A stretch of 64,000 nucleotides of DNA from assembly GCA_013178285.1 (NCBI GenBank), contig JABLXD010000001.1:124001-188000 (forward strand), written 5' to 3'. Of the stretch, positions 1-64,000 are shown one piece after another. Source of the stretch: Methanofastidiosum sp. GTDB lineage: Archaea > Methanobacteriota_B > Thermococci > Methanofastidiosales > Methanofastidiosaceae. The notes under the pieces were generated by a model. It had not been told where the DNA came from. It did not search any database and worked only from the letters and a program-made list of their open reading frames with translations. The first letter of the stretch is position 1, and each line of letters starts with the position of its first letter. Made by a program: the position numbers and the translations under genes.

Positions 1-295
1 GGAAAACAAAGTCAACATCAATAAATACCATTGGGATCTTACTTTCAACAGGTAGTGGTGCATGCCCAAAATTAACTAAACAGTCGCATACTTCATCGAA
101 CTCAAGATTTGGTACATCACAAGCACCGTAGTTAAAGTTTCCCGAAATAACTACTTCGTATCCTTGTTTTTTAAGTTCGCTAGAGATGTAGTCTGCATAA
201 ATTTTTAATCCTTCTGGTAATACCAATCCCACTCTCTTAACATTCAATTCTTTTAATCTCTTAAACAGTGGGCCTAAATCAAACTGATACTCCAA
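1..295 (-). CDS. dph2: Diphthamide biosynthesis protein Dph2 (3' end cut by window edge)
   Basis: Only the N-terminal ~98 residues are inside the window. Dph2 is the radical-type [4Fe-4S] enzyme that transfers the aminocarboxypropyl group of SAM to a histidine of elongation factor 2, the first step of diphthamide synthesis. The translation carries a hallmark of the family: a YGACDV segment near residue 55, whose cysteine is a cluster ligand, followed by an NFGHAPLP stretch. The best start is a TTG at 293-295, preceded by AAGGAGTGG and overlapping the 3' end of the upstream radical-SAM gene by 17 bases; no ATG is available nearby. A second diphthamide gene, dph6, lies at 8.3 kb. Confidence 0.85.
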   Translation of the reverse strand, partial: MEYQFDLGPLFKRLKELNVKRVGLVLPEGLKIYADYISSELKKQGYEVVISGNFNYGACDVPNLEFDEVCDCLVNFGHAPLPVESKIPMVFIDVDFVF

Positions 296-1691
296 TTCTC
301 TTCCACTCCTTTTCTTTTGATGGAACAACAATTTCTCCTTTCTCTATTGCTTTACTGAAGGAAGAATAAGTTAGATTTTTATTGTTCTCTACACTGTCAA
401 TAATAAACTTTCCAGTATCGCTTCCTCCAAGTGATATAACATACTGGATAAATGCACTCTTTAAATCTTCTATTCTGGCATCTTTTATATTTTTATTGAT
501 ATATTTCATCTTCTCCTTTAATTCAGGGAAATTGAATACATAATCTTCAAATGGTGTGTGCGGCTTTGGGACAAATGGATTAAAGGATGATTTTGTCCTA
601 ATTATTTTTCTTGATTTATTTATGAAGCTTATAATCCCATCCAGATCTCTCTGTTCTTCTGCAGGAAGCCCAAATATAAAATATAATTTTACTGATTTAG
701 AGTATTTTTTTATAAGATTTATTTTTTCAAAAAACTCTTCATCTTTGTAGCATTTTCCTATTTCACATCTTAAGGATTCTGAAGATTCAGGGGCTAAAGT
801 TATAGTATCTTGCCCAAGCAAAGGTATAGTGGCCTCATCTATGTCTCTAAGCTTTAGTGAAGGTAGGGATATCTGAAATCCTAATTCACTTAAACTTTTG
901 ATAATTTTGTCAAGAGATGAAGGCATATCTGATCCAATCAAGGCGATCTTTTCAAACTTAGTCCTCTTTTGTCCTTCCTTGATTATATTAATTAATTCCT
1001 CTTTACTCCTCTCCCGATAAGGCCCCAAAGCATTTCCTGTGAGGCAGAATTTGCACCTGCTTCTGCAACCCCTTGATACCTCCAAAAGAAATGTTTTATT
1101 GAATGACTCCTCGAAATCCCCCCACTGAATAGGCTCATAAAGTGGGTGGTAAGAAAGTTTCTCTATTCTTCTTTTAATCGTATTTTCTTTATGAATTTCC
1201 GGGATGTAGAGGCCCTCTACCCTACTAAACTCTTCAATTTGTTTTTTTGGATCGTCGAGGCCAGAATAAATATCTAAGAACTCTACAAGTGATCTTTCTG
1301 CATCTCCTATAAATGCGATGTCAAAGACATCATCCAAAACAAATGGATTAACATTAAGTGGTCCACCAGTTATAACAAGATGCTCCTTTCTAGCCTCTCT
1401 TAGTAGGGGTATGTTATTCTTTTTTAAAATCTTTAGTAAATTAATTACCCCATACTCATAGTTCAATGAAAATAGTAATGCTTTGAAATTTTTTAACATG
1501 TCTTGAGTTTCTATCGATCTTTCAAAGTCTGAAAAAAATCTTTCTATTGAAAATCCTTCATTTTCATTTACAATATTATAGACGTAATGAAGTCCAAGAT
1601 TTGAGTTTCCGGCACGATACACGTCTGGATAGATTAAAGCAAATCTATTGGGCGCTTTTTTTTTAATAGTGCCGTATTCTATGAATCTCAT
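279..1691 (-). CDS. B12-binding-type radical SAM protein
   Basis: About 470 residues. An N-terminal half resembles the cobalamin-binding module of B12-dependent radical SAM enzymes (it contains a TGGPLNVNP loop), and the radical SAM domain follows with the CxxxCxxC cluster motif (GCRSRCKFC, about residue 210). Such proteins are widespread in methanogens and mostly uncharacterised; substrate not predictable. A longer frame reaches 1736, but the ATG at 1691 is chosen because it overlaps the pcm stop codon (TAATG) and follows GGAAGGAG. It sits in a minus-strand run pcm - radical SAM - dph2, all overlapping, so these are probably co-transcribed. A role in modification of a protein or tRNA would fit the neighbours, but that is inference. 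Confidence 0.75.
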   Translation of the reverse strand: MRFIEYGTIKKKAPNRFALIYPDVYRAGNSNLGLHYVYNIVNENEGFSIERFFSDFERSIETQDMLKNFKALLFSLNYEYGVINLLKILKKNNIPLLREARKEHLVITGGPLNVNPFVLDDVFDIAFIGDAERSLVEFLDIYSGLDDPKKQIEEFSRVEGLYIPEIHKENTIKRRIEKLSYHPLYEPIQWGDFEESFNKTFLLEVSRGCRSRCKFCLTGNALGPYRERSKEELINIIKEGQKRTKFEKIALIGSDMPSSLDKIIKSLSELGFQISLPSLKLRDIDEATIPLLGQDTITLAPESSESLRCEIGKCYKDEEFFEKINLIKKYSKSVKLYFIFGLPAEEQRDLDGIISFINKSRKIIRTKSSFNPFVPKPHTPFEDYVFNFPELKEKMKYINKNIKDARIEDLKSAFIQYVISLGGSDTGKFIIDSVENNKNLTYSSFSKAIEKGEIVVPSKEKEWKRIGVSV

Positions 1692-2344
1692 TACTCCTTC
1701 CACCCATCCTCTCCTACCAAGGGCACAAATACACAACCCCCGTATTTATTGGAGCCAAATGTGCCGTCCTTTTTCTTTTTTAATACTAAAAGCTCTTGGT
1801 AGTACCTTTCTCTACCAACAGGCGCTATTATCATACCTCCTTCTTTTAGTTGGTCCTTCCAGCTTTGTGGAACTTCTGGGGCTGCCGCAGTTGCAATTAT
1901 CCTATCGTATGGCGCATCTTCTTGGTATCCTTTTGTCCCGTCTCCAAGAGCTACCTTTACCTTGTATCCTGCTCGTTTTAGATTCTCCATCCCAAATTGA
2001 TAAACTTCAGGTATCCTTTCTATTGTAACAACATTTTCTTCTCCGCATATTTCGGCTATTAATGCAGCGTTATACCCGGATCCCGCTCCTATCTCTAATA
2101 TTTTTAGTCCTAGTTTAAGGTCTGAAACTTCTAGCATCAATGCTATCATTGAAGGTGCTGAGATGGTCTGTCCACATCCGATTGATAGTGGGCTGTCCCT
2201 ATAGGCTTCTTCCTTAAGATTTTCAGGGATGAATTTACTCCTATCGACTTTTAGAAATGCTTTTTTGACAGTTTCGCTTTTAACGTAGCCAAGTTTTTCA
2301 AGATAAAAGACCATTTTGTATCTAGTTTCGTCATTTATGGACAT
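1691..2344 (-). CDS. pcm: Protein-L-isoaspartate O-methyltransferase
   Basis: This 217-residue protein repairs age-damaged proteins by methylating isoaspartyl residues with SAM. It shows the family signature: a GCGQTISAPSM segment after the N-terminal helices, then SAM motif I (LEIGAGSGYNAAL) and a DDAPYDRI-like motif (EDAPYDRIIATAAAP). Length is normal for archaeal Pcm. An in-frame GTG at 2359 exists, but the ATG at 2344 is preferred because AAGGAG lies six bases upstream. It overlaps the upstream Zn-ribbon gene by 14 bases and the downstream radical-SAM gene by one base, so a translationally coupled operon is likely. Confidence 0.93.
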   Translation of the reverse strand: MSINDETRYKMVFYLEKLGYVKSETVKKAFLKVDRSKFIPENLKEEAYRDSPLSIGCGQTISAPSMIALMLEVSDLKLGLKILEIGAGSGYNAALIAEICGEENVVTIERIPEVYQFGMENLKRAGYKVKVALGDGTKGYQEDAPYDRIIATAAAPEVPQSWKDQLKEGGMIIAPVGRERYYQELLVLKKKKDGTFGSNKYGGCVFVPLVGEDGWKE

Positions 2345-2942
2345 CAAGACTCCTTCCACTTCTAGCGGATTCTGAGCAGTAAATTCTCCTTATATCAGAT
2401 GCTGGCGCAGAAGGTTCATAGCCATTCAAAGCAAGTATTTTATCAATTACCATATCGTAATCATCAATAGTAATATTATCCCCTTTAGAAAAGACTTCAT
2501 TTCTTTCAGCAAATGCTCTAAGAGAAAGGTGACCATTTTCAGTTCTTAAAGTAATTTTGAGTACAGCCGGAATATCCTCAGGTATTATGTACAATGTATT
2601 TATATCTTTGGCAAGTGCAGAATCGCCTTTTCTATTAGCATCGATATGATTGACATAGTATTTTTTCTTGTTTATTTCTAATAATTCCCCAACTTCAAAC
2701 ATTTTGTTTTCATCTGCATCGATTAATATTTTCTTAGATTCCTCAAAGTAAGATATAACTGCAGTGATTTTAATAAAAGATTCTTTATCAACGACAATTT
2801 GAAAAACTTCACCGCAAATGTTACATTTTCTTAACTCTTGCCTTCCTCTTTTTTTCAGGATTTCATAGTCATTATGCTTACACACAATTTTTATGAATAT
2901 TTTATCTTTAAAATAGTTATCGGAAAAATAGATGGTCTCCAA
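2331..2942 (-). CDS. Archaeal Zn-ribbon-like protein (COG1326/HVO_0476-like)
   Basis: About 203 residues starting at a TTG (no ATG is available in the first part of the frame). The N-terminal region contains a cysteine pair (KCNICGEVF, near residue 40) with another cysteine before it (VCKHND), suggesting a small zinc ribbon, then a beta-rich region and a C-terminal SAPASDIRRIYCS tail. Archaeal proteins of this design are found next to pcm in other genomes from memory, which supports the assignment; the function is unknown. It overlaps pcm by 14 bases. The assignment to COG1326 is a recollection, not a search result. Confidence 0.6.
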   Translation of the reverse strand: METIYFSDNYFKDKIFIKIVCKHNDYEILKKRGRQELRKCNICGEVFQIVVDKESFIKITAVISYFEESKKILIDADENKMFEVGELLEINKKKYYVNHIDANRKGDSALAKDINTLYIIPEDIPAVLKITLRTENGHLSLRAFAERNEVFSKGDNITIDDYDMVIDKILALNGYEPSAPASDIRRIYCSESARSGRSLDVHK

Positions 2943-3031
2943 TAATAATTTTTATTTTAAAAGAATATATTGAATTTTACCATAAATTATAAAAACTGGA
3001 AAGAAGAGATAAGTATAACCGGAGACATTTA

Positions 3032-3325
3032 ATGATAAAAAGGCTTATTGGATTATCGATATTGGGCCTAGGTCTAATTTTAGGTGGTTATTTTTCGATA
3101 TATTTTAGCCTAATAGACAGTCCGACAATGCTTTTGATACTTTCATTAGTAATTGCTTCACTTTTTGTTTTGGGGATTTTTGTTTTGATCCTGGATGCTA
3201 GAGAAAGGAAGCTAAAAAAGGAAAAGAAAATAATTCTTGAGATGATTAAAAAGGCAAGGATTGCTCAAGAAAGACAGAATTATTGTGGCGCATTTGATGA
3301 TTTAAGGAGAAGACGAATGTATTAG
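3032..3325 (+). CDS. Small two-helix membrane protein
   Basis: A 97-residue protein with two hydrophobic segments (about residues 4-27 and 32-55) followed by a highly basic, charged cytoplasmic tail (DARERKLKKEKK) that ends in a short Arg-rich stretch. No family recognised. An ATG follows GGAGACATTTA, a plausible ribosome site (CCGGAGAC). Its stop overlaps the end of the convergent taw2 by four bases. It stands alone on the plus strand, so it is probably a single-gene unit. Confidence 0.6.
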   Translation: MIKRLIGLSILGLGLILGGYFSIYFSLIDSPTMLLILSLVIASLFVLGIFVLILDARERKLKKEKKIILEMIKKARIAQERQNYCGAFDDLRRRRMY

Positions 3326-4170
3326 ATGACTTTAAAGTCAAAAACTACATGCCACACTCCGGGAGAATATTTCTTAATTTTACGATAATAAACTGGCTCC
3401 AATTTTCTTCCTTTTTTAGATAGAATAGCTTCAATATCTTTCTTAAAAGAAGATTCAGATTTTTCTGGAACGGTATTGTGATAATGGATTATACCGCCAT
3501 CTTTTATCATGCCCAATGCCTTAAGAAGAAACTTTTCATCGTCTGAGAAATATCCCATGACTATCCTTTCTGCTTTAAAGTCAGGATCAAAATCAAGACA
3601 ATCAGTATTTACAGGAAAAACTCTCCCTGTTAATCTGTTTAGATTTATATTTTCCAAGAGGAGTTCATAGCTATTAGGATTTTTTTCTAATGCCCATACC
3701 ATGGACTTCCCGTATTTTGCTAAAGGCAGAGTGAAATATCCGATTCCAGAAAACATGTCTATGATAACTTCATCTGGAGAAGATACATGGGCCATCCTTA
3801 TTCTCTCAGCTATATTCCCTGAAGAAAACATGACTTTTGAAAGGTCAATTTTATAGAATATTCCATTCTCTTTGTGTATTGTAACAAATCCATTACCTAT
3901 TATTTTTTTATAGTAAGGAATCCTAAATTCACCCGACACAAAACCCTTTTCTAAAACAGTCTGACATTCAAAGCTATCGAAAAAACTTTTCCCAATAAAC
4001 TCTTTTAATTCCTTGTATTCATCAGGAATTGAAATAATGATGATATCTCCAAGTTGCTCATAACTTTTCATTATTTTTCTAATGTCTTCTTCAGAGATCT
4101 TAGTCTCTAGTAGCTCTCTAAGTTCTTTTATCCTCTTATCTTCCACGATAAGTATTAATCCAAAATACAT
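3322..4170 (-). CDS. taw2: tRNA wybutosine-pathway aminocarboxypropyltransferase Taw2-like
   Basis: A 282-residue class I SAM-dependent enzyme of the Trm5/Tyw2 family. Taw2 adds the aminocarboxypropyl group of SAM to C7 of 4-demethylwyosine-37 in tRNA-Phe. SAM motif I reads DMFSGIGYFTLPLAK and motif II ALEKNPNSYELLLENI. The later IVMGYFSDDEKFL and GGIIHYHNTVPE motifs match Taw2/Tyw2 rather than Trm5, which would show an N-[LP]-P-x-[YA] motif at that place. The N-terminal part is a little shorter than in Trm5 homologues. It is divergent from the dUTPase gene, with a short shared promoter region. Confidence 0.8.
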   Translation of the reverse strand: MYFGLILIVEDKRIKELRELLETKISEEDIRKIMKSYEQLGDIIIISIPDEYKELKEFIGKSFFDSFECQTVLEKGFVSGEFRIPYYKKIIGNGFVTIHKENGIFYKIDLSKVMFSSGNIAERIRMAHVSSPDEVIIDMFSGIGYFTLPLAKYGKSMVWALEKNPNSYELLLENINLNRLTGRVFPVNTDCLDFDPDFKAERIVMGYFSDDEKFLLKALGMIKDGGIIHYHNTVPEKSESSFKKDIEAILSKKGRKLEPVYYRKIKKYSPGVWHVVFDFKVI

Positions 4171-4195
4171 AAAAGGTTTTCAATTAAATTATTTT

Positions 4196-4705
4196 ATGGA
4201 AAGTTGTGTTCTTACAGGAAACGAAATTAGGGAGCTTATATCAAAAAATAATCTTATTCAAAACTATATTGATATCGACACCCAAATTACCCCAAATGGG
4301 TTTGATATGACAGTAAGAGAGATTCACAATATTTTATCTGAAGGAGTAGTGGATTTTAGTAATGAAAAAAGAAAGCTCTCTGAAACAGAAAAAATTGATT
4401 TTATTGAGGATTTTGTTTTTCTAAAAAAAGGCGTTTACAAAATAATATACAATGAAATTGTAAATATTCCCCCAAATATAGTTGCCCTGGGTAGACCACG
4501 CTCAACTCTTTTGAGATGTGGTGCAAATGTAGGAACAGCAGTTTGGGATAGAGGATATAGTGGAAGAAGTGAATCTTTGCTTTCAGTTGATAACGAAAAA
4601 GGCATAAAAATTTTCAAGGATGCAAGAGTTCTGCAACTAGTCTTTATGAGAACATTAACAGATGAATCATTATACAATGGGATTTTTCTAAAAGAAAATA
4701 TTTAA
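4196..4705 (+). CDS. dut: dUTP diphosphatase, dCTP-deaminase superfamily (archaeal type)
   Basis: About 169 residues when started at the ATG at 4196; a longer frame reaches back to 4082 but would run over taw2 and adds a low-complexity Ser-rich stretch. Motifs of the trimeric dUTPase/dCTP-deaminase fold are visible: GRPRSTLLRCGA (phosphate-binding motif), VWDRGYSGRSESLLSV and ARVLQLVF. The VWDRGYxGRSE pattern resembles archaeal dUTPases more than dCTP deaminases, so hydrolysis of dUTP to dUMP is the most likely role. It ends one base before the convergent Sm-like gene. Confidence 0.82.
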   Translation: MESCVLTGNEIRELISKNNLIQNYIDIDTQITPNGFDMTVREIHNILSEGVVDFSNEKRKLSETEKIDFIEDFVFLKKGVYKIIYNEIVNIPPNIVALGRPRSTLLRCGANVGTAVWDRGYSGRSESLLSVDNEKGIKIFKDARVLQLVFMRTLTDESLYNGIFLKENI

Positions 4706-5032
4706 TCAAATTAAAACATGATCTCCAATTGCAAGAATATTGTTCCTCCTTACTATAATTAAAGGCTTTCCTTTAACTTCTTCTCCTCGGAGGATCTTGA
4801 CATTTTCCATCACAAGATTAAGCTCTAAGTCATAACCAGCTAAAGTTCCATCAATCTTCCTGCCATCCTTTAGGACTATACTGACTGTTTCACCAATATT
4901 TTTGTGAACAATGTCAAAAGGTTTTTCAGCACCTGCGCTCTGATATTCTTCCTGTTGTTCATAGTTTTCTTCTCTGTCGTCCATGAAGAGAATTGAATTA
5001 TGTCCTTTAAAAGAATTTCCGTCTATTTTCAT
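4706..5032 (-). CDS. Sm-like (LSm/SmAP) RNA-binding protein
   Basis: 108 residues with one Sm domain in the C-terminal 70: Sm1 (IVLKDGRKIDGTLAGYDLELNLVMENV) and Sm2 (LIIVRRNNILAIGDH). The N-terminal ~35 residues are acidic and Gln/Glu-rich and are unusual for the family. Archaeal Sm proteins form rings that bind U-rich RNA. An internal ATG at 4981 could also start the protein and would remove half of the extension. An AATTTATTA box about 22 bases before the first ATG suggests a leaderless transcript. Confidence 0.85.
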   Translation of the reverse strand: MKIDGNSFKGHNSILFMDDREENYEQQEEYQSAGAEKPFDIVHKNIGETVSIVLKDGRKIDGTLAGYDLELNLVMENVKILRGEEVKGKPLIIVRRNNILAIGDHVLI

Positions 5033-5057
5033 GAATATTTATTATAACTCTAATAAA

Positions 5058-6125
5058 TTATTTGACTAACTCTATTGTTTGTGTTGGGAAGGCAAATTCA
5101 ATTTTATGGGCTTCAAAAGATTCCATTATCTTGAAATTGATACTATCAACTATATTGAAATAATTTGAAGTGTCTGTAACCCAGTATATTACCATTATAT
5201 TTTTAGAAAAATCACCAAACTCTGTAAAATTAATCATAATCTTCTCTTTTGAGGTGCCTTCTTCTGAAACAATGGCATCTTTTATAAGTTCTTTAGCTTT
5301 TTTAATTTTCTGAGAGTTCATATTATAAGTAAGTCCAATTGTCATTTTCATTCTTCTTGCCCAGCGCCTAGAAATATTCTCTACTTCATTTTGGGTGAAT
5401 TTAGAGTTTGGAATGTAAATAAATGAACCTTCAAAAGTTTCAATTTGCGTTGTCCGTATACCAATTTCTCTTACAAATCCTTCGTAATCTCCAATTTTTA
5501 TCCAATCTCCTAGTGAAAAAGGCTTATCAAGTAAGACTGTAGTTGACCCAAATAAATTACTGATAAGATCTTTTGAAGCAAGAGCAAATGCAAGCCCACC
5601 AATTCCTAAACCAGCAAGCATCGGCCCAATTTCAATTCCAAATTCATCCAATATTGTTATAATTGCTATTCCAAAAACTATCACACTAATAATTTTTCTA
5701 ATTATTGGCAAGAGATGATCATCTAAATCAGTTTTAGTTTTTTGCGTTATAGGAAGAAGATAGTTCTCAATCAAAGAATCTAAAAATCTTGATATAAACC
5801 AAGCAATGTTTAAAGTTATAATCATGTAAAGAATATGACCATAGTATGTGGGGATTAGGGGATAATTAGGAAATGATAAAAATCCCCATCCGACTCTCAA
5901 TCCTAGAATTACAATAAATATGAGGAGCGGTTCCTCCACCATATCGACCAAGATATCATCAAATTTAGTTTGCGTTTTCTTTGTAAATCTTCTTAGAAGA
6001 GTCTTTGAAAAATAATACAAGATTTTTCCAACGATTACAAAACCAGCAGTAATTAAAAAGAAGATTAAATAAGAAACAATCGTATTATCAAAGTAAGTTT
6101 GTGAGAGCAGAGAAGTTATGTCCAT
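5058..6125 (-). CDS. MscS-family mechanosensitive channel
   Basis: 355 residues. Several membrane helices in the first ~180 residues are followed by the MscS pore and beta domain: the Gly/Ala-rich TM3 (MLAGLGIGGLAFALASKDLI), then GDWIKIGDYEGFVREIGIRTTQI and IPNSKFTQNEVENISR. It opens on membrane tension and releases solutes under hypo-osmotic shock. A GTG at 6134 is possible, but the ATG at 6125 has AGGTGG six bases upstream. The next gene upstream (SpoIIM-like) lies about 60 bases away on the same strand. Confidence 0.92.
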   Translation of the reverse strand: MDITSLLSQTYFDNTIVSYLIFFLITAGFVIVGKILYYFSKTLLRRFTKKTQTKFDDILVDMVEEPLLIFIVILGLRVGWGFLSFPNYPLIPTYYGHILYMIITLNIAWFISRFLDSLIENYLLPITQKTKTDLDDHLLPIIRKIISVIVFGIAIITILDEFGIEIGPMLAGLGIGGLAFALASKDLISNLFGSTTVLLDKPFSLGDWIKIGDYEGFVREIGIRTTQIETFEGSFIYIPNSKFTQNEVENISRRWARRMKMTIGLTYNMNSQKIKKAKELIKDAIVSEEGTSKEKIMINFTEFGDFSKNIMVIYWVTDTSNYFNIVDSINFKIMESFEAHKIEFAFPTQTIELVK

Positions 6126-6183
6126 TTTATCCACCTAGCGCTTAAAGTCAGGAAAGTTAATCATTTATAAATATAACGACTAA

Positions 6184-6819
6184 CTATAGATTTGCATTGA
6201 AGAGGTATGCAGAGATGTAGACCTCAATTAAAGCTGCAATTATCAACATGGGAACTATTATTGCAAAAAGTTTAAGCCCATTTCTTATGTTATCTCTTAA
6301 AGATTCAGACCTTGATTTACCCAAGGGGGGCGAAATAATTTCTTTTCCAAGTCTAAATCCTTGTGATGCCGCTATCAAGATTGCAGGGATTTCTATAATT
6401 CCATGTGGCAATATTCCCATTAAAAAGACTAAAGGTGTTCCCCCTTCTGCAATGAATTTTCCATATAAGAGTCCCAATACAGTTCCATTTCCCCATAAAG
6501 ACATGAAAGGAAAAAATCCGATGAAAACTCCAAGCATCATTATCAAAAAAGATGTTCTTGTATTCACGAAAAATATTGTATAGAATAATTCAAAAGAGGT
6601 CATTTCCTTCAAAGGCCCAAACATATCTTGAAATTCTTTTAGGAATGTATCAATTACTTGGGGATTGTTATTCAATAAAACTTTAAAAATATAAAATCCT
6701 GAAATAGATCCTAAGAGAAATAATCCCAATGACAATAACATCAAATTATTATTTTTCCTTATTGTTTGAAATACTTCATTTTTGTAAAAAGAAGTTATTT
6801 TTTCTTTTGTGCCTTCCAT
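6184..6819 (-). CDS. SpoIIM/DUF95-family membrane protein
   Basis: 211 residues with about five hydrophobic helices. The pattern of the stage II sporulation protein M family is visible: an N-terminal helix (LMLLSLGLFLLGSISGFYIF), an NTRTSFLIMMLG segment, and a conserved GILPHGIIEIPAILIAASQGF motif. In archaea these proteins have no link to sporulation and their function is unknown. The start overlaps the end of the upstream surface-protein gene by 25 bases and has GAGGAT nine bases upstream, so the pair is very probably translationally coupled. Confidence 0.8.
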   Translation of the reverse strand: MEGTKEKITSFYKNEVFQTIRKNNNLMLLSLGLFLLGSISGFYIFKVLLNNNPQVIDTFLKEFQDMFGPLKEMTSFELFYTIFFVNTRTSFLIMMLGVFIGFFPFMSLWGNGTVLGLLYGKFIAEGGTPLVFLMGILPHGIIEIPAILIAASQGFRLGKEIISPPLGKSRSESLRDNIRNGLKLFAIIVPMLIIAALIEVYISAYLFNANL

Positions 6820-8267
6820 GATAATATCCTCTTTGTAATAATCATGAGCAATAATGCCCCTAATAGAAGTCCAAGACCAAGTATTATTTTAAATATATTG
6901 TATTTTTCTATAGCTCTTTCAGAGTATCTTTGAGACTCTGTGGCTATTGAGATTGCATCAGAGTATTTCCCTCTATTGAAAAGTTTTTTTGAATCAGTTA
7001 AAAGCTCTTCTGCTTTCTGGACATCGGCTTCATAAAATAGTGTCTTCTCTGCTTCTTTTAATTTACTTTCTGCGGTATCAATTTCAATCTTAGCCCTTTG
7101 CATATCTCCTTGACCAAAATTTTCAAGTATCTCAATGGCTTTATTGATCAGTTCTATTCTTTTATTAAGATTATTCTCTTTTTCGGCTTGAGTTAAATAA
7201 TAAACTCCTTCGTCAAATACAGCTTGATCTGAAGCTGCAACGCCTTTGCTTTTCGCCTCGCTTTCTAAATTTTTTGCTTTCTGAAGTTTTTCCTTGAAAT
7301 CATCATCAATAGAACTCATTTGAGATTCAAAAATAGTTACTGCTTGAAAAATAGATACATACGCTTCTCGGTATAAACCAAAAGAGTATTGATTTTGTGC
7401 TTGTTGAATTAAGGAATTAATCGTGTTAGTTTCAGTTGGTTTAATTTCAGAAAATCCATTATTATTCATAGAATCAAAATATGGTAAAAATGAATTGATT
7501 TCTTCATCGTAATATTCTTTGTATTGGAGTCTCTGGTCAATAAGATCAGAATTTTCTGCGGCAAAATCAAATAGATTCAAAGTAAAAAGGGCATTATCTT
7601 CTTGAATTACATATTCATCTTCGAAAATTGATTTGTCGCCTATAAGCAATATAATTCCAGTTCCATATTTAATATATCCAGAAACGGGAGGTCGTTCTCC
7701 CTTTTTGTAAGTTTCAAATTCATCGTAATTCTTAGAATAAGAAGTGATATTACTTTTTAATTCTCCATCATATGTTCCTTTGAGGCTTGAACCACTTACA
7801 TATAATATTTTAGAAACGCCTTTTGAAGGAGGATAACTGTTGTCTCCTATTATCAAAACGTTAGTATTATAATTCAAATTACTTGAATCATCATATACTC
7901 TGTCTACATTAAATTCGATTTTTAAAGATGAAAGAAGTCTATTAATCTGTGATATTGAACTTGCTTCAGTAAAATCTTCGGCTATAATTACTAAAGATCC
8001 TCCTGAAGTTACAAAATCAAGAATCTTGGGGATCTCTTCTGAAGGAATGCCTTTGTCAGGGGATATTATGGCAATGACTCTGTAAGAAGAAATATCTTGT
8101 GGAATCTGTTGAACTTTAGTAATATTATAATTGGCTTTAAGTGAATCTTCAATTTTTCCTAGGCTTTTTCCATAAAACAAAATATTTTCTTTTTGAGCTA
8201 AAGCTATTGGAGAAAATAAAGATAGTAGAATAATGCCAAATACAGGTATTACCAAAATCTTTTTCAT
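6795..8267 (-). CDS. Membrane-anchored surface protein with GATase1-like (DUF4350-type) domain
   Basis: 490 residues: signal peptide (about 1-24, ending IALA), a Rossmann-like domain with YRVIAIISPDKGI and FVTSGGSLVIIAEDF segments typical of non-catalytic class I glutamine-amidotransferase-like domains, then an alpha-helical, coiled-coil/TPR-like region (about 275-455, EAESKLKEAEKTLF and similar), a C-terminal membrane helix (IILGLGLLLGALLLMII) and a basic tail. I see no catalytic Cys nucleophile elbow. Exported and anchored with most of its mass outside. Coupled to the SpoIIM-like gene; a paired role in the envelope is inference. TTTAAATA at about 8290-8297, divergent with dph6, suggests a leaderless start. 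Confidence 0.7.
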   Translation of the reverse strand: MKKILVIPVFGIILLSLFSPIALAQKENILFYGKSLGKIEDSLKANYNITKVQQIPQDISSYRVIAIISPDKGIPSEEIPKILDFVTSGGSLVIIAEDFTEASSISQINRLLSSLKIEFNVDRVYDDSSNLNYNTNVLIIGDNSYPPSKGVSKILYVSGSSLKGTYDGELKSNITSYSKNYDEFETYKKGERPPVSGYIKYGTGIILLIGDKSIFEDEYVIQEDNALFTLNLFDFAAENSDLIDQRLQYKEYYDEEINSFLPYFDSMNNNGFSEIKPTETNTINSLIQQAQNQYSFGLYREAYVSIFQAVTIFESQMSSIDDDFKEKLQKAKNLESEAKSKGVAASDQAVFDEGVYYLTQAEKENNLNKRIELINKAIEILENFGQGDMQRAKIEIDTAESKLKEAEKTLFYEADVQKAEELLTDSKKLFNRGKYSDAISIATESQRYSERAIEKYNIFKIILGLGLLLGALLLMIITKRILSWKAQKKK

Positions 8268-8317
8268 AAATCTTAATATGGCAGAAAGTATTTAAATTTT
8301 TGGAGTTATTTCAAATT
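8268..8317. promoter_or_regulatory. Divergent promoter region between surface-protein gene and dph6
   Basis: About 50 bases separate two divergent starts. The sequence AGTATTTAAATTTTT in the middle contains a TATA-like element usable in both orientations (TTTAAATA on the minus strand), spaced 20-30 bases from each ATG. That fits two leaderless or short-leader archaeal transcripts. A GGAG at 8302-8305 is 12 bases before the dph6 ATG, too far for a good ribosome site. Confidence 0.45.
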
Positions 8318-9004
8318 ATGAGAATGCTATCTTTATTCTCTGGTGGAAAAGACTCTCTTTATGCAGCATATCTTGCAATTAAAGAAGGTCACGAAGTTGT
8401 ATATCTTCTATCTCTAGAGTCAGAAAGAGACGATTCATACATGTTTCACGTCCCCAACATCTCTTTGACATCTTTTCAAGCCGAGGCTATGGGTATACCT
8501 TTGATAAGAAAAGGGGTCAAAGGTGAAAAGGAAAAGGAAGTAGTAGAATTACACAATATAATTGGTGAATTTGTAAGAAATAAAGAAATAGACGGAATAA
8601 TAACTGGTGCAATTGAATCGAATTATCAGAGAGAGAGGATACAAAAGATTGCTGACCATTACGGGATATTCCACTATGCCCCTTTGTGGAAAACAGACAC
8701 TAACAGCTATATGGAATCTCTAATTGATAATGATTTTAAAGCTGTTATTGTATCGATTTCCGCACTTGGACTTGATGAATCTTATCTTGGAAAAGTTATT
8801 GATCGAGAAATACTAGCTAAATTGAATATTTTAAACAAGAAATATGGTGTGCATATTGCTGGTGAAGGAGGAGAATACGAAACTTTTGTTATAGACGCCC
8901 CCATATTCAAAAAGAAACTTGTAATAGAAAAATCAAGAAAAATAGTAGAAAATTTAAATGGGACCTTATGGATAGATTCAGTTGCTCTTAAAGACAAATC
9001 ATAG
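8318..9004 (+). CDS. dph6: Diphthine--ammonia ligase Dph6-like (PP-loop ATPase)
   Basis: 228 residues. The N terminus has the PP-loop SGGKDSLYAAYLA and the C-terminal half the family motif GEGGEYETFVIDAPIF. Dph6 amidates diphthine on EF2 using ATP and ammonia, the last diphthamide step. The frame can start at 8300, but the ATG at 8318 (MRMLSLFSGGKDS) matches the usual family N terminus; an ATG at 8324 is equally possible. Its last codons overlap argB (convergent) by six bases. With dph2 at the window start and no dph5 here, the pathway is only partly covered. Confidence 0.85.
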   Translation: MRMLSLFSGGKDSLYAAYLAIKEGHEVVYLLSLESERDDSYMFHVPNISLTSFQAEAMGIPLIRKGVKGEKEKEVVELHNIIGEFVRNKEIDGIITGAIESNYQRERIQKIADHYGIFHYAPLWKTDTNSYMESLIDNDFKAVIVSISALGLDESYLGKVIDREILAKLNILNKKYGVHIAGEGGEYETFVIDAPIFKKKLVIEKSRKIVENLNGTLWIDSVALKDKS

Positions 9005-9838
9005 AACTATTCTTGTCCCACAACTTTCTGGATTTATTAGAGCTTGAAGGATGACATGTTTTGTCTTACCATTTATTACATGAACTTCTCCTACGCCTTC
9101 TTTTAACGCAGAAATAGAAGAGGTTACTTTAGGAATCATGCCCCCCGATATCTTCCCAGTTTGGATCATGTCATCTGCATCTTTTTCAGTTAAAAGTGGA
9201 ATCCTTGTTGATGAATCGTTTGGATCAAGGTATATTCCATCTACATCAGTAATTAACAACAGTTTTTCTGCGCCCATAGCTGCTGCAATAGAATAGGCAA
9301 ATTCATCAGCATTTACGTTGTATCCTCCGTTATCACCCTCCCCTATGGGAGAAATAACAGGTATGTAACCTTCGTCAACTAGAGCCCACAGTAGCCAAGT
9401 ATTAACACAATTGATGTCCCCAACAAAACCGAGATCTACCCCGTCAACACTCTTTTTAGATGCTTTTACTATGCTGCCATCTCTACCTGAAAGACCAACT
9501 GCAGATTCACCTTCATTATTAATCAAAGTTACAAGTTCTCTATTAACTGATCCATGGAGAACCATCTCAACAACTTTCATTGCGTCCTTTTCAGTTATCC
9601 TAAGTCCTTTGTAGAATTCAGACTTGATTCCTAGCTTATCGAGCATTGAAGTTATTTCAGGCCCCCCACCATGAACAATAACGGGCGATGCGCCAAGAGA
9701 TTTAACAAGAGAGATATCTTTAGCAAAGGCCATTTTTAGTTCTTCGTCCTTCATTGCGTGACCGCCATATTTTATCACGACTAATTTGTCCTTTAATTCT
9801 TTTATATCTTCTAGATTATTGTAAAGATCATCAAACAT
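8999..9838 (-). CDS. argB: Acetylglutamate kinase
   Basis: 279 residues of the amino-acid kinase fold. ArgB phosphorylates N-acetylglutamate in arginine synthesis. Motifs: VVIKYGGHAMKDEE (phosphate binding), VIVHGGGPEI, VGDINCVNT, and LLLITDVDGIYLDP in the nucleotide site. Length and order are normal. The ATG has GAGGTG at a good distance, lying over the argC stop codon (CCATGAGGTG), so argC-argB form an operon with nine bases between them. A lysine-pathway LysZ is less likely because no LysW or lysX lies nearby. Confidence 0.93.
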   Translation of the reverse strand: MFDDLYNNLEDIKELKDKLVVIKYGGHAMKDEELKMAFAKDISLVKSLGASPVIVHGGGPEITSMLDKLGIKSEFYKGLRITEKDAMKVVEMVLHGSVNRELVTLINNEGESAVGLSGRDGSIVKASKKSVDGVDLGFVGDINCVNTWLLWALVDEGYIPVISPIGEGDNGGYNVNADEFAYSIAAAMGAEKLLLITDVDGIYLDPNDSSTRIPLLTEKDADDMIQTGKISGGMIPKVTSSISALKEGVGEVHVINGKTKHVILQALINPESCGTRIVL

Positions 9839-9847
9839 TTATACACC

Positions 9848-10888
9848 TCATGGATAAAGAGGAACTACCTTAAGCCCTTCTTTTTCATCAAAACCCATCA
9901 TTATATTCATGTTTTGAACGGCTTGTCCTGAAGCGCCTTTAACAAGATTGTCAATTGCTGAAACTGCAATTACCCTACCTGTTCTCTTATCTGATTTAAT
10001 TCCTATATCACAGAAATTAGAACCAGAAACTGCCTTGGTCTGTGGGAATTTGCCTTCGTCCAAAACTCTAACAAATGGACAGTCCTTGTAGAATTCATGG
10101 TAAAGATCAATGACTTCTTTTGTTTCCATAAACTCGTTGAAAGTCATATAGATTGTTGTAAGTATTCCTCTATTTATTGGAACAAGATGCGGAGTAAATG
10201 ACAGATTTACCTTACCGCCAAAAAGTTTTTCCATCTCCTGCTGAATCTCAGGTGAATGTCTGTGGGTTGCTATTCCGTAAGCTGAAAAGTTTTCATTAGC
10301 TTCTGGGAAATGAGTATTGTTAGTAAGTTTTTTACCTGCGCCTGAAACTCCGGACTTTGAGTCAGCAATTACATCAGCCTTAACAATTTTATTTTTCAAA
10401 AGAGGCGCTGATCCTAAAATTGCACTAGTTGGGTAACATCCTGGATTTGAAATTAGTTTTGCTTTTTTTATTTTTTCTTTGTATAATTCAGGTAATCCAA
10501 AAACAGCTTTTTTATTTAGTTCAGGATCTGTATGTTTTATTTTATACCATTCTTCATACACTGCTAAATCATCGAATCTGAAATCTCCACTCAAATCGAT
10601 TAAGTTAACGTTTTCATTAATGGAATAGATTTTTGAGATAATCTCATTTGACGCCCCATGCGGCAACGCTGCAAAGATAATATCAGATTCATCTATTATC
10701 TTGTTCATGTCCAAAGCTACATAACTCTGGTCAACTAATCCAAAGAGACCTGGATGAACATCGGAAACCTTCTTGCCTGCATAACTTTCTGATGTCAAGG
10801 CCCCTATTTCGATATTTTTGTGATTTAAAAGAAGCCTTAACAACTCTCCGCCCGTATATCCTGTAGCCCCAATAATACTAGCTATCAT
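9848..10888 (-). CDS. argC: N-acetyl-gamma-glutamyl-phosphate reductase
   Basis: 346 residues. An N-terminal Rossmann motif (ASIIGATGYTGGELLRLL) binds NADPH, and the catalytic cysteine lies in NPGCYPTSAILG; the FTPHLVPINRGI motif is also present. ArgC makes N-acetylglutamate semialdehyde from the ArgB product. A longer frame runs to 10906, but the ATG at 10888 gives the usual N terminus; TTAAAAGC about 30 bases upstream could be the TATA box. First gene of argC-argB, divergent from the aminotransferase gene. Confidence 0.93.
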   Translation of the reverse strand: MIASIIGATGYTGGELLRLLLNHKNIEIGALTSESYAGKKVSDVHPGLFGLVDQSYVALDMNKIIDESDIIFAALPHGASNEIISKIYSINENVNLIDLSGDFRFDDLAVYEEWYKIKHTDPELNKKAVFGLPELYKEKIKKAKLISNPGCYPTSAILGSAPLLKNKIVKADVIADSKSGVSGAGKKLTNNTHFPEANENFSAYGIATHRHSPEIQQEMEKLFGGKVNLSFTPHLVPINRGILTTIYMTFNEFMETKEVIDLYHEFYKDCPFVRVLDEGKFPQTKAVSGSNFCDIGIKSDKRTGRVIAVSAIDNLVKGASGQAVQNMNIMMGFDEKEGLKVVPLYP

Positions 10889-10964
10889 GATTAAAACTAG
10901 ATGCAATTTGCTTTTAAGGTTTAATACCGAAATTATTAAATATAATTTTCACTAAGTAGAGGGT

Positions 10965-12116
10965 ATGGTAAAAGTTACTTCTGGTGTTTCAAAGATTAAA
11001 TTATCGGGTATAGAAGAAATGAATGAGCTTGCTAAAAAAGTTGAAGGTCTTATTAATATGGGCCAGGGAAAACCTGTTTTTAAGACACCTCTTCCTGTAA
11101 TAAACGCTGCAAAAAAAGCTCTTGATGAAGGACATACCAAATATACCCTATCGCGTGGGATTGAGGAATTAAGGGTGGCTCTTGCAAACAAAATGAGAGA
11201 TTACAATAAAATTGATGCAACGCCTGAAGAGATACTTGTAACGGTCGGGGTAAGTGAAGGCATATCAATTTCTCTTCTTAGCTATGCAGAAAAAGGGGAC
11301 AAAGTCATTATTCCAACGCCGTCACATCCTTTTTTTAGGATAATGGCAGGATTTGTTGGGGCAGATATTGTGGAAGTTCCTTGCAAAGAGGGCGATTTCT
11401 CTCTTGATATTGAAGCTATTGAAGATTTAGTAGATGACAAAACAAAAGCTATGTTAATTAATGTACCAAATAATCCCACGGGTAAAATATACGATGGGAT
11501 GCAACTAAAGAAACTACAACGAATGGCAGTTAACCAAGATTTTCTTGTAATATCCGATGAAATATATGATTACATTGTTTTTGAAAAAAAGCATGAAAGT
11601 ATTGCAAAATATGGAAAGGAGAATATAGTAACTTTATCAGGATTTTCAAAGGCCTACTCTATGACAGGATGGAGGATAGGTTATATGCATTCAACTGAAG
11701 ATATAATCAATAACATCCTGCCCATACACAATAGTCTAGTTGTAAGTGCTCCAGACTTTATCCAAGTAGCTGCACTAAAGGCAGTAAATGATGAAACTTC
11801 CTTAAATTTTGTGAAAGCAACAACTGAAGAATACAAGAAAAGAAGAGATTTTGTTGTTAAGAGATTAAACGAGATTGGACTTCCTTCAAATCTCCCTGAA
11901 GGTGCATATTATGCATTCTCAGATGTTTCATCTTATAGAATGGATTCGTTGGGCTTTGCAAAGTTCTTATTGAAGGTCGCAAAGGTATTATGTGTGCCAG
12001 GGATTTCTTTTGGAAAAGATTGGGATGGGTATGTAAGATTTTCATTTGCTGATGTTCCTCAGAGTGACCTAGCTGAGGCGATGGACAGAATTGAAAAAGT
12101 AATGAAGAGGATTTGA
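10965..12116 (+). CDS. Class I/II PLP-dependent aminotransferase
   Basis: 383 residues of the AspC fold-type I family. Visible motifs: VGVSEGISISLLSYAEKGD, NVPNNPTGKIYDG (substrate/cofactor-binding Asn), SDEIYDYIVF (Asp contacting the PLP pyridine) and LSGFSKAYSMTGWRIGY with the Schiff-base lysine. The exact substrate (aspartate, aromatic acids or alanine) cannot be told from the sequence. TAGAGGG precedes the ATG at 10965. The CoA-binding protein gene follows four bases after the stop, so the two are probably one operon. Confidence 0.88.
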   Translation: MVKVTSGVSKIKLSGIEEMNELAKKVEGLINMGQGKPVFKTPLPVINAAKKALDEGHTKYTLSRGIEELRVALANKMRDYNKIDATPEEILVTVGVSEGISISLLSYAEKGDKVIIPTPSHPFFRIMAGFVGADIVEVPCKEGDFSLDIEAIEDLVDDKTKAMLINVPNNPTGKIYDGMQLKKLQRMAVNQDFLVISDEIYDYIVFEKKHESIAKYGKENIVTLSGFSKAYSMTGWRIGYMHSTEDIINNILPIHNSLVVSAPDFIQVAALKAVNDETSLNFVKATTEEYKKRRDFVVKRLNEIGLPSNLPEGAYYAFSDVSSYRMDSLGFAKFLLKVAKVLCVPGISFGKDWDGYVRFSFADVPQSDLAEAMDRIEKVMKRI

Positions 12117-12120
12117 TTTT

Positions 12121-12534
12121 ATGGATTTTAAGTCATTTCTTGACAAAAAAAATGTAATTGCTATAGTAGGGGCATCTGACAATAGAGACAAATATGGGAA
12201 TATAATCTTTAGGGATTTACGAGATGCTGGCTACAAAGTAATTCCCGTAAATCCAAATGCTGATATTGTAGAAGGTGAAAAGTGTTATCACTCTCTTTCA
12301 GAGATACCTATCAAAATAGATGTTGTTGATACAGTAGTTCCCCCTCATATAACAGAACAAATAGTAAAAGAATGCAAAAAAATAGGTATAACTAAAGTCT
12401 GGATGCAACCAGGATCTGAATCTGAAGAAGCCATAATATTCTGCAAAGATAATGGAATAGAAGTAATCTACGAAAACTGCATCATGGCTCAAAGAAGATT
12501 TTTAGAGGCTGAACAGAGTAGAAAATCGAATTAA
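12121..12534 (+). CDS. CoA-binding domain protein (YccU-like)
   Basis: 137 residues forming a single Rossmann-fold CoA-binding domain: AIVGASDNRDKYGN at the nucleotide loop, YKVIPVNPNADIVEG, IDVVDTVVPPHI and VWMQPGSESEEAI. The family binds CoA (one member binds it in stress response); no enzyme activity is known. It follows the aminotransferase gene directly. The TATA box for the next gene (TTTATAAAT) starts right after its stop. Confidence 0.85.
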   Translation: MDFKSFLDKKNVIAIVGASDNRDKYGNIIFRDLRDAGYKVIPVNPNADIVEGEKCYHSLSEIPIKIDVVDTVVPPHITEQIVKECKKIGITKVWMQPGSESEEAIIFCKDNGIEVIYENCIMAQRRFLEAEQSRKSN

Positions 12535-12538
12535 AAAT

Positions 12539-12550
12539 ATTTATAAATCG
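12539..12550 (+). promoter_or_regulatory. TATA-box promoter of the surface protein at 12569
   Basis: ATATTTATAAATC lies directly after the CoA-binding gene and about 20-28 bases before the ATG at 12569. That distance matches archaeal TATA-to-TSS spacing, so the transcript is probably leaderless. Confidence 0.5.
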
Positions 12551-12568
12551 ATTATTAAATTAATCTTT

Positions 12569-13423
12569 ATGAAAAAGTATGTTATATCTTTAATTATATT
12601 ATTGTTGACCTTGAATTTAGTTTCAGCTGAAAAAACTATATTGGTTGATAAATATCACGATACCGATAACTGGTGGGGAGATCCTCAAGGTACAGGTAGC
12701 ATATTATTTCAAGAGTTATCTGCCATGGGATTCAATAATAAAGTCCTTAATGACCCTTTTTCTCAGGATACCTTGAATGGTAGCGATATTGTAGTTCTGT
12801 GGAATCCAAACAATCCTCTAGACGATAGTGAGATCACTGCTCTTGTAAAATACGTTGAAGGTGGGGGGAGTATACTTGTTCTTGGCTCTCATGAGGCGGA
12901 TATGATTGAACCTACCAGAGAATCTATCAACTCACTTCTAGGGCACTTTGACATTAGAATAATGAAGAATGGAACAGACGATCCTACAAACAGAAAAGGT
13001 TGCAGCTGCACTCCAATTATCCACAATTTATCAAAACATCCAACAACTGAAGGAATTAATTCCATTATTCTTTACAAGCCAGCGTCTCTTGAGATCAAAA
13101 ACAAGGCTATTGCAATTGCAAGAGGTGACAATGATACTTTCTCTATTGGTAGTGAGCCTATTGGGGGAGAAAATGTAATAGTAGTTGCAGTTTCTCAAAA
13201 AGGAAGTGGGAAAGTAGCAGTAATAGGAAGTTCATTTATTTTTGATAATGGAAAGATAGGGGATATGGATAACAAGGTATTTGCAAAGAATCTCTTCACA
13301 TGGCTTGGGGACACTTCTAATCAATCTATCCCATCTTGGGCATTATACCTCTCTTTAGTAATAATAATATTCGCTGCATACATTATATACTTAAAAAAGA
13401 AAAACACCGAAAAACAAGATTGA
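12569..13423 (+). CDS. Exported membrane-anchored protein with GATase1-like/DUF4350-type domain
   Basis: 284 residues: signal peptide (1-20, ending VSAE), a Rossmann-like domain (ILVDKYHDTDNWWGDPQG near the start, DIVVLWNPNNPLDD, VEGGGSILVLGSH, KVAVIGSSFIFDNG) and a C-terminal membrane helix (ALYLSLVIIIFAAYIIYL) with a basic tail. The fold resembles that of the larger surface protein at 6795-8267. The core carries a Cys pair (KGCSCTP). Function unknown. It starts four bases before the EamA exporter gene, a possible operon. Confidence 0.65.
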   Translation: MKKYVISLIILLLTLNLVSAEKTILVDKYHDTDNWWGDPQGTGSILFQELSAMGFNNKVLNDPFSQDTLNGSDIVVLWNPNNPLDDSEITALVKYVEGGGSILVLGSHEADMIEPTRESINSLLGHFDIRIMKNGTDDPTNRKGCSCTPIIHNLSKHPTTEGINSIILYKPASLEIKNKAIAIARGDNDTFSIGSEPIGGENVIVVAVSQKGSGKVAVIGSSFIFDNGKIGDMDNKVFAKNLFTWLGDTSNQSIPSWALYLSLVIIIFAAYIIYLKKKNTEKQD

Positions 13424-13427
13424 TCTA

Positions 13428-14294
13428 ATGGAACATAAAGATAGTTATCTGGGTGCATCTTATACATTTCTTGCCGTGATTTTATGGAGCTTCATAGGTA
13501 TACCTGTAAGGTGGATACCTGAAGTAAATTCTGGGATGATAGTTGCGTATAGATTTCTCTTCGCGTCATTAGTTTTATTGGTCTACGGCATAGCTACAAA
13601 AAAATCATCAAATATCAAAATAAAGCCCAAAGACATCCCTTACCTAGTAGTGCCTGCAATATTACTTTCATTTACAATTTATACATATACAATAGGACTT
13701 AAAACAACTACTATAGCAAACACGGTCTTTTTGCAGCAGATGGCCCCACTTTATGTTCTTATCATATCGGCATTACTACTAAAAGAAAAAGCGTCAAGGA
13801 AAACTGCTGTTGCTGTATTGATTGGTATTACTGGCGGATTTATTATTTTTTATTATGATCTTTCTTCGATGAGTGTAACTACAAACTTCTATGGAAACGT
13901 GATGTCAACTTTTTCGGGATTTGGATGGGCCCTATACACAATAAGCATAAGGGCACTTGGAAAAAAGTATGATGGCCTCACAACTACGCTCTGGATGTTT
14001 ATCTTTGCAACTATAATTATGTCACCATTTTTCTATGGCTCTGAGATACTTACACCATTTTCTATTTTAATGTTATTTATACTAGGATTCCTATGCACTG
14101 CTGGAGCATTTCTACTTTATAGCATTGCATTAAAACATATTATCGCAACAAAAGCCTCTGTGATAGTGTTGGCGGAAGGTGTTTTAGCAGGCATCCTTGC
14201 CTATGTAATACTTAGAGAAACAGTTACTCAAGGCACAATAATTGGAGGGGCATTGATCTTAATTGCTATAACGATAATTATAAGAGAAAAATAG
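13428..14294 (+). CDS. EamA/DMT-superfamily transporter
   Basis: 288 residues with about ten hydrophobic helices in two EamA repeats of five. The first repeat contains GMIVAYRFLFASLVLL and NTVFLQQMAPLYVLII, the second YTISIRALGKKYDGL and ATKASVIVLAEGVLAG, matching the two halves of the drug/metabolite transporter family. Substrate unknown; exporters of amino acids or other metabolites are common. The gene follows a surface protein with a four-base gap and ends one base before the convergent UbiD gene. Confidence 0.88.
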   Translation: MEHKDSYLGASYTFLAVILWSFIGIPVRWIPEVNSGMIVAYRFLFASLVLLVYGIATKKSSNIKIKPKDIPYLVVPAILLSFTIYTYTIGLKTTTIANTVFLQQMAPLYVLIISALLLKEKASRKTAVAVLIGITGGFIIFYYDLSSMSVTTNFYGNVMSTFSGFGWALYTISIRALGKKYDGLTTTLWMFIFATIIMSPFFYGSEILTPFSILMLFILGFLCTAGAFLLYSIALKHIIATKASVIVLAEGVLAGILAYVILRETVTQGTIIGGALILIAITIIIREK

Positions 14295-14295
14295 A

Positions 14296-15576
14296 TTATT
14301 TTTTAAGAAAATTAATGGCTCTTTTATATCCCTCGTTGTTCTTTAGGGGCATTGTTGCATCTATTCCCATCTTCGCTGTTGTGCCGTCACCTTTAACGGA
14401 AGGATCAAGGCTTGACCCTGCGGCATTGTTAACAATCAACAGATCTTTATCTGCTTGAAATCTAGTTGCAATGGCCCACTCTACGTCAGTATCGGAATAA
14501 ATGTCAATATCTTCATCGACTATGACAACTCTCTTCATTGAGGGGTGGGAGGCAAGTGCAGCCATTATGGCATTCTTTCCATCTCCTTCTTTTTGTTTTT
14601 TGATTGATACAACTCCGTGAAGCCAGCAGTCGCCACCCTCAGTCAATCTGACACCGTATACCTTTGGAACAACTTTTGATACGCCCTCATATATTATAGG
14701 CTCTCTTGGCATGCCCATCAAAAGAAAATGTTCATATCCTCCTGGCATGAGTGCATGGAAAAATGCATTTTTTGCTTGATATACCTTTTCTATCTTTACA
14801 ATAGGCTGCTTTCTAACAAAATCATAAGTTCCAGTTATATCAACAAATGGACCTTCGTCTCCTTCTTCAAGAGTTATCTTTCCACAGAAAACAAACTGAG
14901 ATGAGGTTGGAACATCTATCCCATTTTGAAATCTATAAGCAGTAAGCTCGCTACCAATTCCCATTTTCTTCAATGAATTTGCAATTTCAAGCTCATTTAT
15001 TCCATAGGATATTGACATCGCAGCGGGCAATAGAACATAAGGAGGAAGGCCGATGACTAGGACTATTTCTAAATCCTTGCCCTTTGATTTTGCCTCGTTA
15101 TACATTGCAAAAAGATGTCTGGGAACTATTCTAATTGTAAAAGTATCTTTTCCTGTTACCATCATCCTGTGAAAAGACATGTTTCTATTACCTTTTTCAT
15201 CTTTTACAAAAACAACACCTGACGTAACGTAAGGGCCTCCATCTTGGGGGTAATGATATTGAATTGGAATTTTTCTAAGATCAAAATTTTTAATCTCATT
15301 TTCAAGAAAAGGGGCTTTATTAACAGTTTTATAGGGCGTGGGCTTATCCATTGCTTCTTTCAATGAAAAAAGTAGCTTTGACTTATCCAATTTAAGATAA
15401 TTTGCTACTCGATCTCTAGTAGACCATATATTACAAAAAACATCATACCCCATATCCCTGAATTGCAATATCTTAGTAGGATTGTCATGAACTATCTTAG
15501 CCATCTCGTATTTTTCTAGCTCTCCATCAATTTTGATAAAATCCTTTTCATGAGCGATAAATTCTCTAATATACAT
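14296..15576 (-). CDS. UbiD-family decarboxylase, probable anhydromevalonate phosphate decarboxylase
   Basis: 426 residues of the UbiD family, which uses prenylated FMN. Visible stretches include SGVVFVKDEKGNRNMSFHRMM, IRIVPRHLF, IVLVIGLPPYVLLPAAMS and FVDITGTYDFVRKQPI (the YDFVRKQP segment is near-invariant). Archaea use a UbiD homologue of this length to decarboxylate trans-anhydromevalonate 5-phosphate in the archaeal mevalonate pathway. The aconitase-X subunit of the same pathway lies at 41.7 kb, which supports this over an aromatic-acid role; the assignment remains inference. The prenyltransferase UbiX needed for the cofactor is not in the window. Confidence 0.75.
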   Translation of the reverse strand: MYIREFIAHEKDFIKIDGELEKYEMAKIVHDNPTKILQFRDMGYDVFCNIWSTRDRVANYLKLDKSKLLFSLKEAMDKPTPYKTVNKAPFLENEIKNFDLRKIPIQYHYPQDGGPYVTSGVVFVKDEKGNRNMSFHRMMVTGKDTFTIRIVPRHLFAMYNEAKSKGKDLEIVLVIGLPPYVLLPAAMSISYGINELEIANSLKKMGIGSELTAYRFQNGIDVPTSSQFVFCGKITLEEGDEGPFVDITGTYDFVRKQPIVKIEKVYQAKNAFFHALMPGGYEHFLLMGMPREPIIYEGVSKVVPKVYGVRLTEGGDCWLHGVVSIKKQKEGDGKNAIMAALASHPSMKRVVIVDEDIDIYSDTDVEWAIATRFQADKDLLIVNNAAGSSLDPSVKGDGTTAKMGIDATMPLKNNEGYKRAINFLKK

Positions 15577-15621
15577 AAAAGCACCTAGAATATCACGGGT
15601 TAAAAAGGATAAAAGCCTTTC

Positions 15622-16860
15622 TCATGAATTCATCCAGTCTGATAAAGTTTTCTGTCTGTGTTTAAATCCCAATATTTTACTCTTTTCCCTATATTTCTCA
15701 AAAGGCAATGATAAAATTTCTGAAGCTTTTCTCAGGACTTCTTCTTCAGTATCAAAAGAATCAGGCTTTTTTTGTAAAGCATTTCTTGTTATCTCTCTTA
15801 CCCTCCAAACACCAACTGGAGTATGGTAAGAAGGATGGACCTCCATGAATACAAGAGCCCCTGCTTGTCTTCTGCTTTCAAAGAGATGCTCAGTTACTGA
15901 AAATCTTGCAGCATAGTATGCGCCTGCAGTAAGCGATGCATACTCCTTCCTTCCATCAAATAATTCATAGTCAGATATAACATTTGGAGAAAGTGAACTT
16001 TCTAAGAATAATGAGCCGGGCAGCCAACACTCAAGAAACTCATAACACCACATAGAAGGGAATAGAATAACTACAAATCTATTTCCGACGTCTTCGTCAT
16101 GATATATTTCAAATTTATTTATTTCTGGAGAAGATTTTACCTTCTTTAAGTGAAATTTAGAAAGAGAATCATCGGTCGCCGTAATACTCCATCTGGTGGG
16201 CACTAGTTTTCTATTTTTTTGCTCTCCCAATAGTCCTGCTGACAATAGTTTTGAAATATGGGATACAGGAATGTCTTTGTCATAAAGTAAAGATATTCCT
16301 TTTGATGCTTTGATATCATCAGAATTAATCTTGTCCACAACTCTTGGAACTTTTGGATTTTCTGATATTTTAAAGCTTTCAACAAAACCAGAAGGGCCGG
16401 TAGGTGGAGAAAACTGGGAGAATTCAAGTCCGAAGTGAGGAGTTTTCTTTAAAACTAGTTCAACATCTACGGGTTTTTTTGACATCACGATTTCTTGACT
16501 TTTTTCTAAATACCCTTTAGGGTTTTTAGCATCTGAGACCTTCACAAATTCCTTTGATCTTACAAGAAGAGATCTAAACTTTATAATTTCATCAAGTTCT
16601 TTACCATGCCAGCCTTCTGGGAGGTCGAATATTTCTGTGTTTTCATGAACTGGTGGAACTAATGGCCCAACTAGAACTTTTGGATAGTTCCAATCCCCCA
16701 CAAAAAATGCAGAAGGGGAAGCGCCAAAAATATCCTTATTGATTAAAGGAACTATTGCTTCTCTTATCCTTTTCTTTTCAATTATTGGACAGATATCTCT
16801 ACCACAGAGTTTTTTATGGCCCCTGCAAATGGTGCAAAGATTAGTTTTTGGGGCATGCAT
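15622..16860 (-). CDS. nreA: NreA-type DNA repair protein
   Basis: 412 residues. An N-terminal four-cysteine zinc motif (CTICRGHKKLCGRDICP, spacing C-x2-C-x6-C-x4-C) precedes the Nre domain with GDWNYPKVLVGPLVPP and an EFSQFSPPTGPSG stretch. The C terminus ends QKTLSDWM, which matches the PIP-box pattern Q-x2-L-x2-W-x used to bind PCNA. Haloarchaeal NreA works with PCNA in repair of DNA damage. The frame extends three codons to a TTG, but the ATG at 16860 is the natural start. It is divergent from the PEP-utilising enzyme gene. Confidence 0.88.
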   Translation of the reverse strand: MHAPKTNLCTICRGHKKLCGRDICPIIEKKRIREAIVPLINKDIFGASPSAFFVGDWNYPKVLVGPLVPPVHENTEIFDLPEGWHGKELDEIIKFRSLLVRSKEFVKVSDAKNPKGYLEKSQEIVMSKKPVDVELVLKKTPHFGLEFSQFSPPTGPSGFVESFKISENPKVPRVVDKINSDDIKASKGISLLYDKDIPVSHISKLLSAGLLGEQKNRKLVPTRWSITATDDSLSKFHLKKVKSSPEINKFEIYHDEDVGNRFVVILFPSMWCYEFLECWLPGSLFLESSLSPNVISDYELFDGRKEYASLTAGAYYAARFSVTEHLFESRRQAGALVFMEVHPSYHTPVGVWRVREITRNALQKKPDSFDTEEEVLRKASEILSLPFEKYREKSKILGFKHRQKTLSDWMNS

Positions 16861-16952
16861 GTCCAAAATAGAGAAGTTAGTTATTTATGATTATTGGAAT
16901 AACATATAGAGATTTTTATAATAAATATAAGAAAATTTAGGAAAAACAAAGT

Positions 16953-16962
16953 TTTATAAATA
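16953..16962 (+). promoter_or_regulatory. TATA-box promoter of the PEP-utilising/CrtC-like operon
   Basis: TTTATAAATA in an AT-rich leader. The expected start of transcription, about 25-28 bases downstream, falls near 16980-16986, after the first in-frame ATG (16973) but before the ATG at 16997, which also has an AAGAAGGG ribosome site. So the box favours the later start of the protein. Confidence 0.5.
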
Positions 16963-16996
16963 TAATAATAAAATGACTAAAAAAAGAAGGGATTTT

Positions 16997-19627
16997 ATGT
17001 CAGATGTCGTACTACCTTTTTCTGATGTGAAAGAAAATTGTTTTAAATCAGTTGGAAACAAAGCCTTGAACTTAGCATTGTTAAAATCAGAAGGATTTCA
17101 AGTACCTTATGGTTTTGTTGTTACTACGGAGGCTTATGAGAAATTCATTGATGATAATAAGTTTGAAGAAAAAATATCTGAACTTCTGAAAACTACAAAG
17201 TTTGACTATAAAAAAAGCATTGTTGCAACTTCAAAAAACATCCAGGGGCTTATTTTATCTGGAGAAATTGATGATTCTATTTCAAAGGAAATAGAAAAAA
17301 TACTATCAAAAAATAAAAAAATAGAGCTTTGGGCTGTACGTTCATCTGCACTTGCAGAAGACCTTGCAGAGGCCTCTTTTGCAGGACAACAGGATTCATT
17401 TCTTAATATAAAATCAAAAGAAGTTATAGAGAATATCAAACTTTGCTGGGCATCTTACTGGAATGAGCGAGCCATTAGTTACAGACACAACGCAAATATT
17501 CCCCATCTTGAAGGAGGAATAGCAGTAGTCGTTCAGAGTATGGTAAATGCAAAAGCAGCTGGAGTCATGTTCACTGCGGATCCAATAACTGGAGATAAGG
17601 AAAGGATAGTGATTGAGTCAAGCTGGGGTCTCGGAGAGGCCATAGTTTCTGGAATAGTAAGTCCAGATATGTTTACTTTAGAAAAGAAATCTAAAGAGAT
17701 AATTGAACGAAAGATAAGTAACAAGACAAAAGGCATATATCTTTCTGACAAGGGAAGTGTTTCTTCAGAAATCGACACCTCGAAAAAAATACTTCCTTCA
17801 CTAAATGACGAAGAGATAATATATCTAGCAAATCTAGGAGAAAAAATTGAATCATATTTTAAATCTCCTCAAGACATAGAATGGGCAGTTTCGGAAGAGG
17901 GAATATTTATCCTCCAGTCTAGAGGGATTACAACTATCGAAAAGGATCAGACACTTTGGACAAGAGGATATTCTGATGAGTACTGGGCCGATGTAACATC
18001 ACCCCTATTTTTCTCTCTACTTGGGGAAAATCTATCAAAATATGTCTTCAAAGAAGGCGCCAAAATAATGGGCTATAAGGAGCTTAGAGATAAAGACCTC
18101 TTAAGATTACATAAAGGACATGTTTACTTTAATGCCCAAGCGCTTGAAGATGTTTTTACATATAATCCCAAAATTGGAAGGACAAAAGAGTTACTAAATT
18201 ACTTCCCAAAAAATGAGCAGGAGCGAATTGCAAACGCTGATGCAAAGCTATTCAAGAGAATCCTCGCAGAGGTTAGAGTTGCAATTTTAGACCCTGATGG
18301 AAAAATATCTTCTACCGATGGTGCATATCTAAGGTGGGCAAACGACTATTTATCGTATATTAAAGAGTTTGACAAGATTGATTTAAGGAATTTAACTGAC
18401 GAAGAGCTGCACGATGAGTTTGTCAAATTAAGAGAGAAATTCCTAAAGCACAATAGGCTTATCCGGTATGGAATGGTTACGCATAGCATAGGTTCAAATC
18501 TGATTCTTAAGAGGTGGCTCACAGAGTGGTTGGGCGATAAATCTGGAGTTTTATATTCTAAATTGATAACAGGGCTTCCGGATAACAAGACCATTGTGAC
18601 AAATATTGCAATGGCAAAGCTTGCAAATGAGGCAAAGAAAAATAAGAAAGTAAGTCAATTAATTAAAAGATTGTCTTCATCAGAATTTTTAGAACAGCTT
18701 GATACAGATGAAGAATTAAAGGAATTTTCGTATAAGTTCAATGAATTTATGAGCGATTATGGTCACAGATCACACACCAGGGAGATATATTATCCAAGGT
18801 GGATAGATGACCCTTCACTTGTGACTGAAGTTTTGAAAAGCCTTATTGATTCAACTGAAGTTGATTTAGAAGAAGTCGAAAGGAGAAAAAGGGAAGAAAG
18901 ACTGAAAGCTGAAGTAGAGATTGTTGATGCTGTTTCAAAAACAAAAAATGGTTTTATTAAAAAGCCAATTTTCGCCAAAGTTTTAAACTACGCACAAAGA
19001 TACCTGATTTTCAGGGAAAATCAAAGATTCTACCTTGACCATGAATTAACAAGAGAAAGAAGGCTCTTTATGGAATACGGAAGAAGATTTTTAGAAAGAG
19101 GCATTATTGATTCAGAGATGGACATATTCTTCTTTTCCAAAGAAGAGATCTTTGACATCTCTAAAGGCGAACTAATAATTGACAAAGATACTATAACTAA
19201 GAGAAAGGAAGAGTTTGAAAAATATAAGAATGTTCTTCCACCAAAGTTTTTGAAAGGCAATGTCGAATTTGACGATACTGTAGAGGTCCAAGATAATCTA
19301 GTTAAAGTAACTGGGACCTCATCAAGCCCTGGAATAGCAACTGGGATTATAAGGGTCGTTGAGTCTATAAGGGAGTTGCCTGAAGTAAAGGATGAAGAGA
19401 TTCTAGTAACGTCTAATACTGATCCGGGGTGGACACCAGTATTTTCCAAGATAGGCGGTCTTATCACTGAAACAGGCGGAATATTGTCTCACGGAGCAGT
19501 TGTATCAAGAGAATATGGAATCCCTGCAGTAACAGCTGTAAGCAACGCAACTAAGATATTTAAGAATGGTCAAAAAGTGAAGATTGACGGTAATGAAGGC
19601 GTAATCTACTTGATGGAGGAATCCTAA
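16997..19627 (+). CDS. PEP-utilising dikinase of rifampin-phosphotransferase-like architecture
   Basis: 876 residues. N-terminal ATP-grasp domain (GNKALNLALLK near the start; AVRSSALAEDLAEASFAGQQDS; MFTADPITGDKERIVIESSWGLGE; DIEWAVSEEGIFILQSR near 315). A long helical substrate domain follows (about 330-770). The phosphohistidine swivel domain is at the C terminus (TSNTDPGWTPVFSKIGGLITETGG, GGILSHGAVVSREYGIPAV; His near 832). PEP synthase has the swivel domain in the middle and a TIM barrel at the end, so this is the rifampin-phosphotransferase-type order, which phosphorylates a small molecule with ATP-derived phosphate. The real substrate is unknown. Start at 16997 chosen from the TATA position and GAAGG; an in-frame ATG at 16973 is possible. 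It overlaps the next gene by one base. Confidence 0.8.
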   Translation: MSDVVLPFSDVKENCFKSVGNKALNLALLKSEGFQVPYGFVVTTEAYEKFIDDNKFEEKISELLKTTKFDYKKSIVATSKNIQGLILSGEIDDSISKEIEKILSKNKKIELWAVRSSALAEDLAEASFAGQQDSFLNIKSKEVIENIKLCWASYWNERAISYRHNANIPHLEGGIAVVVQSMVNAKAAGVMFTADPITGDKERIVIESSWGLGEAIVSGIVSPDMFTLEKKSKEIIERKISNKTKGIYLSDKGSVSSEIDTSKKILPSLNDEEIIYLANLGEKIESYFKSPQDIEWAVSEEGIFILQSRGITTIEKDQTLWTRGYSDEYWADVTSPLFFSLLGENLSKYVFKEGAKIMGYKELRDKDLLRLHKGHVYFNAQALEDVFTYNPKIGRTKELLNYFPKNEQERIANADAKLFKRILAEVRVAILDPDGKISSTDGAYLRWANDYLSYIKEFDKIDLRNLTDEELHDEFVKLREKFLKHNRLIRYGMVTHSIGSNLILKRWLTEWLGDKSGVLYSKLITGLPDNKTIVTNIAMAKLANEAKKNKKVSQLIKRLSSSEFLEQLDTDEELKEFSYKFNEFMSDYGHRSHTREIYYPRWIDDPSLVTEVLKSLIDSTEVDLEEVERRKREERLKAEVEIVDAVSKTKNGFIKKPIFAKVLNYAQRYLIFRENQRFYLDHELTRERRLFMEYGRRFLERGIIDSEMDIFFFSKEEIFDISKGELIIDKDTITKRKEEFEKYKNVLPPKFLKGNVEFDDTVEVQDNLVKVTGTSSSPGIATGIIRVVESIRELPEVKDEEILVTSNTDPGWTPVFSKIGGLITETGGILSHGAVVSREYGIPAVTAVSNATKIFKNGQKVKIDGNEGVIYLMEES

Positions 19628-20532
19628 TGGATACTGATGTAATACACGAAAAAAAAGATCACGTTGAATGGAATGAGAGCTTTTACTTTAGTTTCTATGA
19701 TAAAACAAATGACATATGTGCATTTATGAGAATTGGTCTTAAACCAAATAAGCCATTAAAGAATATGTTCTGCTTTTTTATGCTCCCCGACGGATCATAT
19801 ATAGGGCTCAAAGATGATGACAAATATGATAGTGATGTCCTATCTGCTAAGAATTTGACTTTTAATAAAATTCAGCCTGAAAAGAAATGGAATCTTAGAT
19901 TTGACGGAAAGCTATTAGACTTCTCTAGCAAAAAACCAGTTGATGTTTCTTTTAACTTTGATTTTGAGTCTTTGAACAATATCTTTGATTATAGGGATTG
20001 TGTAAGTGGATTTAAAGAAAAAATATCTCAATCAGTTGCATCTGAGCACCTAGAACAGTTTGGTAAAGCAACTGGGGACCTAAAGATAGACGAGAAAAAA
20101 TACAGGATTTTCGGACTTGGAGAAAGGGATCACTCATGGGGCATTAGAGATTGGAATGCTCCAAAGATGTGGATATGGTTAACATGCCAGTTCTCTGAAG
20201 ATACCGCACTGAATGTAACAAAGCTAGTAGTTTCTGAAGGAGAAGTTGATGCAGGTTTTGTCCATATTGAAGAGGAAAATCTACCCATAATGAAAGCTAC
20301 AATAAATACAAATTACAATCAAGATGGAAGCCCTAATTCATTTAAGATGGAACTAACAGACAAAAAAGGAGATCTGCACAAAGTCAATGCAAAGATAATA
20401 AAGAATGTAAAGCTTCCATTTACAAGCGGAGATGGAAAGAAGCAATCAATTATGCATGAAACTTTAACTGAATACGAGATGAATGGAAAGACAGGTTACG
20501 GTATAGCAGAGTATCTGATAAGAGACTTTTGA
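19627..20532 (+). CDS. CrtC-like lipocalin-fold protein (DUF7064/7065-like)
   Basis: 301 residues with no signal peptide or membrane helix. The clearest motif is GLGERDHSWGIRDW (about residue 175), which resembles the DHSWG(I/V)RDW motif of hydroxyneurosporene-hydratase (CrtC)-like, lipocalin-fold proteins. Some relatives are hydratases or cyclases of hydrophobic compounds; many act on unknown substrates. The start ATG overlaps the upstream TAA (TAATGG) with GGAGGA nine bases upstream, so translation is coupled to the PEP-utilising enzyme. Together they suggest a pathway on one small, probably hydrophobic molecule; the substrate is not predictable. Confidence 0.65.
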   Translation: MDTDVIHEKKDHVEWNESFYFSFYDKTNDICAFMRIGLKPNKPLKNMFCFFMLPDGSYIGLKDDDKYDSDVLSAKNLTFNKIQPEKKWNLRFDGKLLDFSSKKPVDVSFNFDFESLNNIFDYRDCVSGFKEKISQSVASEHLEQFGKATGDLKIDEKKYRIFGLGERDHSWGIRDWNAPKMWIWLTCQFSEDTALNVTKLVVSEGEVDAGFVHIEEENLPIMKATINTNYNQDGSPNSFKMELTDKKGDLHKVNAKIIKNVKLPFTSGDGKKQSIMHETLTEYEMNGKTGYGIAEYLIRDF

Positions 20533-20607
20533 TATGAAAATATATCTACTAAGTTAGAAAATATACTTTAAAAATATTTTTCTTAATTCTAAATAATCAA
20601 TAACAGT

Positions 20608-20622
20608 AAAATTTAAGTATAA
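20608..20622 (+). promoter_or_regulatory. Candidate promoter of the putative structured RNA
   Basis: AAATTTAAGTATAAATC has a TATA-like core about 25 bases before ACCACAGG, where the putative RNA helix starts. AT-rich flanks make a chance match possible. Confidence 0.4.
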
Positions 20623-20641
20623 ATCAATTCTATTAACATTA

Positions 20642-20938
20642 CCACAGGTCGAAACTTCGCTTAACTCAACTGTTAAGGTATGTTTCTTGTTTCAGATGCT
20701 GAAGATACATAGGTAGAAAGGGCTTGTCTCTTGTTACTTTTGTGTTTGTGAGTATCTGGATTAAAGAAACTGTCTGAGTATGGTCGAAATACTTAATCAA
20801 ACGTAAGTTTGGAGGCCTTTAGAAGAAGCATTTTATGTTTCTTTTGAAACCTTGTAGAGACCGTTTCGAGACGTCGAGACATTCAGAGATACTTTGTACG
20901 GAAGGATAAGCGAGGCGACAAACTGTTTTTCTTTTTTT
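20642..20938 (+). ncRNA. Putative structured non-coding RNA of about 290 nt
   Basis: The 407-base gap between the CrtC-like gene and marC has no plausible ORF, and is less AT-rich than other gaps. The ends pair: ACAG at 20643-20646 with CTGU near 20922-20925, GUCG with CGAC next to it, and UUCGCUUA (20655-20662) with UAAGCGAG (20906-20913). Internal hairpins include UUUCAG-AUG-CUGAAG (20690-20704), CAAAC-GUAA-GUUUG with a GNRA loop (20798-20811) and AGAAGCA-UUUUA-UGUUUCU (20826-20844). A T-rich tract (about 20925-20938) follows, as in archaeal terminators. I looked for signature sequences of SRP RNA (GGAAG...GAGCA) and RNase P RNA (GAGGAAAGUC) and did not find them, so the class is unknown. 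Confidence 0.5.
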
Positions 20939-20939
20939 A

Positions 20940-21572
20940 TTAAAGCATGGAAATAAAGATATTTTTGATTCCAGTTGCAAGGAAGTTTATGGCTATTGCA
21001 CCGAGTAGTAATCCCATTATACGGGTAAATACTAGAGTAACAGTGACGCCCAAAATCTTACTAAGCGGGCTAGAAAATCTAAACATCAAAAATGTGATTG
21101 CAAAAGTTACCAATATTGCTAGGATTGCGACTAGTTTAAGTTCAACTGTTGGAACGGATCTTATTACTACAATAACTGTTGTGATGGTTCCAGGCCCAGT
21201 AAGTAGAGGCATTGCAACTGGGAAAACTGAGATATCTTCCCTATCTTTTGCATCCTTTCTTTCTTCTTCAGTGAAGCTTTCTCTTGAAGTTTTTGCATAG
21301 ACCATGTCAAGCGCCACTTTAAAAAGAATAATTCCTCCTGCAACTCTCAAACTATCGACTGTGATGCCAAAGAACTGTAATATTAATTCACCACTTATAG
21401 CAAATATAACTGCAAGTAAACATCCTATTAGAACTGACCTTGCCCCCAATCGTATTCTTTCTTTGTGGTCTTTCTCAGATGTCAAAGACATAAATGTAAA
21501 CATGGCCCCAACTGGATTTACAATGACAAATATAGAGGTCAATGCATACATAAAAAAGGCAAGAGCGACCAT
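20940..21572 (-). CDS. MarC-family integral membrane protein
   Basis: 210 residues with six hydrophobic helices. Motifs typical of the family: FVIVNPVGAMFTFMSLT in the first helix, AGGIILFKVALDM, and FPVAMPLLTGPGTITTVIV. The family has an unknown transport-like role (the name comes from a disproved antibiotic-resistance link). TTTATAAAA about 30 bases upstream of the ATG suggests a leaderless transcript. Its stop comes right after the terminator of the convergent putative RNA. Confidence 0.9.
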   Translation of the reverse strand: MVALAFFMYALTSIFVIVNPVGAMFTFMSLTSEKDHKERIRLGARSVLIGCLLAVIFAISGELILQFFGITVDSLRVAGGIILFKVALDMVYAKTSRESFTEEERKDAKDREDISVFPVAMPLLTGPGTITTVIVVIRSVPTVELKLVAILAILVTFAITFLMFRFSSPLSKILGVTVTLVFTRIMGLLLGAIAINFLATGIKNIFISML

Positions 21573-21638
21573 GAAATTAAGAGATAGAAGTATTTTATAA
21601 ATATTCTGTTTTTAAAATTAAATAAAATAAAAAATAAA

Positions 21639-23621
21639 TTAAATTATTCCTGATCCGAATAGCACTGCAAAGATGATTGCAAGTGTATTCATTACTTTGA
21701 TCAGTGGGTTTATTGCAGGTCCTGCTGTGTCCTTTGATGGGTCACCTACAGTGTCACCTACAACTGCTGCAGCGTGTGCTGGGCTTCCCTTTCCGCCAAG
21801 ATTTCCATCTTCAATATACTTCTTAGCGTTGTCCCATGCACCCCCACCAGTTGCAAGCATCAAAGCCAATAGGAATCCAGACAATATGCTTCCTATTAAC
21901 ATTCCACCCAATGCAATCTTTCCAAGCAAGAATCCGACTAGTAATGGTGAAAGAACAGCTATTATTCCTGGAAGCACCAGTTCCTTTAAAGATGCACGTG
22001 TGACAATATCGACACACCTTGCATAATCAGGCTCAGTCTTTCCTTCCATGATACCTTTGATTTCCCTAAACTGTCTTCTGACTTCTTCAACTATTGAAAA
22101 TGCTGCTTTCCCTACTGCCTTCATGCAAAGAGATGAGAATAGGAAAGGTATCAATGCACCAAGGAATAATCCCACGATGACTTTTTCATCAGATAGGCTG
22201 AATATGATCTCTTGGCCTACTGAGAATCTTGCAATTTCATCGACATATGCAGCAAATAAGGTGAGTGATGCCAAAGCTGCGGATCCTATAGCAAATGCCT
22301 TAGTGACTGCTTTTGTTGTGTTACCAACTGAGTCTAGGGCGTCTGTTGTCTTTCTGATTTCATCTGGGAGGTGTGCCATCTCGGCAATTCCACCGGCGTT
22401 GTCTGTAATTGGGCCGTAGCTGTCAAGAGCAACTACTATCGCTGTCAAGGATATCATTGACATGGCCGCTATTGCTATTCCGTAAAGACCGGCTAAAGAG
22501 TGTGAAATTAATATTCCTGCACATATTACTAATACTGGCATGAATGTTGATTCCATTCCGACTGCAAGCCCTGTGATAATATTTACTGCTGCACCGGATT
22601 GGGATGAGTATGCAATGCTTTTAACAGGCCTGTATGGCTTTGCTGTGTAGTACTCCGTAATAAAGAACATCAAAAGTGCAATTACTATTCCAACAACCGT
22701 AGTTAAAAATAATGCGATGTCAAGCTTAAGGTATGTTACTGTAACAAAATAGAATCCGACTAAAGAGATTACTGCTGAAGCGATAACACCTTTGTAAAGG
22801 GTCTTCATGATGTTTCCCTCTCCCCTTACGAAAAATGATCCAAGAATAGAACCTATTATACCTATTGCACCAAGAATCAATGGATAGACTGTATAGATAT
22901 CTTTCCCAAGAGCAACTCCTAATAGCATTGCTCCTATAGCTGTGACTGCATATGTTTCGAATAAATCTGCTCCCATACCTGCGCAATCACCGACGTTGTC
23001 ACCGACGTTGTCTGCTATTACAGCAGGGTTTCTTGGGTCGTCCTCAGGTATGCCCTGCTCAACTTTTCCGATTAAGTCAGCGCCTACATCTGCAGCCTTA
23101 GTGTATATTCCACCACCAATTCTTGCAAATAAGGATATCAAGCAACCTCCAAATCCAAATCCAATTATTAGGGCAGGATCCCTATAGAAATAGTAGAATG
23201 CACTAACACCCAATAGTGCTAGACCTGCAACCGTCATTCCAGTTACAGCGCCCCCTTGGAATGAGAGTCTCAATGCCTTTGAAACTCCATCTTTAGCTAT
23301 TGCGGCAACTCTGACATTAGCTCTTGTTGATATGCTCATGCCGATAAATCCAGCTAGAGCACTGAAAACTGCACCAACAACAAATGTAAGGGTAGTTTCT
23401 ATATTAATGAATATACCAAAAACAACTGCTAAGATTGCTGCAATAACTGCTATAGTTGTATATTCTCTTCTCAGAAATGCCATGGCCCCTTTGTAAACGG
23501 CATTTGAAATTTTAAGCATGTTCTTATCTGTGACTTTGTATGACAGAACAACTTTTGCCAATAAAAGACCATAGATAATACCAACTATTCCCATTAGAAT
23601 AGCTATTAAAGTAAAGTCCAT
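21639..23621 (-). CDS. hppA: Membrane-bound proton-translocating pyrophosphatase (K+-independent type)
   Basis: 660 residues, about 16 hydrophobic helices. It hydrolyses pyrophosphate to pump ions. Substrate-site motifs: [39 protein letters not shown], and [18 protein letters not shown]. In the [18 protein letters not shown] motif the residue after GNTT is Lys, where K+-dependent enzymes have Ala, so this should be a K+-independent, H+-pumping form. The start has an AAGGAGG ribosome site eight bases upstream. Length is slightly short of plant enzymes but normal for archaea. Confidence 0.95.
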
Positions 23622-23715
23622 CTTTTTAACCTCCTTTTTTATCTGGTCAAAGGAGATTTATATTTAAGTATTGTGGTTAAATTAGAAGAAAAAAGAATTA
23701 GAAAAAGAGAAATTA

Positions 23716-24345
23716 TTACCTCATTTTAAGAAGTTCTTGGTATGTTGCATTAGCTTCGTCTTTTACTAGATAGTATTGGCCCAGATATTCGTCTCCTTTC
23801 TGAAATTCTCCTTTTGCATTTAAATCATGATTTTCAATGTCATCCTTTATTGTTGGATTAGAAAGATTTGCATCAGTTGCATAATAGTACATTACAGCAC
23901 CTACAGATTCAGTTGCGCTCTTATATCTCCCTATATTATTTGCAAGTAATTGTTGTGACGATCTTAAAGTAATTACAAGTTCATTTGCTTTAGATTTTGC
24001 TTCGTCACCCTTTATATCTTTCACAGTTTCAAAAAGTTCAGTTATTTGAGAGGAATAAGTAGTGTTTTTATTGGCAATTTCATCCAATAAAAGGACTTCA
24101 GATTGAAGCATTGAAAGAACGTATTTATGGTCGACATTTTGAGTTTCTCTATTCTTAGTAACGTAATCAATTCTTTTTGTCTGCTGATCCCAGTAAGAGT
24201 TATATATTGTGTCTATTTCTTTTTGGGTCGTTTCTATTTTACCGTATGACTCAAAAAATTTATCGGGTATTTGAGTCTGGCTAACACACATTGCTAGTGA
24301 GCAAACTAAAAGTAGTGCTCCAATTACTAAAAACTTTCTATTCAT
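23716..24345 (-). CDS. Exported helical lipoprotein-like protein
   Basis: 209 residues. The N terminus is a signal peptide (FLVIGALLLVCSLAMC) with a cysteine after LAM, similar to a lipobox, then an alpha-helical, charged region (about 25-205) with no recognised domain; the end reads YLVKDEANATYQELLKM. A GTG at 24354 is in frame, but the ATG at 24345 is preferred, with a GTGATAGG-like ribosome site just upstream. Function unknown. Confidence 0.6.
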   Translation of the reverse strand: MNRKFLVIGALLLVCSLAMCVSQTQIPDKFFESYGKIETTQKEIDTIYNSYWDQQTKRIDYVTKNRETQNVDHKYVLSMLQSEVLLLDEIANKNTTYSSQITELFETVKDIKGDEAKSKANELVITLRSSQQLLANNIGRYKSATESVGAVMYYYATDANLSNPTIKDDIENHDLNAKGEFQKGDEYLGQYYLVKDEANATYQELLKMR

Positions 24346-24462
24346 GCCTATCACTATTCTTAGAATCGGGGGGCTATTTTTAAAGTTTATGTCTAATATT
24401 TATAAGTCGAGTAAGAAAGCTTTAAAAATAAGAGTTGTGACCTATTTCAAAGGAGGAATTAC

Positions 24463-24858
24463 ATGGGTGACAAAAAACAAGTTGAGGTCAGGACTTTACG
24501 TGAAGGTGGATTCATTTTAATCGATGATGAGCCATGTAAAATTATTAAGATTCAAACTTCTTCTCCTGGAAAACATGGATCAGCCAAAGCTAGGATTGAA
24601 GCTTTTGGAGTTTATGATGATAAGAGAAGAACTGTTGTAAAACCGACTTCTGATAAGGTCTTTGTACCTATAATCGATAAGAAAAGCGGCCTAGTCAATG
24701 CTGTAATGAGTGAAAAGATCCAGCTTATGGACATGGAAAGTTATGAAACTTTCGAGATTCCATTACCTAGTGAATTTTCTGCTGAAGAGATTGAGGGTAA
24801 AGAAGTTGAATATCACGAGACAATGGGCCGAATAAAAATTGCAAGAATAAAGGGATAA
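24463..24858 (+). CDS. eif5A: Translation initiation factor aIF5A
   Basis: 131 residues. The hypusine loop reads [12 protein letters not shown], with K37 as the residue to be converted to hypusine; an OB-fold C-terminal domain ([13 protein letters not shown]) follows. The factor relieves ribosome stalling. The start has a strong AAAGGAGG ribosome site six bases upstream. The deoxyhypusine synthase gene is not in the window. Confidence 0.96.
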
Positions 24859-24872
24859 TTTTTTTATAAAAT

Positions 24873-24899
24873 TTAAAAATTAAAAAAATAAATTTTTAA
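24873..24899. terminator. Bidirectional terminator between eif5A and S-layer gene 1
   Basis: A perfect 9-base inverted repeat (TTAAAAATT at 24873-24881, AATTTTTAA at 24891-24899; 9-base loop) between convergent genes, with T-rich tracts on both strands. It can end transcription from either side. Confidence 0.45.
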
Positions 24900-24904
24900 T
24901 TTAT

Positions 24905-27364
24905 TTATCTCAACTGAGATACTAACTGCTGAGCAGCGAGTCTTGTTTCTTCTCTGTTTGCACCAGCAACTATTAAGACATCATAGCCTCTGCCGAATGG
25001 GTCTGCTATCCATTCCCACTCACCAGGTGATGTTGCCCAGTCAACTGTTGATGCGCCCATGTTACCAAGATCTCTTACAATGCTATTGTATACTGGTCCA
25101 CCGACAAGAACTAAGTTCTTTTGAAGTGATGCAGTGTTGATTTCAATGTCAAGCTTTATGAGCTCAATTGGATCAATGTTAACACTCTTTGTGTATGTGA
25201 TTGACTGTGCTGTGTCAACTGTTGTCTGAGAAATCTTAATCTTTGCACCATCGGTATCAGTTGTACTGCTGTTTGTATGCCCAAAGTATACTCCTGGTTG
25301 GGGATTATTTCCAGCGCCAACCCCATAGTAACCAAGTAATTGAGTGTATCCTGCACTTGTTGCTCCATTCAATGTCATGTTTGCTCTTCCGTAGTCTATA
25401 TCTTGGATTGTAACTGAGAAGTAGTTCTCTGGACCGTTGACTGTAAATTCTGTTTCACAGTCTGGTATATCAATGTTGTCACAAAGCTGGAGTTCCAATG
25501 TATCGAAGTTTGCATCAGGACATGGCGTATTGCACTTTGGTGCTGGTTGCCATAGAACGAATGCTTCAGGAATGTAAACATCTTCTTCACCTGGTGCAAC
25601 GGGGGCTAATCCATCTTCCCAAGAATACCACCCTATGGTTCCTGATCCTACATTAGACCCGTTAGCATCATAGGATACTTTTCTCCATCCACCAGTTATT
25701 GCAAGACCGTAGTCGTTTGGTGTTGTGACGAATGGATCACAGCATCCTTTGTCTTCAAACCATCCAAAGTCTTCAACTGCATAGATGTTGAACTCTGCTA
25801 GGTATGTACCATCTGCACCGACAAATGTCTTAATACCGTCAAGTGCAAAAGCAGTGTATTTGAAAAGATCGTATGACTTTCCATCTTTTTCCTTTGATTT
25901 GGTGATCTTGACCATATACGGGTCGTATTCGTTTCTTCTTGTTGGATTAGATGTGAATGAACCCTGGCCACCGTAAACGGCACAGTCTGGGCAGCATGCG
26001 AAACAGTCTTCCAAAGAGTCCATGACCATTATGAAGCTAAATGGTGAAGCTAGTTCAGGACCTTCAACCGTTATAAAAGCCTTGTTTTCGTAGATGTTTA
26101 CATCAGATAGATTTATTGTCCATCCATGGAAGGAGTAAGCATCTCCTACTTTCATGATCTTTTCTTTTTCACCATATGGTTTACCATATACAAAGTATGC
26201 ACCGAGGTACCCATTGTCACCTAAGTCAGTGTTAAATGTTGCACCGGCAAACATTGGGGTGTACATCTTATTTAGGAACTTAATCTGAGGAAGATATCCT
26301 TTTATTGCTGTGTCAAAGTCGACCATTCCGTCACACTTTGTTACACCACAGATGTTCTGACCATTTTCAAGTAGAGGATATCTGATTTCTGCTGTCCTGT
26401 AAATAATACCTGAAGCAGAACCTCTGTCCCCTCTTAGATCTGCAAGACCATCGGGTGTGTTCTCTATATCTGCAAGGATTACCTGAATTTCTTCATGTGG
26501 TTCCATAGCTGTACCTGTTCCACCAAATAGATAGTCACAGTCATCTGTTGCATTGTATCTTGCTGCTACGCTTGTTGGATCTGCAACGTTAACCCATGCC
26601 TTTGTTGTGAAGAATGCGTATCCATCAAAGTCCCATGTGGTATCCCCATTATCATAGCTACCCCCTGCATAGGAGGACATGAGTCCACCAGTTTTAACTA
26701 TAGGAAATGTTGGATCCCCCGCATTTGTTGTTTTTGTTGAAACTAAATAGTATTTTCTTGAAGTGTTCAAACTTCTATAGTATATCCTATCCTTTGAATC
26801 CCAGTCTTTTGGAGAGCTTGAGAACCAAAGTGTGTTTAATTCCTTTGCTACAATATCCCCTGCTGTATTTCTGATTTCCCTTGGCATAGCTATAGCTACG
26901 GAGATATCATACACAGAGCTTGGGTACTGGTCATATGCAGTTTCCCAGAATTGAGTTGAATAAAGCTCATAGTCTGTGTACCACTTTGCAGTCAATAGAG
27001 TTCCGTCAGAACAAGTTGTAGCGTTATATTCTTCAAAGTTTAATCCGCCACTTGCTTTTGCCAACCTATCGAAAGAGTAGTTGTACTCCATCATGTAGTC
27101 AAAAGTAGCACTTGCAGATCTAGTAACAGTCTTTGTTTCTTCAACTGTAGCCATGTTTCCAACTGCTGCAGCGATTAAAGACCCAGAAACTACATCAGAT
27201 GCGTTAGCTGTTGCACCAACGGCAATGACGACGTCTGGTTCCCCTGTAATTGGATCAATGAAAAAGCTTTTTGGTGGAACTGACGCTGCTGACGCTGCTC
27301 CTGCTAATGTTGCTCCTAACATTAGGGCTCCCGTTAAAGCAGCCCCTAACATTTTTATTCTCAT
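24905..27364 (-). CDS. S-layer protein 1 (methanogen type)
   Basis: 819 residues. Signal peptide (1-26, ending AASA) and mature start VPPKSFFIDPITGEP; then an N-terminal S-layer module (ASDVVSGSLIAAAVGNMATVEE), a central region with many paired cysteines (CDGTL, FACCPDCAVYG, CCDPF, CNTPCPD) and a C-terminal module (KLDIEINTA, LVGGPVYNSIVRDL, EWEWIADPF, VLIVAGANREETRLAAQQL). The N- and C-terminal modules resemble S_layer_N/S_layer_C of methanogens. It should form the cell-surface lattice. AGAGGTGA lies seven bases before the ATG. It is a paralogue of the gene at 27691-30135. Confidence 0.92.
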   Translation of the reverse strand: MRIKMLGAALTGALMLGATLAGAASAASVPPKSFFIDPITGEPDVVIAVGATANASDVVSGSLIAAAVGNMATVEETKTVTRSASATFDYMMEYNYSFDRLAKASGGLNFEEYNATTCSDGTLLTAKWYTDYELYSTQFWETAYDQYPSSVYDISVAIAMPREIRNTAGDIVAKELNTLWFSSSPKDWDSKDRIYYRSLNTSRKYYLVSTKTTNAGDPTFPIVKTGGLMSSYAGGSYDNGDTTWDFDGYAFFTTKAWVNVADPTSVAARYNATDDCDYLFGGTGTAMEPHEEIQVILADIENTPDGLADLRGDRGSASGIIYRTAEIRYPLLENGQNICGVTKCDGMVDFDTAIKGYLPQIKFLNKMYTPMFAGATFNTDLGDNGYLGAYFVYGKPYGEKEKIMKVGDAYSFHGWTINLSDVNIYENKAFITVEGPELASPFSFIMVMDSLEDCFACCPDCAVYGGQGSFTSNPTRRNEYDPYMVKITKSKEKDGKSYDLFKYTAFALDGIKTFVGADGTYLAEFNIYAVEDFGWFEDKGCCDPFVTTPNDYGLAITGGWRKVSYDANGSNVGSGTIGWYSWEDGLAPVAPGEEDVYIPEAFVLWQPAPKCNTPCPDANFDTLELQLCDNIDIPDCETEFTVNGPENYFSVTIQDIDYGRANMTLNGATSAGYTQLLGYYGVGAGNNPQPGVYFGHTNSSTTDTDGAKIKISQTTVDTAQSITYTKSVNIDPIELIKLDIEINTASLQKNLVLVGGPVYNSIVRDLGNMGASTVDWATSPGEWEWIADPFGRGYDVLIVAGANREETRLAAQQLVSQLR

Positions 27365-27440
27365 ATTATTTCACCTCTATTGCTAAACAATAACGTTTAG
27401 CTACAATATACTATATTTTTTAATAGTATATAAATCTTTT
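27365..27440 (-). promoter_or_regulatory. 5' region of S-layer gene 1: TATA box, palindrome, leader hairpin and strong RBS
   Basis: Read on the minus strand: TTTATATAC (TATA box, 27426-27434), an inverted repeat TATACTAT/ATAGTATA (27407-27414 with 27423-27430) partly overlapping it, then a 6-base-pair hairpin CTAAAC/GTTTAG (27383-27388 with 27395-27400) near the start of the leader, and AGAGGTGA (27371-27378) before the ATG. A structured leader on a very highly expressed gene could stabilise the mRNA. Confidence 0.5.
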
Positions 27441-27665
27441 GGTTGCAATAATAAATAAAAAAAAATATAAGAATATTAAATAAAATAATCAATAACTTAA
27501 TAAATTATGTTCGATAATGTAAGGAAAATAGGGACATAAGAGTTAGATAAAATATTGAGAAAGGTAAATAAATCTTTAAATGGGTATTCGCTTAATTAAA
27601 CGACCTATTTGAGAAAAGAAACTAGAGTTCTAGATTAAAATTTTAAATAAAATAAAAGAAAAAAA
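27441..27665. other. AT-rich spacer between the S-layer genes
   Basis: About 225 bases, very AT-rich, with no convincing ORF, tRNA or hairpin. A-runs on the plus strand near 27640-27665 read as T-runs on the minus strand and belong to the terminator region of S-layer gene 2. I see nothing else. Confidence 0.5.
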
Positions 27666-27693
27666 TAAATTAAAATATATTTATTTTAATTTA
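27666..27693 (-). terminator. Terminator hairpin at the end of S-layer gene 2
   Basis: Perfect 12-base inverted repeat TAAATTAAAATA (27666-27677) with TATTTTAATTTA (27682-27693), 4-base loop. It contains the stop codon of S-layer gene 2 and is followed on the minus strand by long T-rich stretches. Confidence 0.5.
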
Positions 27694-30135
27694 GTTCAAC
27701 ATTGCTACTAGGTCTTCTGCTGCCATTCTTGTTTCTTCTCTGTTAGCACCAGCAACGATTAATACATCGTATCCCTTTGCCATTGGGTCTGCTATCCATT
27801 CCCATTCTCCGGCAGAGGTTGCCCAGTCAACTGTGGATGCTCCCATGTCGACTAAGTCCTTTACGATGCTGTTGTATACTGGTCCACCGACAAGAATTAA
27901 GTTCCTTGTGTTTGTGGCAGTGTTGACTTCTATGTCAAGTTTTATGAGCTCAACTGGGTCAATCTTGACGTTTGCTGTGTACTTTATTGTGTCGCCTGCT
28001 GTGGACATGTTGATTCTTAAGTATACACCGTCTTTGTCAGGATTGTCTTTTAATGCCTGACCAACGTATGGTGTAACTGCAGCAAGTCCGAAATATGCAG
28101 GTGCAGCACCTTGTGGTGTTGCCAATGCATCAGGAAGAACTGGTGCTTTAAATGGTCCGTAGATTGCTGCTGTAGTTGCAACTGAGTCAAATAGTGCTCC
28201 GGTGTTGTATCTACCGTAATCAACATCGACTACTTCAACTGTAAAGTAGTTCTCTGGACCGTTAACTGTGTAAGTTGTCTCACAGTTTGGTATGTTGATT
28301 GTGTCACAAAGCTGTAATTCAAGTGTATCAAAGTTTGCATCTGGGCAGTAGGTTGTACATCTTGGTGCTGGTTTCCAAAGTATGTATGCATCATCTATAT
28401 CGTAGTCACCTACAACTGTAGTTGCAAATTCCCAAGGTACTACTGTTACAGTAGCCTCTGTTGGTGAGATAAACTCAGCATCCATTGCTACTCTTCTCCA
28501 TCCACCAGTTATTGCAAGACCGTAGTCGTTTGGTGTTGTGACGAATGGATCACAGCATCCCTTGTCTTCTAAGTATCCGAAGTCTTCAATTGCGTAAAGG
28601 TTGAATTCTGCAAGGTATGAACCGTCTGCACCGACGAATGTCTTGATACCGTCGAGCATGAAGTTTACATATCTGAAGAAGTCGTAAGAGTATCCGCTCT
28701 TTTCCTTTGTTACAGTTGTGTATTTAACATATGGGTCGTATTCATTTCTTCTTGTTGGGTTGGATGTGAATGAACCCTTTCCACCGTATGTTGCACAATC
28801 TGGGCAGCAAACAGTACAGTCACCAAGTGAGTCCATTACCATTATGAATGTAAATGGTGAAGTTAAGGCTGGGCCTGATACTGTTATGTATGCTTTGTTT
28901 TCATAGATGTTAACATCATTTAATGTTACAGTCCATCCGTGGAAGTTGTAAACATCTCCGACCTTCATGATTTTCTCTGCTTCTGCATATGGTCTACCGT
29001 ACATGAAGTATCCACCAAGGTAGTACTCCATTCCGTCAACGGTGTTTGTCCATGTTGCACCAGCGAACATTGGTTTGTACATCTTTCCAAGGAATTTTAT
29101 TTCATTTAAGTATCCTTTCTGTGCAGTTGTAAAGTCTACCATACCCCAACACTTGTTGATGCCACAGATGTTCTGGCCATTTTCAAGTAATGGATATCTA
29201 ATTTCTGCAGTTCTGTATACAATTCCTGAAACTGAACCTTTGTCGCCTATGAAATCTGCAATTCCGTTGGGCCCTGGGTCAGATTCGTATTTGTCTGAGA
29301 CTATTAACTGGATTTCTTCGTGTGCTTCCATTGCGGTACCTGTTCCACCAAAGTTGTAATCACATGCAGAATCAAATGTCTGTGGTGTCTGTTTGTAAAC
29401 ATCTACCCAAGCTCTTGTAGAGAACATTCCATATGCAAAGTCCCATGCACCATCTGCATCGTCATAGCTTCCACTTGCCCATGCATTTCCTCTTGTCATG
29501 CCTGCAGTTGGAGATCCAGCTACTGCTACATTAACTAGTTCGTATTGTACAGTTGTTCCAGAGGATGTCAATACTGTAAACTTATAAACTCTGTCCTTTG
29601 AATCCCATTCTTTTGTAGAGTTTGAGAACCATAGTGTTGAAAGTCCCTTAGCAACTAAGCTACCTGCAGGATTTCTAACATCTGATGGCATTGCTATTTG
29701 AACATATGTATCGTATGCTGGGTTTGGCCAGCTGTTTTCTGCTGTTTCCCAGTACATGCTTGAATATAATTCATATCCAGCGTAGTATGAAGCGGGTCTT
29801 AAATTGTAACAGTTGGCAGTATTGTAGTCTACTCTTAAAGGAATGTCGTACCTGTATTCTCCAACTTTCTCCCACTTTACGGATGCTGTTTTTGTTGTTG
29901 ATGCTGTTTCTTCAACAGTTGCCATGTTTCCGACTGCTGCTGCGATTAATGATGCAGAAACTACATCGGATGCGTTGGCCTGTGCACCAACCACTACTGT
30001 TACGTTTGGTTGTCCCGTTGCTGGGTCAATAAACCATGACTTAGCTGGAGCGTCTGCTGCAGCGGCTGCGCCAGCTACAGTTGCTCCAATCATTGCAGCC
30101 CCTGCAAGGACTGCTCCAATTGTTCTTAATTTCAT
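27691..30135 (-). CDS. S-layer protein 2 (paralogue of protein 1)
   Basis: 814 residues with the same layout as S-layer protein 1: signal peptide (1-27, ending AAAA), ASDVVSASLIAAAVGNMATVEE, a Cys-rich middle (CTVCCPDCATYG, CCDPF, CTTYCPD) and the same C-terminal module (LVGGPVYNSIVKDLVDMG, VLIVAGANREETRMAAEDL). The middle and C-terminal parts are the most alike, including a 67-base stretch identical at the DNA level (28494-28560 versus 25681-25747); the loop regions around residues 40-200 and 540-690 differ. AAGGTGA precedes the ATG by six bases. The two may assemble in one lattice or be expressed in different conditions. Confidence 0.92.
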   Translation of the reverse strand: MKLRTIGAVLAGAAMIGATVAGAAAAADAPAKSWFIDPATGQPNVTVVVGAQANASDVVSASLIAAAVGNMATVEETASTTKTASVKWEKVGEYRYDIPLRVDYNTANCYNLRPASYYAGYELYSSMYWETAENSWPNPAYDTYVQIAMPSDVRNPAGSLVAKGLSTLWFSNSTKEWDSKDRVYKFTVLTSSGTTVQYELVNVAVAGSPTAGMTRGNAWASGSYDDADGAWDFAYGMFSTRAWVDVYKQTPQTFDSACDYNFGGTGTAMEAHEEIQLIVSDKYESDPGPNGIADFIGDKGSVSGIVYRTAEIRYPLLENGQNICGINKCWGMVDFTTAQKGYLNEIKFLGKMYKPMFAGATWTNTVDGMEYYLGGYFMYGRPYAEAEKIMKVGDVYNFHGWTVTLNDVNIYENKAYITVSGPALTSPFTFIMVMDSLGDCTVCCPDCATYGGKGSFTSNPTRRNEYDPYVKYTTVTKEKSGYSYDFFRYVNFMLDGIKTFVGADGSYLAEFNLYAIEDFGYLEDKGCCDPFVTTPNDYGLAITGGWRRVAMDAEFISPTEATVTVVPWEFATTVVGDYDIDDAYILWKPAPRCTTYCPDANFDTLELQLCDTINIPNCETTYTVNGPENYFTVEVVDVDYGRYNTGALFDSVATTAAIYGPFKAPVLPDALATPQGAAPAYFGLAAVTPYVGQALKDNPDKDGVYLRINMSTAGDTIKYTANVKIDPVELIKLDIEVNTATNTRNLILVGGPVYNSIVKDLVDMGASTVDWATSAGEWEWIADPMAKGYDVLIVAGANREETRMAAEDLVAMLN

Positions 30136-30215
30136 ATATTTTCACCTTAAATAGGTTTTAATTTAATTTCTCAAAAGGGTACAATATTATATTGATTGAC
30201 TTTATTTATAAATCT
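30136..30215 (-). promoter_or_regulatory. Promoter and leader of S-layer gene 2
   Basis: On the minus strand GATTTATAAATAAA (30201-30214) is the TATA box, preceded by AAAAG as in the promoter of S-layer gene 1. The leader of about 45 bases ends with AAGGTGA (30142-30148) before the ATG. A less structured leader than that of gene 1. Confidence 0.55.
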
Positions 30216-30281
30216 TTTGTCTAAAAAGAGATAGGAGTTCATATAGATGCTTTTTAAAAGAATAATAAGAAATAAAATAAA

Positions 30282-31679
30282 TTATTTTTTCTTTTTTAAG
30301 TAAATATATAGTAGGGCCGCTACAGATCCACCAAAGATGCCAACTTCTTCAAATGGAGTATTTTTAATTTCAGATTGTTCGTCATTCTTTTTAATTTCTT
30401 CGTTAAAGGTTATGTTTTCTACGTTTTGAGCATTTTCGATAACTTGGTTTTCGGGTATTGTAGTTGGAACAGTTTCAGCAACTGAGCTAGTAATATTATA
30501 ATTCAAATCAGTCGGAGGTATTGCGTAAGCAGTTAAATTATAATAACATACTTTTGGTTCAATTATTATTTTTTGATTAGAATCCATGTATTTTACTGAA
30601 CTTGCTAGAATATAATTAGCATTTTTTGGTATGTAAACGTGCCAAATAGATTTATCAGATTCAATTTTATTCCATAGTTCGTTACCATTCCAATCGAATA
30701 AATAATAGCCACCCTTATTAGAAGTACCAACTGCCATGAACTTACCATCTGAAGAAATAGATAGTGCACTGGGCATACCTTTTAATTCTTTTTTCCATAC
30801 TACGTCTCCACTTTCAACAAAGAAATAGAGATTATTGCTATCTGTGCCTATTACTATATGTTTTCCTGAATCAGACATTGTGGCAACTTTAATTTTTTCA
30901 TTTGTAAGCGATTTTTTCCATAATATATTGCCAGTTATATCAGAAAATTCAATTCCAGTTTTGTCATGTACCAAGAGAACTCTTGAATTTTTATTATCAA
31001 ATAATATCTCTTTTGGATCTCCTACATCTTTTGACCACAATAAAACTCCCGCTTTATTAAAGAGATAAAATTTGTTAGCGGTAGTGACACCAATATATTT
31101 ATTTGAAGAAGGATTAACGGACTTAATATTGGATTCGAAGTTATAATCCCACAATAAGCTTCCTTTATTAGTTAGTAAAGATAATTTATTGCTATCACTT
31201 AATAAAATTAATGATTCTTCAAATATTTTAGCCTCTCTTTGATTTGTTAAAGTATTTAATTTCCATTTTGGTGACACGTTATCCGAAAAGGATTTATCAA
31301 GAAAACCTCCCCACCAACCCCCTCCTAAGGGAACCCATACCAAGCTAGGCTGAGCTTTTTGGGGGTCTGTAGTTCCTACAAGATCATAGTATTCTAATCC
31401 ATCTGAAGTCAAAGCTAGAAGAAAGTCCCCATTAGGAGAAATACTAACAGAAGATGCATTTTTTCTAGTAGACCATATTATTGTATCCTTTCCGTAAACG
31501 TATATTGAAGATCCTGAACCATACCCAGATGCTGCAGTGTAAAATCCACTTTTTACGAGAGAAATACTAGATAAAGATCCGGGCAAAATAAAACAAAAGC
31601 TTTCAGTTTCATCTGCCACAACAGAAAAAAATTGCGTAACTAAAAGCATCATAAATACTAATACAAATATTTTTTTCAT
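30282..31679 (-). CDS. Surface-anchored beta-propeller protein (PQQ/WD-like repeats)
   Basis: 465 residues: signal peptide (1-22), then repeated blades of about 40 residues with a conserved W-x-K pattern (ILWKKSLTNEKIKVATMSDSG, VVWKKELKGMPSALSISSDG, LWNKIESDKSIWHVYI), typical of PQQ-like or WD-type propellers, a Glu/Asn-rich linker and a C-terminal membrane helix (VGIFGGSVAALLYIYL) with KKKK. Exported and anchored by its C terminus. Similar proteins are common in methanogens; function unknown. Confidence 0.75.
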   Translation of the reverse strand: MKKIFVLVFMMLLVTQFFSVVADETESFCFILPGSLSSISLVKSGFYTAASGYGSGSSIYVYGKDTIIWSTRKNASSVSISPNGDFLLALTSDGLEYYDLVGTTDPQKAQPSLVWVPLGGGWWGGFLDKSFSDNVSPKWKLNTLTNQREAKIFEESLILLSDSNKLSLLTNKGSLLWDYNFESNIKSVNPSSNKYIGVTTANKFYLFNKAGVLLWSKDVGDPKEILFDNKNSRVLLVHDKTGIEFSDITGNILWKKSLTNEKIKVATMSDSGKHIVIGTDSNNLYFFVESGDVVWKKELKGMPSALSISSDGKFMAVGTSNKGGYYLFDWNGNELWNKIESDKSIWHVYIPKNANYILASSVKYMDSNQKIIIEPKVCYYNLTAYAIPPTDLNYNITSSVAETVPTTIPENQVIENAQNVENITFNEEIKKNDEQSEIKNTPFEEVGIFGGSVAALLYIYLKKKK

Positions 31680-31782
31680 ATTTAACCTCCGTATTATTTC
31701 CTACTTTCCATATATATAAAAATATGGAAAAAAATAGGGAAAATATGGAAAGCCTAACAAATTAAATATAAAAAAATATTAT

Positions 31783-32604
31783 TTAGGCTTGTGTGGCCCT
31801 AAAACTACCAAGGCTTGAGTTCATTCCCCGGGTAATGACATCAAATGTTAACTGATGAATTATTCCTGCAACATCAATTCCTATGTCCTGTACTTCAGAC
31901 ATATTGAGGTGTATTACATCTGGCTCTATCACACTCATTGCCACAGGAGAAAATTTTATTACTGCTTCAAACAAAGTTTCAATATCAAAAAATAAGGCTT
32001 CCATCCCAACTACTCCTTCCCAAGCTTCGCCCTCTCCAACTTTCTTTGCAAGCATCTTATTTATTAGTGCCCCTGTATCATTTACAAGGTCTTTTGTCTT
32101 TTCCATTACAGACTTTTCATCCTTTGCCCTAGCCTCAACTACAAACTTAAATAAGACCCCACCTTGGTCTATCGCCTCTTCAATTTGTTCTTCTTCAAGC
32201 CCAATTTTTTTCTGGGTTAAGCCTTCAGTTTCTCCGATTCTGTAAAGGGATAAACTATATTTTTTGCATAGTTTGTTAATTGTAGCTGAAACATCACCAA
32301 AAATCTCCAGAAGTTCCTTTGATTTGATCTTTACATCTCCACTTATAATTTCAATTGTTGAGGGTACAAGTCTCATACAAAGGGTGATGTACTCTCTAAA
32401 CTCTGTCTTAATATCAACTTCAACTACTGAAGAGTAAAAAATCCTGCCCATCTCGTCTTCATCAGATATAATCTCATGGAATAGCTCTCTAGTTATCTTT
32501 ACATTTTTTAAAGACTTGATCTCCTCAAGCAATTTTTTAAGCGAGATTTCAAGAGCCTCTTTTGAGTTACTCTGGGATTCTAAGTAAAAAGTAGCTTCAA
32601 TCAT
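31783..32604 (-). CDS. Unknown protein with an internal domain duplication
   Basis: 273 residues, soluble, no recognised family. The two halves repeat: residues ~57-110 (VVEVDIKTEFREYITLCMRL, STIEIISGDVKIKSKELLEI) align with ~195-250 (VVGMEALFFDIETLFEAVIK, SVIEPDVIHLNMSEVQDIGI), each half starting with a beta strand and a helix (EATFYLESQ / FKFVVEARA). So it is probably two copies of an alpha/beta domain. The gene stands alone, divergent from proC, so the context says little. Confidence 0.55.
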   Translation of the reverse strand: MIEATFYLESQSNSKEALEISLKKLLEEIKSLKNVKITRELFHEIISDEDEMGRIFYSSVVEVDIKTEFREYITLCMRLVPSTIEIISGDVKIKSKELLEIFGDVSATINKLCKKYSLSLYRIGETEGLTQKKIGLEEEQIEEAIDQGGVLFKFVVEARAKDEKSVMEKTKDLVNDTGALINKMLAKKVGEGEAWEGVVGMEALFFDIETLFEAVIKFSPVAMSVIEPDVIHLNMSEVQDIGIDVAGIIHQLTFDVITRGMNSSLGSFRATQA

Positions 32605-32674
32605 AAAATATATTCAAAAAATCTATTTATAAAGTTTTCAACACTGCTAACGGTAAAGTTTAAAATAAAATGAA

Positions 32675-33505
32675 ATGAAAAAAATCAATATGTTTGAAAT
32701 AGGTATAGTTGGGGCCGGGAAAATTGGTAGCGGCATAATAAAAGGTCTAATTGAGAAAAAGGCACTCAAAGGGGAAAATATTATCCTAAATGATGTTTCA
32801 GAAAACATATTAAATCCAATTAAAAGTGAATATGGAATAAATATATCGTTAGATAATAAAGATGTTTTTTCATCTTCTAAAGTAATTATAGTGGCTATAA
32901 AGCCTAATTTAATTGCCACAGTACTTGGAAGTGTCAAAGACTTAAACTTAGGTGGAAAACTCGTAATTTCTGTTGCTGCAGGAGTTCCTATAAGATTTAT
33001 TGAAAATATTATCCCAAATGTGGCAGTTATCCGAGTCATGCCAAATATTTCACTCTCTATTGGTTTCTCACCATCCTGTTATTCACTAGGGAAACATGTG
33101 GCTAAAGAAAATGAAGAGCAATTCGTAGATATTTTCAAGAATCTTGGTTCAGTTATCAAAGTCGATGAAAGTAAGATGGACGCCGTTACTGGGTTATCTG
33201 GATCTGGTCCTGCATATGTTTTTTCATTTCTAAAGGCATTGACTGAGGGCGGAATAAAAGCTGGATTATCTGAAGAGATTTCTAGAAAACTTTCTTTGGA
33301 TACCTTATATGGGGCAGTTTTAATGGCATCTTCAACTGACAAGAGCTTTGAAGAGTTAATAAATATGGTAAAAACACCTGGCGGCACAACTGAAAAAGGA
33401 TTACTGAAACTTGAAGAGTATCTGATGGAAAAAGGGATAACAGAAGCAGTTATAAAAGCCACAGAAAGGTCAAAAGAATTGGGGGAAGTATATGGAAAGT
33501 GTTAA
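32675..33505 (+). CDS. proC: Pyrroline-5-carboxylate reductase
   Basis: 276 residues. Rossmann motif GIVGAGKIGSGIIKGLI for NAD(P)H; VIRVMPNISLSIGF; and the C-terminal signature TGLSGSGPAYVFSFLKALTEGG. It reduces pyrroline-5-carboxylate to proline. A second ATG at 32690 could be the start and would fit the family N terminus better. The stop lies inside the proA start region (14-base overlap), so proC-proA-proB are one operon with a complete proline pathway. Confidence 0.95.
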   Translation: MKKINMFEIGIVGAGKIGSGIIKGLIEKKALKGENIILNDVSENILNPIKSEYGINISLDNKDVFSSSKVIIVAIKPNLIATVLGSVKDLNLGGKLVISVAAGVPIRFIENIIPNVAVIRVMPNISLSIGFSPSCYSLGKHVAKENEEQFVDIFKNLGSVIKVDESKMDAVTGLSGSGPAYVFSFLKALTEGGIKAGLSEEISRKLSLDTLYGAVLMASSTDKSFEELINMVKTPGGTTEKGLLKLEEYLMEKGITEAVIKATERSKELGEVYGKC

Positions 33506-34823
33506 GGATAAGGCCATTTTGGTAAAAGAAGCTTTCATCAAACTATCCAACGCTAATACGAATGATAAAAATGAAGCATTACTTCTTATGGCAAAATCGC
33601 TTGACAAGAACAGAAAAAAGATTTTAGAAGCCAATAGTTTTGATATTGCCGAAGCTAAAAAACTCTTTCAAAAAGGAGAATTGACAGAATCTCTTGTAAA
33701 AAGGCTTGAGGTGACTGATTCAAAAATAAATGATATGATTAGCGGTATTAAAGATGTGGCAAAGCTAGAAGATCCAGTTGGGAAAACTCTTAGCGGAATT
33801 GAACTCGATTCTGGGCTGGATCTCTACCAGATTGCCGTACCAATAGGCGTAATTGGGATGGTATTTGAATCAAGGCCTGATGTAGTACCACAAATAATAT
33901 CTCTTGCACTCAAAAGTGGGAATGGGGTTTTATTAAAGGGGGGCAAGGAATCAGTGAAAACAAATAGGGCAATTTATGAAGTTTTGATTGGCTCTATTAA
34001 AAATAAATCAATTCCAAAAAATGCATTCCAGCTGTTAGAAAAAAGGGAAGATGTAACTGAAATGTTAAAACTAGACAAATACATCGACCTCATAATCCCA
34101 AGAGGGTCAAATGATTTTGTAAGATTTGTACAGTCAAACACTAAAATTCCTGTCCTAGGCCATGCAGATGGAATATGTCACGCTTATGTCGATAAAAAAT
34201 ATAGTGAGGAGAAGGCTCTTGATGTATGTTTTGATGCAAAGGTGCAGTATCCTGCGGTATGTAATGCTATTGAAACATTGCTAGTGCACGAAAAATCAGC
34301 TAAGAAGTTTCTCCCAAAAATTGGAAAGATGTACAAAGAATCTAATGTAGAGATGAGATGCTGTGAGCAAAGCTATGAAATTCTAAAGGATTTAAAAGTG
34401 AAAAAGGCAAAGGAGAAGGACTGGGCAACTGAATATAACGATCTAATAATAGCAATAAAAATTGTGAAATCTTTAGAAGATGCAGTTTCCCATATTAATA
34501 AGTATGGCTCTCATCATACAGATACAATAATCACAGAGGACAAAAAGGCCAGTAAATATTTCTTGAACTTTGTGGATTCTTCTTCAGTGATGCTAAATGC
34601 TTCTACTAGATTTGCAGACGGATTTAGATATGGAAAAGGTGCAGAAATTGGGATAAGTACTGGAAAAATACATGCAAGAGGACCGACTGGTATGGAAGGA
34701 ATGCTAATATACAAATATGTTTTATTAGGAAATGGTCACAAAGTTTCAGATTATGTTGGGGAAAACGCAAAAGTATACACCCATAAGAAAATTGATAAAA
34801 AATTTAATGAATCTTTAAAATGA
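33492..34823 (+). CDS. proA: Glutamate-5-semialdehyde dehydrogenase
   Basis: 443 residues of the aldehyde dehydrogenase superfamily. It reduces gamma-glutamyl phosphate. Motifs: PIGVIGMVFESRPDVVPQII, SGNGVLLKGGKES, PRGSNDFVRF and the catalytic-cysteine region QYPAVCNAIETLLVH; HARGPTGMEGML near the C terminus. It overlaps proC by 14 bases; proB follows 16 bases later. Confidence 0.95.
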   Translation: MESVKDKAILVKEAFIKLSNANTNDKNEALLLMAKSLDKNRKKILEANSFDIAEAKKLFQKGELTESLVKRLEVTDSKINDMISGIKDVAKLEDPVGKTLSGIELDSGLDLYQIAVPIGVIGMVFESRPDVVPQIISLALKSGNGVLLKGGKESVKTNRAIYEVLIGSIKNKSIPKNAFQLLEKREDVTEMLKLDKYIDLIIPRGSNDFVRFVQSNTKIPVLGHADGICHAYVDKKYSEEKALDVCFDAKVQYPAVCNAIETLLVHEKSAKKFLPKIGKMYKESNVEMRCCEQSYEILKDLKVKKAKEKDWATEYNDLIIAIKIVKSLEDAVSHINKYGSHHTDTIITEDKKASKYFLNFVDSSSVMLNASTRFADGFRYGKGAEIGISTGKIHARGPTGMEGMLIYKYVLLGNGHKVSDYVGENAKVYTHKKIDKKFNESLK

Positions 34824-34839
34824 TTAAGAAGGCAATAAA

Positions 34840-35967
34840 ATGGCTAACAGGAAAGAGCTTTTCAGGAATGTAAAAAAAATAGTTGTAAAAATTGGAACAT
34901 CAAGCCTTACTACCAAAGAAGGAAAGTTTAACAAAGATTTTGCCAGAGAAGTTGCAAGACAAGTTTCAATATTAAAATCAGAAGGGGTAGATATAATCCT
35001 TGTTTCCTCAGGTGCTATTGGAACAGGCTGTGAAATATTAGAATTCAAAGAGCGCCCAAAATCAATACCGTTAAAGCAGGCAACTGCTGCTGTTGGCCAG
35101 GGCATTTTAATGCATGAGTGGAGCGAGGTCTTTAAAGAGTTTGGCCTTAAAGTTGCACAGATTCTTCTAACATATGATGCTTTTTCAGACAGAAAGACTT
35201 ACCTTAATCTTAGAAACAGTATGGCTGTTCTTTTAGAACTAGGGGTAGTACCTATAATAAACGAAAATGATCCGATATGCGTACATGAGATTGGTGAAAC
35301 TTTTGGGGACAATGATACCCTATCAGCTATGGTTTCAAGTAAGGTTGAAGCCGATTTATTAATACTAATGACCGATATAGACGGTCTTTATACTAAAAAT
35401 CCTAAAAAATCAAAAGATGCTAAGAAAATACCTATTATTGAAGAGATTACCCCAGAAATAGAAAGTTTTGGGGGAGGGGCTGGAGAAAAGGGTACAGGTG
35501 GAATGAAAACTAAATTAGAAGCTGCTAAGATTGCACAAAAATCAGGATGTTACATGATTATAGCTTCAAGTGAAGATAAAGACTTAATTTCTAGAGCTGT
35601 GTCAGGAGAAGATATTGGAACCTTATTTATCCCTACAAAAAAAATAGAGAAGAACAAAATAAGGTGGATTACTCTTGCAAAACCTAAAGGTAAGATTTTT
35701 GTAGATGAAGGTGCAAAAAATGCTCTTTTAGATCACAAAAGCCTGCTGCCAAGAGGAATAGTTAATGTTCAAGGAGAATTTGAAGCAGGTGACATCGTTT
35801 CAATTCAGACTGAAAAAGGTATTTTTGCCAAAGGGATAACAAACTATACTAAAAAGGAACTTGAAATGATAAAGGGTCGAAATACTGAGGAGATAGAGCC
35901 CATTTTAGGATATAAAAATTATAATGAGATAATAAAGAGTGAAAATATAGGGATTATAAAAAAATAA
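34840..35967 (+). CDS. proB: Glutamate 5-kinase with PUA domain
   Basis: 375 residues. The N-terminal amino-acid kinase domain shows VVKIGTSSLTTKEGK, LVSSGAIGTGCE, INENDPICVHEI and GTGGMKTKLEAAKIA; the C-terminal ~85 residues are a PUA domain (GKIFVDEGAKNALLDHKSLL, GDIVSIQTEKGIFAKGITNY). The kinase makes gamma-glutamyl phosphate. Feedback by proline is known for the family. Last gene of the proline operon; convergent with the secreted propeller. Confidence 0.95.
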   Translation: MANRKELFRNVKKIVVKIGTSSLTTKEGKFNKDFAREVARQVSILKSEGVDIILVSSGAIGTGCEILEFKERPKSIPLKQATAAVGQGILMHEWSEVFKEFGLKVAQILLTYDAFSDRKTYLNLRNSMAVLLELGVVPIINENDPICVHEIGETFGDNDTLSAMVSSKVEADLLILMTDIDGLYTKNPKKSKDAKKIPIIEEITPEIESFGGGAGEKGTGGMKTKLEAAKIAQKSGCYMIIASSEDKDLISRAVSGEDIGTLFIPTKKIEKNKIRWITLAKPKGKIFVDEGAKNALLDHKSLLPRGIVNVQGEFEAGDIVSIQTEKGIFAKGITNYTKKELEMIKGRNTEEIEPILGYKNYNEIIKSENIGIIKK

Positions 35968-37104
35968 TTACTTGTTCCTATATTTAATTGTCAAAAAATC
36001 CCATGTTTCTCCTTTAGATCCACCAGTAACAAGTATATTGTTTTCCGAATCTATTGCAATCCCATTTGCTTGTGATATTCTACCATTATCGTATATCTTT
36101 TCCCAGAGAAGTGTGCCTTTAGTGTCATATTTTAAAGTTATAAATCCATAATTTATTTCATTGATTTGTGTTATTCCAGTGACTAAAATATTATCGTTTT
36201 TATCAATTGTGATATCATAGGCTCTATCGTAATTGCTTTTTTCATATATTTTTTCCCATAGAATATTTCCTTCAGAATTTGATTTTACTGTATAGATTTT
36301 ATATTTATCTTTAGCCATCACAAATCCGGTTACAATAATATTGTCCTTGGAATCAATGCCTACAGAGAATGCTTCGGCATATGGCTCAGAGGTGCCCCAT
36401 TTGCCATGCCACAATTTGTTGCCATCTTTATCATACTTAAATGTGTAAAATGTATAATCGCCACGCCCTCTATGTTCTTTACCGTTACTAGAAAATCCTG
36501 TTACAATAATATTATCTTTTGAATCTACTGCAATCCCATAAGGAACGTCGTCTTCACCATTGGTCCACATGACTTTCCATAGCATGTTACCATCGTTATC
36601 ATATTTAATTGTGTAATAATTATATACTATCACTTTTGTCCTACCTGTAACAATAATGTTATTCTTTGAATCTACTGCAACGTCATATGCAATATCGTCG
36701 TTTCCTCTATTTGGAGAATCATTCCAAATCACCTCTCCATTTTTATCATATTTTATTATGAAATATTTCCCACTTGCAGTTCCTACGGTAATAATATTGT
36801 CCATCGAATCTACTGCAATGCCATATGATTCGTCCCTAATGCCAACATTGAATCTTTGTTCCCAAGCCACGTCTCCATTTTTATCATACTTGATTGTATA
36901 AAAATCTCGATCTCTTCTAATTATATCTCGGGATGTTCCTGTGACTATTACATTGTCCTTTGAATCTATTACAGTTGCATATGCCATTTCATCTAATCCG
37001 CCATCGTATCTTTGTTCCCAGATAATATCTCTAAATTGGCCAAAAACTGGAGCTAAGGTTATTATAAAAACAATAAATGTTGCAATAAAGTATCTTTTTC
37101 TCAT
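35968..37104 (-). CDS. Secreted repeat protein, SBBP-type beta-propeller
   Basis: About 378 residues: signal peptide (1-21, ending VFG) and seven or more repeats of about 45-50 residues with the pattern VDSKDNIIVTG...YTIKYDKDGN..W (for example AVDSMDNIITVGTAS, VDSKNNIIVTGRTK). This pattern is typical of SBBP propeller repeats. It lacks a C-terminal anchor. The longer frame reaches 37239, but the ATG at 37104 has GGTGG nine bases before it and gives a clear signal peptide. A relative of similar design lies at 60477-61583. Function unknown. Confidence 0.75.
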   Translation of the reverse strand: MRKRYFIATFIVFIITLAPVFGQFRDIIWEQRYDGGLDEMAYATVIDSKDNVIVTGTSRDIIRRDRDFYTIKYDKNGDVAWEQRFNVGIRDESYGIAVDSMDNIITVGTASGKYFIIKYDKNGEVIWNDSPNRGNDDIAYDVAVDSKNNIIVTGRTKVIVYNYYTIKYDNDGNMLWKVMWTNGEDDVPYGIAVDSKDNIIVTGFSSNGKEHRGRGDYTFYTFKYDKDGNKLWHGKWGTSEPYAEAFSVGIDSKDNIIVTGFVMAKDKYKIYTVKSNSEGNILWEKIYEKSNYDRAYDITIDKNDNILVTGITQINEINYGFITLKYDTKGTLLWEKIYDNGRISQANGIAIDSENNILVTGGSKGETWDFLTIKYRNK

Positions 37105-37225
37105 AGGACCACCAAGGTATAAAAACAACATAAAACGCATATATAAGATTTTTGCCGAATAGAGTATTACGCCGATATTAAGACATTTGAAAAGCCTTAT
37201 AAATCGAGTTCTTTTCCCATTTCCA

Positions 37226-39403
37226 ATGAATACTCTCATACTAACAGAAAAACCAAATGTAGCAGAAAAAATTGCAAACTTTCTTGGAAATGCAAAGAAA
37301 AACCAGTATGAGGGTGTAAAATACTATGAAGTTGAAGAAGGTGGCAATAAAGTATACGTTGTCTCTGCAGTTGGCCATCTTTACAAGTTACGACAGAGAA
37401 CTCCGATAAGAGACTATCCATTTTTTGATGTGGAGTGGGTTGAAACATTCAAGAACAGTAAGAAAAGTAAATATGTAGAACCCTATGTAAGGCTTATCGA
37501 AGAGATATCAAAGGAAATGGACACATTTGTAAATGCATGTGACTATGATATTGAGGGTTCAGTTATAGGCCATAACGCACTTGTCTATGGTGCAAAGACA
37601 GATATCTCAAAATCATTTAGGATGAAGTTCTCATCGTTAACAAAGGATGAGATTATATCCGCCTATGAGAATCTAAATCCTCCGGATTACCCAATGATAA
37701 ACGCTGGTCTTGCAAGACACATCCTTGACTGGTACTATGGTATAAACACTTCGAAGGCGATGACAGAGTCTTTGAAAAAAGTTTCTGGGAGGTATGTAAC
37801 ACTTTCAGCAGGACGAGTCCAGACGCCAACTTTGAAGTTTCTACTAGAAAGGGAAAAAGAAATTTATCAGTTCGTATCAGAGCCATACTGGATTTTATTT
37901 ATTGAATTCAAAAAAGATGGTATTTCAGTAAAAGCATCTTACCAAAAGGAATTCTTCGATGAAAATGAAGCTTTGTCAATTTTTAAAGACATTAAGAATA
38001 AACCTGCTTTAGTAAAGGAGATATCAAAGAAAGAAAAAAGGATTAATCCACCGCACCCATTTGACCTAGGTACCTTGCAAAAGGAAGCCTACAAGAACTT
38101 TAGCTATTTACCAAAAAGAACTCAAGACATTGCACAGTCGCTTTACGAGGCGGGGTTAATTTCCTACCCAAGAACATCATCCCAAAAATACCCCTCTAGT
38201 CTCAATTTACGAGGAATAATGGAGAAGTTAAAGAAAATAGAAGAATACTCCAGCCATTGTGAAGAGCTAATGAAGACAAATCTAATTCCAACTGAAGGTA
38301 AAAAAGATGACCCTGCACATCCTGCAATCCACCCAACAGGGGAATTGCCTAAAAAACTAAAAGACGATCAGTCAAATCTCTATGATCTTATAGTCAAGCG
38401 ATTCTTAGCTGTCTTTGGAAAGCCTTACGTTTACGAGTCGATTTCAGTTGAGATGGATGTAAACGGCCATTCATTTTTTGCAAGTGGAAGAGTTGGTATT
38501 GACCCCGGATTTTTGAAATACTACGGCGATTATTCTGGTGTTGAAGAGGTATTGCTTCCTGAGCTAACGCAAGGAGAGATGCTAGAAAAGATTTCCCCAA
38601 AGAAGGAAGAAAAGGCAACTAAGCCTCCTGCACGTTATAACCCTGCTTCAGCAGTATCTGAGATGGAAAAACTAGGGATTGGAACAAAAGCGACAAGGGC
38701 CAATATAGTTGATATTTTGTATGATAGGAACTATATTGATGGTCGGCAGATAATTGTTACTGACCTTGGTGAAGGTATAGTTGGAACTCTAGAAAAGTAC
38801 TGCCCAGATATCGTGTCAGTAGAACTAACAAAGCATTTCGAAGAGCAGATGGAAAAGATTCAGGATAACGAAATCACAAAAGAAGAGATACTTTCCGAGG
38901 CAAAGGAAAAACTTACCGATATCTTCACTAAGTTCAAAGAAAATGAAGAAGATGTTGGTAAAGAGCTCCTAGTTTACCTTGAAAGAGAGGAGAGAAGGAG
39001 GAACTATGTTGGAATCTGTCCGATTTGTGGTGAAGGAGAGCTTTTCATTAGAAGTGGAAGATTTGGCCCCTTCATAGCATGCCAGCGATACCCAGAGTGT
39101 AACGCAACATTTTCTCTTCCAAGTAACTGCCTTGTTACCCCAACAGAGGACAAATGTAAGATCTGTGGATTTCCTGTTGTTATAGCAACAAGAAAGAGAT
39201 CCAGACCTCAAACAGTCTGTATAAATCAAGAGTGCCCCTCAAAGAATAATTATTCTGCTCCTATGGAAGGAAAAAAATGCCCAAGGTGTGGGGAAAATCT
39301 TGTTATAAAGAAATCATTCTACGGCCCATTTATCGGATGTTCTAGTTACCCCAAGTGCAGGTACACAGAAAAGATTTTAGAAGAAAAGGTAGAAGAAAAA
39401 TAG
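37226..39403 (+). CDS. topA: DNA topoisomerase I (type IA)
   Basis: 725 residues. The Toprim domain starts at TLILTEKPNVAEKIANFL, with DYDIEGSVIG (acidic residues); the active-site tyrosine lies in GLISYPRTSSQ; the domain continues with LGIGTKATRANIVDIL and DLGEGI. Three C-terminal zinc-finger units follow, each with two pairs of cysteines (CPICGEGELF...ACQRYPEC, CKICGFP...CINQEC, CPRCGENLV...CSSYPKC). It relaxes negative supercoils. The longer frame to 37187 is ignored; the ATG at 37226 gives the standard N terminus. Confidence 0.96.
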   Translation: MNTLILTEKPNVAEKIANFLGNAKKNQYEGVKYYEVEEGGNKVYVVSAVGHLYKLRQRTPIRDYPFFDVEWVETFKNSKKSKYVEPYVRLIEEISKEMDTFVNACDYDIEGSVIGHNALVYGAKTDISKSFRMKFSSLTKDEIISAYENLNPPDYPMINAGLARHILDWYYGINTSKAMTESLKKVSGRYVTLSAGRVQTPTLKFLLEREKEIYQFVSEPYWILFIEFKKDGISVKASYQKEFFDENEALSIFKDIKNKPALVKEISKKEKRINPPHPFDLGTLQKEAYKNFSYLPKRTQDIAQSLYEAGLISYPRTSSQKYPSSLNLRGIMEKLKKIEEYSSHCEELMKTNLIPTEGKKDDPAHPAIHPTGELPKKLKDDQSNLYDLIVKRFLAVFGKPYVYESISVEMDVNGHSFFASGRVGIDPGFLKYYGDYSGVEEVLLPELTQGEMLEKISPKKEEKATKPPARYNPASAVSEMEKLGIGTKATRANIVDILYDRNYIDGRQIIVTDLGEGIVGTLEKYCPDIVSVELTKHFEEQMEKIQDNEITKEEILSEAKEKLTDIFTKFKENEEDVGKELLVYLEREERRRNYVGICPICGEGELFIRSGRFGPFIACQRYPECNATFSLPSNCLVTPTEDKCKICGFPVVIATRKRSRPQTVCINQECPSKNNYSAPMEGKKCPRCGENLVIKKSFYGPFIGCSSYPKCRYTEKILEEKVEEK

Positions 39404-39482
39404 AATTATTATTTTCTAATTTTATTTTGCTTTTGCAATACCTTTATAAATTTTTCAAAGTTCTTATTGACTGAGGGAGAAC

Positions 39483-40844
39483 ATGAAGATATTAAAAACT
39501 CCACATCACGATCTTGTTTTTGCTGAGTTTTCTGATCTTCCTGAGACGACGGGTACGGTCTACTTTAGAACTGATATTAATGGACCTCCTGGCCCTTCAG
39601 TTAGAATGGAGCAAGCAGTTGACACAATCTGTGAGCTAAGAAAACATCAGGAACCTGGATCAAACATTCTTGTAATAGCTCATGCCTCAAAGGCAGAGAA
39701 ATCAATTGAAGATAATTTTAGTGAACTAAAGGCAGAAGTTGAAAATAGTAAGGTGAAAACAGCTCTTCCCCTAAAAAATATATTCTTTGCAAGGGATATG
39801 GAAGAACTTAGAAAATTAAACGAGTCTAATAAGGACTCAATTGTATTCTTGGAAAACGTTAGAAAGATCTGCGGTGATGAGCTTGTGCCACCAACTGACT
39901 CTACTCAGACTGAATTTTGGCAGTACTTCACGAAGTATACAAAGATAAATGGGGCCCTTTCCTGCTGCCACAGGGATGCTCTTTCTCTCAGGCTTTTTGC
40001 TGATGGCTGTTACTGCAATAACAGTTTCTTAAGTGAACTTTATGATATAACTCAACTCTATACCGACACAAGCGAACTAAAAATGTGGGGAGTGGCAGGT
40101 GCAAAGTCAGAAAAACTTGATGCTATTAGACTTACAGAAGGAAGAGATGACCTTATGGTGGTCCTTGATGGTGGGCCTGTATTTGTTTTACTCTTGTGGG
40201 CACTTTCTCAAAAGGCACCTTCACTAAAGAGGACGCTCCCAACGTCAATTGGAAAAGAGAACACTGAATTAATAGAAAAGTTCTACAAGAAAAACTGGGA
40301 CAAGGTAAAAGAAAACGCACTTGAAATAGCAAAAAAGATCGACAACGGCTCCATCAGTATGATATTACCAATTGATGTCAATATCAAAAAATCTGATGGC
40401 ACGACAAAGACGGTAAATCTAAAGGATATTGGAGAAGGAAAGTTTGAATCTATAGGCCCAAACAGCATTACAATGATTGGGAACATGGCCGCAAAGAGGA
40501 TATTCCTCCAGAACGGATCCTGGGAGCAGAGAGAGAATCTTGATTGCTGCAAGGCAGAATCAACAACAAACAGCTTCTGCAAAGAAGTCCTAAACAAATC
40601 AAGCAAATTTTTCATAAATGGTGGCGACACAGTTTCAGATATAAGAACTCTTGAAAATGAGCTCAAACTTTCAAAGTACAGAGAGAAGGGAAAACTAAAG
40701 GAGCTTGCAGTTGGTGGATTTGTCGTACACTGGTGGAAGTACCTCTACCACGGAAAGTATGTTCCTCACGGTGTAAACTATGCAGAGATAGGAAGCTTTA
40801 GGACCCTCTACATGAAAAAGAAGGAGCAAAGGGGTTTTAACTGA
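39483..40844 (+). CDS. Divergent phosphoglycerate-kinase-like protein
   Basis: 453 residues. PGK landmarks can be followed but many are altered: R-T-D-I-N (29-33) stands where PGK has R-V-D-F-N; AHASKAEKS replaces SHLGRPKG (the Arg is lost); FLENVRKICGDE fits LLENVR; GALSCCHRDALS replaces DAF..AHR; GVAGAKSEKLDAI fits GGAKVSDKI; ILPIDVN fits ILPVD; FFINGGDTVSDI fits the final GGGDTV motif. The ATP-site glycine motifs remain while substrate-site arginines are replaced, so it could be a PGK with changed substrate or a regulatory paralogue. It is longer than typical PGK (about 400-415), with many cysteines. AGGGAGAAC lies just before the ATG. Whether a canonical pgk exists elsewhere in the genome is not known from here. 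Confidence 0.65.
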   Translation: MKILKTPHHDLVFAEFSDLPETTGTVYFRTDINGPPGPSVRMEQAVDTICELRKHQEPGSNILVIAHASKAEKSIEDNFSELKAEVENSKVKTALPLKNIFFARDMEELRKLNESNKDSIVFLENVRKICGDELVPPTDSTQTEFWQYFTKYTKINGALSCCHRDALSLRLFADGCYCNNSFLSELYDITQLYTDTSELKMWGVAGAKSEKLDAIRLTEGRDDLMVVLDGGPVFVLLLWALSQKAPSLKRTLPTSIGKENTELIEKFYKKNWDKVKENALEIAKKIDNGSISMILPIDVNIKKSDGTTKTVNLKDIGEGKFESIGPNSITMIGNMAAKRIFLQNGSWEQRENLDCCKAESTTNSFCKEVLNKSSKFFINGGDTVSDIRTLENELKLSKYREKGKLKELAVGGFVVHWWKYLYHGKYVPHGVNYAEIGSFRTLYMKKKEQRGFN

Positions 40845-40869
40845 AAATTATAGAAGAAGTGATAAAACT

Positions 40870-41724
40870 ATGAGTGGTAAAGAATTTGTTAGAAAACATT
40901 CGCTATTACTTTACTTTCTATTGACCTACATTATATCCTGGGGCGGAATAATATTGATTTTAGGCCCAGCGGGATTTCAAATATTCTCCGGAGAGAAAAT
41001 ATTAACCGAAGGGTTTTCAAAACAAGTACTATTCATATGGCTTGTAATGCTAGCTGGTCCCACTATCTCTTCTTTTCTTCTTACGTGGAGTTTAGATGGA
41101 AAGGAAGGGTTGAAAAGGCTGATAGCTTCAATAGGTAACGTTAAGGTTGGTATTAAGTGGTATGCTGCATCACTATTTTTAATACCTCTAGTTCTTCTGG
41201 CAATACTCTTTTTATTGTCATTTAATTCTCCAAGATTTTTACCGAACTTTTCTATAATTTTTGGAGTTGCAATCGGATTTATGAGTGGATTCTTTGAAGA
41301 GATAGGTTGGACTGGATTTGCACTGAAAAAACTACAATTGAAATATATACCTTTAGTTTCTGGTATTTCACTTGGTTTCATACATACAATCTGGCATTTG
41401 TTTGCAGACTACTTAGGTTCAATTAACTTCTATAATGAAACTTATTTTCTTCATTTTGGATTATGGATAGTGGGGCTCGTTGCATTAAGAATTCTAATAG
41501 TCTGGATCTACAATAGCACAAAAAGTTTGTTTTTAGCCCAACTCACACATGCAAGCTTTACTGGAAGCCAGATTATATTTGGCCCAGTTGTTTCAGGTAG
41601 TGAAACTATAACTTATTATTCAATCTTCGTATTTACGCTTTTAATAGTTTCAGGAGCTATAGTATTAAAAGAAAAAGGAATGTTCATGAACAAATTTGTA
41701 GATAAGACTTCCAAAGATTTATAA
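40870..41724 (+). CDS. CPBP-family intramembrane metalloprotease (Abi/CAAX-like)
   Basis: 284 residues with about eight hydrophobic helices. The active-site motifs of the family are present: EEIGWTGFALKKL (motif 1, glutamate pair) and FIHTIWH (motif 2, histidines), with further residues in the C-terminal helices (LAQLTHASFTGSQ, giving a third His). Such proteases process prenylated or other membrane substrates; the substrate is unknown. Located 25 bases after the PGK-like gene and 22 before the aconitase-X gene on the same strand. Confidence 0.85.
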   Translation: MSGKEFVRKHSLLLYFLLTYIISWGGIILILGPAGFQIFSGEKILTEGFSKQVLFIWLVMLAGPTISSFLLTWSLDGKEGLKRLIASIGNVKVGIKWYAASLFLIPLVLLAILFLLSFNSPRFLPNFSIIFGVAIGFMSGFFEEIGWTGFALKKLQLKYIPLVSGISLGFIHTIWHLFADYLGSINFYNETYFLHFGLWIVGLVALRILIVWIYNSTKSLFLAQLTHASFTGSQIIFGPVVSGSETITYYSIFVFTLLIVSGAIVLKEKGMFMNKFVDKTSKDL

Positions 41725-41746
41725 TATTATAAAAGAAGTATAATGT

Positions 41747-42925
41747 ATGTACCTTACTAAGGAAGAAGAGCGTATTCTGGAAGGTAAAGAAGGGTATGCC
41801 GCACAAAAATCTATGGAGATCCTAGCTTCTTTGGGAGATATTTATGGTGCTGATAAACTTATCCCTGTTTCATCATGCCAGATAGCTGGAGCTTCTTACA
41901 AGACTATAGGTGATGCTGGACTTTTCTTTGTATCAGAGTTTTCTAAGAGCTCTAAGGTAAAGGTAAAATCAACATTGAATCCAATAGGAATGGACTCAAC
42001 AGAATGGCAGCGAATGGGGATAAAAAAAGAGTTTGCAGAAAAGCAACTTGAGATCCTTGATGCTTATCTAAAGATGGGAATAGACTGTAGCTGTACATGT
42101 ACCCCTTATTTGATTGGAAATAGACCCGATTGCGGGGAGCATGTTGCATGGAGTGAATCCTCTGCGGTATCATTTGTAAACTCCGTCCTTGGTGCAAAAA
42201 GCAATAGGGAGGGGGGACCATCCTCTCTTGCTTCTAGTATAATAGGGAAGACCCCAAACTATGGGCTACATCTCGAAGAAAATAGAAAGGCGGGAGTAAT
42301 AATTGATGTTAAAGCCCAAATCAGATCATATTCTGATGTTGGTGCTCTGGGAAATTACGTTGGTTCAATTATTGGAAGTAAGATCCCTTACTTTAAGAAT
42401 TTAGAGCTGGACTCTGACAAGCTAAAGTCACTTGGCGCCACTATGGCGGCCTCTGGCTCAGTAGCCTTATACCATGTTGAAGGATTGACACCAGAGTATA
42501 ACAAAGCGATAGCTGATAATCTAGAAAAAATAGAAGTCGGCAAAGAAGAGATAGAGGAAAGTAAATGCAAATTAAACTCTTCTGACGATATGGAACTTAT
42601 ATGCATAGGTTGTCCTCACTGCTCTGTTGGAGAGGTAACAGAGGCCTTGGAGATTTTCAAAAAAGAGGGAAGAAAATTCAAAGGGGACATATGGATATGC
42701 ACTTCAAGGTATGTAAAAAATGAGCTTGAAAGAACTGGAGTTGCGCAAGAAATAGAAAAGTATGCTAAGCTTTTAGCAGATACATGCATGGTTGTAACAC
42801 CTATTGAAGAGATGTACCAAAAAACAGCGACTAATTCTGGAAAAGCGGCAATTTACCTTCCTTCTCTCTGTAAACAAAAGGTAAGATTTGGAGATTTAGG
42901 ATCCTTAATAAGGGACTTCAAATAA
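41747..42925 (+). CDS. Aconitase-X large subunit, probable phosphomevalonate dehydratase
   Basis: 392 residues of the DUF521/aconitase X family. The sequence starts MYLTKEEERILEGKEG and contains IPVSSCQIAGASYKTIGDAG (Cys likely cluster-related), CSCTCTPYLIGN and a C-terminal GCPHCSVGEVTEALEI. In archaea the large subunit (this) and a small subunit (DUF126) form phosphomevalonate dehydratase, which makes trans-anhydromevalonate 5-phosphate for isoprenoid synthesis. The downstream decarboxylase candidate is the UbiD at 14.3 kb. The small subunit is not in the window. An alternative is a hydroxyproline/other dehydratase, less likely in a methanogen-type archaeon. Confidence 0.8.
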   Translation: MYLTKEEERILEGKEGYAAQKSMEILASLGDIYGADKLIPVSSCQIAGASYKTIGDAGLFFVSEFSKSSKVKVKSTLNPIGMDSTEWQRMGIKKEFAEKQLEILDAYLKMGIDCSCTCTPYLIGNRPDCGEHVAWSESSAVSFVNSVLGAKSNREGGPSSLASSIIGKTPNYGLHLEENRKAGVIIDVKAQIRSYSDVGALGNYVGSIIGSKIPYFKNLELDSDKLKSLGATMAASGSVALYHVEGLTPEYNKAIADNLEKIEVGKEEIEESKCKLNSSDDMELICIGCPHCSVGEVTEALEIFKKEGRKFKGDIWICTSRYVKNELERTGVAQEIEKYAKLLADTCMVVTPIEEMYQKTATNSGKAAIYLPSLCKQKVRFGDLGSLIRDFK

Positions 42926-42926
42926 C

Positions 42927-43436
42927 TTAATCATCAAGGGTAAACTCTCTTATGCCAAGCCAATACCCCGTTCCTTCGATATAGTCAATCTGTGTCTGGA
43001 TGAGAGAATAATGCTCTTCCTCCATCTTGACAAGGTATGAAAACATCTTTTTTGTTTCTTCATCCCAAGAATTTTTTATGCAATCTTTGTAATAGTCTAT
43101 ACCGTTTTTCTCAACTTTTTGGGCCAGCATCAAAATAGCTAAATCATCCTGCCCCAAGTGGCTTGTTTTTTCAATCTCACTTTCAACATCGGGGACAATT
43201 TTTTTTATCTCATTTTTTTCTACTTCTGGGAATACGCATTTTCCACCTTCAAGCTGAGCTTTAAGAGCGACCTCTAAAATTTCTCTGTGCTTCATTTCGT
43301 CAAGAGCCAATTTCAAAAACATGTTCTTGCCAACAATGTTTGAAACTTTTATTGCAGATTTAATATAGGTTCCTAACGTTTCCTTTTCTGCCTCAATTGC
43401 AGTTTCAATGATCTTTATCTTATCATTCTTTTGCAT
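42927..43436 (-). CDS. Ferritin-like diiron protein (rubrerythrin family)
   Basis: 169 residues, four-helix bundle of the ferritin-like superfamily. Iron ligands likely: E14 region (TAIEAEKETLGTY), the ALDEMKHREIL motif (E-x2-H), ALAQKVEKNGIDYY and KMEEEHYSLI (second E-x2-H). No rubredoxin-like Cys4 is seen, so it is the erythrin part only. It probably handles peroxide or iron. Its start is next to the flavodiiron-like gene (43443-44600) on the same strand, six bases away, so the two form a redox operon. Confidence 0.8.
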   Translation of the reverse strand: MQKNDKIKIIETAIEAEKETLGTYIKSAIKVSNIVGKNMFLKLALDEMKHREILEVALKAQLEGGKCVFPEVEKNEIKKIVPDVESEIEKTSHLGQDDLAILMLAQKVEKNGIDYYKDCIKNSWDEETKKMFSYLVKMEEEHYSLIQTQIDYIEGTGYWLGIREFTLDD

Positions 43437-43442
43437 AATACC

Positions 43443-44600
43443 TTATTGCCCATTGTTATTTTTAGTCTTTTCGCCTAATCTATTGCCTAGCTCAAAGCAT
43501 ATCTTTAATTCTTCTTCATTTGGCGCATATTGGACTTCTAATGGTTTTTCAAATAATTCAAAATCATTATCTAAAGCTATTTTTAAAAAAGCGTCAATTG
43601 GACTTTTAGTATTGGAGTAACAAGTAAATAATAATAAAGATTTTTTATTTAGGCCTATGAGTTTAATGTAATAAAATAACTTTGATAATGTAAGAGGTAT
43701 GCCAGTTTTAAATGATGGAAAACCTATCGCAACTGATCTTGATTCAAAGAGCTTTGTTAAAATGTAGCCAACATCGTGAACATCATAGTTTATTACCTGG
43801 ACTTCTGCACCGGATGCACTAACTCCATCTGCAATCGAATAAGCCATCTTCTCCGTACCTCGCCATATACTAGAATAGAGTATGGTGACTTTTGTGTTTG
43901 ATTTGCCTTTGATCCATTCTTGGTATTTTTCAATAATCTTTCTAGTATTTTGACACCAGATGACTCCGTGGTTTGGGGCCAATATATCTATTTCTGATAA
44001 ATCGGGCAGCGTTTCAATAGGTATCAAATAATTAACAAAATAAGAAAGAGCATCATTTTCAAGTTCAGATATATGATTGTCCATTCTAAAATCTGAAGCA
44101 ATATGTTGGGAAAACAGATCTTGAGAAAAAAGGAGTTTGTCATAATTGGAATAAGTCAAAAGAAGGTTGCCTGATTTTAATTTAAATTCCTTAAATAGTA
44201 GAGTTCTCTTTCCAAGACTTAATGTGTCTCCCTCTTTTACTATTTTAAAGTTCCACTTCCCATTATGGTACTTTTCTATTGCTTTTTTACACTCCTCTGT
44301 TCCGACAATAGTTGCATTTTTTGCTCTTTTCATCAAAAAAGGAAGGCTGCCAGAGTGATCCATATGGTAGTTTCCAATTATAATGTAATCAATGTCTGAT
44401 AAATTTTTGATATCGCTTATTCTCAAAACTGTTTCTTGTGTAAAACCATGCTTAACAGTATCTACCAAAGCAGTCTTTTCATCACAAATGAGGTAGGAGT
44501 TATAGGTGGTGCCTTTTGAAAGTGATTCGCCAAACTTAGGAGGATTCCAGTCAACTGCCCCTGCCCAAAATATTCCTTCCTTTAGAGTGAAAGCTTTCAT
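43443..44600 (-). CDS. Flavodiiron-like protein with an altered metal site
   Basis: 385 residues: a metallo-beta-lactamase-like domain (1-240) and a flavodoxin-like domain (about 245-385, TILYSSIWRGTEKMAYSIADG). Canonical flavodiiron proteins (F420H2 or NADH-linked O2/NO reductases) have H-x-E-x-D-H; here the stretch reads N77-Y-H79-M-D81-H82, so the His and Glu two and four places upstream of the Asp are Asn and His. The HWPD-type His is Lys142 in KSGNLLLTY. D161 and H211 remain. The FMN loop after the flavodoxin core (FTCYSNTKSP) is also unlike the usual GSYGW. It may have lost diiron chemistry. It lies in an operon with the ferritin-like gene. Confidence 0.75.
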   Translation of the reverse strand: MKAFTLKEGIFWAGAVDWNPPKFGESLSKGTTYNSYLICDEKTALVDTVKHGFTQETVLRISDIKNLSDIDYIIIGNYHMDHSGSLPFLMKRAKNATIVGTEECKKAIEKYHNGKWNFKIVKEGDTLSLGKRTLLFKEFKLKSGNLLLTYSNYDKLLFSQDLFSQHIASDFRMDNHISELENDALSYFVNYLIPIETLPDLSEIDILAPNHGVIWCQNTRKIIEKYQEWIKGKSNTKVTILYSSIWRGTEKMAYSIADGVSASGAEVQVINYDVHDVGYILTKLFESRSVAIGFPSFKTGIPLTLSKLFYYIKLIGLNKKSLLLFTCYSNTKSPIDAFLKIALDNDFELFEKPLEVQYAPNEEELKICFELGNRLGEKTKNNNGQ

Positions 44601-44805
44601 TAGTAAGAAAAATTGAAAAGCTCTTTTTATATTTTCTTGTGAAAAGTCTTAATTAAAAATAATATACCTACAGAAAAATAAGATAAATAGGTAATATAAA
44701 TTTTCCTATTTTCCATCTCCTTTTCCCTATTTTTTTCCATATTCTTATATATTGGGAAAAGTCTAATCTTTATAACTATAATAAAAAAATAGAGGTGAAT
44801 ATACT

Positions 44806-45894
44806 TTGAAAAAAATAAAATCTATAATTATTGGTATATTATTAGTTGTATCTATTTTGGCCGTTATAAGTCCAGTTAGCGCCGCTACCAGAGAAGTTGG
44901 GCTTGGAAAGGCTTATGCAACGATCGGAGCTGCAATGGCAGATGCAGGCAATGGTGACACCATCCTTGTTTATCCAGGAACATATAATGAAAACATAACG
45001 ATAAACATACCAAACTTGACCTTAAAATCTGTAGGTGGAAGGGATTCCACAACAATAGGCCCTGGTACAGGCCTTAATCAAAACAGTGTAATTTCTATTC
45101 AAGCTGGCTTAGGTACAATAACGGTGGATGGATTTACGGTAATATTATCTCCAAGTACCTTAGGTGGTTACCACCCAATAGGCATTAGACAAGGTATGTC
45201 AGCAAGTACTGGAACAACCTGTTATATATTTAATAACAAAATAAAAGTAACAGGAACTCTTCGTAATGGAATACAAGTGTCCGGGGATAATTCAAAAGTA
45301 GTTGGGAACATAGTAGAAGGTGGCCCTTTAACTGCGGATTGGGGGAGTTCTGGTATATTAATAGCAACTACTGCAACTACAAAAAACATTCTTATTAAGG
45401 ACAATCACCTTCTCGGTGAAATGGACTATGGTATAGGCATAATTACATGGAGCGATGGGGGACTATCTGATATCCAAATTGAGAATAACATAGTTGAAAA
45501 ATCTATATGGGCAGGTATTTCTATTGGTGGTAAAGTAAGCAATACTCTAGTCCAAAACAATATAATTAAGAATAATAAAACAGCTGGACTTGAAGAGATT
45601 CATAATAACTATTATGGATATGCTGTTGGTAACCCTACTGGAACAAAAGTATATTACAATCAATTCTGCAACAACGGAAAAGACATAGATATATACGACG
45701 ATCCTAACGACAGCTACTTTATAGGAGAATCCAAACTTGATGCAAGAAGCAACTATGGATGTATTAGCTCTAATACACTTCCGATGGATCAAATATCTAG
45801 GATTTTAGGATTTGGCAAATCTAAATATACAACAGGAGAAATTATCGAAGGCTTTTGTAAAGATAATCCAAGTGCTGAAGGATGTCAGAGGTAA
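44806..45894 (+). CDS. Secreted right-handed beta-helix protein
   Basis: 362 residues from a TTG (44806) that has GAGGTGA seven bases upstream; no ATG is available. Signal peptide (1-27, ending VSAA). Then pectate-lyase/DUF1565-like coils: VGLGKAYATIGAAMADAGNG, then repeats with N-x-I-x-x-N patterns (NNIIKNNKTAGL, ENNIVEKSIWAGI). Extracellular. The C-terminal part LPMDQISRILGFGKSKY resembles a tail found in two other secreted proteins in the window. Two Cys near the end (GFCKDNPSAEGCQ) may form a disulfide. No ligand recognised. Confidence 0.75.
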   Translation: MKKIKSIIIGILLVVSILAVISPVSAATREVGLGKAYATIGAAMADAGNGDTILVYPGTYNENITINIPNLTLKSVGGRDSTTIGPGTGLNQNSVISIQAGLGTITVDGFTVILSPSTLGGYHPIGIRQGMSASTGTTCYIFNNKIKVTGTLRNGIQVSGDNSKVVGNIVEGGPLTADWGSSGILIATTATTKNILIKDNHLLGEMDYGIGIITWSDGGLSDIQIENNIVEKSIWAGISIGGKVSNTLVQNNIIKNNKTAGLEEIHNNYYGYAVGNPTGTKVYYNQFCNNGKDIDIYDDPNDSYFIGESKLDARSNYGCISSNTLPMDQISRILGFGKSKYTTGEIIEGFCKDNPSAEGCQR

Positions 45895-45940
45895 CATCTG
45901 GCTCTTATTGATTTATCTCTTAGAAGATTGCCATTAATCT

Positions 45941-45960
45941 CTGAATTTTTCTTTTTTATT
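45941..45960 (+). terminator. T-rich terminator of the beta-helix gene
   Basis: CTGAATTTTTCTTTTTTATT, 47 bases after the stop: oligo-T runs typical of archaeal intrinsic termination. Confidence 0.4.
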
Positions 45961-46004
45961 TATATATTTTAATTTATTTGTAAAAATAGATATTAAAAAT
46001 AAAA

Positions 46005-46199
46005 TTAATTTTTTACTGACTTGTTTAAATCTTGGAGAAGGGCCTCAACATCAATCCCGTGAGCCATTGCACCCTCTTCTAAAGTCTCAAACTGTGCAAT
46101 TGCACAACCGATGCACCCAAGCCCGTGTGACATGAAGACAGGAACTGTTTCTGGGTATTGTTCTACTATTTCCCCTATGGACATATCCTTTGTTATCAA
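46005..46199 (-). CDS. DUF1858 / hybrid-cluster-type redox disulfide protein
   Basis: 64 residues from a TTG at 46199 (eight bases after GGAGG), giving the standard family N terminus MITKDMSIGEIVEQYP; the upstream GTG at 46208 would overlap the ribosome site. The motif SHGLGCIGCAIAQFETLEEGA, with a C-x2-C redox disulfide, is the DUF1858 signature. These proteins accompany hybrid-cluster and Fe-S enzymes. It lies downstream of nifB (48 bases between their coding regions) on the same strand. Confidence 0.9.
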   Translation of the reverse strand: MITKDMSIGEIVEQYPETVPVFMSHGLGCIGCAIAQFETLEEGAMAHGIDVEALLQDLNKSVKN

Positions 46200-46246
46200 T
46201 GCATTCACCTCCTTTGAAAAAAATATTAATCAATTTAAAAACTTAA

Positions 46247-47134
46247 CTAGCCGTGGAAGTACTCTGAATCTGACCTACCCTCTTTGTGGTGGTCACTTTC
46301 ATGACCCGGTATCCCAACAGCATCTGCCCTGCACTGCCTGCAGAGTTTAAATTGTTGCAGGTGTTTACCTGCCTTTTCTCTAGCTCCAGATATCTCTTCA
46401 CATGTAGGTGGCCTTAAATCTTTGAACATATTTAGCGGTATTAATGGTATTAAATTCATGAGGTCAGCGCCGTAATCCTTTCCCTTTAGTGCAATTTTTT
46501 CTATTTCATAAAGGTTTATCTCAGGTATCAGAACGGAGTTTATTTTTACTAGCATCTCTTCCCTTTTTGCAGCAAGTATCCCTTCCCACTGCTTATCTAG
46601 TAATTTTCTTGCTGCCTCGCTTCCTTTGATTATGGATTTATCAAGATTGATCCAGGAATAGATCTTTTCTGCTATCTTCTCGTCTATAGCGTTAACTGTA
46701 ACTGTGACCGTCTTAACACCAAGGTCTGCCAATTCTTTTGCCCTCTCCTTTAGCATAAGCCCGTTTGTTGAGAGGCATTTTATTAGGTCTGGATACTTTT
46801 CATCAATGAGCTTTAATGTTTCAAAAGTCGAATCATTTGCAAGCGCCTCACCTGGCCCAGCTATCCCAACAACTTTTAGATTTTCAGTCTCTTTTAACGC
46901 TTTATCAAGCCTGTCAAGTGCTTCCTGTGGGCTCATTATACATGCAGAAACACCAGGCCTGTACTCACACTTATTGATACTCCTTGTGCAGTAGTTGCAC
47001 TGAATATTGCACTTGGGTGCAACTGGCAAGTGTATCCTGCCCACTGTAAAATGTGATTTTTCATTAAAACAGGGGTGAGCCATTGTTATATGGGCATATT
47101 TTGACCCTACATTTCCCCATACTGGATTTTTCAA
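46247..47134 (-). CDS. nifB: NifB, FeMo-cofactor radical SAM enzyme
   Basis: 295 residues from TTG with AAGGTG just upstream. It builds the NifB-co cluster of nitrogenase from [4Fe-4S] units with SAM carbon. Signature: HPCFNEKSHFTVGRIHLPVA followed by APKCNIQCNYC (radical SAM CxxxCxxC), VVGIAGPGEALAN and a C-terminal CRQCRADAVG motif. The length is that of stand-alone archaeal NifB without NifX fusion. No nifHDK or other nif genes are in the window, so a function beyond nitrogenase, or a distant nif cluster, remains open. The adjacent DUF1858 protein fits an Fe-S context. Confidence 0.92.
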   Translation of the reverse strand: MKNPVWGNVGSKYAHITMAHPCFNEKSHFTVGRIHLPVAPKCNIQCNYCTRSINKCEYRPGVSACIMSPQEALDRLDKALKETENLKVVGIAGPGEALANDSTFETLKLIDEKYPDLIKCLSTNGLMLKERAKELADLGVKTVTVTVNAIDEKIAEKIYSWINLDKSIIKGSEAARKLLDKQWEGILAAKREEMLVKINSVLIPEINLYEIEKIALKGKDYGADLMNLIPLIPLNMFKDLRPPTCEEISGAREKAGKHLQQFKLCRQCRADAVGIPGHESDHHKEGRSDSEYFHG

Positions 47135-47225
47135 AATGACACCTTATATTTTGGAGCTATTTATTATATAAAAAGATAAACTTATTTAATATAAATATAA
47201 TTACAATAAACAAAAGGAATTAATG

Positions 47226-47246
47226 AAATATATTTATATAGTATAA
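47226..47246 (+). promoter_or_regulatory. TATA-box promoter of the two-component operon
   Basis: ATATATTTATATAGTATAAAT with a TTTATATA core; a start near 47258-47264 leaves a leader of about 40 bases before the kinase ATG at 47304, which has GAGGG 11 bases upstream. Confidence 0.45.
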
Positions 47247-47303
47247 ATGGCTAACAAGATTTAAAAGCTTTAAGGAAATAGTTTGATAAGAGGGTCCAGA
47301 TAG

Positions 47304-49286
47304 ATGGTTAGTATACCTTTTTTAAGAAGAATTAGAAACAAGTTCATAGCTACATACCTAATAGTGTTATTGGTACCGGTAGTGGCAATTGGTTATTACA
47401 GTATTAATTTTACCATTGATTACCTTCAAAGCGATGCATTGAAAGTGGTAGAGCAGCAGGCAGAGATTACAGCAAAAGAGATAGAAAAATCACTTGGAGT
47501 TGCAGAAAGTGACATTGATTTCTTGAGTCAATCGGCATCATTGAGAGCACTCGCTGATGCAAAGAACAGAAGGTCGGTAATTGAATATATTATTTATAGG
47601 GAGCGGCTGATAGAAGAGTTTTATAATTTTGCAAATTCTAAGAAAGCCTATTCAAGTGTGGCCTACATTGATGAAACAGGTAAAGAGGTCGTGAAGGTAG
47701 TCTATAACTGGAATCAGACTTTTATTGCAACAACTTCAGCACTCTACGACGTCTCAGATGAAGAGTATTTCTTAAAGGCGATGACCCTTTCTAGAGGGCA
47801 GCTTTATGTTTCTTCACTTGACCTGACATCGACGATAACAACTGATTCTGGAGATTTGATAGTACATTATGCAAAACCAGTTTTTGACTCAAATGGAATA
47901 AGAAGGGGCGTTGTGCTTATCAGCTTCCCTGCCCAGAGGGTTTTGAGCCCCATACTGGAACTTTCTACTAGGTCAAATCTAAACACCTTCATTTTAAACA
48001 AACAGGGGTATTATATTTCGCGAGTGGGCTCCTCAAGCCTAGCAAATCCATATTATGCTGGTGAAAGCTTTATAGATCAGTATAAGGCAGAAGGGTTTCT
48101 TAAGATTCTTTCAGGAACAAGCGGTACCATTTCAGAAGGGACCGATCAGATAATTGCATACTCTCCAGTATTCCCTTCTTCAACAGACAAGAGTAACTTC
48201 TGGATCGTAGTAGTTACATATTCAACAAGCACTCTATTTAGGCCAATATCAGTTTTTGAGAACAGCTTTATCCTTATAGTAATGTCAACAATACTCATTG
48301 CCGTATTTTTTGGGGTCATTATGGCCGACAGAATAACAAGACCTCTTAGGAAGCTTGTCTACGCATCAAGGAGACTTGCAGAGGGGGATCTAAATCCAAA
48401 GATTGATATCAATAGCGAGGATGAGGTAGGGGAGTTAGCAAAGGCCTTTGGTGACATGTCAAAGGACCTTAAAAAATCATATGAAGACCTTGAAAGGAAG
48501 GTCAAAGAGAGAACGTTAGAGCTCCAGAAAGCAAACAAAAAGCTATCTGAGACCAATATTGAGCTTGTAGAGCTAAACAAAAAGATCTCGGAGGCAAACA
48601 AACTAAAATCACAATTCTTAGCAAATATCACCCATGAACTTAGGACTCCACTTACATCAATTATCGGATTTTCTGAGGTAGTCTTAAACGAGGCAAAATT
48701 AAATGAAGAACAGGCCGATTATCTAGAAACTATTTTGAGAAATGGTGAAATCCTATTAAAACTCATAAATGACATCCTAGAGCTTTCAAGGCTTGATGCC
48801 GGAAAATCAAAGTTATACCTAACAGAGTTTAACTTACAGGATGCCATAAATAAAACTTTAAAAATTGTATCGCCTTTAACAAAGGATAAGAATATCTGGG
48901 TTTCATTAAATGTTCAGGATGTCGACACTATAGTTGCAGATGAAGATAAGATTATAGAGGTCCTACTTAATCTTTTGACAAACGCAATAAAATTCAATGT
49001 TGAAAATGGTAAGATTACAGTAAGGGTATTTAGAATAGATGACCACATAAGAGTTGAGATACAAGACACAGGGATAGGCATCAAACAGGAAGAGTTAGAC
49101 GTGATATTTGATGAGTTCAGACAACTTGATAGCTCTGAAACAAAGGCTTATCGTGGTACTGGTCTTGGACTTTCTATATCAAAGCATTATGTGGAGCTAC
49201 ACGGTGGGCTCATCTGGGCAGAGAGTGAGCCTGGTAAGGGTTCAACTTTTATAGTTGAAATACCGATAGAAGCAGGGGAAGAGTAA
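47304..49286 (+). CDS. Membrane sensor histidine kinase (Cache-HAMP-HisKA-HATPase)
   Basis: 660 residues. Membrane helix 1 (~13-33), an extracellular Cache-like sensor (~34-315, with DVSDEEYFLKAMTLSRGQLYV), helix 2 (~320-343), HAMP (RITRPLRKLVYASRRLAEGD), a coiled coil, HisKA with FLANITHELRTPLTSIIGF (phospho-accepting His444) and the HATPase domain (LLNLLTNAIKFN; DTGIGI; RGTGLGLSIS). It senses an external small ligand, autophosphorylates and transfers to the response regulator directly downstream (stop and start overlap, TAATG). The ligand is unknown. Confidence 0.95.
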   Translation: MVSIPFLRRIRNKFIATYLIVLLVPVVAIGYYSINFTIDYLQSDALKVVEQQAEITAKEIEKSLGVAESDIDFLSQSASLRALADAKNRRSVIEYIIYRERLIEEFYNFANSKKAYSSVAYIDETGKEVVKVVYNWNQTFIATTSALYDVSDEEYFLKAMTLSRGQLYVSSLDLTSTITTDSGDLIVHYAKPVFDSNGIRRGVVLISFPAQRVLSPILELSTRSNLNTFILNKQGYYISRVGSSSLANPYYAGESFIDQYKAEGFLKILSGTSGTISEGTDQIIAYSPVFPSSTDKSNFWIVVVTYSTSTLFRPISVFENSFILIVMSTILIAVFFGVIMADRITRPLRKLVYASRRLAEGDLNPKIDINSEDEVGELAKAFGDMSKDLKKSYEDLERKVKERTLELQKANKKLSETNIELVELNKKISEANKLKSQFLANITHELRTPLTSIIGFSEVVLNEAKLNEEQADYLETILRNGEILLKLINDILELSRLDAGKSKLYLTEFNLQDAINKTLKIVSPLTKDKNIWVSLNVQDVDTIVADEDKIIEVLLNLLTNAIKFNVENGKITVRVFRIDDHIRVEIQDTGIGIKQEELDVIFDEFRQLDSSETKAYRGTGLGLSISKHYVELHGGLIWAESEPGKGSTFIVEIPIEAGEE

Positions 49287-50113
49287 TGACTAGTATATTA
49301 ATTGTCGATGATACAGCCGATAATGTAAAACTTATCCGGGCTATGATAAAATCAGTTGCGACAGAAATTGATGTTGCTGTTGATGGTGAAGAGGCTTTAA
49401 ACAAGATTACAAATAATGATTACGATATTGTACTTCTTGATATAATGTTACCAAAGATTTCTGGTATCGATGTATTAAAAAGGGCGAGAGAAAGAGAGAT
49501 AGACGTTCCCATAATTGTCATGACAGCATATGGCTCAGAAGAGCTTGCAGTTGAAACATTAAGAGAAGGTGGCGATGACTACCTTATCAATAAACCCATA
49601 AGGACTGAAGATCTACTTGAAGCTATTAACAAGGCGCTTGAAAAGAGAAAGTCAAAGAACATTGAAGAGGAGTTCACAAATGAAGATGCTTACTCAATGA
49701 TCTCAGAGTTTGAGAATAATCTAAGGGAGTTCATTTTGGAAGCATTGAAAAGAAAATACGGCCCTTCATGGTGGGATAGAGGTATTCCAAATTTCATTAA
49801 GTCAATCTGCCTTAAGAGACAAAATGATGCAATAGTCAGAAAAAGAGAGGTATATCCCCCTCTTTTTTATACAGACTTTTCACATTACCTCCCAATAATA
49901 CTTTTTAAAAACAATGAAAAGGAGATAGACAACTGGAAGGACGTCTTTGAATACTATTTTGTAAGCATCGGCTGGATAAAAGGGAGATTAATTGAGCTGA
50001 CAGAGATTAGAAACGAGATTGTCCACCCAAAGAAGATAACAAAGAGGCAGTTTAAGAAGATGAAGCTCTACATCGATGAGATCAATGAGTATATGGACAG
50101 ACCTCACGATTAA
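49286..50113 (+). CDS. Response regulator fused to a HEPN-like domain (candidate Swt1-type)
   Basis: 275 residues. The receiver domain (1-~120) has D8, D9, phospho-acceptor D52 (LLDIMLPKISG), T80 (VMTAYGS) and K103 (INKPI). Residues ~140-270 are not a DNA-binding or enzyme output domain: an all-helical region with KYGPSWWDRGIPNFI and R242-N-E-I-V-H247 (R-x4-H) resembles HEPN domains such as the Swt1 type, which are often RNases. The reading is by motif only. Overlaps the kinase by one base, so kinase and regulator are coupled; its 3' end overlaps the convergent MnmC-like gene by 32 bases. It may couple an extracellular signal to RNA cleavage. Confidence 0.7.
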   Translation: MTSILIVDDTADNVKLIRAMIKSVATEIDVAVDGEEALNKITNNDYDIVLLDIMLPKISGIDVLKRAREREIDVPIIVMTAYGSEELAVETLREGGDDYLINKPIRTEDLLEAINKALEKRKSKNIEEEFTNEDAYSMISEFENNLREFILEALKRKYGPSWWDRGIPNFIKSICLKRQNDAIVRKREVYPPLFYTDFSHYLPIILFKNNEKEIDNWKDVFEYYFVSIGWIKGRLIELTEIRNEIVHPKKITKRQFKKMKLYIDEINEYMDRPHD

Positions 50114-51233
50114 ATCCTTTTATTTCATAAAGCCTTCTTCTCATTTCCCTTATTCTTTCACTTGATGAGCTGTACATTTTCTGGCATTTTTTACAGATGC
50201 ACTCTTCTTTTTGAGGGCATGTAATATATTCCGCAGAATCTTTTGATAAGCCAAAATCTTCTAATTTCTTTTTTAGAGAAATATCATTTCCATTGAATGC
50301 ATCTTCAAAATTTACTATGTTCCTCTTTGATGATGGTAACAAAAATTTATTCTTCGTTGATGATCTCTCCTGAAGCCTATTTAAGAGAATGTCTTCGGGA
50401 TTATCCGCTTTTCTGAAAGGTATTCCAAGTTCAGTTAAAGCAATTATCCTCTCTTCATAAGGATCAAGGGGTTTGTCCTCTAATAACTTGGATGCGATGG
50501 TGCCCTCAACTTTTTTTAAGGGTAGCTCTACTTTTCCAATATTTAAGTAGCATGACAGTGCTGACCTAATCGCATAGTTTGATAGGTAAGTCAAGAAAAT
50601 ACCATTATCATTTAATCTATCTACCATAATCTTAACAAACTCTATTGTGAAAAGCTCTGGTGAAGCTTCTGCCTTATAGGGGTCAAAGAATATAACATCG
50701 AAAGTCTCTCTCATCCCTAAAAGCACCGTTTCTGCATCCCCAATGTGGAGATTTATATCTGGATCATTTTCATATGCAAGATTATTAATTAATCCCATTT
50801 GAGAGAGCCTGTATTCTATCGATCCTTTTATCCGCTCAAATGATGGTGTCAAAAAAGAATAATTTTCGGGGAGAGGTATTATCAAAGGTATAGCAGATAT
50901 CTCCCAGTACTTTTCCGCCATATCTATCTTTAACTTAGGGTTGTGATATAGTGCATAGAGAGCATTATATCCGAATCCACTGCAAATATCAAGAAGTCTT
51001 TCTCTTTCAGATATTTTTGAAGGAATAGAGTAAGCATAAAGCCTTTCTTTGAGTGCCCCTATGTATGAATGCATGGTGTCTTGAAACTTGAGGGATAGGG
51101 CGCCATCATCAGTAGTTATAAACTCATCTTTTATACTGAGAAAGAAATTCCTCCTTGATTCAATAACTTCCTTCTTTGTCAGGCTCTTTTTGTTTTCTCC
51201 CTCAAAATAATCCCTAATTACTGAAAGGTCCAT
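50082..51233 (-). CDS. MnmC-family tRNA methyltransferase (DUF752-like)
   Basis: 383 residues. SAM motif I ICSGFGYNALYALYHNP and the MnmC-type VIFFDPYKAEASPELFTIEF motif. A C-terminal Cys-rich stretch (CPQKEECICKKCQKM) suggests a metal site. Bacterial MnmC methylates aminomethyl-U34 of tRNA; archaeal MnmC-like proteins are less well studied. It overlaps the regulator gene by 32 bases and lies four bases after the KH/PP-loop gene on the same strand, so both may act on the same tRNA. Confidence 0.75.
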   Translation of the reverse strand: MDLSVIRDYFEGENKKSLTKKEVIESRRNFFLSIKDEFITTDDGALSLKFQDTMHSYIGALKERLYAYSIPSKISERERLLDICSGFGYNALYALYHNPKLKIDMAEKYWEISAIPLIIPLPENYSFLTPSFERIKGSIEYRLSQMGLINNLAYENDPDINLHIGDAETVLLGMRETFDVIFFDPYKAEASPELFTIEFVKIMVDRLNDNGIFLTYLSNYAIRSALSCYLNIGKVELPLKKVEGTIASKLLEDKPLDPYEERIIALTELGIPFRKADNPEDILLNRLQERSSTKNKFLLPSSKRNIVNFEDAFNGNDISLKKKLEDFGLSKDSAEYITCPQKEECICKKCQKMYSSSSERIREMRRRLYEIKGFNREVCPYTH

Positions 51234-51236
51234 TTC

Positions 51237-52217
51237 TTAATCCCTCTCAAAATGACTAAATATGCTCCTTATGGAACTAAGCCCTTCGTTTGACTCTAAA
51301 ACGCCAGCCCTAACTTCTCTCAATACCCTGTGGGCGGTGAAAAACTTTTTTGATGGATGTAATCTATGAACTTCCTTTAGCAAAGGGCATCCAAACCCAG
51401 GGGACTCATATCCTGGGATCCTGTTGGACAGGTACTTCATGTCTTTTTTCTTCAAGGCCAAAAGTGAAGGTAAATTTATCCTTATCATCCCATCTCTAAT
51501 CAAAATTGTCTGGGATCCTGTTGGTAGTAAATCTCCGAAGGCGATTGCAGATATGCCCCTCTCCTTTGTAGCCTTTATTATAACATCTTCCATGTGCTTG
51601 TGGCACCTGCCACACGGATGGTACCTCCCTTCAAGGGCGCCTTTTATAATCTCGGAGATGTCACCTTCTATGTACTCATGAGGCACGGAAAGATGTGCAA
51701 CAACATTTTGGATTATAGACCTTGTCCTTTTTGGAACAATCATGTCGGAGGGGTAGTAAGTAAGAGCAACTACCTTAAATCCCATCTCGTTAAGTAGATA
51801 CATTGTAGCCGTGCTATCTGACCCACCAGAATAAGAGACGGCTACTGTTATCTCCCTATCAATAGTTTTTCTTTTGCCATGTATGTAGTCCCTAAAGAAC
51901 TCAAGTATATCCTTATTCTCCCCTGTTGCTTTCTTTAGTAGCTTTTCTATAGTATTTAGAGATTCTAAGCGCTTAAGTTCACTTACAATCTCTTCAGTGC
52001 TTTCAATAACTGTGACGGGTTTTCCAATCTCTTCGCTTAACTTCCCCGCTACCCATCCACCAGGCCCAATGAGCATAGATTTGTCTGACCTGTGGTAGCC
52101 ACAAATGATAAGGACCTCATCATCCCTGACCCATTTTATCCTTGGACCAGAGGAGACATCCTGCCCTATCTCTTCTCTTATCCTCTTTACCCTCTCTTTT
52201 ACCTCTTCAATATCCAT
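51237..52217 (-). CDS. PP-loop ATPase with N-terminal KH-like domain (COG1365-like)
   Basis: 326 residues. An N-terminal region with IGPGGWVAGKLSEEIGKPVTV resembles a KH/RNA-binding fold; the PP-loop is SYSGGSDSTATMYLLNEMGFKVV; a HPCGRCHKHMEDVI motif and GFGCPLLKEVH near the C terminus add Cys pairs. This pattern suggests tRNA thiolation or a related adenylation reaction, but the exact product is unknown. It lies in one operon with the MnmC-like gene and is divergent from gamma-carbonic anhydrase, with TATACGAAT repeats in the shared promoter. Confidence 0.7.
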   Translation of the reverse strand: MDIEEVKERVKRIREEIGQDVSSGPRIKWVRDDEVLIICGYHRSDKSMLIGPGGWVAGKLSEEIGKPVTVIESTEEIVSELKRLESLNTIEKLLKKATGENKDILEFFRDYIHGKRKTIDREITVAVSYSGGSDSTATMYLLNEMGFKVVALTYYPSDMIVPKRTRSIIQNVVAHLSVPHEYIEGDISEIIKGALEGRYHPCGRCHKHMEDVIIKATKERGISAIAFGDLLPTGSQTILIRDGMIRINLPSLLALKKKDMKYLSNRIPGYESPGFGCPLLKEVHRLHPSKKFFTAHRVLREVRAGVLESNEGLSSIRSIFSHFERD

Positions 52218-52265
52218 TATACGAATAACAAAAGGTTTATATTAAATCATTTCCGTATACGAATC
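52218..52265. promoter_or_regulatory. Divergent promoter with two TATACGAAT copies
   Basis: Forty-eight bases between divergent starts. TATACGAAT occurs at 52218-52226 and 52256-52264 (direct repeats, 38 bases apart), each next to one of the two start codons; an AT-rich TTTATATTAAAT lies between them and may be the TATA box for one or both genes. Confidence 0.4.
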
Positions 52266-52757
52266 ATGATAAATGACGAGTTAGATATTCATCCTGAAGC
52301 TTTTGTCCATGAAAAGGCATTTATCAATGGCAAGGTAAAGATAGGAAAAAACTCTAGCGTCTGGCCATTTGCCGCTTTAAGAGGCGACATCGATAGAATT
52401 GAATTAGGAGAGGGCAGTAATGTCCAGGACAATGCTGTAGTTCACACTGACAATGGAAAGCCAGCGATTATCGGAAATAACGTTGTCATCGGCCACTGTG
52501 CAGTTGTGCATGGTGCATTTATTGGAAATAACGTCTTGATAGGCATAAACGCGACAGTCCTAAGTGGCGCAAGAGTTGGAAACAACTGCATAATCGGTGC
52601 TGGGGCAGTTGTAAATGAGAACATGGAAATACCTGACAACTCAATTGCCGTAGGTGTTCCTGCAATGGTGATTAAGAGAGCTGATGAGAATACTGTCGAG
52701 AGGATAAAGAAAAATGCCGAGTCATATGTTGAGTTATCAAAAAAATACAAAAAATGA
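52266..52757 (+). CDS. Gamma-class carbonic anhydrase-like protein
   Basis: 163 residues of left-handed beta-helix hexapeptide repeats (GKVKIGKNSSVWPFAALRGD, then IGNNVVIGHCAVVHG, IGNNVLIGINATVLSG). Zinc-binding histidines are likely VVHTD (His64-like), IGHCAVVHG (two more). Reaction CO2/bicarbonate is inferred; related acyltransferases exist, but the histidine triad supports the anhydrase (CamH type). A longer frame starting at 52092 lies over the opposite gene; the ATG at 52266 is the true start. uppS follows 10 bases later. Confidence 0.85.
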   Translation: MINDELDIHPEAFVHEKAFINGKVKIGKNSSVWPFAALRGDIDRIELGEGSNVQDNAVVHTDNGKPAIIGNNVVIGHCAVVHGAFIGNNVLIGINATVLSGARVGNNCIIGAGAVVNENMEIPDNSIAVGVPAMVIKRADENTVERIKKNAESYVELSKKYKK

Positions 52758-52767
52758 TTAGATTATT

Positions 52768-53565
52768 ATGTTCTTTTCATCACTATCCAAAAACATTCCC
52801 CATTTTATCCTTGGGCCAGCCTACCGTATCTATGAAAAAAATCTCATAAGCGAGATAAAGGAAGAAAGGGTTCCAAGCCATGTAGGCCTAATAATGGATG
52901 GCAATAGGAGATTTGCCGCTTCAAAAGGTCTCCCTTCATACTTTGGGCATGAGATGGGTATGAAAAAGGCGGAGGAGCTTTTGGACTGGGCAAATGAGAT
53001 TGGAATTAAGGTAGTAACATTATACGCTTTTTCAACAGAGAATTTCAAGAGGGATAGTGAAGAGGTCAAATACATAATGGATATGCTTGAGAGGAAGTTC
53101 AGAGAGGCTGCCACGAATAAAAAAATAATTGATAACAGAGTAAGGGTAAAGGCGATAGGGAATATTTCACTCCTCCCTGAAAATGTGAAAGAGGCAATAA
53201 ATGAAGGGGAGGCGGCAACTGAAAAGTATGATAACATGACGCTGAACATCTGTGTAGCCTATGGAGGCAGGATGGAGATTATAGAGGCTATAAAGAGAAT
53301 ACTTGATAGTTGTAATGGCGGCGGAGTTGATCCCGAAGAGATAGACGCAAAACTATTGAGTGAAAACCTCTTTACAAAGGGGCTACCTGACCCAGACATA
53401 ATCATTAGGACGGGCGGAGAGGTAAGACTCAGTAATTTTCTTTTATTCCAATCTGCTTATGCTGAATTATTCTTTTTGAACGTTTATTTTCCCCTTATAA
53501 GGAAAATCGATTTTTTAAGGGTCATAAGGGATTTTCAACGAAGGAACAGAAGATTCGGAAGGTAA
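52768..53565 (+). CDS. uppS: cis-Polyprenyl diphosphate synthase (UppS-type)
   Basis: 265 residues. The catalytic signature is complete: LIMDGNRRFAASKGLPSYFGH, LYAFSTENFKR, LNICVAYGGRMEI and DIIIRTGGEVRLSNFLLFQSAYAE. It condenses isopentenyl units to the lipid carrier (dolichyl or undecaprenyl type) used in glycosylation or envelope synthesis. The gene lies between gamma-carbonic anhydrase and the NYN-domain gene, all on the plus strand and close together. Confidence 0.95.
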   Translation: MFFSSLSKNIPHFILGPAYRIYEKNLISEIKEERVPSHVGLIMDGNRRFAASKGLPSYFGHEMGMKKAEELLDWANEIGIKVVTLYAFSTENFKRDSEEVKYIMDMLERKFREAATNKKIIDNRVRVKAIGNISLLPENVKEAINEGEAATEKYDNMTLNICVAYGGRMEIIEAIKRILDSCNGGGVDPEEIDAKLLSENLFTKGLPDPDIIIRTGGEVRLSNFLLFQSAYAELFFLNVYFPLIRKIDFLRVIRDFQRRNRRFGR

Positions 53566-53634
53566 TTGGATAAATTTAAAAACTCCGGATGCATTTATTG
53601 TTTTGTTATATTTGTTACAACTGTAGGTGTTATA

Positions 53635-54201
53635 ATGGTAGAAAGATTTAGGTCAATTACAAGTGTGGGAAGAGGATTTAGCCGATACATGGGATCAATA
53701 TCCCGCAAAAAAAGAAAGGCCGATAGGATGATAGGCCTTCTTATTGATGGCCCCAATATTTTAAGAAAAGAGTTTGATATTAATCTAGAAGATATTAAAA
53801 AGATCCTAGAAGATATGGGAGACATTAGGATAGGAAAGGTTCTATTGAATCAGTTTGCTCCTCACGGCCTTATTGAGGCAATTGCAAATCAGGGTTTTGA
53901 TGCTATTGTTGTTACAGGAGATATTGATGTTAGGATGGGTGTTGAAGCAATGGAAATTATCTACAATGAAAACATCAACACCGTTGCAATAGCTACAAGG
54001 GATGCAGACTTTGTCCCTATACTTGCAAAGGCCAAAGAGCACGGTAAGGAAACAATAGTCATAGGAGCAGAACCAGGTTTTTCTATAGCCCTTCAAAACA
54101 CTTCAGACTTCGTTATCAAGATGGGAAAGATCCCTCCTGAAGCAGTCGAAGAAGAAGAGGAGCTTATGATTGAAGGAGAAGAACTAGAGGACTCCTATTA
54201 A
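53635..54201 (+). CDS. NYN-domain ribonuclease-like protein (TIGR00288 family)
   Basis: 188 residues. NYN (PIN-like) nuclease fold: IGLLIDGPNILRKEF, FDAIVVTGDIDVRMGVEAMEI and IATRDADFVPILAKAKEHGK give the acidic residues of the metal site; the C-terminal ~20 residues are acidic. Archaeal members are annotated only as TIGR00288 proteins. An upstream TTG (53566) is in frame but the ATG at 53635 has AGGTG six bases upstream. Role in RNA processing is likely but unproven. Confidence 0.8.
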   Translation: MVERFRSITSVGRGFSRYMGSISRKKRKADRMIGLLIDGPNILRKEFDINLEDIKKILEDMGDIRIGKVLLNQFAPHGLIEAIANQGFDAIVVTGDIDVRMGVEAMEIIYNENINTVAIATRDADFVPILAKAKEHGKETIVIGAEPGFSIALQNTSDFVIKMGKIPPEAVEEEEELMIEGEELEDSY

Positions 54202-54251
54202 TTTTTTATTTCTTAGTAAGTTTTATAAGTTTCGAGCGCTTTAATAATAGA

Positions 54252-54740
54252 GTGGATACAAGCGATGAATCTAGCGTTCTAACAAGGACAGAGATGCAGA
54301 TAATAAGGTCTCTGAAGCTTTCTTTTAGAACATATGATGACCTGGAGAAGGAAGGGGTCGGTGACTCTAAGACATTGAACTCGGCGATAAATGCACTTTT
54401 ATCAAAAAGGTTGATGTCTCAGATGATCAAAGAAAATGATCTTGGCTATTCCACAGAATATTTCTTAACGCCAAAAGGAATTGAAATGTCAAAGATTTTG
54501 GCCCTCATGAGAGTCTATAAATTTCCTGACGAGGGTATGACAAGACTTAAACTTAAAATATTAGAGTTCTTAGACGAAGAGAAAAAGCTTGAAAAGATAA
54601 CTGAGTTCCTCGAGATAGAGGAGGCAGAGGTCAAGAGAAACTTAAGAGTGCTTGTCAACACGAACCTTGTCAAAAAGGAAGAGGACATCTATTCTATAAC
54701 TTATCCTGGCGGTAAGTTCTTGAGTTTATTCTTGAAGTAA
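54252..54740 (+). CDS. Winged-helix DNA-binding protein
   Basis: 162 residues from a GTG. A winged-helix region with DDLEKEGVGDSKTLNSAINALLSKRLMSQ and a second similar half (KILEFLDEEKKLEKITEFLE, KRNLRVLVNTNLVKKEEDIY), so perhaps two wHTH units. TTTTATAAG about 30 bases upstream places a start of transcription near the GTG (leaderless). No ligand domain. A transcription factor or structural RNA-binding role is open; placed before prt-thpR-cca. Confidence 0.6.
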   Translation: MDTSDESSVLTRTEMQIIRSLKLSFRTYDDLEKEGVGDSKTLNSAINALLSKRLMSQMIKENDLGYSTEYFLTPKGIEMSKILALMRVYKFPDEGMTRLKLKILEFLDEEKKLEKITEFLEIEEAEVKRNLRVLVNTNLVKKEEDIYSITYPGGKFLSLFLK

Positions 54741-54749
54741 GGCGATTTT

Positions 54750-55217
54750 ATGGATATCCTTTATCTTGAGTGGAGCAAGGTAGACGAAGCTATATGGACC
54801 ATGTGTGACCTCATAAAAAAAGACTATGATTTTGACGTCATTGTCGGTATTTCAAGGGGCGGACTAATACCTGCAGTAAGGATCTCCCATATCTTTGACA
54901 ATAAACGTCTTTTGTTGATGGAAGCTAAGTATTACAAGGACATAGGAGTTAGAGATGAAAAGCCCCAGATTACTTTAACTTTGAAAAAAGAGGATGTCCT
55001 TGGAAAAAAGATCCTCCTTGTGGACGATGTCGCGGATACAGGTGTGACGCTCGTTGCCGTCAAGGAGTATATAGAGGGGCTCTCCCCAAAGGAAGTTAGG
55101 GTTGCAGTAGTTGCCTCAAAGCCAATATCAATTGTGAAGCCAGATTATACAGTTTTTAACACAGACAAATGGATAATATTCCCATGGGAGAAGATGCCTG
55201 TGGAGAAGAGGAAATGA
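54750..55217 (+). CDS. Type I phosphoribosyltransferase (purine/xanthine-like)
   Basis: 155 residues. The PRPP-binding motif is KKILLVDDVADTGVTLVAV, and the N terminus contains VGISRGGLIPAVRIS. Short archaeal PRTases of this type salvage hypoxanthine/guanine or xanthine. Nine bases after the wHTH stop and overlapping the start of thpR by four bases (ATGA), so in one operon. Confidence 0.85.
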   Translation: MDILYLEWSKVDEAIWTMCDLIKKDYDFDVIVGISRGGLIPAVRISHIFDNKRLLLMEAKYYKDIGVRDEKPQITLTLKKEDVLGKKILLVDDVADTGVTLVAVKEYIEGLSPKEVRVAVVASKPISIVKPDYTVFNTDKWIIFPWEKMPVEKRK

Positions 55218-55771
55218 GAAGTTTTATCTCGATGGATATTACCTCAAAAGAGTTATTGGATAAAATAAAGTCTTTTCAAACAAATTTAAAAAATTCGGCG
55301 TGTCCGATGAAGGTAGTCGAGAGGGAAAATCTTCACCTGACATTAAAGTTTTTAGGAGAGATTGGTGAATCATCTTACAAGAGAATAGTTGAGTCGCTTT
55401 CTCCGTCACTGTCTGAGTTTTCTTCATTTGAAGTCAATTTAAAGGGAACTGGATTTTTCCCAAGTATCTCTGATCTAAGGGTCATATGGATAGGTATGGA
55501 CGCCCCAGAGATAGTCTATATCCAGAAAGATATTGACGAAACTCTGAAAACAATGGGATTTAAAGAGGATAGGAAGTTTGTGCCTCACCTCACAGTTTCA
55601 CGAGTTAAAAGCTCTCTAAATAAAAAATCACTTTTGAATGTCCTTGATGAGTATAAGGATTACGAGTTTGGGAGTCAACAAATAACAAGTATAAACTTCA
55701 AAAAAAGCACACTTACACCGCAGGGGCCCATATACGAAACTTTAAAAGAATTTAAGCTAAAGAGTGTATAA
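55214..55771 (+). CDS. thpR: RNA 2',3'-cyclic phosphodiesterase
   Basis: 185 residues of the 2H phosphoesterase superfamily, with two H-x-T motifs (NLHLTLKFLG near 42 and VPHLTVSRVK near 125). It opens RNA 2',3'-cyclic phosphates; in older annotation it is LigT. The longer frame to 55169 overlaps the PRTase; the ATG at 55214 overlaps its TGA stop and has GAAGAGG upstream. Directly followed (one-base overlap) by cca, a frequent archaeal pair linking tRNA-end repair. Confidence 0.9.
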   Translation: MRSFISMDITSKELLDKIKSFQTNLKNSACPMKVVERENLHLTLKFLGEIGESSYKRIVESLSPSLSEFSSFEVNLKGTGFFPSISDLRVIWIGMDAPEIVYIQKDIDETLKTMGFKEDRKFVPHLTVSRVKSSLNKKSLLNVLDEYKDYEFGSQQITSINFKKSTLTPQGPIYETLKEFKLKSV

Positions 55772-57045
55772 TGTTTTCTGATATTAAGGCACATGTTCTA
55801 AAAGAAATAGTTCCAAGTGATATAGAAAGGAAGGAAGTAACCTCACTTGCCACTAGGATAGTAGAACATCTGACTCAAAAAATATCAAGAGAAAAGATAA
55901 ATGCGAGAGTTGAGGTAGTAGGCTCAATTGCAAAGGACACCTGGATATCTAAAGACAGGGACCTCGATATTTTTATCGTTTTTGACAAATCTATTCCTTT
56001 AGAAGAGCTAAAAAAGATGGGTTTAATCCTCGGGAAAATTGAGCTAGAAGGATTCACTTCTGAAACGGCCTACGCAAACCACCCTTACACAATAAACAGG
56101 TTCAAAGAGTTTAAGATTGATGTTGTCCCATGCTATGACTCTATTGAAATAATCACAGCTGTTGACAGGACACCACACCACACAAGATTTGTAAAGGAGA
56201 ATATCGGCGAGCTTAGAAATGATGTCCGCCTGTTAAAGCAGTTCATGAAGGGCGTAGGAGTCTACTCGTCAGAGCAGAAGATCCAGGGGTTTGCAGGATA
56301 TTTATGTGAGCTTTTAATAATACACTACAAGAGCTTTGAAAACGTGTTGAAAAGTGCAGCAAACTGGGAGTATGGGGAGTATATAGATATTAAAAAGAAG
56401 GGAAATAAATGTGACTTTAAAGATCCACTTATAGTAATAGATCCGGTAGACCCAAAAAGAAACGTTGCTTCTGCACTATCCCTTGATAGACTCTCAGAGT
56501 TCATACACTACTCGAGAATCTTCTTAGAATCACCTTCTGTTGAATACTTTAAGAAGAAGAAAAAACTTTTTGTAAAAAGATTCCCAGAATCAGAGGTCTA
56601 TGTAATTATGTTTGAAGGCGAGATGCTTGATGATATAATCTACCCACAACTTAGAAAAAGTGCAAAATACATATCCACGATACTAGAAAAAAATGACTTT
56701 AAGCCACTTTCATATGGGCTTTTCAAAAAAGGAGAGTTCTCAGGGATAGTTTTCGAGATGGAAAAGTATCTACTCTCCCCAGTAGTAAAACACTACGGCC
56801 CAAAGGTATTTGACCGCGCCAACTATGATAGTTTTATCTCTAAGTACAAGGAGACCTTCATAGAAGGGGATAGAGTATATACCCTAAGGCCCAGGAACTT
56901 TTCTAACCCCCTCGGCCTCTTTCTAAATATCTTAAATGAAAAAGAAGGTATTGGGAAAAATATGAAATCTATGTCTTTCAAAATACTAAAGGATGAGCGA
57001 GCTTTGTCCTTCTTAATAGGCGAAGAGGCAGATATCTATATCTAA
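55771..57045 (+). CDS. cca: CCA tRNA nucleotidyltransferase (archaeal class I)
   Basis: 424 residues. Nucleotidyltransferase motif GSIAKDTWISKDRDLDIFIVFD (metal aspartates), FKIDVVPCYD (third Asp), RLLKQFMKGVGVYSSEQK, IQGFAGYLCELLII and DPVDPKRNVASALS. It adds or repairs the CCA end of tRNA. Length is standard for class I. It ends convergently with the P-type ATPase (four-base overlap). Confidence 0.96.
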   Translation: MFSDIKAHVLKEIVPSDIERKEVTSLATRIVEHLTQKISREKINARVEVVGSIAKDTWISKDRDLDIFIVFDKSIPLEELKKMGLILGKIELEGFTSETAYANHPYTINRFKEFKIDVVPCYDSIEIITAVDRTPHHTRFVKENIGELRNDVRLLKQFMKGVGVYSSEQKIQGFAGYLCELLIIHYKSFENVLKSAANWEYGEYIDIKKKGNKCDFKDPLIVIDPVDPKRNVASALSLDRLSEFIHYSRIFLESPSVEYFKKKKKLFVKRFPESEVYVIMFEGEMLDDIIYPQLRKSAKYISTILEKNDFKPLSYGLFKKGEFSGIVFEMEKYLLSPVVKHYGPKVFDRANYDSFISKYKETFIEGDRVYTLRPRNFSNPLGLFLNILNEKEGIGKNMKSMSFKILKDERALSFLIGEEADIYI

Positions 57046-59639
57046 CTTCTAATAAAGTATTTTCTAACCTCATCAACTATTAGTATTGTAAATGCTGAAG
57101 GGATTATAATTGCCCAGTCATTTAAGCTTAGAGGAACTGTGTGAAAGAACCCCTGTAGGAATGGCACATAGACTACAGCCACATGCAAAATGAATGATGC
57201 TGTAATTGCTAAGAGAAGATTCTTATTCTCAAAGAACTTAATTTTAAAGATAGACTGGTCAAATGACCTGCAGTTTAGGACGTTTACAAGCTGGTATATG
57301 ACAAAGAGTGTAAAGGCCAGAGTCCTTGCGTGATCCAATTCGCCTCCAATACTTGTGAAAATGATGTATGTCCCAAGACCCATTGCTATCCCCCCTATAA
57401 ACATGGAAAGGTATAGCGGGCTTGTTAGTATTGGAGAGTCTTTCTTTCTTGGTGGCTTCTCCATTAGCCCTTCATGGAAGGCTTCCATTGAAAGGGTAAC
57501 TGCAGGTGGGCCATCCATTATTATATTGATCCATAATATCTGTACCGGCAGTAATGGCAAAGGTGCTCCAGTCATTATTGCAGTAAACATGAGAATGATA
57601 GCACCAATGTTAGTTGAGAGCTGGAATCTTAAGAATTTCCTGATATTATCATATATCCTTCTCCCTTCACGTATTGCAGTAACAATGGTATTGAAATTAT
57701 CATCCATCAAGACCATGTTTGATGCTTCTCTTGCAACATCAGTTCCGATGAGCCCCATTGAAACGCCTATATCGGCCATTTTAAGAGCTGGGGCGTCATT
57801 TACCCCGTCGCCAGTTACTGCAACTACCTCACCCACTTCCTTTAGGGTTTCAACTATCTTCACCTTATGAAATGGGCTTGCCCTGTAGTAAACAACTACA
57901 TCCTTTACAACGGCAGCAAACTTTTCTTTGGACATCTCATCAAGCTCTTTCCCAGAAAGAGTCATGCCTTCTTTGCCAAGTATACCCGCTTCTCTTGCAA
58001 TAGAAAGACCAGTTTCCCTCTGATCCCCTGTAATCATGGCGACCTTAATCCCGGCTTTTTTACATAGAGCTATCGCATCTTTTACTTCAGGCCTTAATGG
58101 ATCCTTAAAGAAGGCCATACCAACAAATATAATATCTTCCTCACTGTCCCCTTCCTTGTATCCAAGGGCAAGGGCCCTAAGACCTTGGGCAGCGTACTCT
58201 CTATTTTTAAGGATAATATCCTCCTTTTCTTTTTCAGAGAGCTGAGTTAACTTTCCATTGATAAGTGCATATTTTGAGCGTGAAATAATTATTCTTGGAG
58301 CTCCTTTGATGTAAGTTGTCTTCTTACCTTCTTCCTCAATAAGAACAGACATCATCATCTTTTCAGAATCAAAGGGATTCTCTTTTATTCTCTCAACTTT
58401 GTGATGGTGATAGTTTCTTTTCCTTGCAAATACTTTTAGTGCACCCTCTACAGGGTCACCAATTACTTCTAGTTTGTCTCCATCTGTCTTTATGTGGGCA
58501 TTGTTACAGAGCTCTCCTATTTTGAAAAATAGTTCATGTTTTTTTGAATCGACTTTTTCAGGTTCTAAAAATTCGTTGTTGATTAAAGCAGCTACAACAC
58601 TCATCCTATTTATTGTGAGTGTTCCTGTCTTATCGGTGCATATGAAAGTGGTAGTACCAAGAGCCTCAACAGCTGCAAGCTTTCTGACAATTGCATTATT
58701 TTTGGCAAGTATCTGTGTTCCTATGGCCAAAGTCACTAGGACAACTATAGGGAGCCCTTCGGGGATTGTAGCAACTGCAAGGCTTATTGCAGTAAGGGCT
58801 GACTCTATCAATGCATCTCTTAGCGGTAGGGGTATTAATAGCTCCCGTATTAAAACTGAGACAAAAAGTAGAGAACTTATAACAACTGAAAGTGCCCCTA
58901 GTTTTTTCCCAAGATTATCAATGCTCTTTTCAAGAGGTGTGCTTCCCCTATCCTCCATCGATATAAGGCTTGATATCTTCCCTATTGGAGAGTCCTTCCC
59001 AGTTAGTATTACTACACCAACACCTCTGCCTCTTGTGACAACAGTTCCCATGAAGGCTGTGTTGGGGTAACCTTCTTCAGACTTTGATTCGACAGTTTTT
59101 GATACTGGAAAACTTTCCCCAGTAAGAGACGATTCATCTATCTGAAGATTTATTGCTTCAATAAGCCTAACAGTAGCTGATAGCTTGTCGCCGTCTTCTA
59201 TACTGATAATGTCTCCTGGAACAAGCTCTCTCGATAGGATCTCTTTCTTTAAGCCATCCCTTATCACAACGACCTTTGACTGGACCATAGCCTTTAGAAC
59301 TTCAATGGCCTTGTCAGCCTTGTACTCTTGTAAGAATCCCATTACACCATTAACAGCTATGACTAAAAATATGACAATTGAATCCTTTAGATTTCCAATT
59401 GCAACAGATAATATGCCTGCGAGTAAAAGAACAATAATAAGATTATTTTTGAACTGATTTATGAACTTCTTTATGTTGGACTCTTTCTTAGTTACAGGAA
59501 GCTCGTTATATCCATATTTTGCTATTCTATCTTCTGCCTCTTTTGATGAAAGGCCTTCTTTTGTTGTATCAAGTTTTTTTAGTATAGTATCAATATTATC
59601 TTTAGTCCAGATCGAATCAATCAGCTCTAGATCTTCCAT
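57042..59639 (-). CDS. P-type cation-transporting ATPase (Ca2+/Mn2+, SPCA/PMR1-like)
   Basis: 865 residues of a P2A-type ATPase: N-terminal cation_ATPase_N (ITT-like start), membrane helix M4 with PEGLPIVVLV (Glu309 equivalent), DKTGTLTINRMS (phosphorylated D336), KGAPRIII, TGDQRETGLSIA and VTGDGVNDAPALKMADIGVSMG. M6 reads WINIIMDGPPAVTLSME; the NIIMDGPPA form is that of secretory-pathway Ca2+/Mn2+ pumps rather than the NxxTDG of SERCA. It moves Ca2+ or Mn2+ out of the cytoplasm. A single-gene unit. Confidence 0.92.
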   Translation of the reverse strand: MEDLELIDSIWTKDNIDTILKKLDTTKEGLSSKEAEDRIAKYGYNELPVTKKESNIKKFINQFKNNLIIVLLLAGILSVAIGNLKDSIVIFLVIAVNGVMGFLQEYKADKAIEVLKAMVQSKVVVIRDGLKKEILSRELVPGDIISIEDGDKLSATVRLIEAINLQIDESSLTGESFPVSKTVESKSEEGYPNTAFMGTVVTRGRGVGVVILTGKDSPIGKISSLISMEDRGSTPLEKSIDNLGKKLGALSVVISSLLFVSVLIRELLIPLPLRDALIESALTAISLAVATIPEGLPIVVLVTLAIGTQILAKNNAIVRKLAAVEALGTTTFICTDKTGTLTINRMSVVAALINNEFLEPEKVDSKKHELFFKIGELCNNAHIKTDGDKLEVIGDPVEGALKVFARKRNYHHHKVERIKENPFDSEKMMMSVLIEEEGKKTTYIKGAPRIIISRSKYALINGKLTQLSEKEKEDIILKNREYAAQGLRALALGYKEGDSEEDIIFVGMAFFKDPLRPEVKDAIALCKKAGIKVAMITGDQRETGLSIAREAGILGKEGMTLSGKELDEMSKEKFAAVVKDVVVYYRASPFHKVKIVETLKEVGEVVAVTGDGVNDAPALKMADIGVSMGLIGTDVAREASNMVLMDDNFNTIVTAIREGRRIYDNIRKFLRFQLSTNIGAIILMFTAIMTGAPLPLLPVQILWINIIMDGPPAVTLSMEAFHEGLMEKPPRKKDSPILTSPLYLSMFIGGIAMGLGTYIIFTSIGGELDHARTLAFTLFVIYQLVNVLNCRSFDQSIFKIKFFENKNLLLAITASFILHVAVVYVPFLQGFFHTVPLSLNDWAIIIPSAFTILIVDEVRKYFIRS

Positions 59640-59759
59640 GGTGATTAGACACCAGATTAGTTTAAAAGCCTTATGGGTAAAGAAACTGACCCATTGGTCA
59701 TTATTATTCTAATTCTATTATACAAGAAGATATTTATATTAAAAAAACAATGAAAAATT

Positions 59760-59966
59760 ATGTCAATTATTGTTCATGCCAGGGTAGAAAAAGGCATAAT
59801 TAAACCTATTGAAGATATTTATAAACTAGGTATAAAGGATGGGGATGTTATACTAGAAATAAAAAAATCTAAAGTTGATGAAATATACAATAAAATTATC
59901 CCATCAAATGAAAAGCTTATCGAAGAGAGCATTGAATTGACAGAAATTGGTGCAGACCTTGACTAG
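59760..59966 (+). CDS. Antitoxin, DUF104-like
   Basis: 68 residues. The N terminus IIVHARVEKGIIKPIEDIYK is typical of the AF2212/DUF104 antitoxin family (an AbrB-like beta strand pair); the rest is helical and acidic (ELTEIGADLD). It overlaps the PIN gene by about 20 bases, a common toxin-antitoxin layout. It starts at an ATG; TATTAAAAAAACAATG upstream is AT-rich with no clear ribosome site. Confidence 0.75.
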   Translation: MSIIVHARVEKGIIKPIEDIYKLGIKDGDVILEIKKSKVDEIYNKIIPSNEKLIEESIELTEIGADLD

Positions 59967-60456
59967 TCTTTCGTTGAAAGATTTCTCCAAAGATACCAAA
60001 TATTTTGTAGATTCAAATATATTTATTTACTTTTTATTGGGCCATAAAACATATTCGCCAATCGTAAAGTCTTTCTTTAATGCGATAGAAAAAGGAGAAA
60101 TTAAAGCGTATATAAATCCCACAATTGTTTCAGAAGTCTATTTTAATTATATTAGGATAAAAACAAGTGAAAAATACAAGATCTCTCTTAAAGATTCTAA
60201 CCTATATATCAAAACAAATCCTGATGTAATAAGAGAAATTAACTTAGGCTTTATAAATGAGATTTTCTCCCTCCCAAATCTATATTTATTAAATATTGAG
60301 AATCTTATAAAAATTCAATCGGCTATTTTTGATTATTCCTTACTCCCAAATGATGCAATCCATGTCGCTACATGTATAGAACATGAAATAACTAATATCG
60401 CTACAAACGATATAGATTTTGAAAGAGTAAATTTTCTTAAGATTTGGAAAATATAG
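59947..60456 (+). CDS. PIN-domain toxin (VapC-like)
   Basis: About 169 residues of the PIN family: KYFVDSNIFIYFLLG (metal Asp), SEVYFNYIR (Glu), LPNDAIHVATCIEH (Asp) and IATNDIDFERV (Asp) form the acidic metal site of a ribonuclease. There is no ATG; candidate starts are TTG 59947, GTG 59950, TTG 59959 and TTG 59974, so the start is uncertain. The antitoxin is upstream. Target (tRNA, rRNA or mRNA) is unknown. Confidence 0.8.
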   Translation: MVQTLTSLSLKDFSKDTKYFVDSNIFIYFLLGHKTYSPIVKSFFNAIEKGEIKAYINPTIVSEVYFNYIRIKTSEKYKISLKDSNLYIKTNPDVIREINLGFINEIFSLPNLYLLNIENLIKIQSAIFDYSLLPNDAIHVATCIEHEITNIATNDIDFERVNFLKIWKI

Positions 60457-60469
60457 ATTAAATAAAAGA

Positions 60470-60496
60470 AAAAATATTATTTGTTTTTGTTTTTCT
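60470..60496. repeat. 27-base repeat, copy 1 (3' end of secreted propeller)
   Basis: AAAAATATTATTTGTTTTTG and 7 more bases; an identical copy ends at 63120. On the minus strand it spans the last codons (KNKNK), the stop and the following bases of the gene. Confidence 0.7.
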
Positions 60497-61583
60497 GTAG
60501 AATCTTAAGAATGAACTCTATTGGAAGGCTCTTCTTTTTAGGTTCTGCTTGGTACTTAACTGTAAGGAAGTAATCAGTGTAATCAAGCCCAGATCCTTTC
60601 CATCCATATCCTGCTGCAATAATGTTGTTATTTGAGTCAGTAGTTATGTCGTATGCAAATCCCTTGCTATTACCCGGATTTACGCTCTTCCATCCAAAGT
60701 TGCCATTACCGTCATATTTTACTACAAGCCAGTTATCCTGACTAGATTCTTTAAAAAGACCTGCAACAAAAATGTTACCTATGTTATCAGTTGAAACAGA
60801 ATAGCCAACTGTATCATTAGCTCCTTCTTTGTATGTTTTTACCCAGAGCTGATTTCCAGCTAGACTGTATTTTATATTGAGCATTTCGTTCCCAGAAACT
60901 CCAGTTGCGATAATATTGTTATTTGGATCAACTGCAACTCCGTATGCATAATCATTTACACCGACAACGTCATATGTCTTGGTCCAAAGTAAGTTTCCAT
61001 TAGTATCAAATTTAAGAACTTTTAATGATCTATCGCTACCTTCGTCCTTATATCCAGCGACTATGATATTGTTATTAGAGTCTACTGCAACTGAAACAGC
61101 ATTTATCGTGCTGCTTATAGGGCCAGCCAATAAATTCAAATTAGAGTTGTATTTGTAAATATTGTTAGTACCAGTTATAACTACAATATTATTGCTTGAA
61201 TCGACAGCTATGTCTTGTACTAAACCAGGATTTGCAGAAGCTAAGGCGGCCCCACCATTTGGACCATACTTAGCTACTCCACCGTTCCCCCCTACAAAAA
61301 TATTGTTACTAGAGTCAACTGCGACACTATTAGGGTCCGAAATTGTAGCTTGATCCCATATCTTATTTCCATTAGAATCATATTTTACAATAGTGTCCGA
61401 ATTATATCCAGCAATTATTACATTATTATTTGTGTCAACTGCAACTCCATATACGCTCTCATTTAATACGCCAGTATCAAATTCCCTCTGCCATACCACA
61501 TCACCCATGCAATACGCAGGGGCAATAGAAACTATGAACATGGCAGCTATTAAAATAACAGTTAATTTTTTCATAGTGATCAC
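60477..61583 (-). CDS. Secreted SBBP-type beta-propeller with a basic C-terminal tail
   Basis: 368 residues. Signal peptide (1-25), then blades with the pattern VDSNNNIIVAG...YDSNGN..W, similar to the propeller at 36.0-37.1 kb. The C terminus is SLPIEFILKILQKNKNK, whose motif recurs (with SIPIMKILEILKKNKNK) in the partial beta-helix gene at 63.1 kb. No membrane helix is seen, so attachment through the tail or by another protein is possible. Function unknown. Confidence 0.75.
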   Translation of the reverse strand: MITMKKLTVILIAAMFIVSIAPAYCMGDVVWQREFDTGVLNESVYGVAVDTNNNVIIAGYNSDTIVKYDSNGNKIWDQATISDPNSVAVDSSNNIFVGGNGGVAKYGPNGGAALASANPGLVQDIAVDSSNNIVVITGTNNIYKYNSNLNLLAGPISSTINAVSVAVDSNNNIIVAGYKDEGSDRSLKVLKFDTNGNLLWTKTYDVVGVNDYAYGVAVDPNNNIIATGVSGNEMLNIKYSLAGNQLWVKTYKEGANDTVGYSVSTDNIGNIFVAGLFKESSQDNWLVVKYDGNGNFGWKSVNPGNSKGFAYDITTDSNNNIIAAGYGWKGSGLDYTDYFLTVKYQAEPKKKSLPIEFILKILQKNKNK

Positions 61584-61716
61584 TTGATAAAATAATTGAT
61601 ATCCGAATATATATAAATATTTCGTAGAAAATAGGGAAAAATGTTAGATTTTCCATATTTTTTTATTTTTAGGAATTAAGAAAAAGCCTTTTATTGGATT
61701 AAATTCTTTCCAATAT

Positions 61717-63084
61717 ATGGATATATTTGAATCTTTTAATTATGATAATCTGAAGTTCCCAAACTGTTTTGTTGATATAAGGCTTCAGAAAAGGACCAAT
61801 AACATTGCAAATTTAGAAAACGGCGAGCTTGATGAAGTCTCTTCAAACGAGCAGGCTGGCGTTGGAGTCAGGGCCTTAGTAAACGGTGCATGGGGATTCT
61901 CATCAACAAACAATACTGAAGATGTCCAGAGGTGCATAGACTCTGCACACAGGATTGCTAAAGCAACTTCAAAAAGCTCTAACAGAGAGAACTTCGAGAT
62001 AAATCCGCCTATTGAAAAAGGTCACTTTGAAAACAAGGTAAAAATTGGGCCAGAGGATATATCGCTAGAAGAAAAGATCTCCTATGCATATGAGATAGAA
62101 AAAGGGGCAAAGATAAACCCCCTTGTCAAGAATACTGTTTCTGCTTGTAGCGACTCAATAACAGAGCAGCTATATGTAAATTCAATTGGTAGCGAGATCT
62201 ATCAAAAAACGGCTAGAGTATATCTAAAGTCAGTTGTTGCAAGTGGGAATGACTCACTCCAGATGGGCTACGAAGTCATGGGTGGCACAAGAGGCTACGA
62301 GGTCTTAAAAGAGAAATCTTTGGAAGAGCTTGGAAGAGAGGCATGTGAAAAATCAATAAGGTTACTATCCGCAAAGAAAGTTTCTGGTGGAGAAAAAACT
62401 GTTGTATTGGATCCCAAAATCCTAGGCGTTTTTATCCACGAAGCTTTAGGTCACGCTTGTGAAGCTGACATAGTGTTGCAAGGCGACTCAATCCTAGAAG
62501 GAAAGCTAGGAGAAAAGATTGGGGCCGATGGAGTTAACATCTATGATGATCCGACATTTTTAGAGAAGAATGGTTCATACTTCTCTGATGATGAAGGTAT
62601 TAAGGCAACGAAAACTTGCCTATTAGAAGATGGAGTATTAAAGTCATACCTGCACAACTTAGAGACAGCTTCTAGATTTAAAACAACACCAACAGGTAAC
62701 GGCCGTGCTCAGGGGTTTTCTTCTAGGCCGCTAGTTAGGATGAGTAACGTCTACATGGGTAGCGGTGACCATAGCTTTGAAGAGCTTATCAACATTAAAG
62801 ATGGGCTCTATGTAAAGGGCGGGAGAGGTGGCCAGGTAGACACTGCAAAGGGCCTATTCACATTCGGGTGCGAAGAGGTCTATGAGATAAAGAACGGAGA
62901 GCTTGGACAGCTCTATAGAGACGTATCGCTATCCGGGAACACCTTAGAGATATTAAAAAACATCGAAGGTATTGGAAAGGACTTTGAGATGGGAAATCCT
63001 GGAAGCTGTGGAAAAGGTCAGTATGTGCCTGTTGACGATGGCGGCCCACATATAAGAACTAGGGCACTAGTTGGTGGGGAATAA
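61717..63084 (+). CDS. tldD: TldD-family metalloprotease
   Basis: 455 residues. HEALGHACEAD (H-E-x3-H, residues ~246-252) is the zinc motif of TldD; GVGVRALVNGAWGFSSTNN is near the N terminus; the C-terminal half has GGRGGQVDTAKGLFTFGCEE and GNPGSCGKGQYVPVDDGGP. TldD acts with TldE on peptides (modified peptides such as microcins in bacteria). No tldE partner is in the window. ATG at 61717; no good ribosome site, AT-rich leader. Confidence 0.92.
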   Translation: MDIFESFNYDNLKFPNCFVDIRLQKRTNNIANLENGELDEVSSNEQAGVGVRALVNGAWGFSSTNNTEDVQRCIDSAHRIAKATSKSSNRENFEINPPIEKGHFENKVKIGPEDISLEEKISYAYEIEKGAKINPLVKNTVSACSDSITEQLYVNSIGSEIYQKTARVYLKSVVASGNDSLQMGYEVMGGTRGYEVLKEKSLEELGREACEKSIRLLSAKKVSGGEKTVVLDPKILGVFIHEALGHACEADIVLQGDSILEGKLGEKIGADGVNIYDDPTFLEKNGSYFSDDEGIKATKTCLLEDGVLKSYLHNLETASRFKTTPTGNGRAQGFSSRPLVRMSNVYMGSGDHSFEELINIKDGLYVKGGRGGQVDTAKGLFTFGCEEVYEIKNGELGQLYRDVSLSGNTLEILKNIEGIGKDFEMGNPGSCGKGQYVPVDDGGPHIRTRALVGGE

Positions 63085-63093
63085 ATAGAAAAG

Positions 63094-63120
63094 AAAAATA
63101 TTATTTGTTTTTGTTTTTCT
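63094..63120. repeat. 27-base repeat, copy 2 (3' end of partial beta-helix gene)
   Basis: Identical to 60470-60496 over 27 bases, including the KNKNK codons on the minus strand and the A-rich downstream part. Gene tails seem to have been copied between the two loci, about 2.6 kb apart. Confidence 0.7.
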
Positions 63121-64000
63121 TAAGTATTTCTAGGATCTTCATTATAGGTATTGATCCTTTTGGGCCCCTATTGGAAGTGTAGTGAAAACCCATGTCAACT
63201 TTTCCAACATCCCATTTTTCATCTACCCTTGTTGTAAATCCGTTGTATAAGTCCAGGGTTATTGACTGGTCAGAGCCAGAATCAACACAGGGACTAGAGT
63301 ATCCAAGATAGTAATCTCCGAGCCTTCCTGTAATAAATTTAGGATCTGACGAGATTGAGGCTGTTTTAGTTGTATCGTCATAATCATCTCCAATATTGCC
63401 CCATGAGTTTGAATAAAGAATTTCTGATGGGTAGTTGTTATCAAAATAGAATCCGTCTAGGGTATTTCCAACTGAGATACAGTTTATCACCTTTGCTCCA
63501 CCATCTTCATTTATAAATCCAAAAAATCCATTATTTACGGAAGTACAGTTTATGTATGTACTGAAATCTTCATCACTGAATCCATTGCCACCGTTATTAT
63601 AAGAAAGACAGTTTTTTAGTGTACAGTTGCTGTTAGCTTCAAAACCGCTGTATTCATTAGCATAAGCAATGCAATTTTCAATTGTTCCATAATTATCAAT
63701 GACAAATCCATCGAGAGGTGCGTTTCTCAGAGTTATATTCTTGATAGTTACATATTCATGATCTGTATAGATGCCGTAACCTCCTGAAGAAGTTGCATCG
63801 ATTATTGTATTAAAAGGACTGTCGCCAATTATTGTAATATAGCTGGCAGGGATATTGATCTGGCTATTGACATAATAAGTTCCAGCATGGATATATATTG
63901 TATCTCCTGAGGCGGCCGCACCGACTATACTCACTATGTCATCATCTGGATAAATATGATGAGTTGCTGCAGAAACAGGAATCATAAAGACCAAAATAGA
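63101..64000 (-). CDS. Secreted right-handed beta-helix protein (5' end cut by window edge)
   Basis: At least 297 residues; the frame stays open to the window end, so the signal peptide is only partly seen (hydrophobic FMIPVSAA at its end). Coils with N/G-rich repeats: DTIYIHAGTYYVNSQINIP, YGIYTDHEYVTIKNITLRNA, NGGNGFSDEDFSTYINC. The fold is like the secreted beta-helix at 44.8 kb, but most coils are unlike. The C-terminal tail SIPIMKILEILKKNKNK is shared in sequence with the propeller at 60.5 kb. Confidence 0.8.
   Translation of the reverse strand, partial: SILVFMIPVSAATHHIYPDDDIVSIVGAAASGDTIYIHAGTYYVNSQINIPASYITIIGDSPFNTIIDATSSGGYGIYTDHEYVTIKNITLRNAPLDGFVIDNYGTIENCIAYANEYSGFEANSNCTLKNCLSYNNGGNGFSDEDFSTYINCTSVNNGFFGFINEDGGAKVINCISVGNTLDGFYFDNNYPSEILYSNSWGNIGDDYDDTTKTASISSDPKFITGRLGDYYLGYSSPCVDSGSDQSITLDLYNGFTTRVDEKWDVGKVDMGFHYTSNRGPKGSIPIMKILEILKKNKNK

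Follow-up and report, generated by a model that had tools for sequence, protein, structure and literature searches.

The window analysed here is a stretch of 64,000 nucleotides from a draft genome of Methanofastidiosum sp. (contig JABLXD010000001.1, forward strand), a member of the methanogenic, little-known archaeal order Methanofastidiosales; the genome, termed G000 below, comprises 2.12 Mb in 102 contigs and is 97% complete. At its centre of interest lies an open reading frame that starts with ATG, stops with TGA and encodes 453 amino acids:

39483..40844, plus strand: PGK-like protein of 453 aa, very probably a phosphoglycerate kinase (PGK) in the divergent form that Methanofastidiosales carry (open reading frame, PF00162, orthologue alignment and purifying selection)

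Within the genus, the gene has conserved neighbours, topA upstream and aconitase X downstream, and none of its neighbours is a glycolytic gene. When six window proteins were compared with the relatives' loci, only the PGK-like protein was matched outside the genus (where the flanks are about 1.5 kb or less), so that the neighbourhood yields no functional hint; likewise, a promoter and terminator scan around the gene returned nothing useful. The aconitase X gene (41747-42925, plus strand) matches PF04412 with 502.6 bits, and we take archaeal aconitase X proteins to be the large subunit of phosphomevalonate dehydratase. On the minus strand, positions 35968-37239 hold an open reading frame of 423 amino acids composed of repeats that read TIKYDKNGD...AVDSKDNIIVTG or similar.

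The open reading frame is real and, with a similarity far beyond chance, its product is a PGK homologue. The Pfam model PF00162 (curated cut-off 27 bits) matches it with 58.4 bits (E 8.2e-16), residues 25-393 aligning to profile positions 10-359 of 379; the match thus passes the cut-off and spans both domains. All 11 full-length orthologues match the same model separately (E <= 0.01). A profile built from these 11 sequences (alignment A1) retrieves six PGK chains from the PDB, with E values from 1.7e-8 to 3.7e-6 and 2cun_A as the best match (E 1.7e-8); the two remaining entries stand at E 0.16 and E 1, and PGKs alone are found below 0.16. Comparison of the family profile with 20 Thermococcales PGKs gives a probability of 96.4 (local) or 97.7 (global). 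Other approaches were less informative: NCBIfam models do not match the protein, a PDB search with the single sequence returned nothing at E <= 1, viral contigs searched for PGKs to enrich the alignment contained none, and an AlphaFold2 model based on a six-row alignment (A2) of close sequences reached a pLDDT of 37.5 and a pTM of 0.31, too low to interpret.

To our knowledge, PGK is a nearly universal and slowly evolving enzyme. The sequence-only reading had described the protein as a divergent member of this family and had proposed an alignment with archaeal PGKs; the divergence is borne out. Mean identity is 63.8% within the PGK-like family, 21.8% (range 18.9-24.8%) between the family and 20 Thermococcales PGKs, with the ligand residues mostly kept, and 17.4% (range 15.9-19.3%) between the family and E. 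coli Pgk; canonical PGKs share 39.1% across the archaeal/bacterial split, as measured between Thermococcales and E. coli. By these values the PGK-like protein is about half as similar to canonical PGKs as archaeal and bacterial PGKs are to each other, and the split of its class from other PGKs is much deeper than that between the archaeal and bacterial canonical enzymes. In a tree of 11 Methanofastidiosales proteins, 20 Thermococcales proteins and E. coli Pgk, the distance from the Methanofastidiosales ancestor to the Thermococcales ancestor is 3.08 substitutions per site, compared with 1.60 from the latter to E. coli; with just these three groups, the tree gives a long branch and not a branching position. 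The protein very probably forms a long-branch, lineage-specific class of PGK. Its deep split from other PGKs, set beside its good conservation within the order, suggests an old burst of change that was followed by constraint.

The PGK transition state involves R38, K215 and K219 together with the amides of G373 and G396 (available part of PMC5594045; human numbering here and below, these residues and R65 and G166 being placed according to the available parts of PMC6040698 and PMC5594045). In human PGK1, R38M lowers kcat/KM by eight orders of magnitude, and R65W has a kcat of 23.7 per second compared with 89.8 for the wild type (available part of PMC6040698). The motifs quoted in the sequence-only reading are all present in the window protein, at residues 66-71 (AHASKA), 157-164 (GALSCCHR), 205-211 (AGAKSEK), 294-298 (ILPID) and 380-387 (GGDTVSDI). 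In the following, we take R21, D23, N25, H62, R122, H169 and R170 to be further ligand positions and NGPxGxFE to be the adenosine-binding loop. The counterparts found are:

39567..39581, plus strand: RTDIN (residues 29-33), matching R21-x-D23-x-N25; R29, D31 and N33 unchanged in all 11 aligned orthologues
39603..39605, plus strand: R41, matching the transition-state residue R38
39678..39695, plus strand: AHASKA (66-71); H67 matches H62 and is invariant in 11 of 11, K70 occupies the R65 position
39849..39866, plus strand: LENVRK (123-128); R127 matches R122, invariant in 11 of 11
39951..39974, plus strand: GALSCCHR (157-164); C162, H163 and R164 invariant, H163-R164 matching the substrate-site pair H169-R170
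40002..40016, plus strand: DGCYC (174-178), whose invariant C176 and C178 might bind a metal jointly with C162
40095..40115, plus strand: AGAKSEK (205-211); K208 matches K215 and K211 matches K219 via a one-residue deletion, both lysines invariant
40506..40526, plus strand: LQNGSWE (342-348), which by alignment takes the place of the NGPxGxFE adenosine-binding loop, apparently in shortened form
40617..40643, plus strand: NGGDTVSDI (379-387), at the position of the GGGD(S/T) phosphate loop; N379, G380, G381, D382 and T383 invariant
40710..40718, plus strand: VGG (410-412), in the place of the C-terminal TGGGA turn; both glycines (G411, G412) invariant

The basic patch for 3-phosphoglycerate (3PG), composed of R21, D23, N25, R38, H62, R65, R122, H169 and R170, is identical at eight of nine positions in the window protein, with R65 replaced by K. 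Across the family, seven of these residues are invariant in 11/11 sequences, R38 is R or K, and R65 is K, I or D. More precisely, the 15 orthologues that cover R41 have R at the R38 position in 11 cases and K in four (G012, G014, G015 and G017, from two families), and the R65 position (residue 70) is K in eight of 15, I in four and D in three. The partial loss of 3PG-binding arginines that had been proposed from the sequence therefore does not hold: in the window protein, the R65 position alone is changed. Lysine is also found there in 15 of the 20 canonical Thermococcales PGKs (THQSKP in 11, THQGKP in four), and 2cun itself reads THQGKP, so AHASKA differs little from what is usual in archaea. 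The substrate pocket is nevertheless changed in its surroundings, as had been noted: D and F of the canonical DAFGTAHR are both substituted, and S or P stands at the G166 position of the 11 aligned orthologues (Ala in 17 of 20 Thermococcales rows, those matched by the motif search). The transition-state residues can all be located (R41, K208, K211, the GGDT loop and G411-G412). The ATP-site features remain in AGAKSEK, GGDTVSDI and ILPID, as proposed, with the qualification that the adenosine loop appears altered: in this family it aligns as NGS(W/V)E, three residues shorter than NGPxGxFE with the gap placed by alignment rather than structure; here, Q343, G345, S346 and E348 are invariant in the 11 orthologues and N344 is kept in ten. 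The cysteines, of which many extra ones had been noted, number nine and are for the most part not invariant: only C162, C176 and C178 are invariant in 11/11 aligned orthologues, and the same three are kept in the three contig-cut orthologues that cover them (G009, G012 and G017). As aligned, the substrate rim is remodelled, in that the R65 position is free to vary and R38 is exchanged conservatively (R or K); the protein further has an adenosine loop that looks shorter, and three conserved cysteines.

C162 immediately precedes the substrate H-R pair, and C162, C176 and C178 might have a metal or redox role. One could picture a PGK class of its own whose active site is rewired: a metal or Fe-S centre held by the three cysteines would partly replace R65 in anion binding, and the adenosine loop, being shorter, would alter the preference for the nucleotide or phosphoryl donor; we regard this elaboration as rather unlikely.

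Orthologues of the PGK-like protein are present in 15 of the 21 Methanofastidiosales genomes that make up our order set, G000 included. Eleven are full length, the other ten being 51-94% identical to the window protein, and four are cut by contig ends (G006, G009, G012 and G017). None was found in the remaining six genomes (G004, G008, G011, G016, G019 and G020), which gave no match to the family profile even at E <= 10 in a search run without a positive control; five of these are 76-88% complete, and only G011 exceeds 90%. In G004 and G008, which belong to the same genus as G000, the upstream neighbour topA is missing as well, although it is present in 4/4 other same-genus genomes tested, and the locus is therefore probably unassembled there. 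Across a phylum set of 115 genomes, strong matches to the family profile occur solely in the 15 orthologue-bearing genomes, and nine Thermococcales give weak ones (E 4.6e-5 to 8.3e-4). A short-peptide scan of genome contigs, which reaches close relatives only, returned six loci labelled Methanofastidiosum, Methanofastidiosia or Euryarchaeota archaeon, and a search of plasmids for the protein gave no match. Purifying selection on the gene is strong, with dN/dS ratios of 0.025-0.078 in five same-genus pairs, values that are approximate because dS is 1.2-2.1. A title-level literature search, the coverage of which does not extend to the founding genome paper (Nobu et al. 2016), returned no description of the protein; the available part of PMC7302380 does not mention glycolysis, gluconeogenesis, the Embden pathway, phosphoglycerate or pgk, and that of PMC7509429 names both the genus and PGK, though in passages that have no bearing on each other.

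The sequence-only reading had pointed to a second, canonical pgk in the genome as a check, its absence being one half of what would make this protein a diverged but normal PGK, and no such gene was found. A PF00162 genome search detected a canonical PGK in 20/20 Thermococcales (361-399 bits), with 14/14 controls above the cut-off, and in 0/21 Methanofastidiosales genomes, where the weaker matches above the cut-off (32.7-61.6 bits) coincide with loci of the PGK-like family. The same search left the window protein unreported in its own genome and might thus also overlook a second PGK that has diverged as far; a protein search of G000 placed the PGK-like protein at one site only. The surrounding steps are well represented in G000, namely archaeal GAPDH-II (464 bits, same contig, C1:101148-102137), enolase (623 bits), apgM (512 bits), TIM (119.5 bits) and the FBP aldolase/phosphatase (616 bits), and with all five present the pathway needs a PGK. 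GAPDH-II acts on 1,3-bisphosphoglycerate, the product that PGK forms from 3PG. As far as these searches go, PGK is the only step of this stretch without a canonical gene in G000, and the PGK-like protein is the sole candidate found. The fit is imperfect in two genomes of family f3. G014 carries the PGK-like gene and has no GAPDH-II match (a weak PF02800 match falls in an open reading frame that we take, by eye, for aspartate-semialdehyde dehydrogenase), and G011 has no recognisable PGK of either kind by PF00162 or the family profile. In G011, a TIM gene is directly followed by a bacterial-type GAPDH gene (locus L070, 8001-9657, on G011:C8).

We consider it very probable that the PGK-like protein is the sole, functional and highly divergent gluconeogenic PGK of Methanofastidiosales. 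It would phosphorylate 3PG with ATP to 1,3-bisphosphoglycerate, which archaeal GAPDH-II would then reduce to glyceraldehyde 3-phosphate during gluconeogenesis, with the reverse direction applying if glycolysis runs; the catalytic activity, 3PG and ATP as substrates and the direction of flux are what we infer for it. Support comes from homology over both domains, the retention of nearly all ligand and catalytic residues, selection, the lack of any other recognisable PGK and the presence of the flanking pathway steps. The points that count against it are the mean identity of 17-22% to canonical PGKs, the K at the R38 position in 4/15 orthologues in view of the defect of human R38M, the shortened-looking adenosine loop, the misfit of family f3, the non-glycolytic neighbours and the low pLDDT.

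The sequence-only reading had raised a new phosphoryl transferase or a pseudo-enzyme, and neither fares well against catalytic and ligand residues of which almost all are invariant, strong purifying selection and a pathway that needs PGK. The first would be a phosphotransferase of PGK fold acting on a new acyl-phosphate or carboxylate substrate, with the PGK step carried out by an unrelated, unrecognised enzyme. Such a change of substrate could account for the altered pocket (K, I or D at the R65 position, K for R38 in two families, S or P at the G166 position and the changed D and F of DAFGTAHR) and for the occurrence of the protein in G014 without GAPDH-II. However, it requires two events, loss of PGK and gain of an analogue, where one suffices; the residues that are kept are those that touch 3PG and the transferred phosphoryl group; GAPDH-II, by established pathway knowledge, uses 1,3-bisphosphoglycerate and hence needs PGK; and K at R65 and Ala at G166 occur in most canonical Thermococcales PGKs. 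A new substrate is thus possible and not favoured, and we consider this account unlikely. A pseudo-enzyme descended from PGK and serving in regulation or structure would be in keeping with the low similarity to canonical PGKs and with the replacement of R38 by K in some orthologues, but four families that share about 50% identity overall show no variation in the catalytic lysines, the phosphate loops and the residues of the basic patch, and G000 has no other PGK that we could find; with the purifying selection, this invariance led us to reject it as the main reading, and we hold it to be very improbable. That a canonical PGK was simply missed, the PGK-like protein being a paralogue, draws on the draft state of the assembly (102 contigs, 97% complete) and on the failure of the PF00162 genome search to report even the window protein in G000, yet it is hardly credible, as the gene would then have escaped notice in every one of the 21 genomes of the order, ten of which have a completeness of 90% or more and a contamination of 5% or less, in a search that was positive in every Thermococcales genome and every control.

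As the only recognisable PGK of the order, the protein would, if active, close the gluconeogenic pathway of Methanofastidiosales. With R65 replaced, and R38 as well in two families, it would then also show, as an experiment of nature, which residues a PGK really requires. Should it use another substrate or nucleotide, a textbook enzyme family would gain a new branch. In either case, annotation pipelines can overlook this form, which has no NCBIfam match and was passed over by the PF00162 search of its own genome.

Among known systems, the PGK-like protein resembles the Thermococcales PGK (PDB 2cun) in the order of its motifs, in RxDxN, H62, LENxR, xHR, the first ATP-site lysine and the GG phosphate loops, and, as in most Thermococcales, in carrying lysine where R65 would stand. 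Thermococcales PGKs (loci L026-L045) read GGGHS and not GGGD(S/T) in 20/20 cases, and GGAKVxDS, without a second ATP-site lysine at the usual spacing, also in 20/20. Compared with them, the PGK-like protein is about 40 amino acids longer, has AGAK-SEK in place of GGAKVxD, GGDT in place of GGGHS, NGS-E in place of NGPMGVFE and VGGFVV in place of TGGGA, and, unlike them, carries three invariant cysteines. With E. coli Pgk it shares the ligand motifs, among them the second ATP-site lysine, for which Thermococcales have a serine, whereas R65 and the DAFGTAHR and NGPVGVFE motifs of the bacterial enzyme are altered.

Follow-up and report, generated by a model that had tools for sequence, protein, structure and literature searches.

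A response regulator of Methanofastidiosales with a Swt1-type HEPN output domain, a possible two-component switch for RNA cleavage

How a response regulator brings about its output is still an open question for most archaeal members of the class, because few of them carry DNA-binding domains. The locus described here raises this question for a gene in which a receiver (REC) is joined to a HEPN domain with an intact motif, a combination which offers a concrete and testable answer, namely control at the RNA level in archaea. The window, i.e. the whole stretch of 64,000 nucleotides analysed, is part of a draft genome of 2.1 Mb that belongs to the order Methanofastidiosales; among its named relatives in the genome collection are Candidatus Methanofastidiosum methylothiophilum, Methanofastidiosia and Theionarchaea archaea. 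The reading we prefer, with a probability of about 0.55, is that of a two-component system having RNA cleavage as its output, where phosphorylation of D52 would gate a composite HEPN site. The features of the locus are:

47304 to 49286, plus strand: partner histidine kinase, 660 aa (Pfam: dCache_1 aa 47-304, HAMP 340-390, HisKA 435-500, HATPase_c 546-656)
49286 to 50113, plus strand: REC-HEPN response regulator coding sequence, 275 aa, with ATG start and stop codon
49295 to 49630, plus strand: receiver domain (aa 4-115), PF00072 Response_reg, E 1.2e-26, also matched to solved receivers by Foldseek
49439 to 49441, plus strand: D52, predicted phospho-acceptor, the same residue in 13 of 13 orthologues
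49586 to 49597, plus strand: I101-N-K-P104, each of the four residues invariant in 13 sequences
49604 to 49669, plus strand: predicted helix 107-128, connecting REC to HEPN (AlphaFold2 model, DSSP)
49679 to 50095, plus strand: Swt1-like HEPN domain (aa 132-270), by PF18731 and the PDC-M34B profile; model pLDDT 92, pTM 0.85
49712 to 49726, plus strand: E143-x3-R147, candidate second HEPN motif Ex3[KR] (alignment)
50009 to 50026, plus strand: R242-N-E-I-V-H247, R-x4-H motif, where predicted HEPN helix 3 (228-246) ends (alignment and model)

The receiver shows the complete set of residues expected for a two-component response regulator: acidic pair, phospho-accepting Asp, Thr/Ser and Lys are all present. 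D8, D9, D52 and K103, listed in the initial annotation, stand at the positions it gave; T80 and Y99 of the receiver core are likewise present, and all six are invariant among the 13 orthologues aligned. The target-normalised TM-score versus solved receivers is up to 0.94 (Foldseek). A peculiarity is found at the conserved Lys K103, where the INKP stretch exceeds the usual x-K-P by one residue; the extra residue, which precedes the Lys, was seen in REC-HEPN receivers only, and is missing from 32 other receivers of five genomes.

The kinase was described as overlapping the regulator by one base, and its reading frame does end at 49286, the first base of the regulator's ATG. A kinase of 618-667 aa is found immediately upstream in 12 of the 13 aligned orthologous loci, where a HisKA/HATPase_c kinase thus adjoins the regulator as expected of a cognate pair; at the remaining locus (L021) it is cut by the end of the contig to its C-terminal 284 aa. 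The kinase is the only constant neighbour of the regulator. In one genome lacking a match (G005) the kinase stands near a contig end, so that the regulator was probably lost to assembly, while another (G009, 99% complete) has neither kinase nor regulator nor the neighbouring methyltransferase. The dCache kinase would sense an extracellular ligand and phosphorylate D52.

The C-terminal part of the protein was assigned to the Swt1 type of HEPN domains, and the assignment held in every sequence test, whether by Pfam, by the PADLOC profile or by profile-profile comparison. Residues 142-263 match HEPN_Swt1 with E 2e-7 and 31.7 bits (E 5.7e-8 for the C-terminal part alone); the two scores, 31.7 and 33.6 bits, are both over the curated PF18731 cut-off of 27.5. 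The C-terminal part alone also matches HEPN_RiboL-PSP, under the cut-off of that profile. Among the aligned relatives, HEPN_Swt1 is matched by 15 of 15 and HEPN_RiboL-PSP by 12 of 15; two relatives from Theionarchaea score under the PF18731 cut-off. The PDC-M34B HEPN profile of PADLOC gives E 3.7e-19. When the archaeal family was compared by hhalign with seven sequences from outside it (six plasmid proteins and a fusion protein of G009), a probability of 99.6 and an E of 1e-23 were obtained. Proteins annotated at NCBI as "Swt1 family HEPN", together with hypothetical homologues, were found on alphaproteobacterial plasmids. Membership in the HEPN superfamily is hence supported at the sequence level.

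Both KYGPSWWDRGIPNFI and R242-N-E-I-V-H247, on which the original assignment relied, stand in this domain. The latter has the R-x4-6-H form of the superfamily, with a polar residue following R. R242, N243 and H247 are each present in 15 of 15 HEPN domains of the archaeal family, whose invariant residues also include R178, R185, E237 and K249. A motif not conserved in orthologues had been named in advance as evidence against the assignment; conservation extends instead to distant bacterial relatives. In an alignment of 11 sequences (four archaeal family members, the six plasmid proteins and the G009 fusion), where identity to the query is about 24% outside the family, R242 and H247 are kept in 11 of 11. 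Only nine columns are invariant there (E143, G159, I204, I205, N216, W217, F225, R242 and H247), and the chance of the two named columns both being among them is about 0.003. E143, the first residue of the candidate second motif, is one of the nine; the residue at +4 is R, but N in family f3, and the motif sits in the first long helix of the model, whereas the literature puts Ex3[KR] in helix 2. D181-x3-R185 was also considered for this role and dropped, since sequences from outside the family do not conserve the acidic residue.

These data bear on the possibility that the HEPN domain is not catalytic, but an RNA- or protein-binding output switched by the phosphorylated receiver, acting for example by translation block or by docking to ribosomes or RNPs, as proposed for MtlR-type HEPN domains. 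Some HEPN domains are indeed non-catalytic RNA binders, and inactivity is predicted for the Swt1 HEPN of eukaryotes and for part of the MtlR family (PMC3710099); furthermore, according to a survey of archaeal response regulators, these are thought to act mainly via protein-protein contacts (PMC5847659). Inactive families, however, lose R-x4-H. The present family has kept R, N and H without exception in 15 sequences, and the bacterial relatives share R and H as well. We regard a purely binding output as rather unlikely.

Secondary and tertiary structure were predicted by AlphaFold2. In the full-length model receiver and HEPN are confident (mean pLDDT 86), while the pTM of 0.53 leaves the relative placement of the two domains uncertain. 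In the HEPN-only model a long helix is followed by a second one and then by an insert; the third helix ends in R242-H247, and a fourth comes after it. The predicted topology agrees with the HEPN anatomy in the literature, i.e. two helical hairpins, with helices 2 and 3 separated by an insert and the motif placed where helix 3 ends (PMC3710099). The structural check proposed for the domain thus came out in part: a HEPN-like topology was predicted, but a Foldseek search with the HEPN model found no match at E <= 0.001, to HEPN or any other fold, in PDB or BFVD, so that the HEPN fold is supported by profiles and topology and not by a structural match. The full-length model returned receivers. A PDB sequence search with the HEPN domain, as single sequence and as profile, brought up no genuine relative, the weak hits to S2 and THOC7 being probably due to chance.

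Phosphorylation changes the dimer state of many receivers. In the mechanism we propose, the Cache domain of the membrane kinase would sense an extracellular ligand, leading to phosphorylation of D52 in REC-HEPN and to an altered association of two REC domains. Through the REC-to-HEPN helix two HEPN domains would be brought together, and their paired R242-N243...H247 motifs would form one composite, metal-independent endoribonuclease site. Such dimer formation of HEPN under the control of phosphorylation is the simplest reading. Composite dimer sites are known for the HEPN RNases Csm6 (PMC4748810) and Las1 (PMC10942766). The domains, the phosphorylation core, the R-x4-H motif, the kinase pairing and the receiver phylogeny are sequence-based parts of this proposal; phosphorylation, dimer control, RNase activity and RNA target we infer.

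The archaeal HEPN family was found in 17 of the 21 genomes of Methanofastidiosales (all except G003, G005, G009 and G015), but not in the other 94 genomes searched in the phylum. Fifteen of the 17 proteins are REC-HEPN fusions, all in three families of the order (f1-f3). The other two, from Theionarchaea (f4; L031 5116-6411 and L032 5143-6411), have no receiver, and their HEPN follows an unrelated N-terminus of roughly 280 aa, perhaps with a winged-helix-like stretch; in Theionarchaea, therefore, the domain needs no two-component control, a point against the preferred reading. An eighteenth match in the order is a different protein, a GmrSD-HEPN fusion of G009 (L018 567-3289, minus strand), where GmrSD_N, HEPN_Swt1 and DUF5655 are combined in a type IV restriction-like arrangement. 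An HMM search of 396 archaeal genomes (216 genera) yielded three such HEPNs outside the family, one being the GmrSD fusion of G009 and the others lying in G205 and G357, and no further REC-HEPN fusion. In the G205 and G357 proteins, as read from their translations, the HEPN lies near the N-terminus and no receiver is visible. The G357 protein (L125, an ORF of 402 aa in a single-contig 1.6-Mb genome) has an RNAISH motif in its HEPN and then a long C-terminal extension. The fusion had been called unusual, and the profile searches of archaeal genomes bear this out, the 15 genes found all belonging to three families within a single order.

In a tree of 39 receivers, including 32 others from five genomes of the order, the REC-HEPN receivers group together with support 79/95, corresponding to one change. 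In agreement with the tree, they share 53-64% identity between families, while the remaining receivers encoded by the window's genome reach 40% at most. Since the support is moderate, a single fusion within Methanofastidiosales is favoured by the receiver phylogeny, with which it is consistent, but not proved. A hybrid sensor kinase on contig C81 of G000 (L050) combines a receiver with an AraC-like HTH of Bacteroidetes type, and the contig could be a bacterial contaminant in that draft assembly.

Substitution rates indicate strong purifying selection on the REC-HEPN gene. Within the genus it weighs more heavily on HEPN (dN 0.004-0.047) than on REC (dN 0.028-0.117), while synonymous sites are close to saturation or have reached it. 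Between families REC and HEPN show about the same divergence, so that the extra constraint on HEPN is to be taken as a within-genus observation.

A defence or abortive-infection RNase, derived from a mobile HEPN_Swt1 module and shutting the cell down when the kinase senses infection or envelope damage, was weighed against this background. It would account for the best PADLOC profile being that of a phage-defence candidate, PDC-M34B, for the plasmid location of the bacterial relatives, one of them near Shedu and UvrD-like genes, and for the GmrSD-HEPN_Swt1 fusion in G009. The gene, however, is single-copy and chromosomal, is accompanied by the same kinase in three families and is strongly conserved, above all in its HEPN within the genus. 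As to an anti-phage system PDC-M34, the identified neighbours are metabolic or RNA-modification genes, and no relative was found in phages or viral contigs. Nor is there a minimal nucleotidyltransferase adjacent, as in MNT-HEPN toxin-antitoxin pairs, the neighbours being the kinase and a convergent MnmC2-like methyltransferase. We consider a role in defence improbable. The initial annotation noted that HEPN domains are often toxins or RNases; the chromosomal location of the gene, its presence in three families of a single order and the strong purifying selection acting on it all argue against the toxin part. For the preferred reading, the strong conservation and the lack of a defence or toxin-antitoxin context make a cellular RNA the most likely target.

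Around the pair, the window has genes for a NifB-like radical SAM protein, for a small redox-disulfide protein and for the MnmC2-like methyltransferase, as well as housekeeping genes. The 3' end of the REC-HEPN gene and the convergent methyltransferase gene overlap by 32 nt (50082-50113). The gene downstream of the regulator is a glycosyltransferase in f2. In the four fusion-bearing genomes of f3 it is a Fap7/AK6-like kinase gene, whose start overlaps the regulator's stop by 4 nt in all four:

L027, 6244 to 6786: Fap7/AK6-like kinase gene
L028, 6432 to 6974: Fap7/AK6-like kinase gene
L029, 5587 to 6129: Fap7/AK6-like kinase gene
L030, 6435 to 6977: Fap7/AK6-like kinase gene

This is the only strong Fap7-like copy in the genome (best solved relative 4cvn, E 1.6e-20), and HEPN proteins take part in rRNA processing elsewhere, as Las1 does (PMC10942766). 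One may thus think of a switch for ribosome biogenesis or translation quality, with the HEPN cleaving or binding rRNA or its precursor and tied to Fap7/AK6 in one family. The linkage, however, is seen in f3 only, the strong Fap7-like match of the other families lying elsewhere in the genome, and a single operon change can explain it; little credence can be given to such a role.

A receiver coupled to an RNA-directed output, as proposed here, is already found in the ANTAR-type AmiR/NasR, bacterial response regulators acting on RNA; ANTAR, however, binds RNA to antiterminate and is not a predicted nuclease, unlike REC-HEPN. With the Swt1-like HEPN proteins (PF18731; Abi2/Swt1 clade, Anantharaman et al. 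2013, PMC3710099) REC-HEPN shares the domain, according to Pfam, NCBI annotation and profile-profile comparison, as well as R-x4-H, E143 and the NW signature. In the members known so far the domain is joined to PIN, AAA+, GmrSD or unclassified regions, whereas here it is joined to a phospho-receiver that has a cognate kinase. Csm6/Csx1 (CARF-HEPN) proteins also have an N-terminal regulatory domain, a C-terminal HEPN RNase and a composite site (PMC4748810), but are switched by a ligand site at CARF, where phosphorylation is proposed for REC-HEPN; none of the genes examined around REC-HEPN showed a CRISPR context. The KEN-type HEPN RNases RNase L and Ire1 resemble the proposed principle, an upstream sensor leading to dimerisation and to a composite R-x4-6-H site; this is an analogy and not membership, since sequences are related only at superfamily level and regulatory domains differ. 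Archaeal response regulators with lineage-specific outputs have been surveyed (Galperin et al. 2018, PMC5847659), and REC-HEPN likewise joins REC to a lineage-restricted output in a methanogen. HEPN occurs neither among the domains of Table 3 nor anywhere in the main text of that survey, where REC-PP2C only is reported for the Arc I archaea, understood as this lineage (PMC5847659). The 2013 HEPN survey mentions receiver domains in a different context only (PMC3710099), and no report of a REC-HEPN protein was found in the full text of the open-access literature. REC and HEPN are each known; their combination appears to be undescribed in that literature, the bacterial side having been covered by no more than a single genome-contig scan with family-specific patterns.

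Were the preferred reading true, phosphorylation would join the ways of switching on HEPN nucleases, and a small soluble two-domain system would be at hand for studying HEPN dimer gating. We put forward more tentatively, at somewhat less than even odds, that this is the first two-component system signalling by RNA cleavage, a phosphorelay counterpart of RNase L/Ire1 in which an extracellular cue acts via a His-Asp phosphorelay on a phosphorylation-gated HEPN RNase, fixed as housekeeping regulator in one methanogen order.

Elsewhere in the window (53566-55771), the NYN, wHTH, phosphoribosyltransferase and ThpR-like genes share 98-99.5% identity with those of L020, versus 77-96% for most genes near them; a recent homologous exchange of this stretch is possible. 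Local identity alone would be misleading here, as that of the NYN-to-ThpR stretch exceeds most others to L020, but for the HEPN region a recent exchange is argued against by its divergence at synonymous sites.
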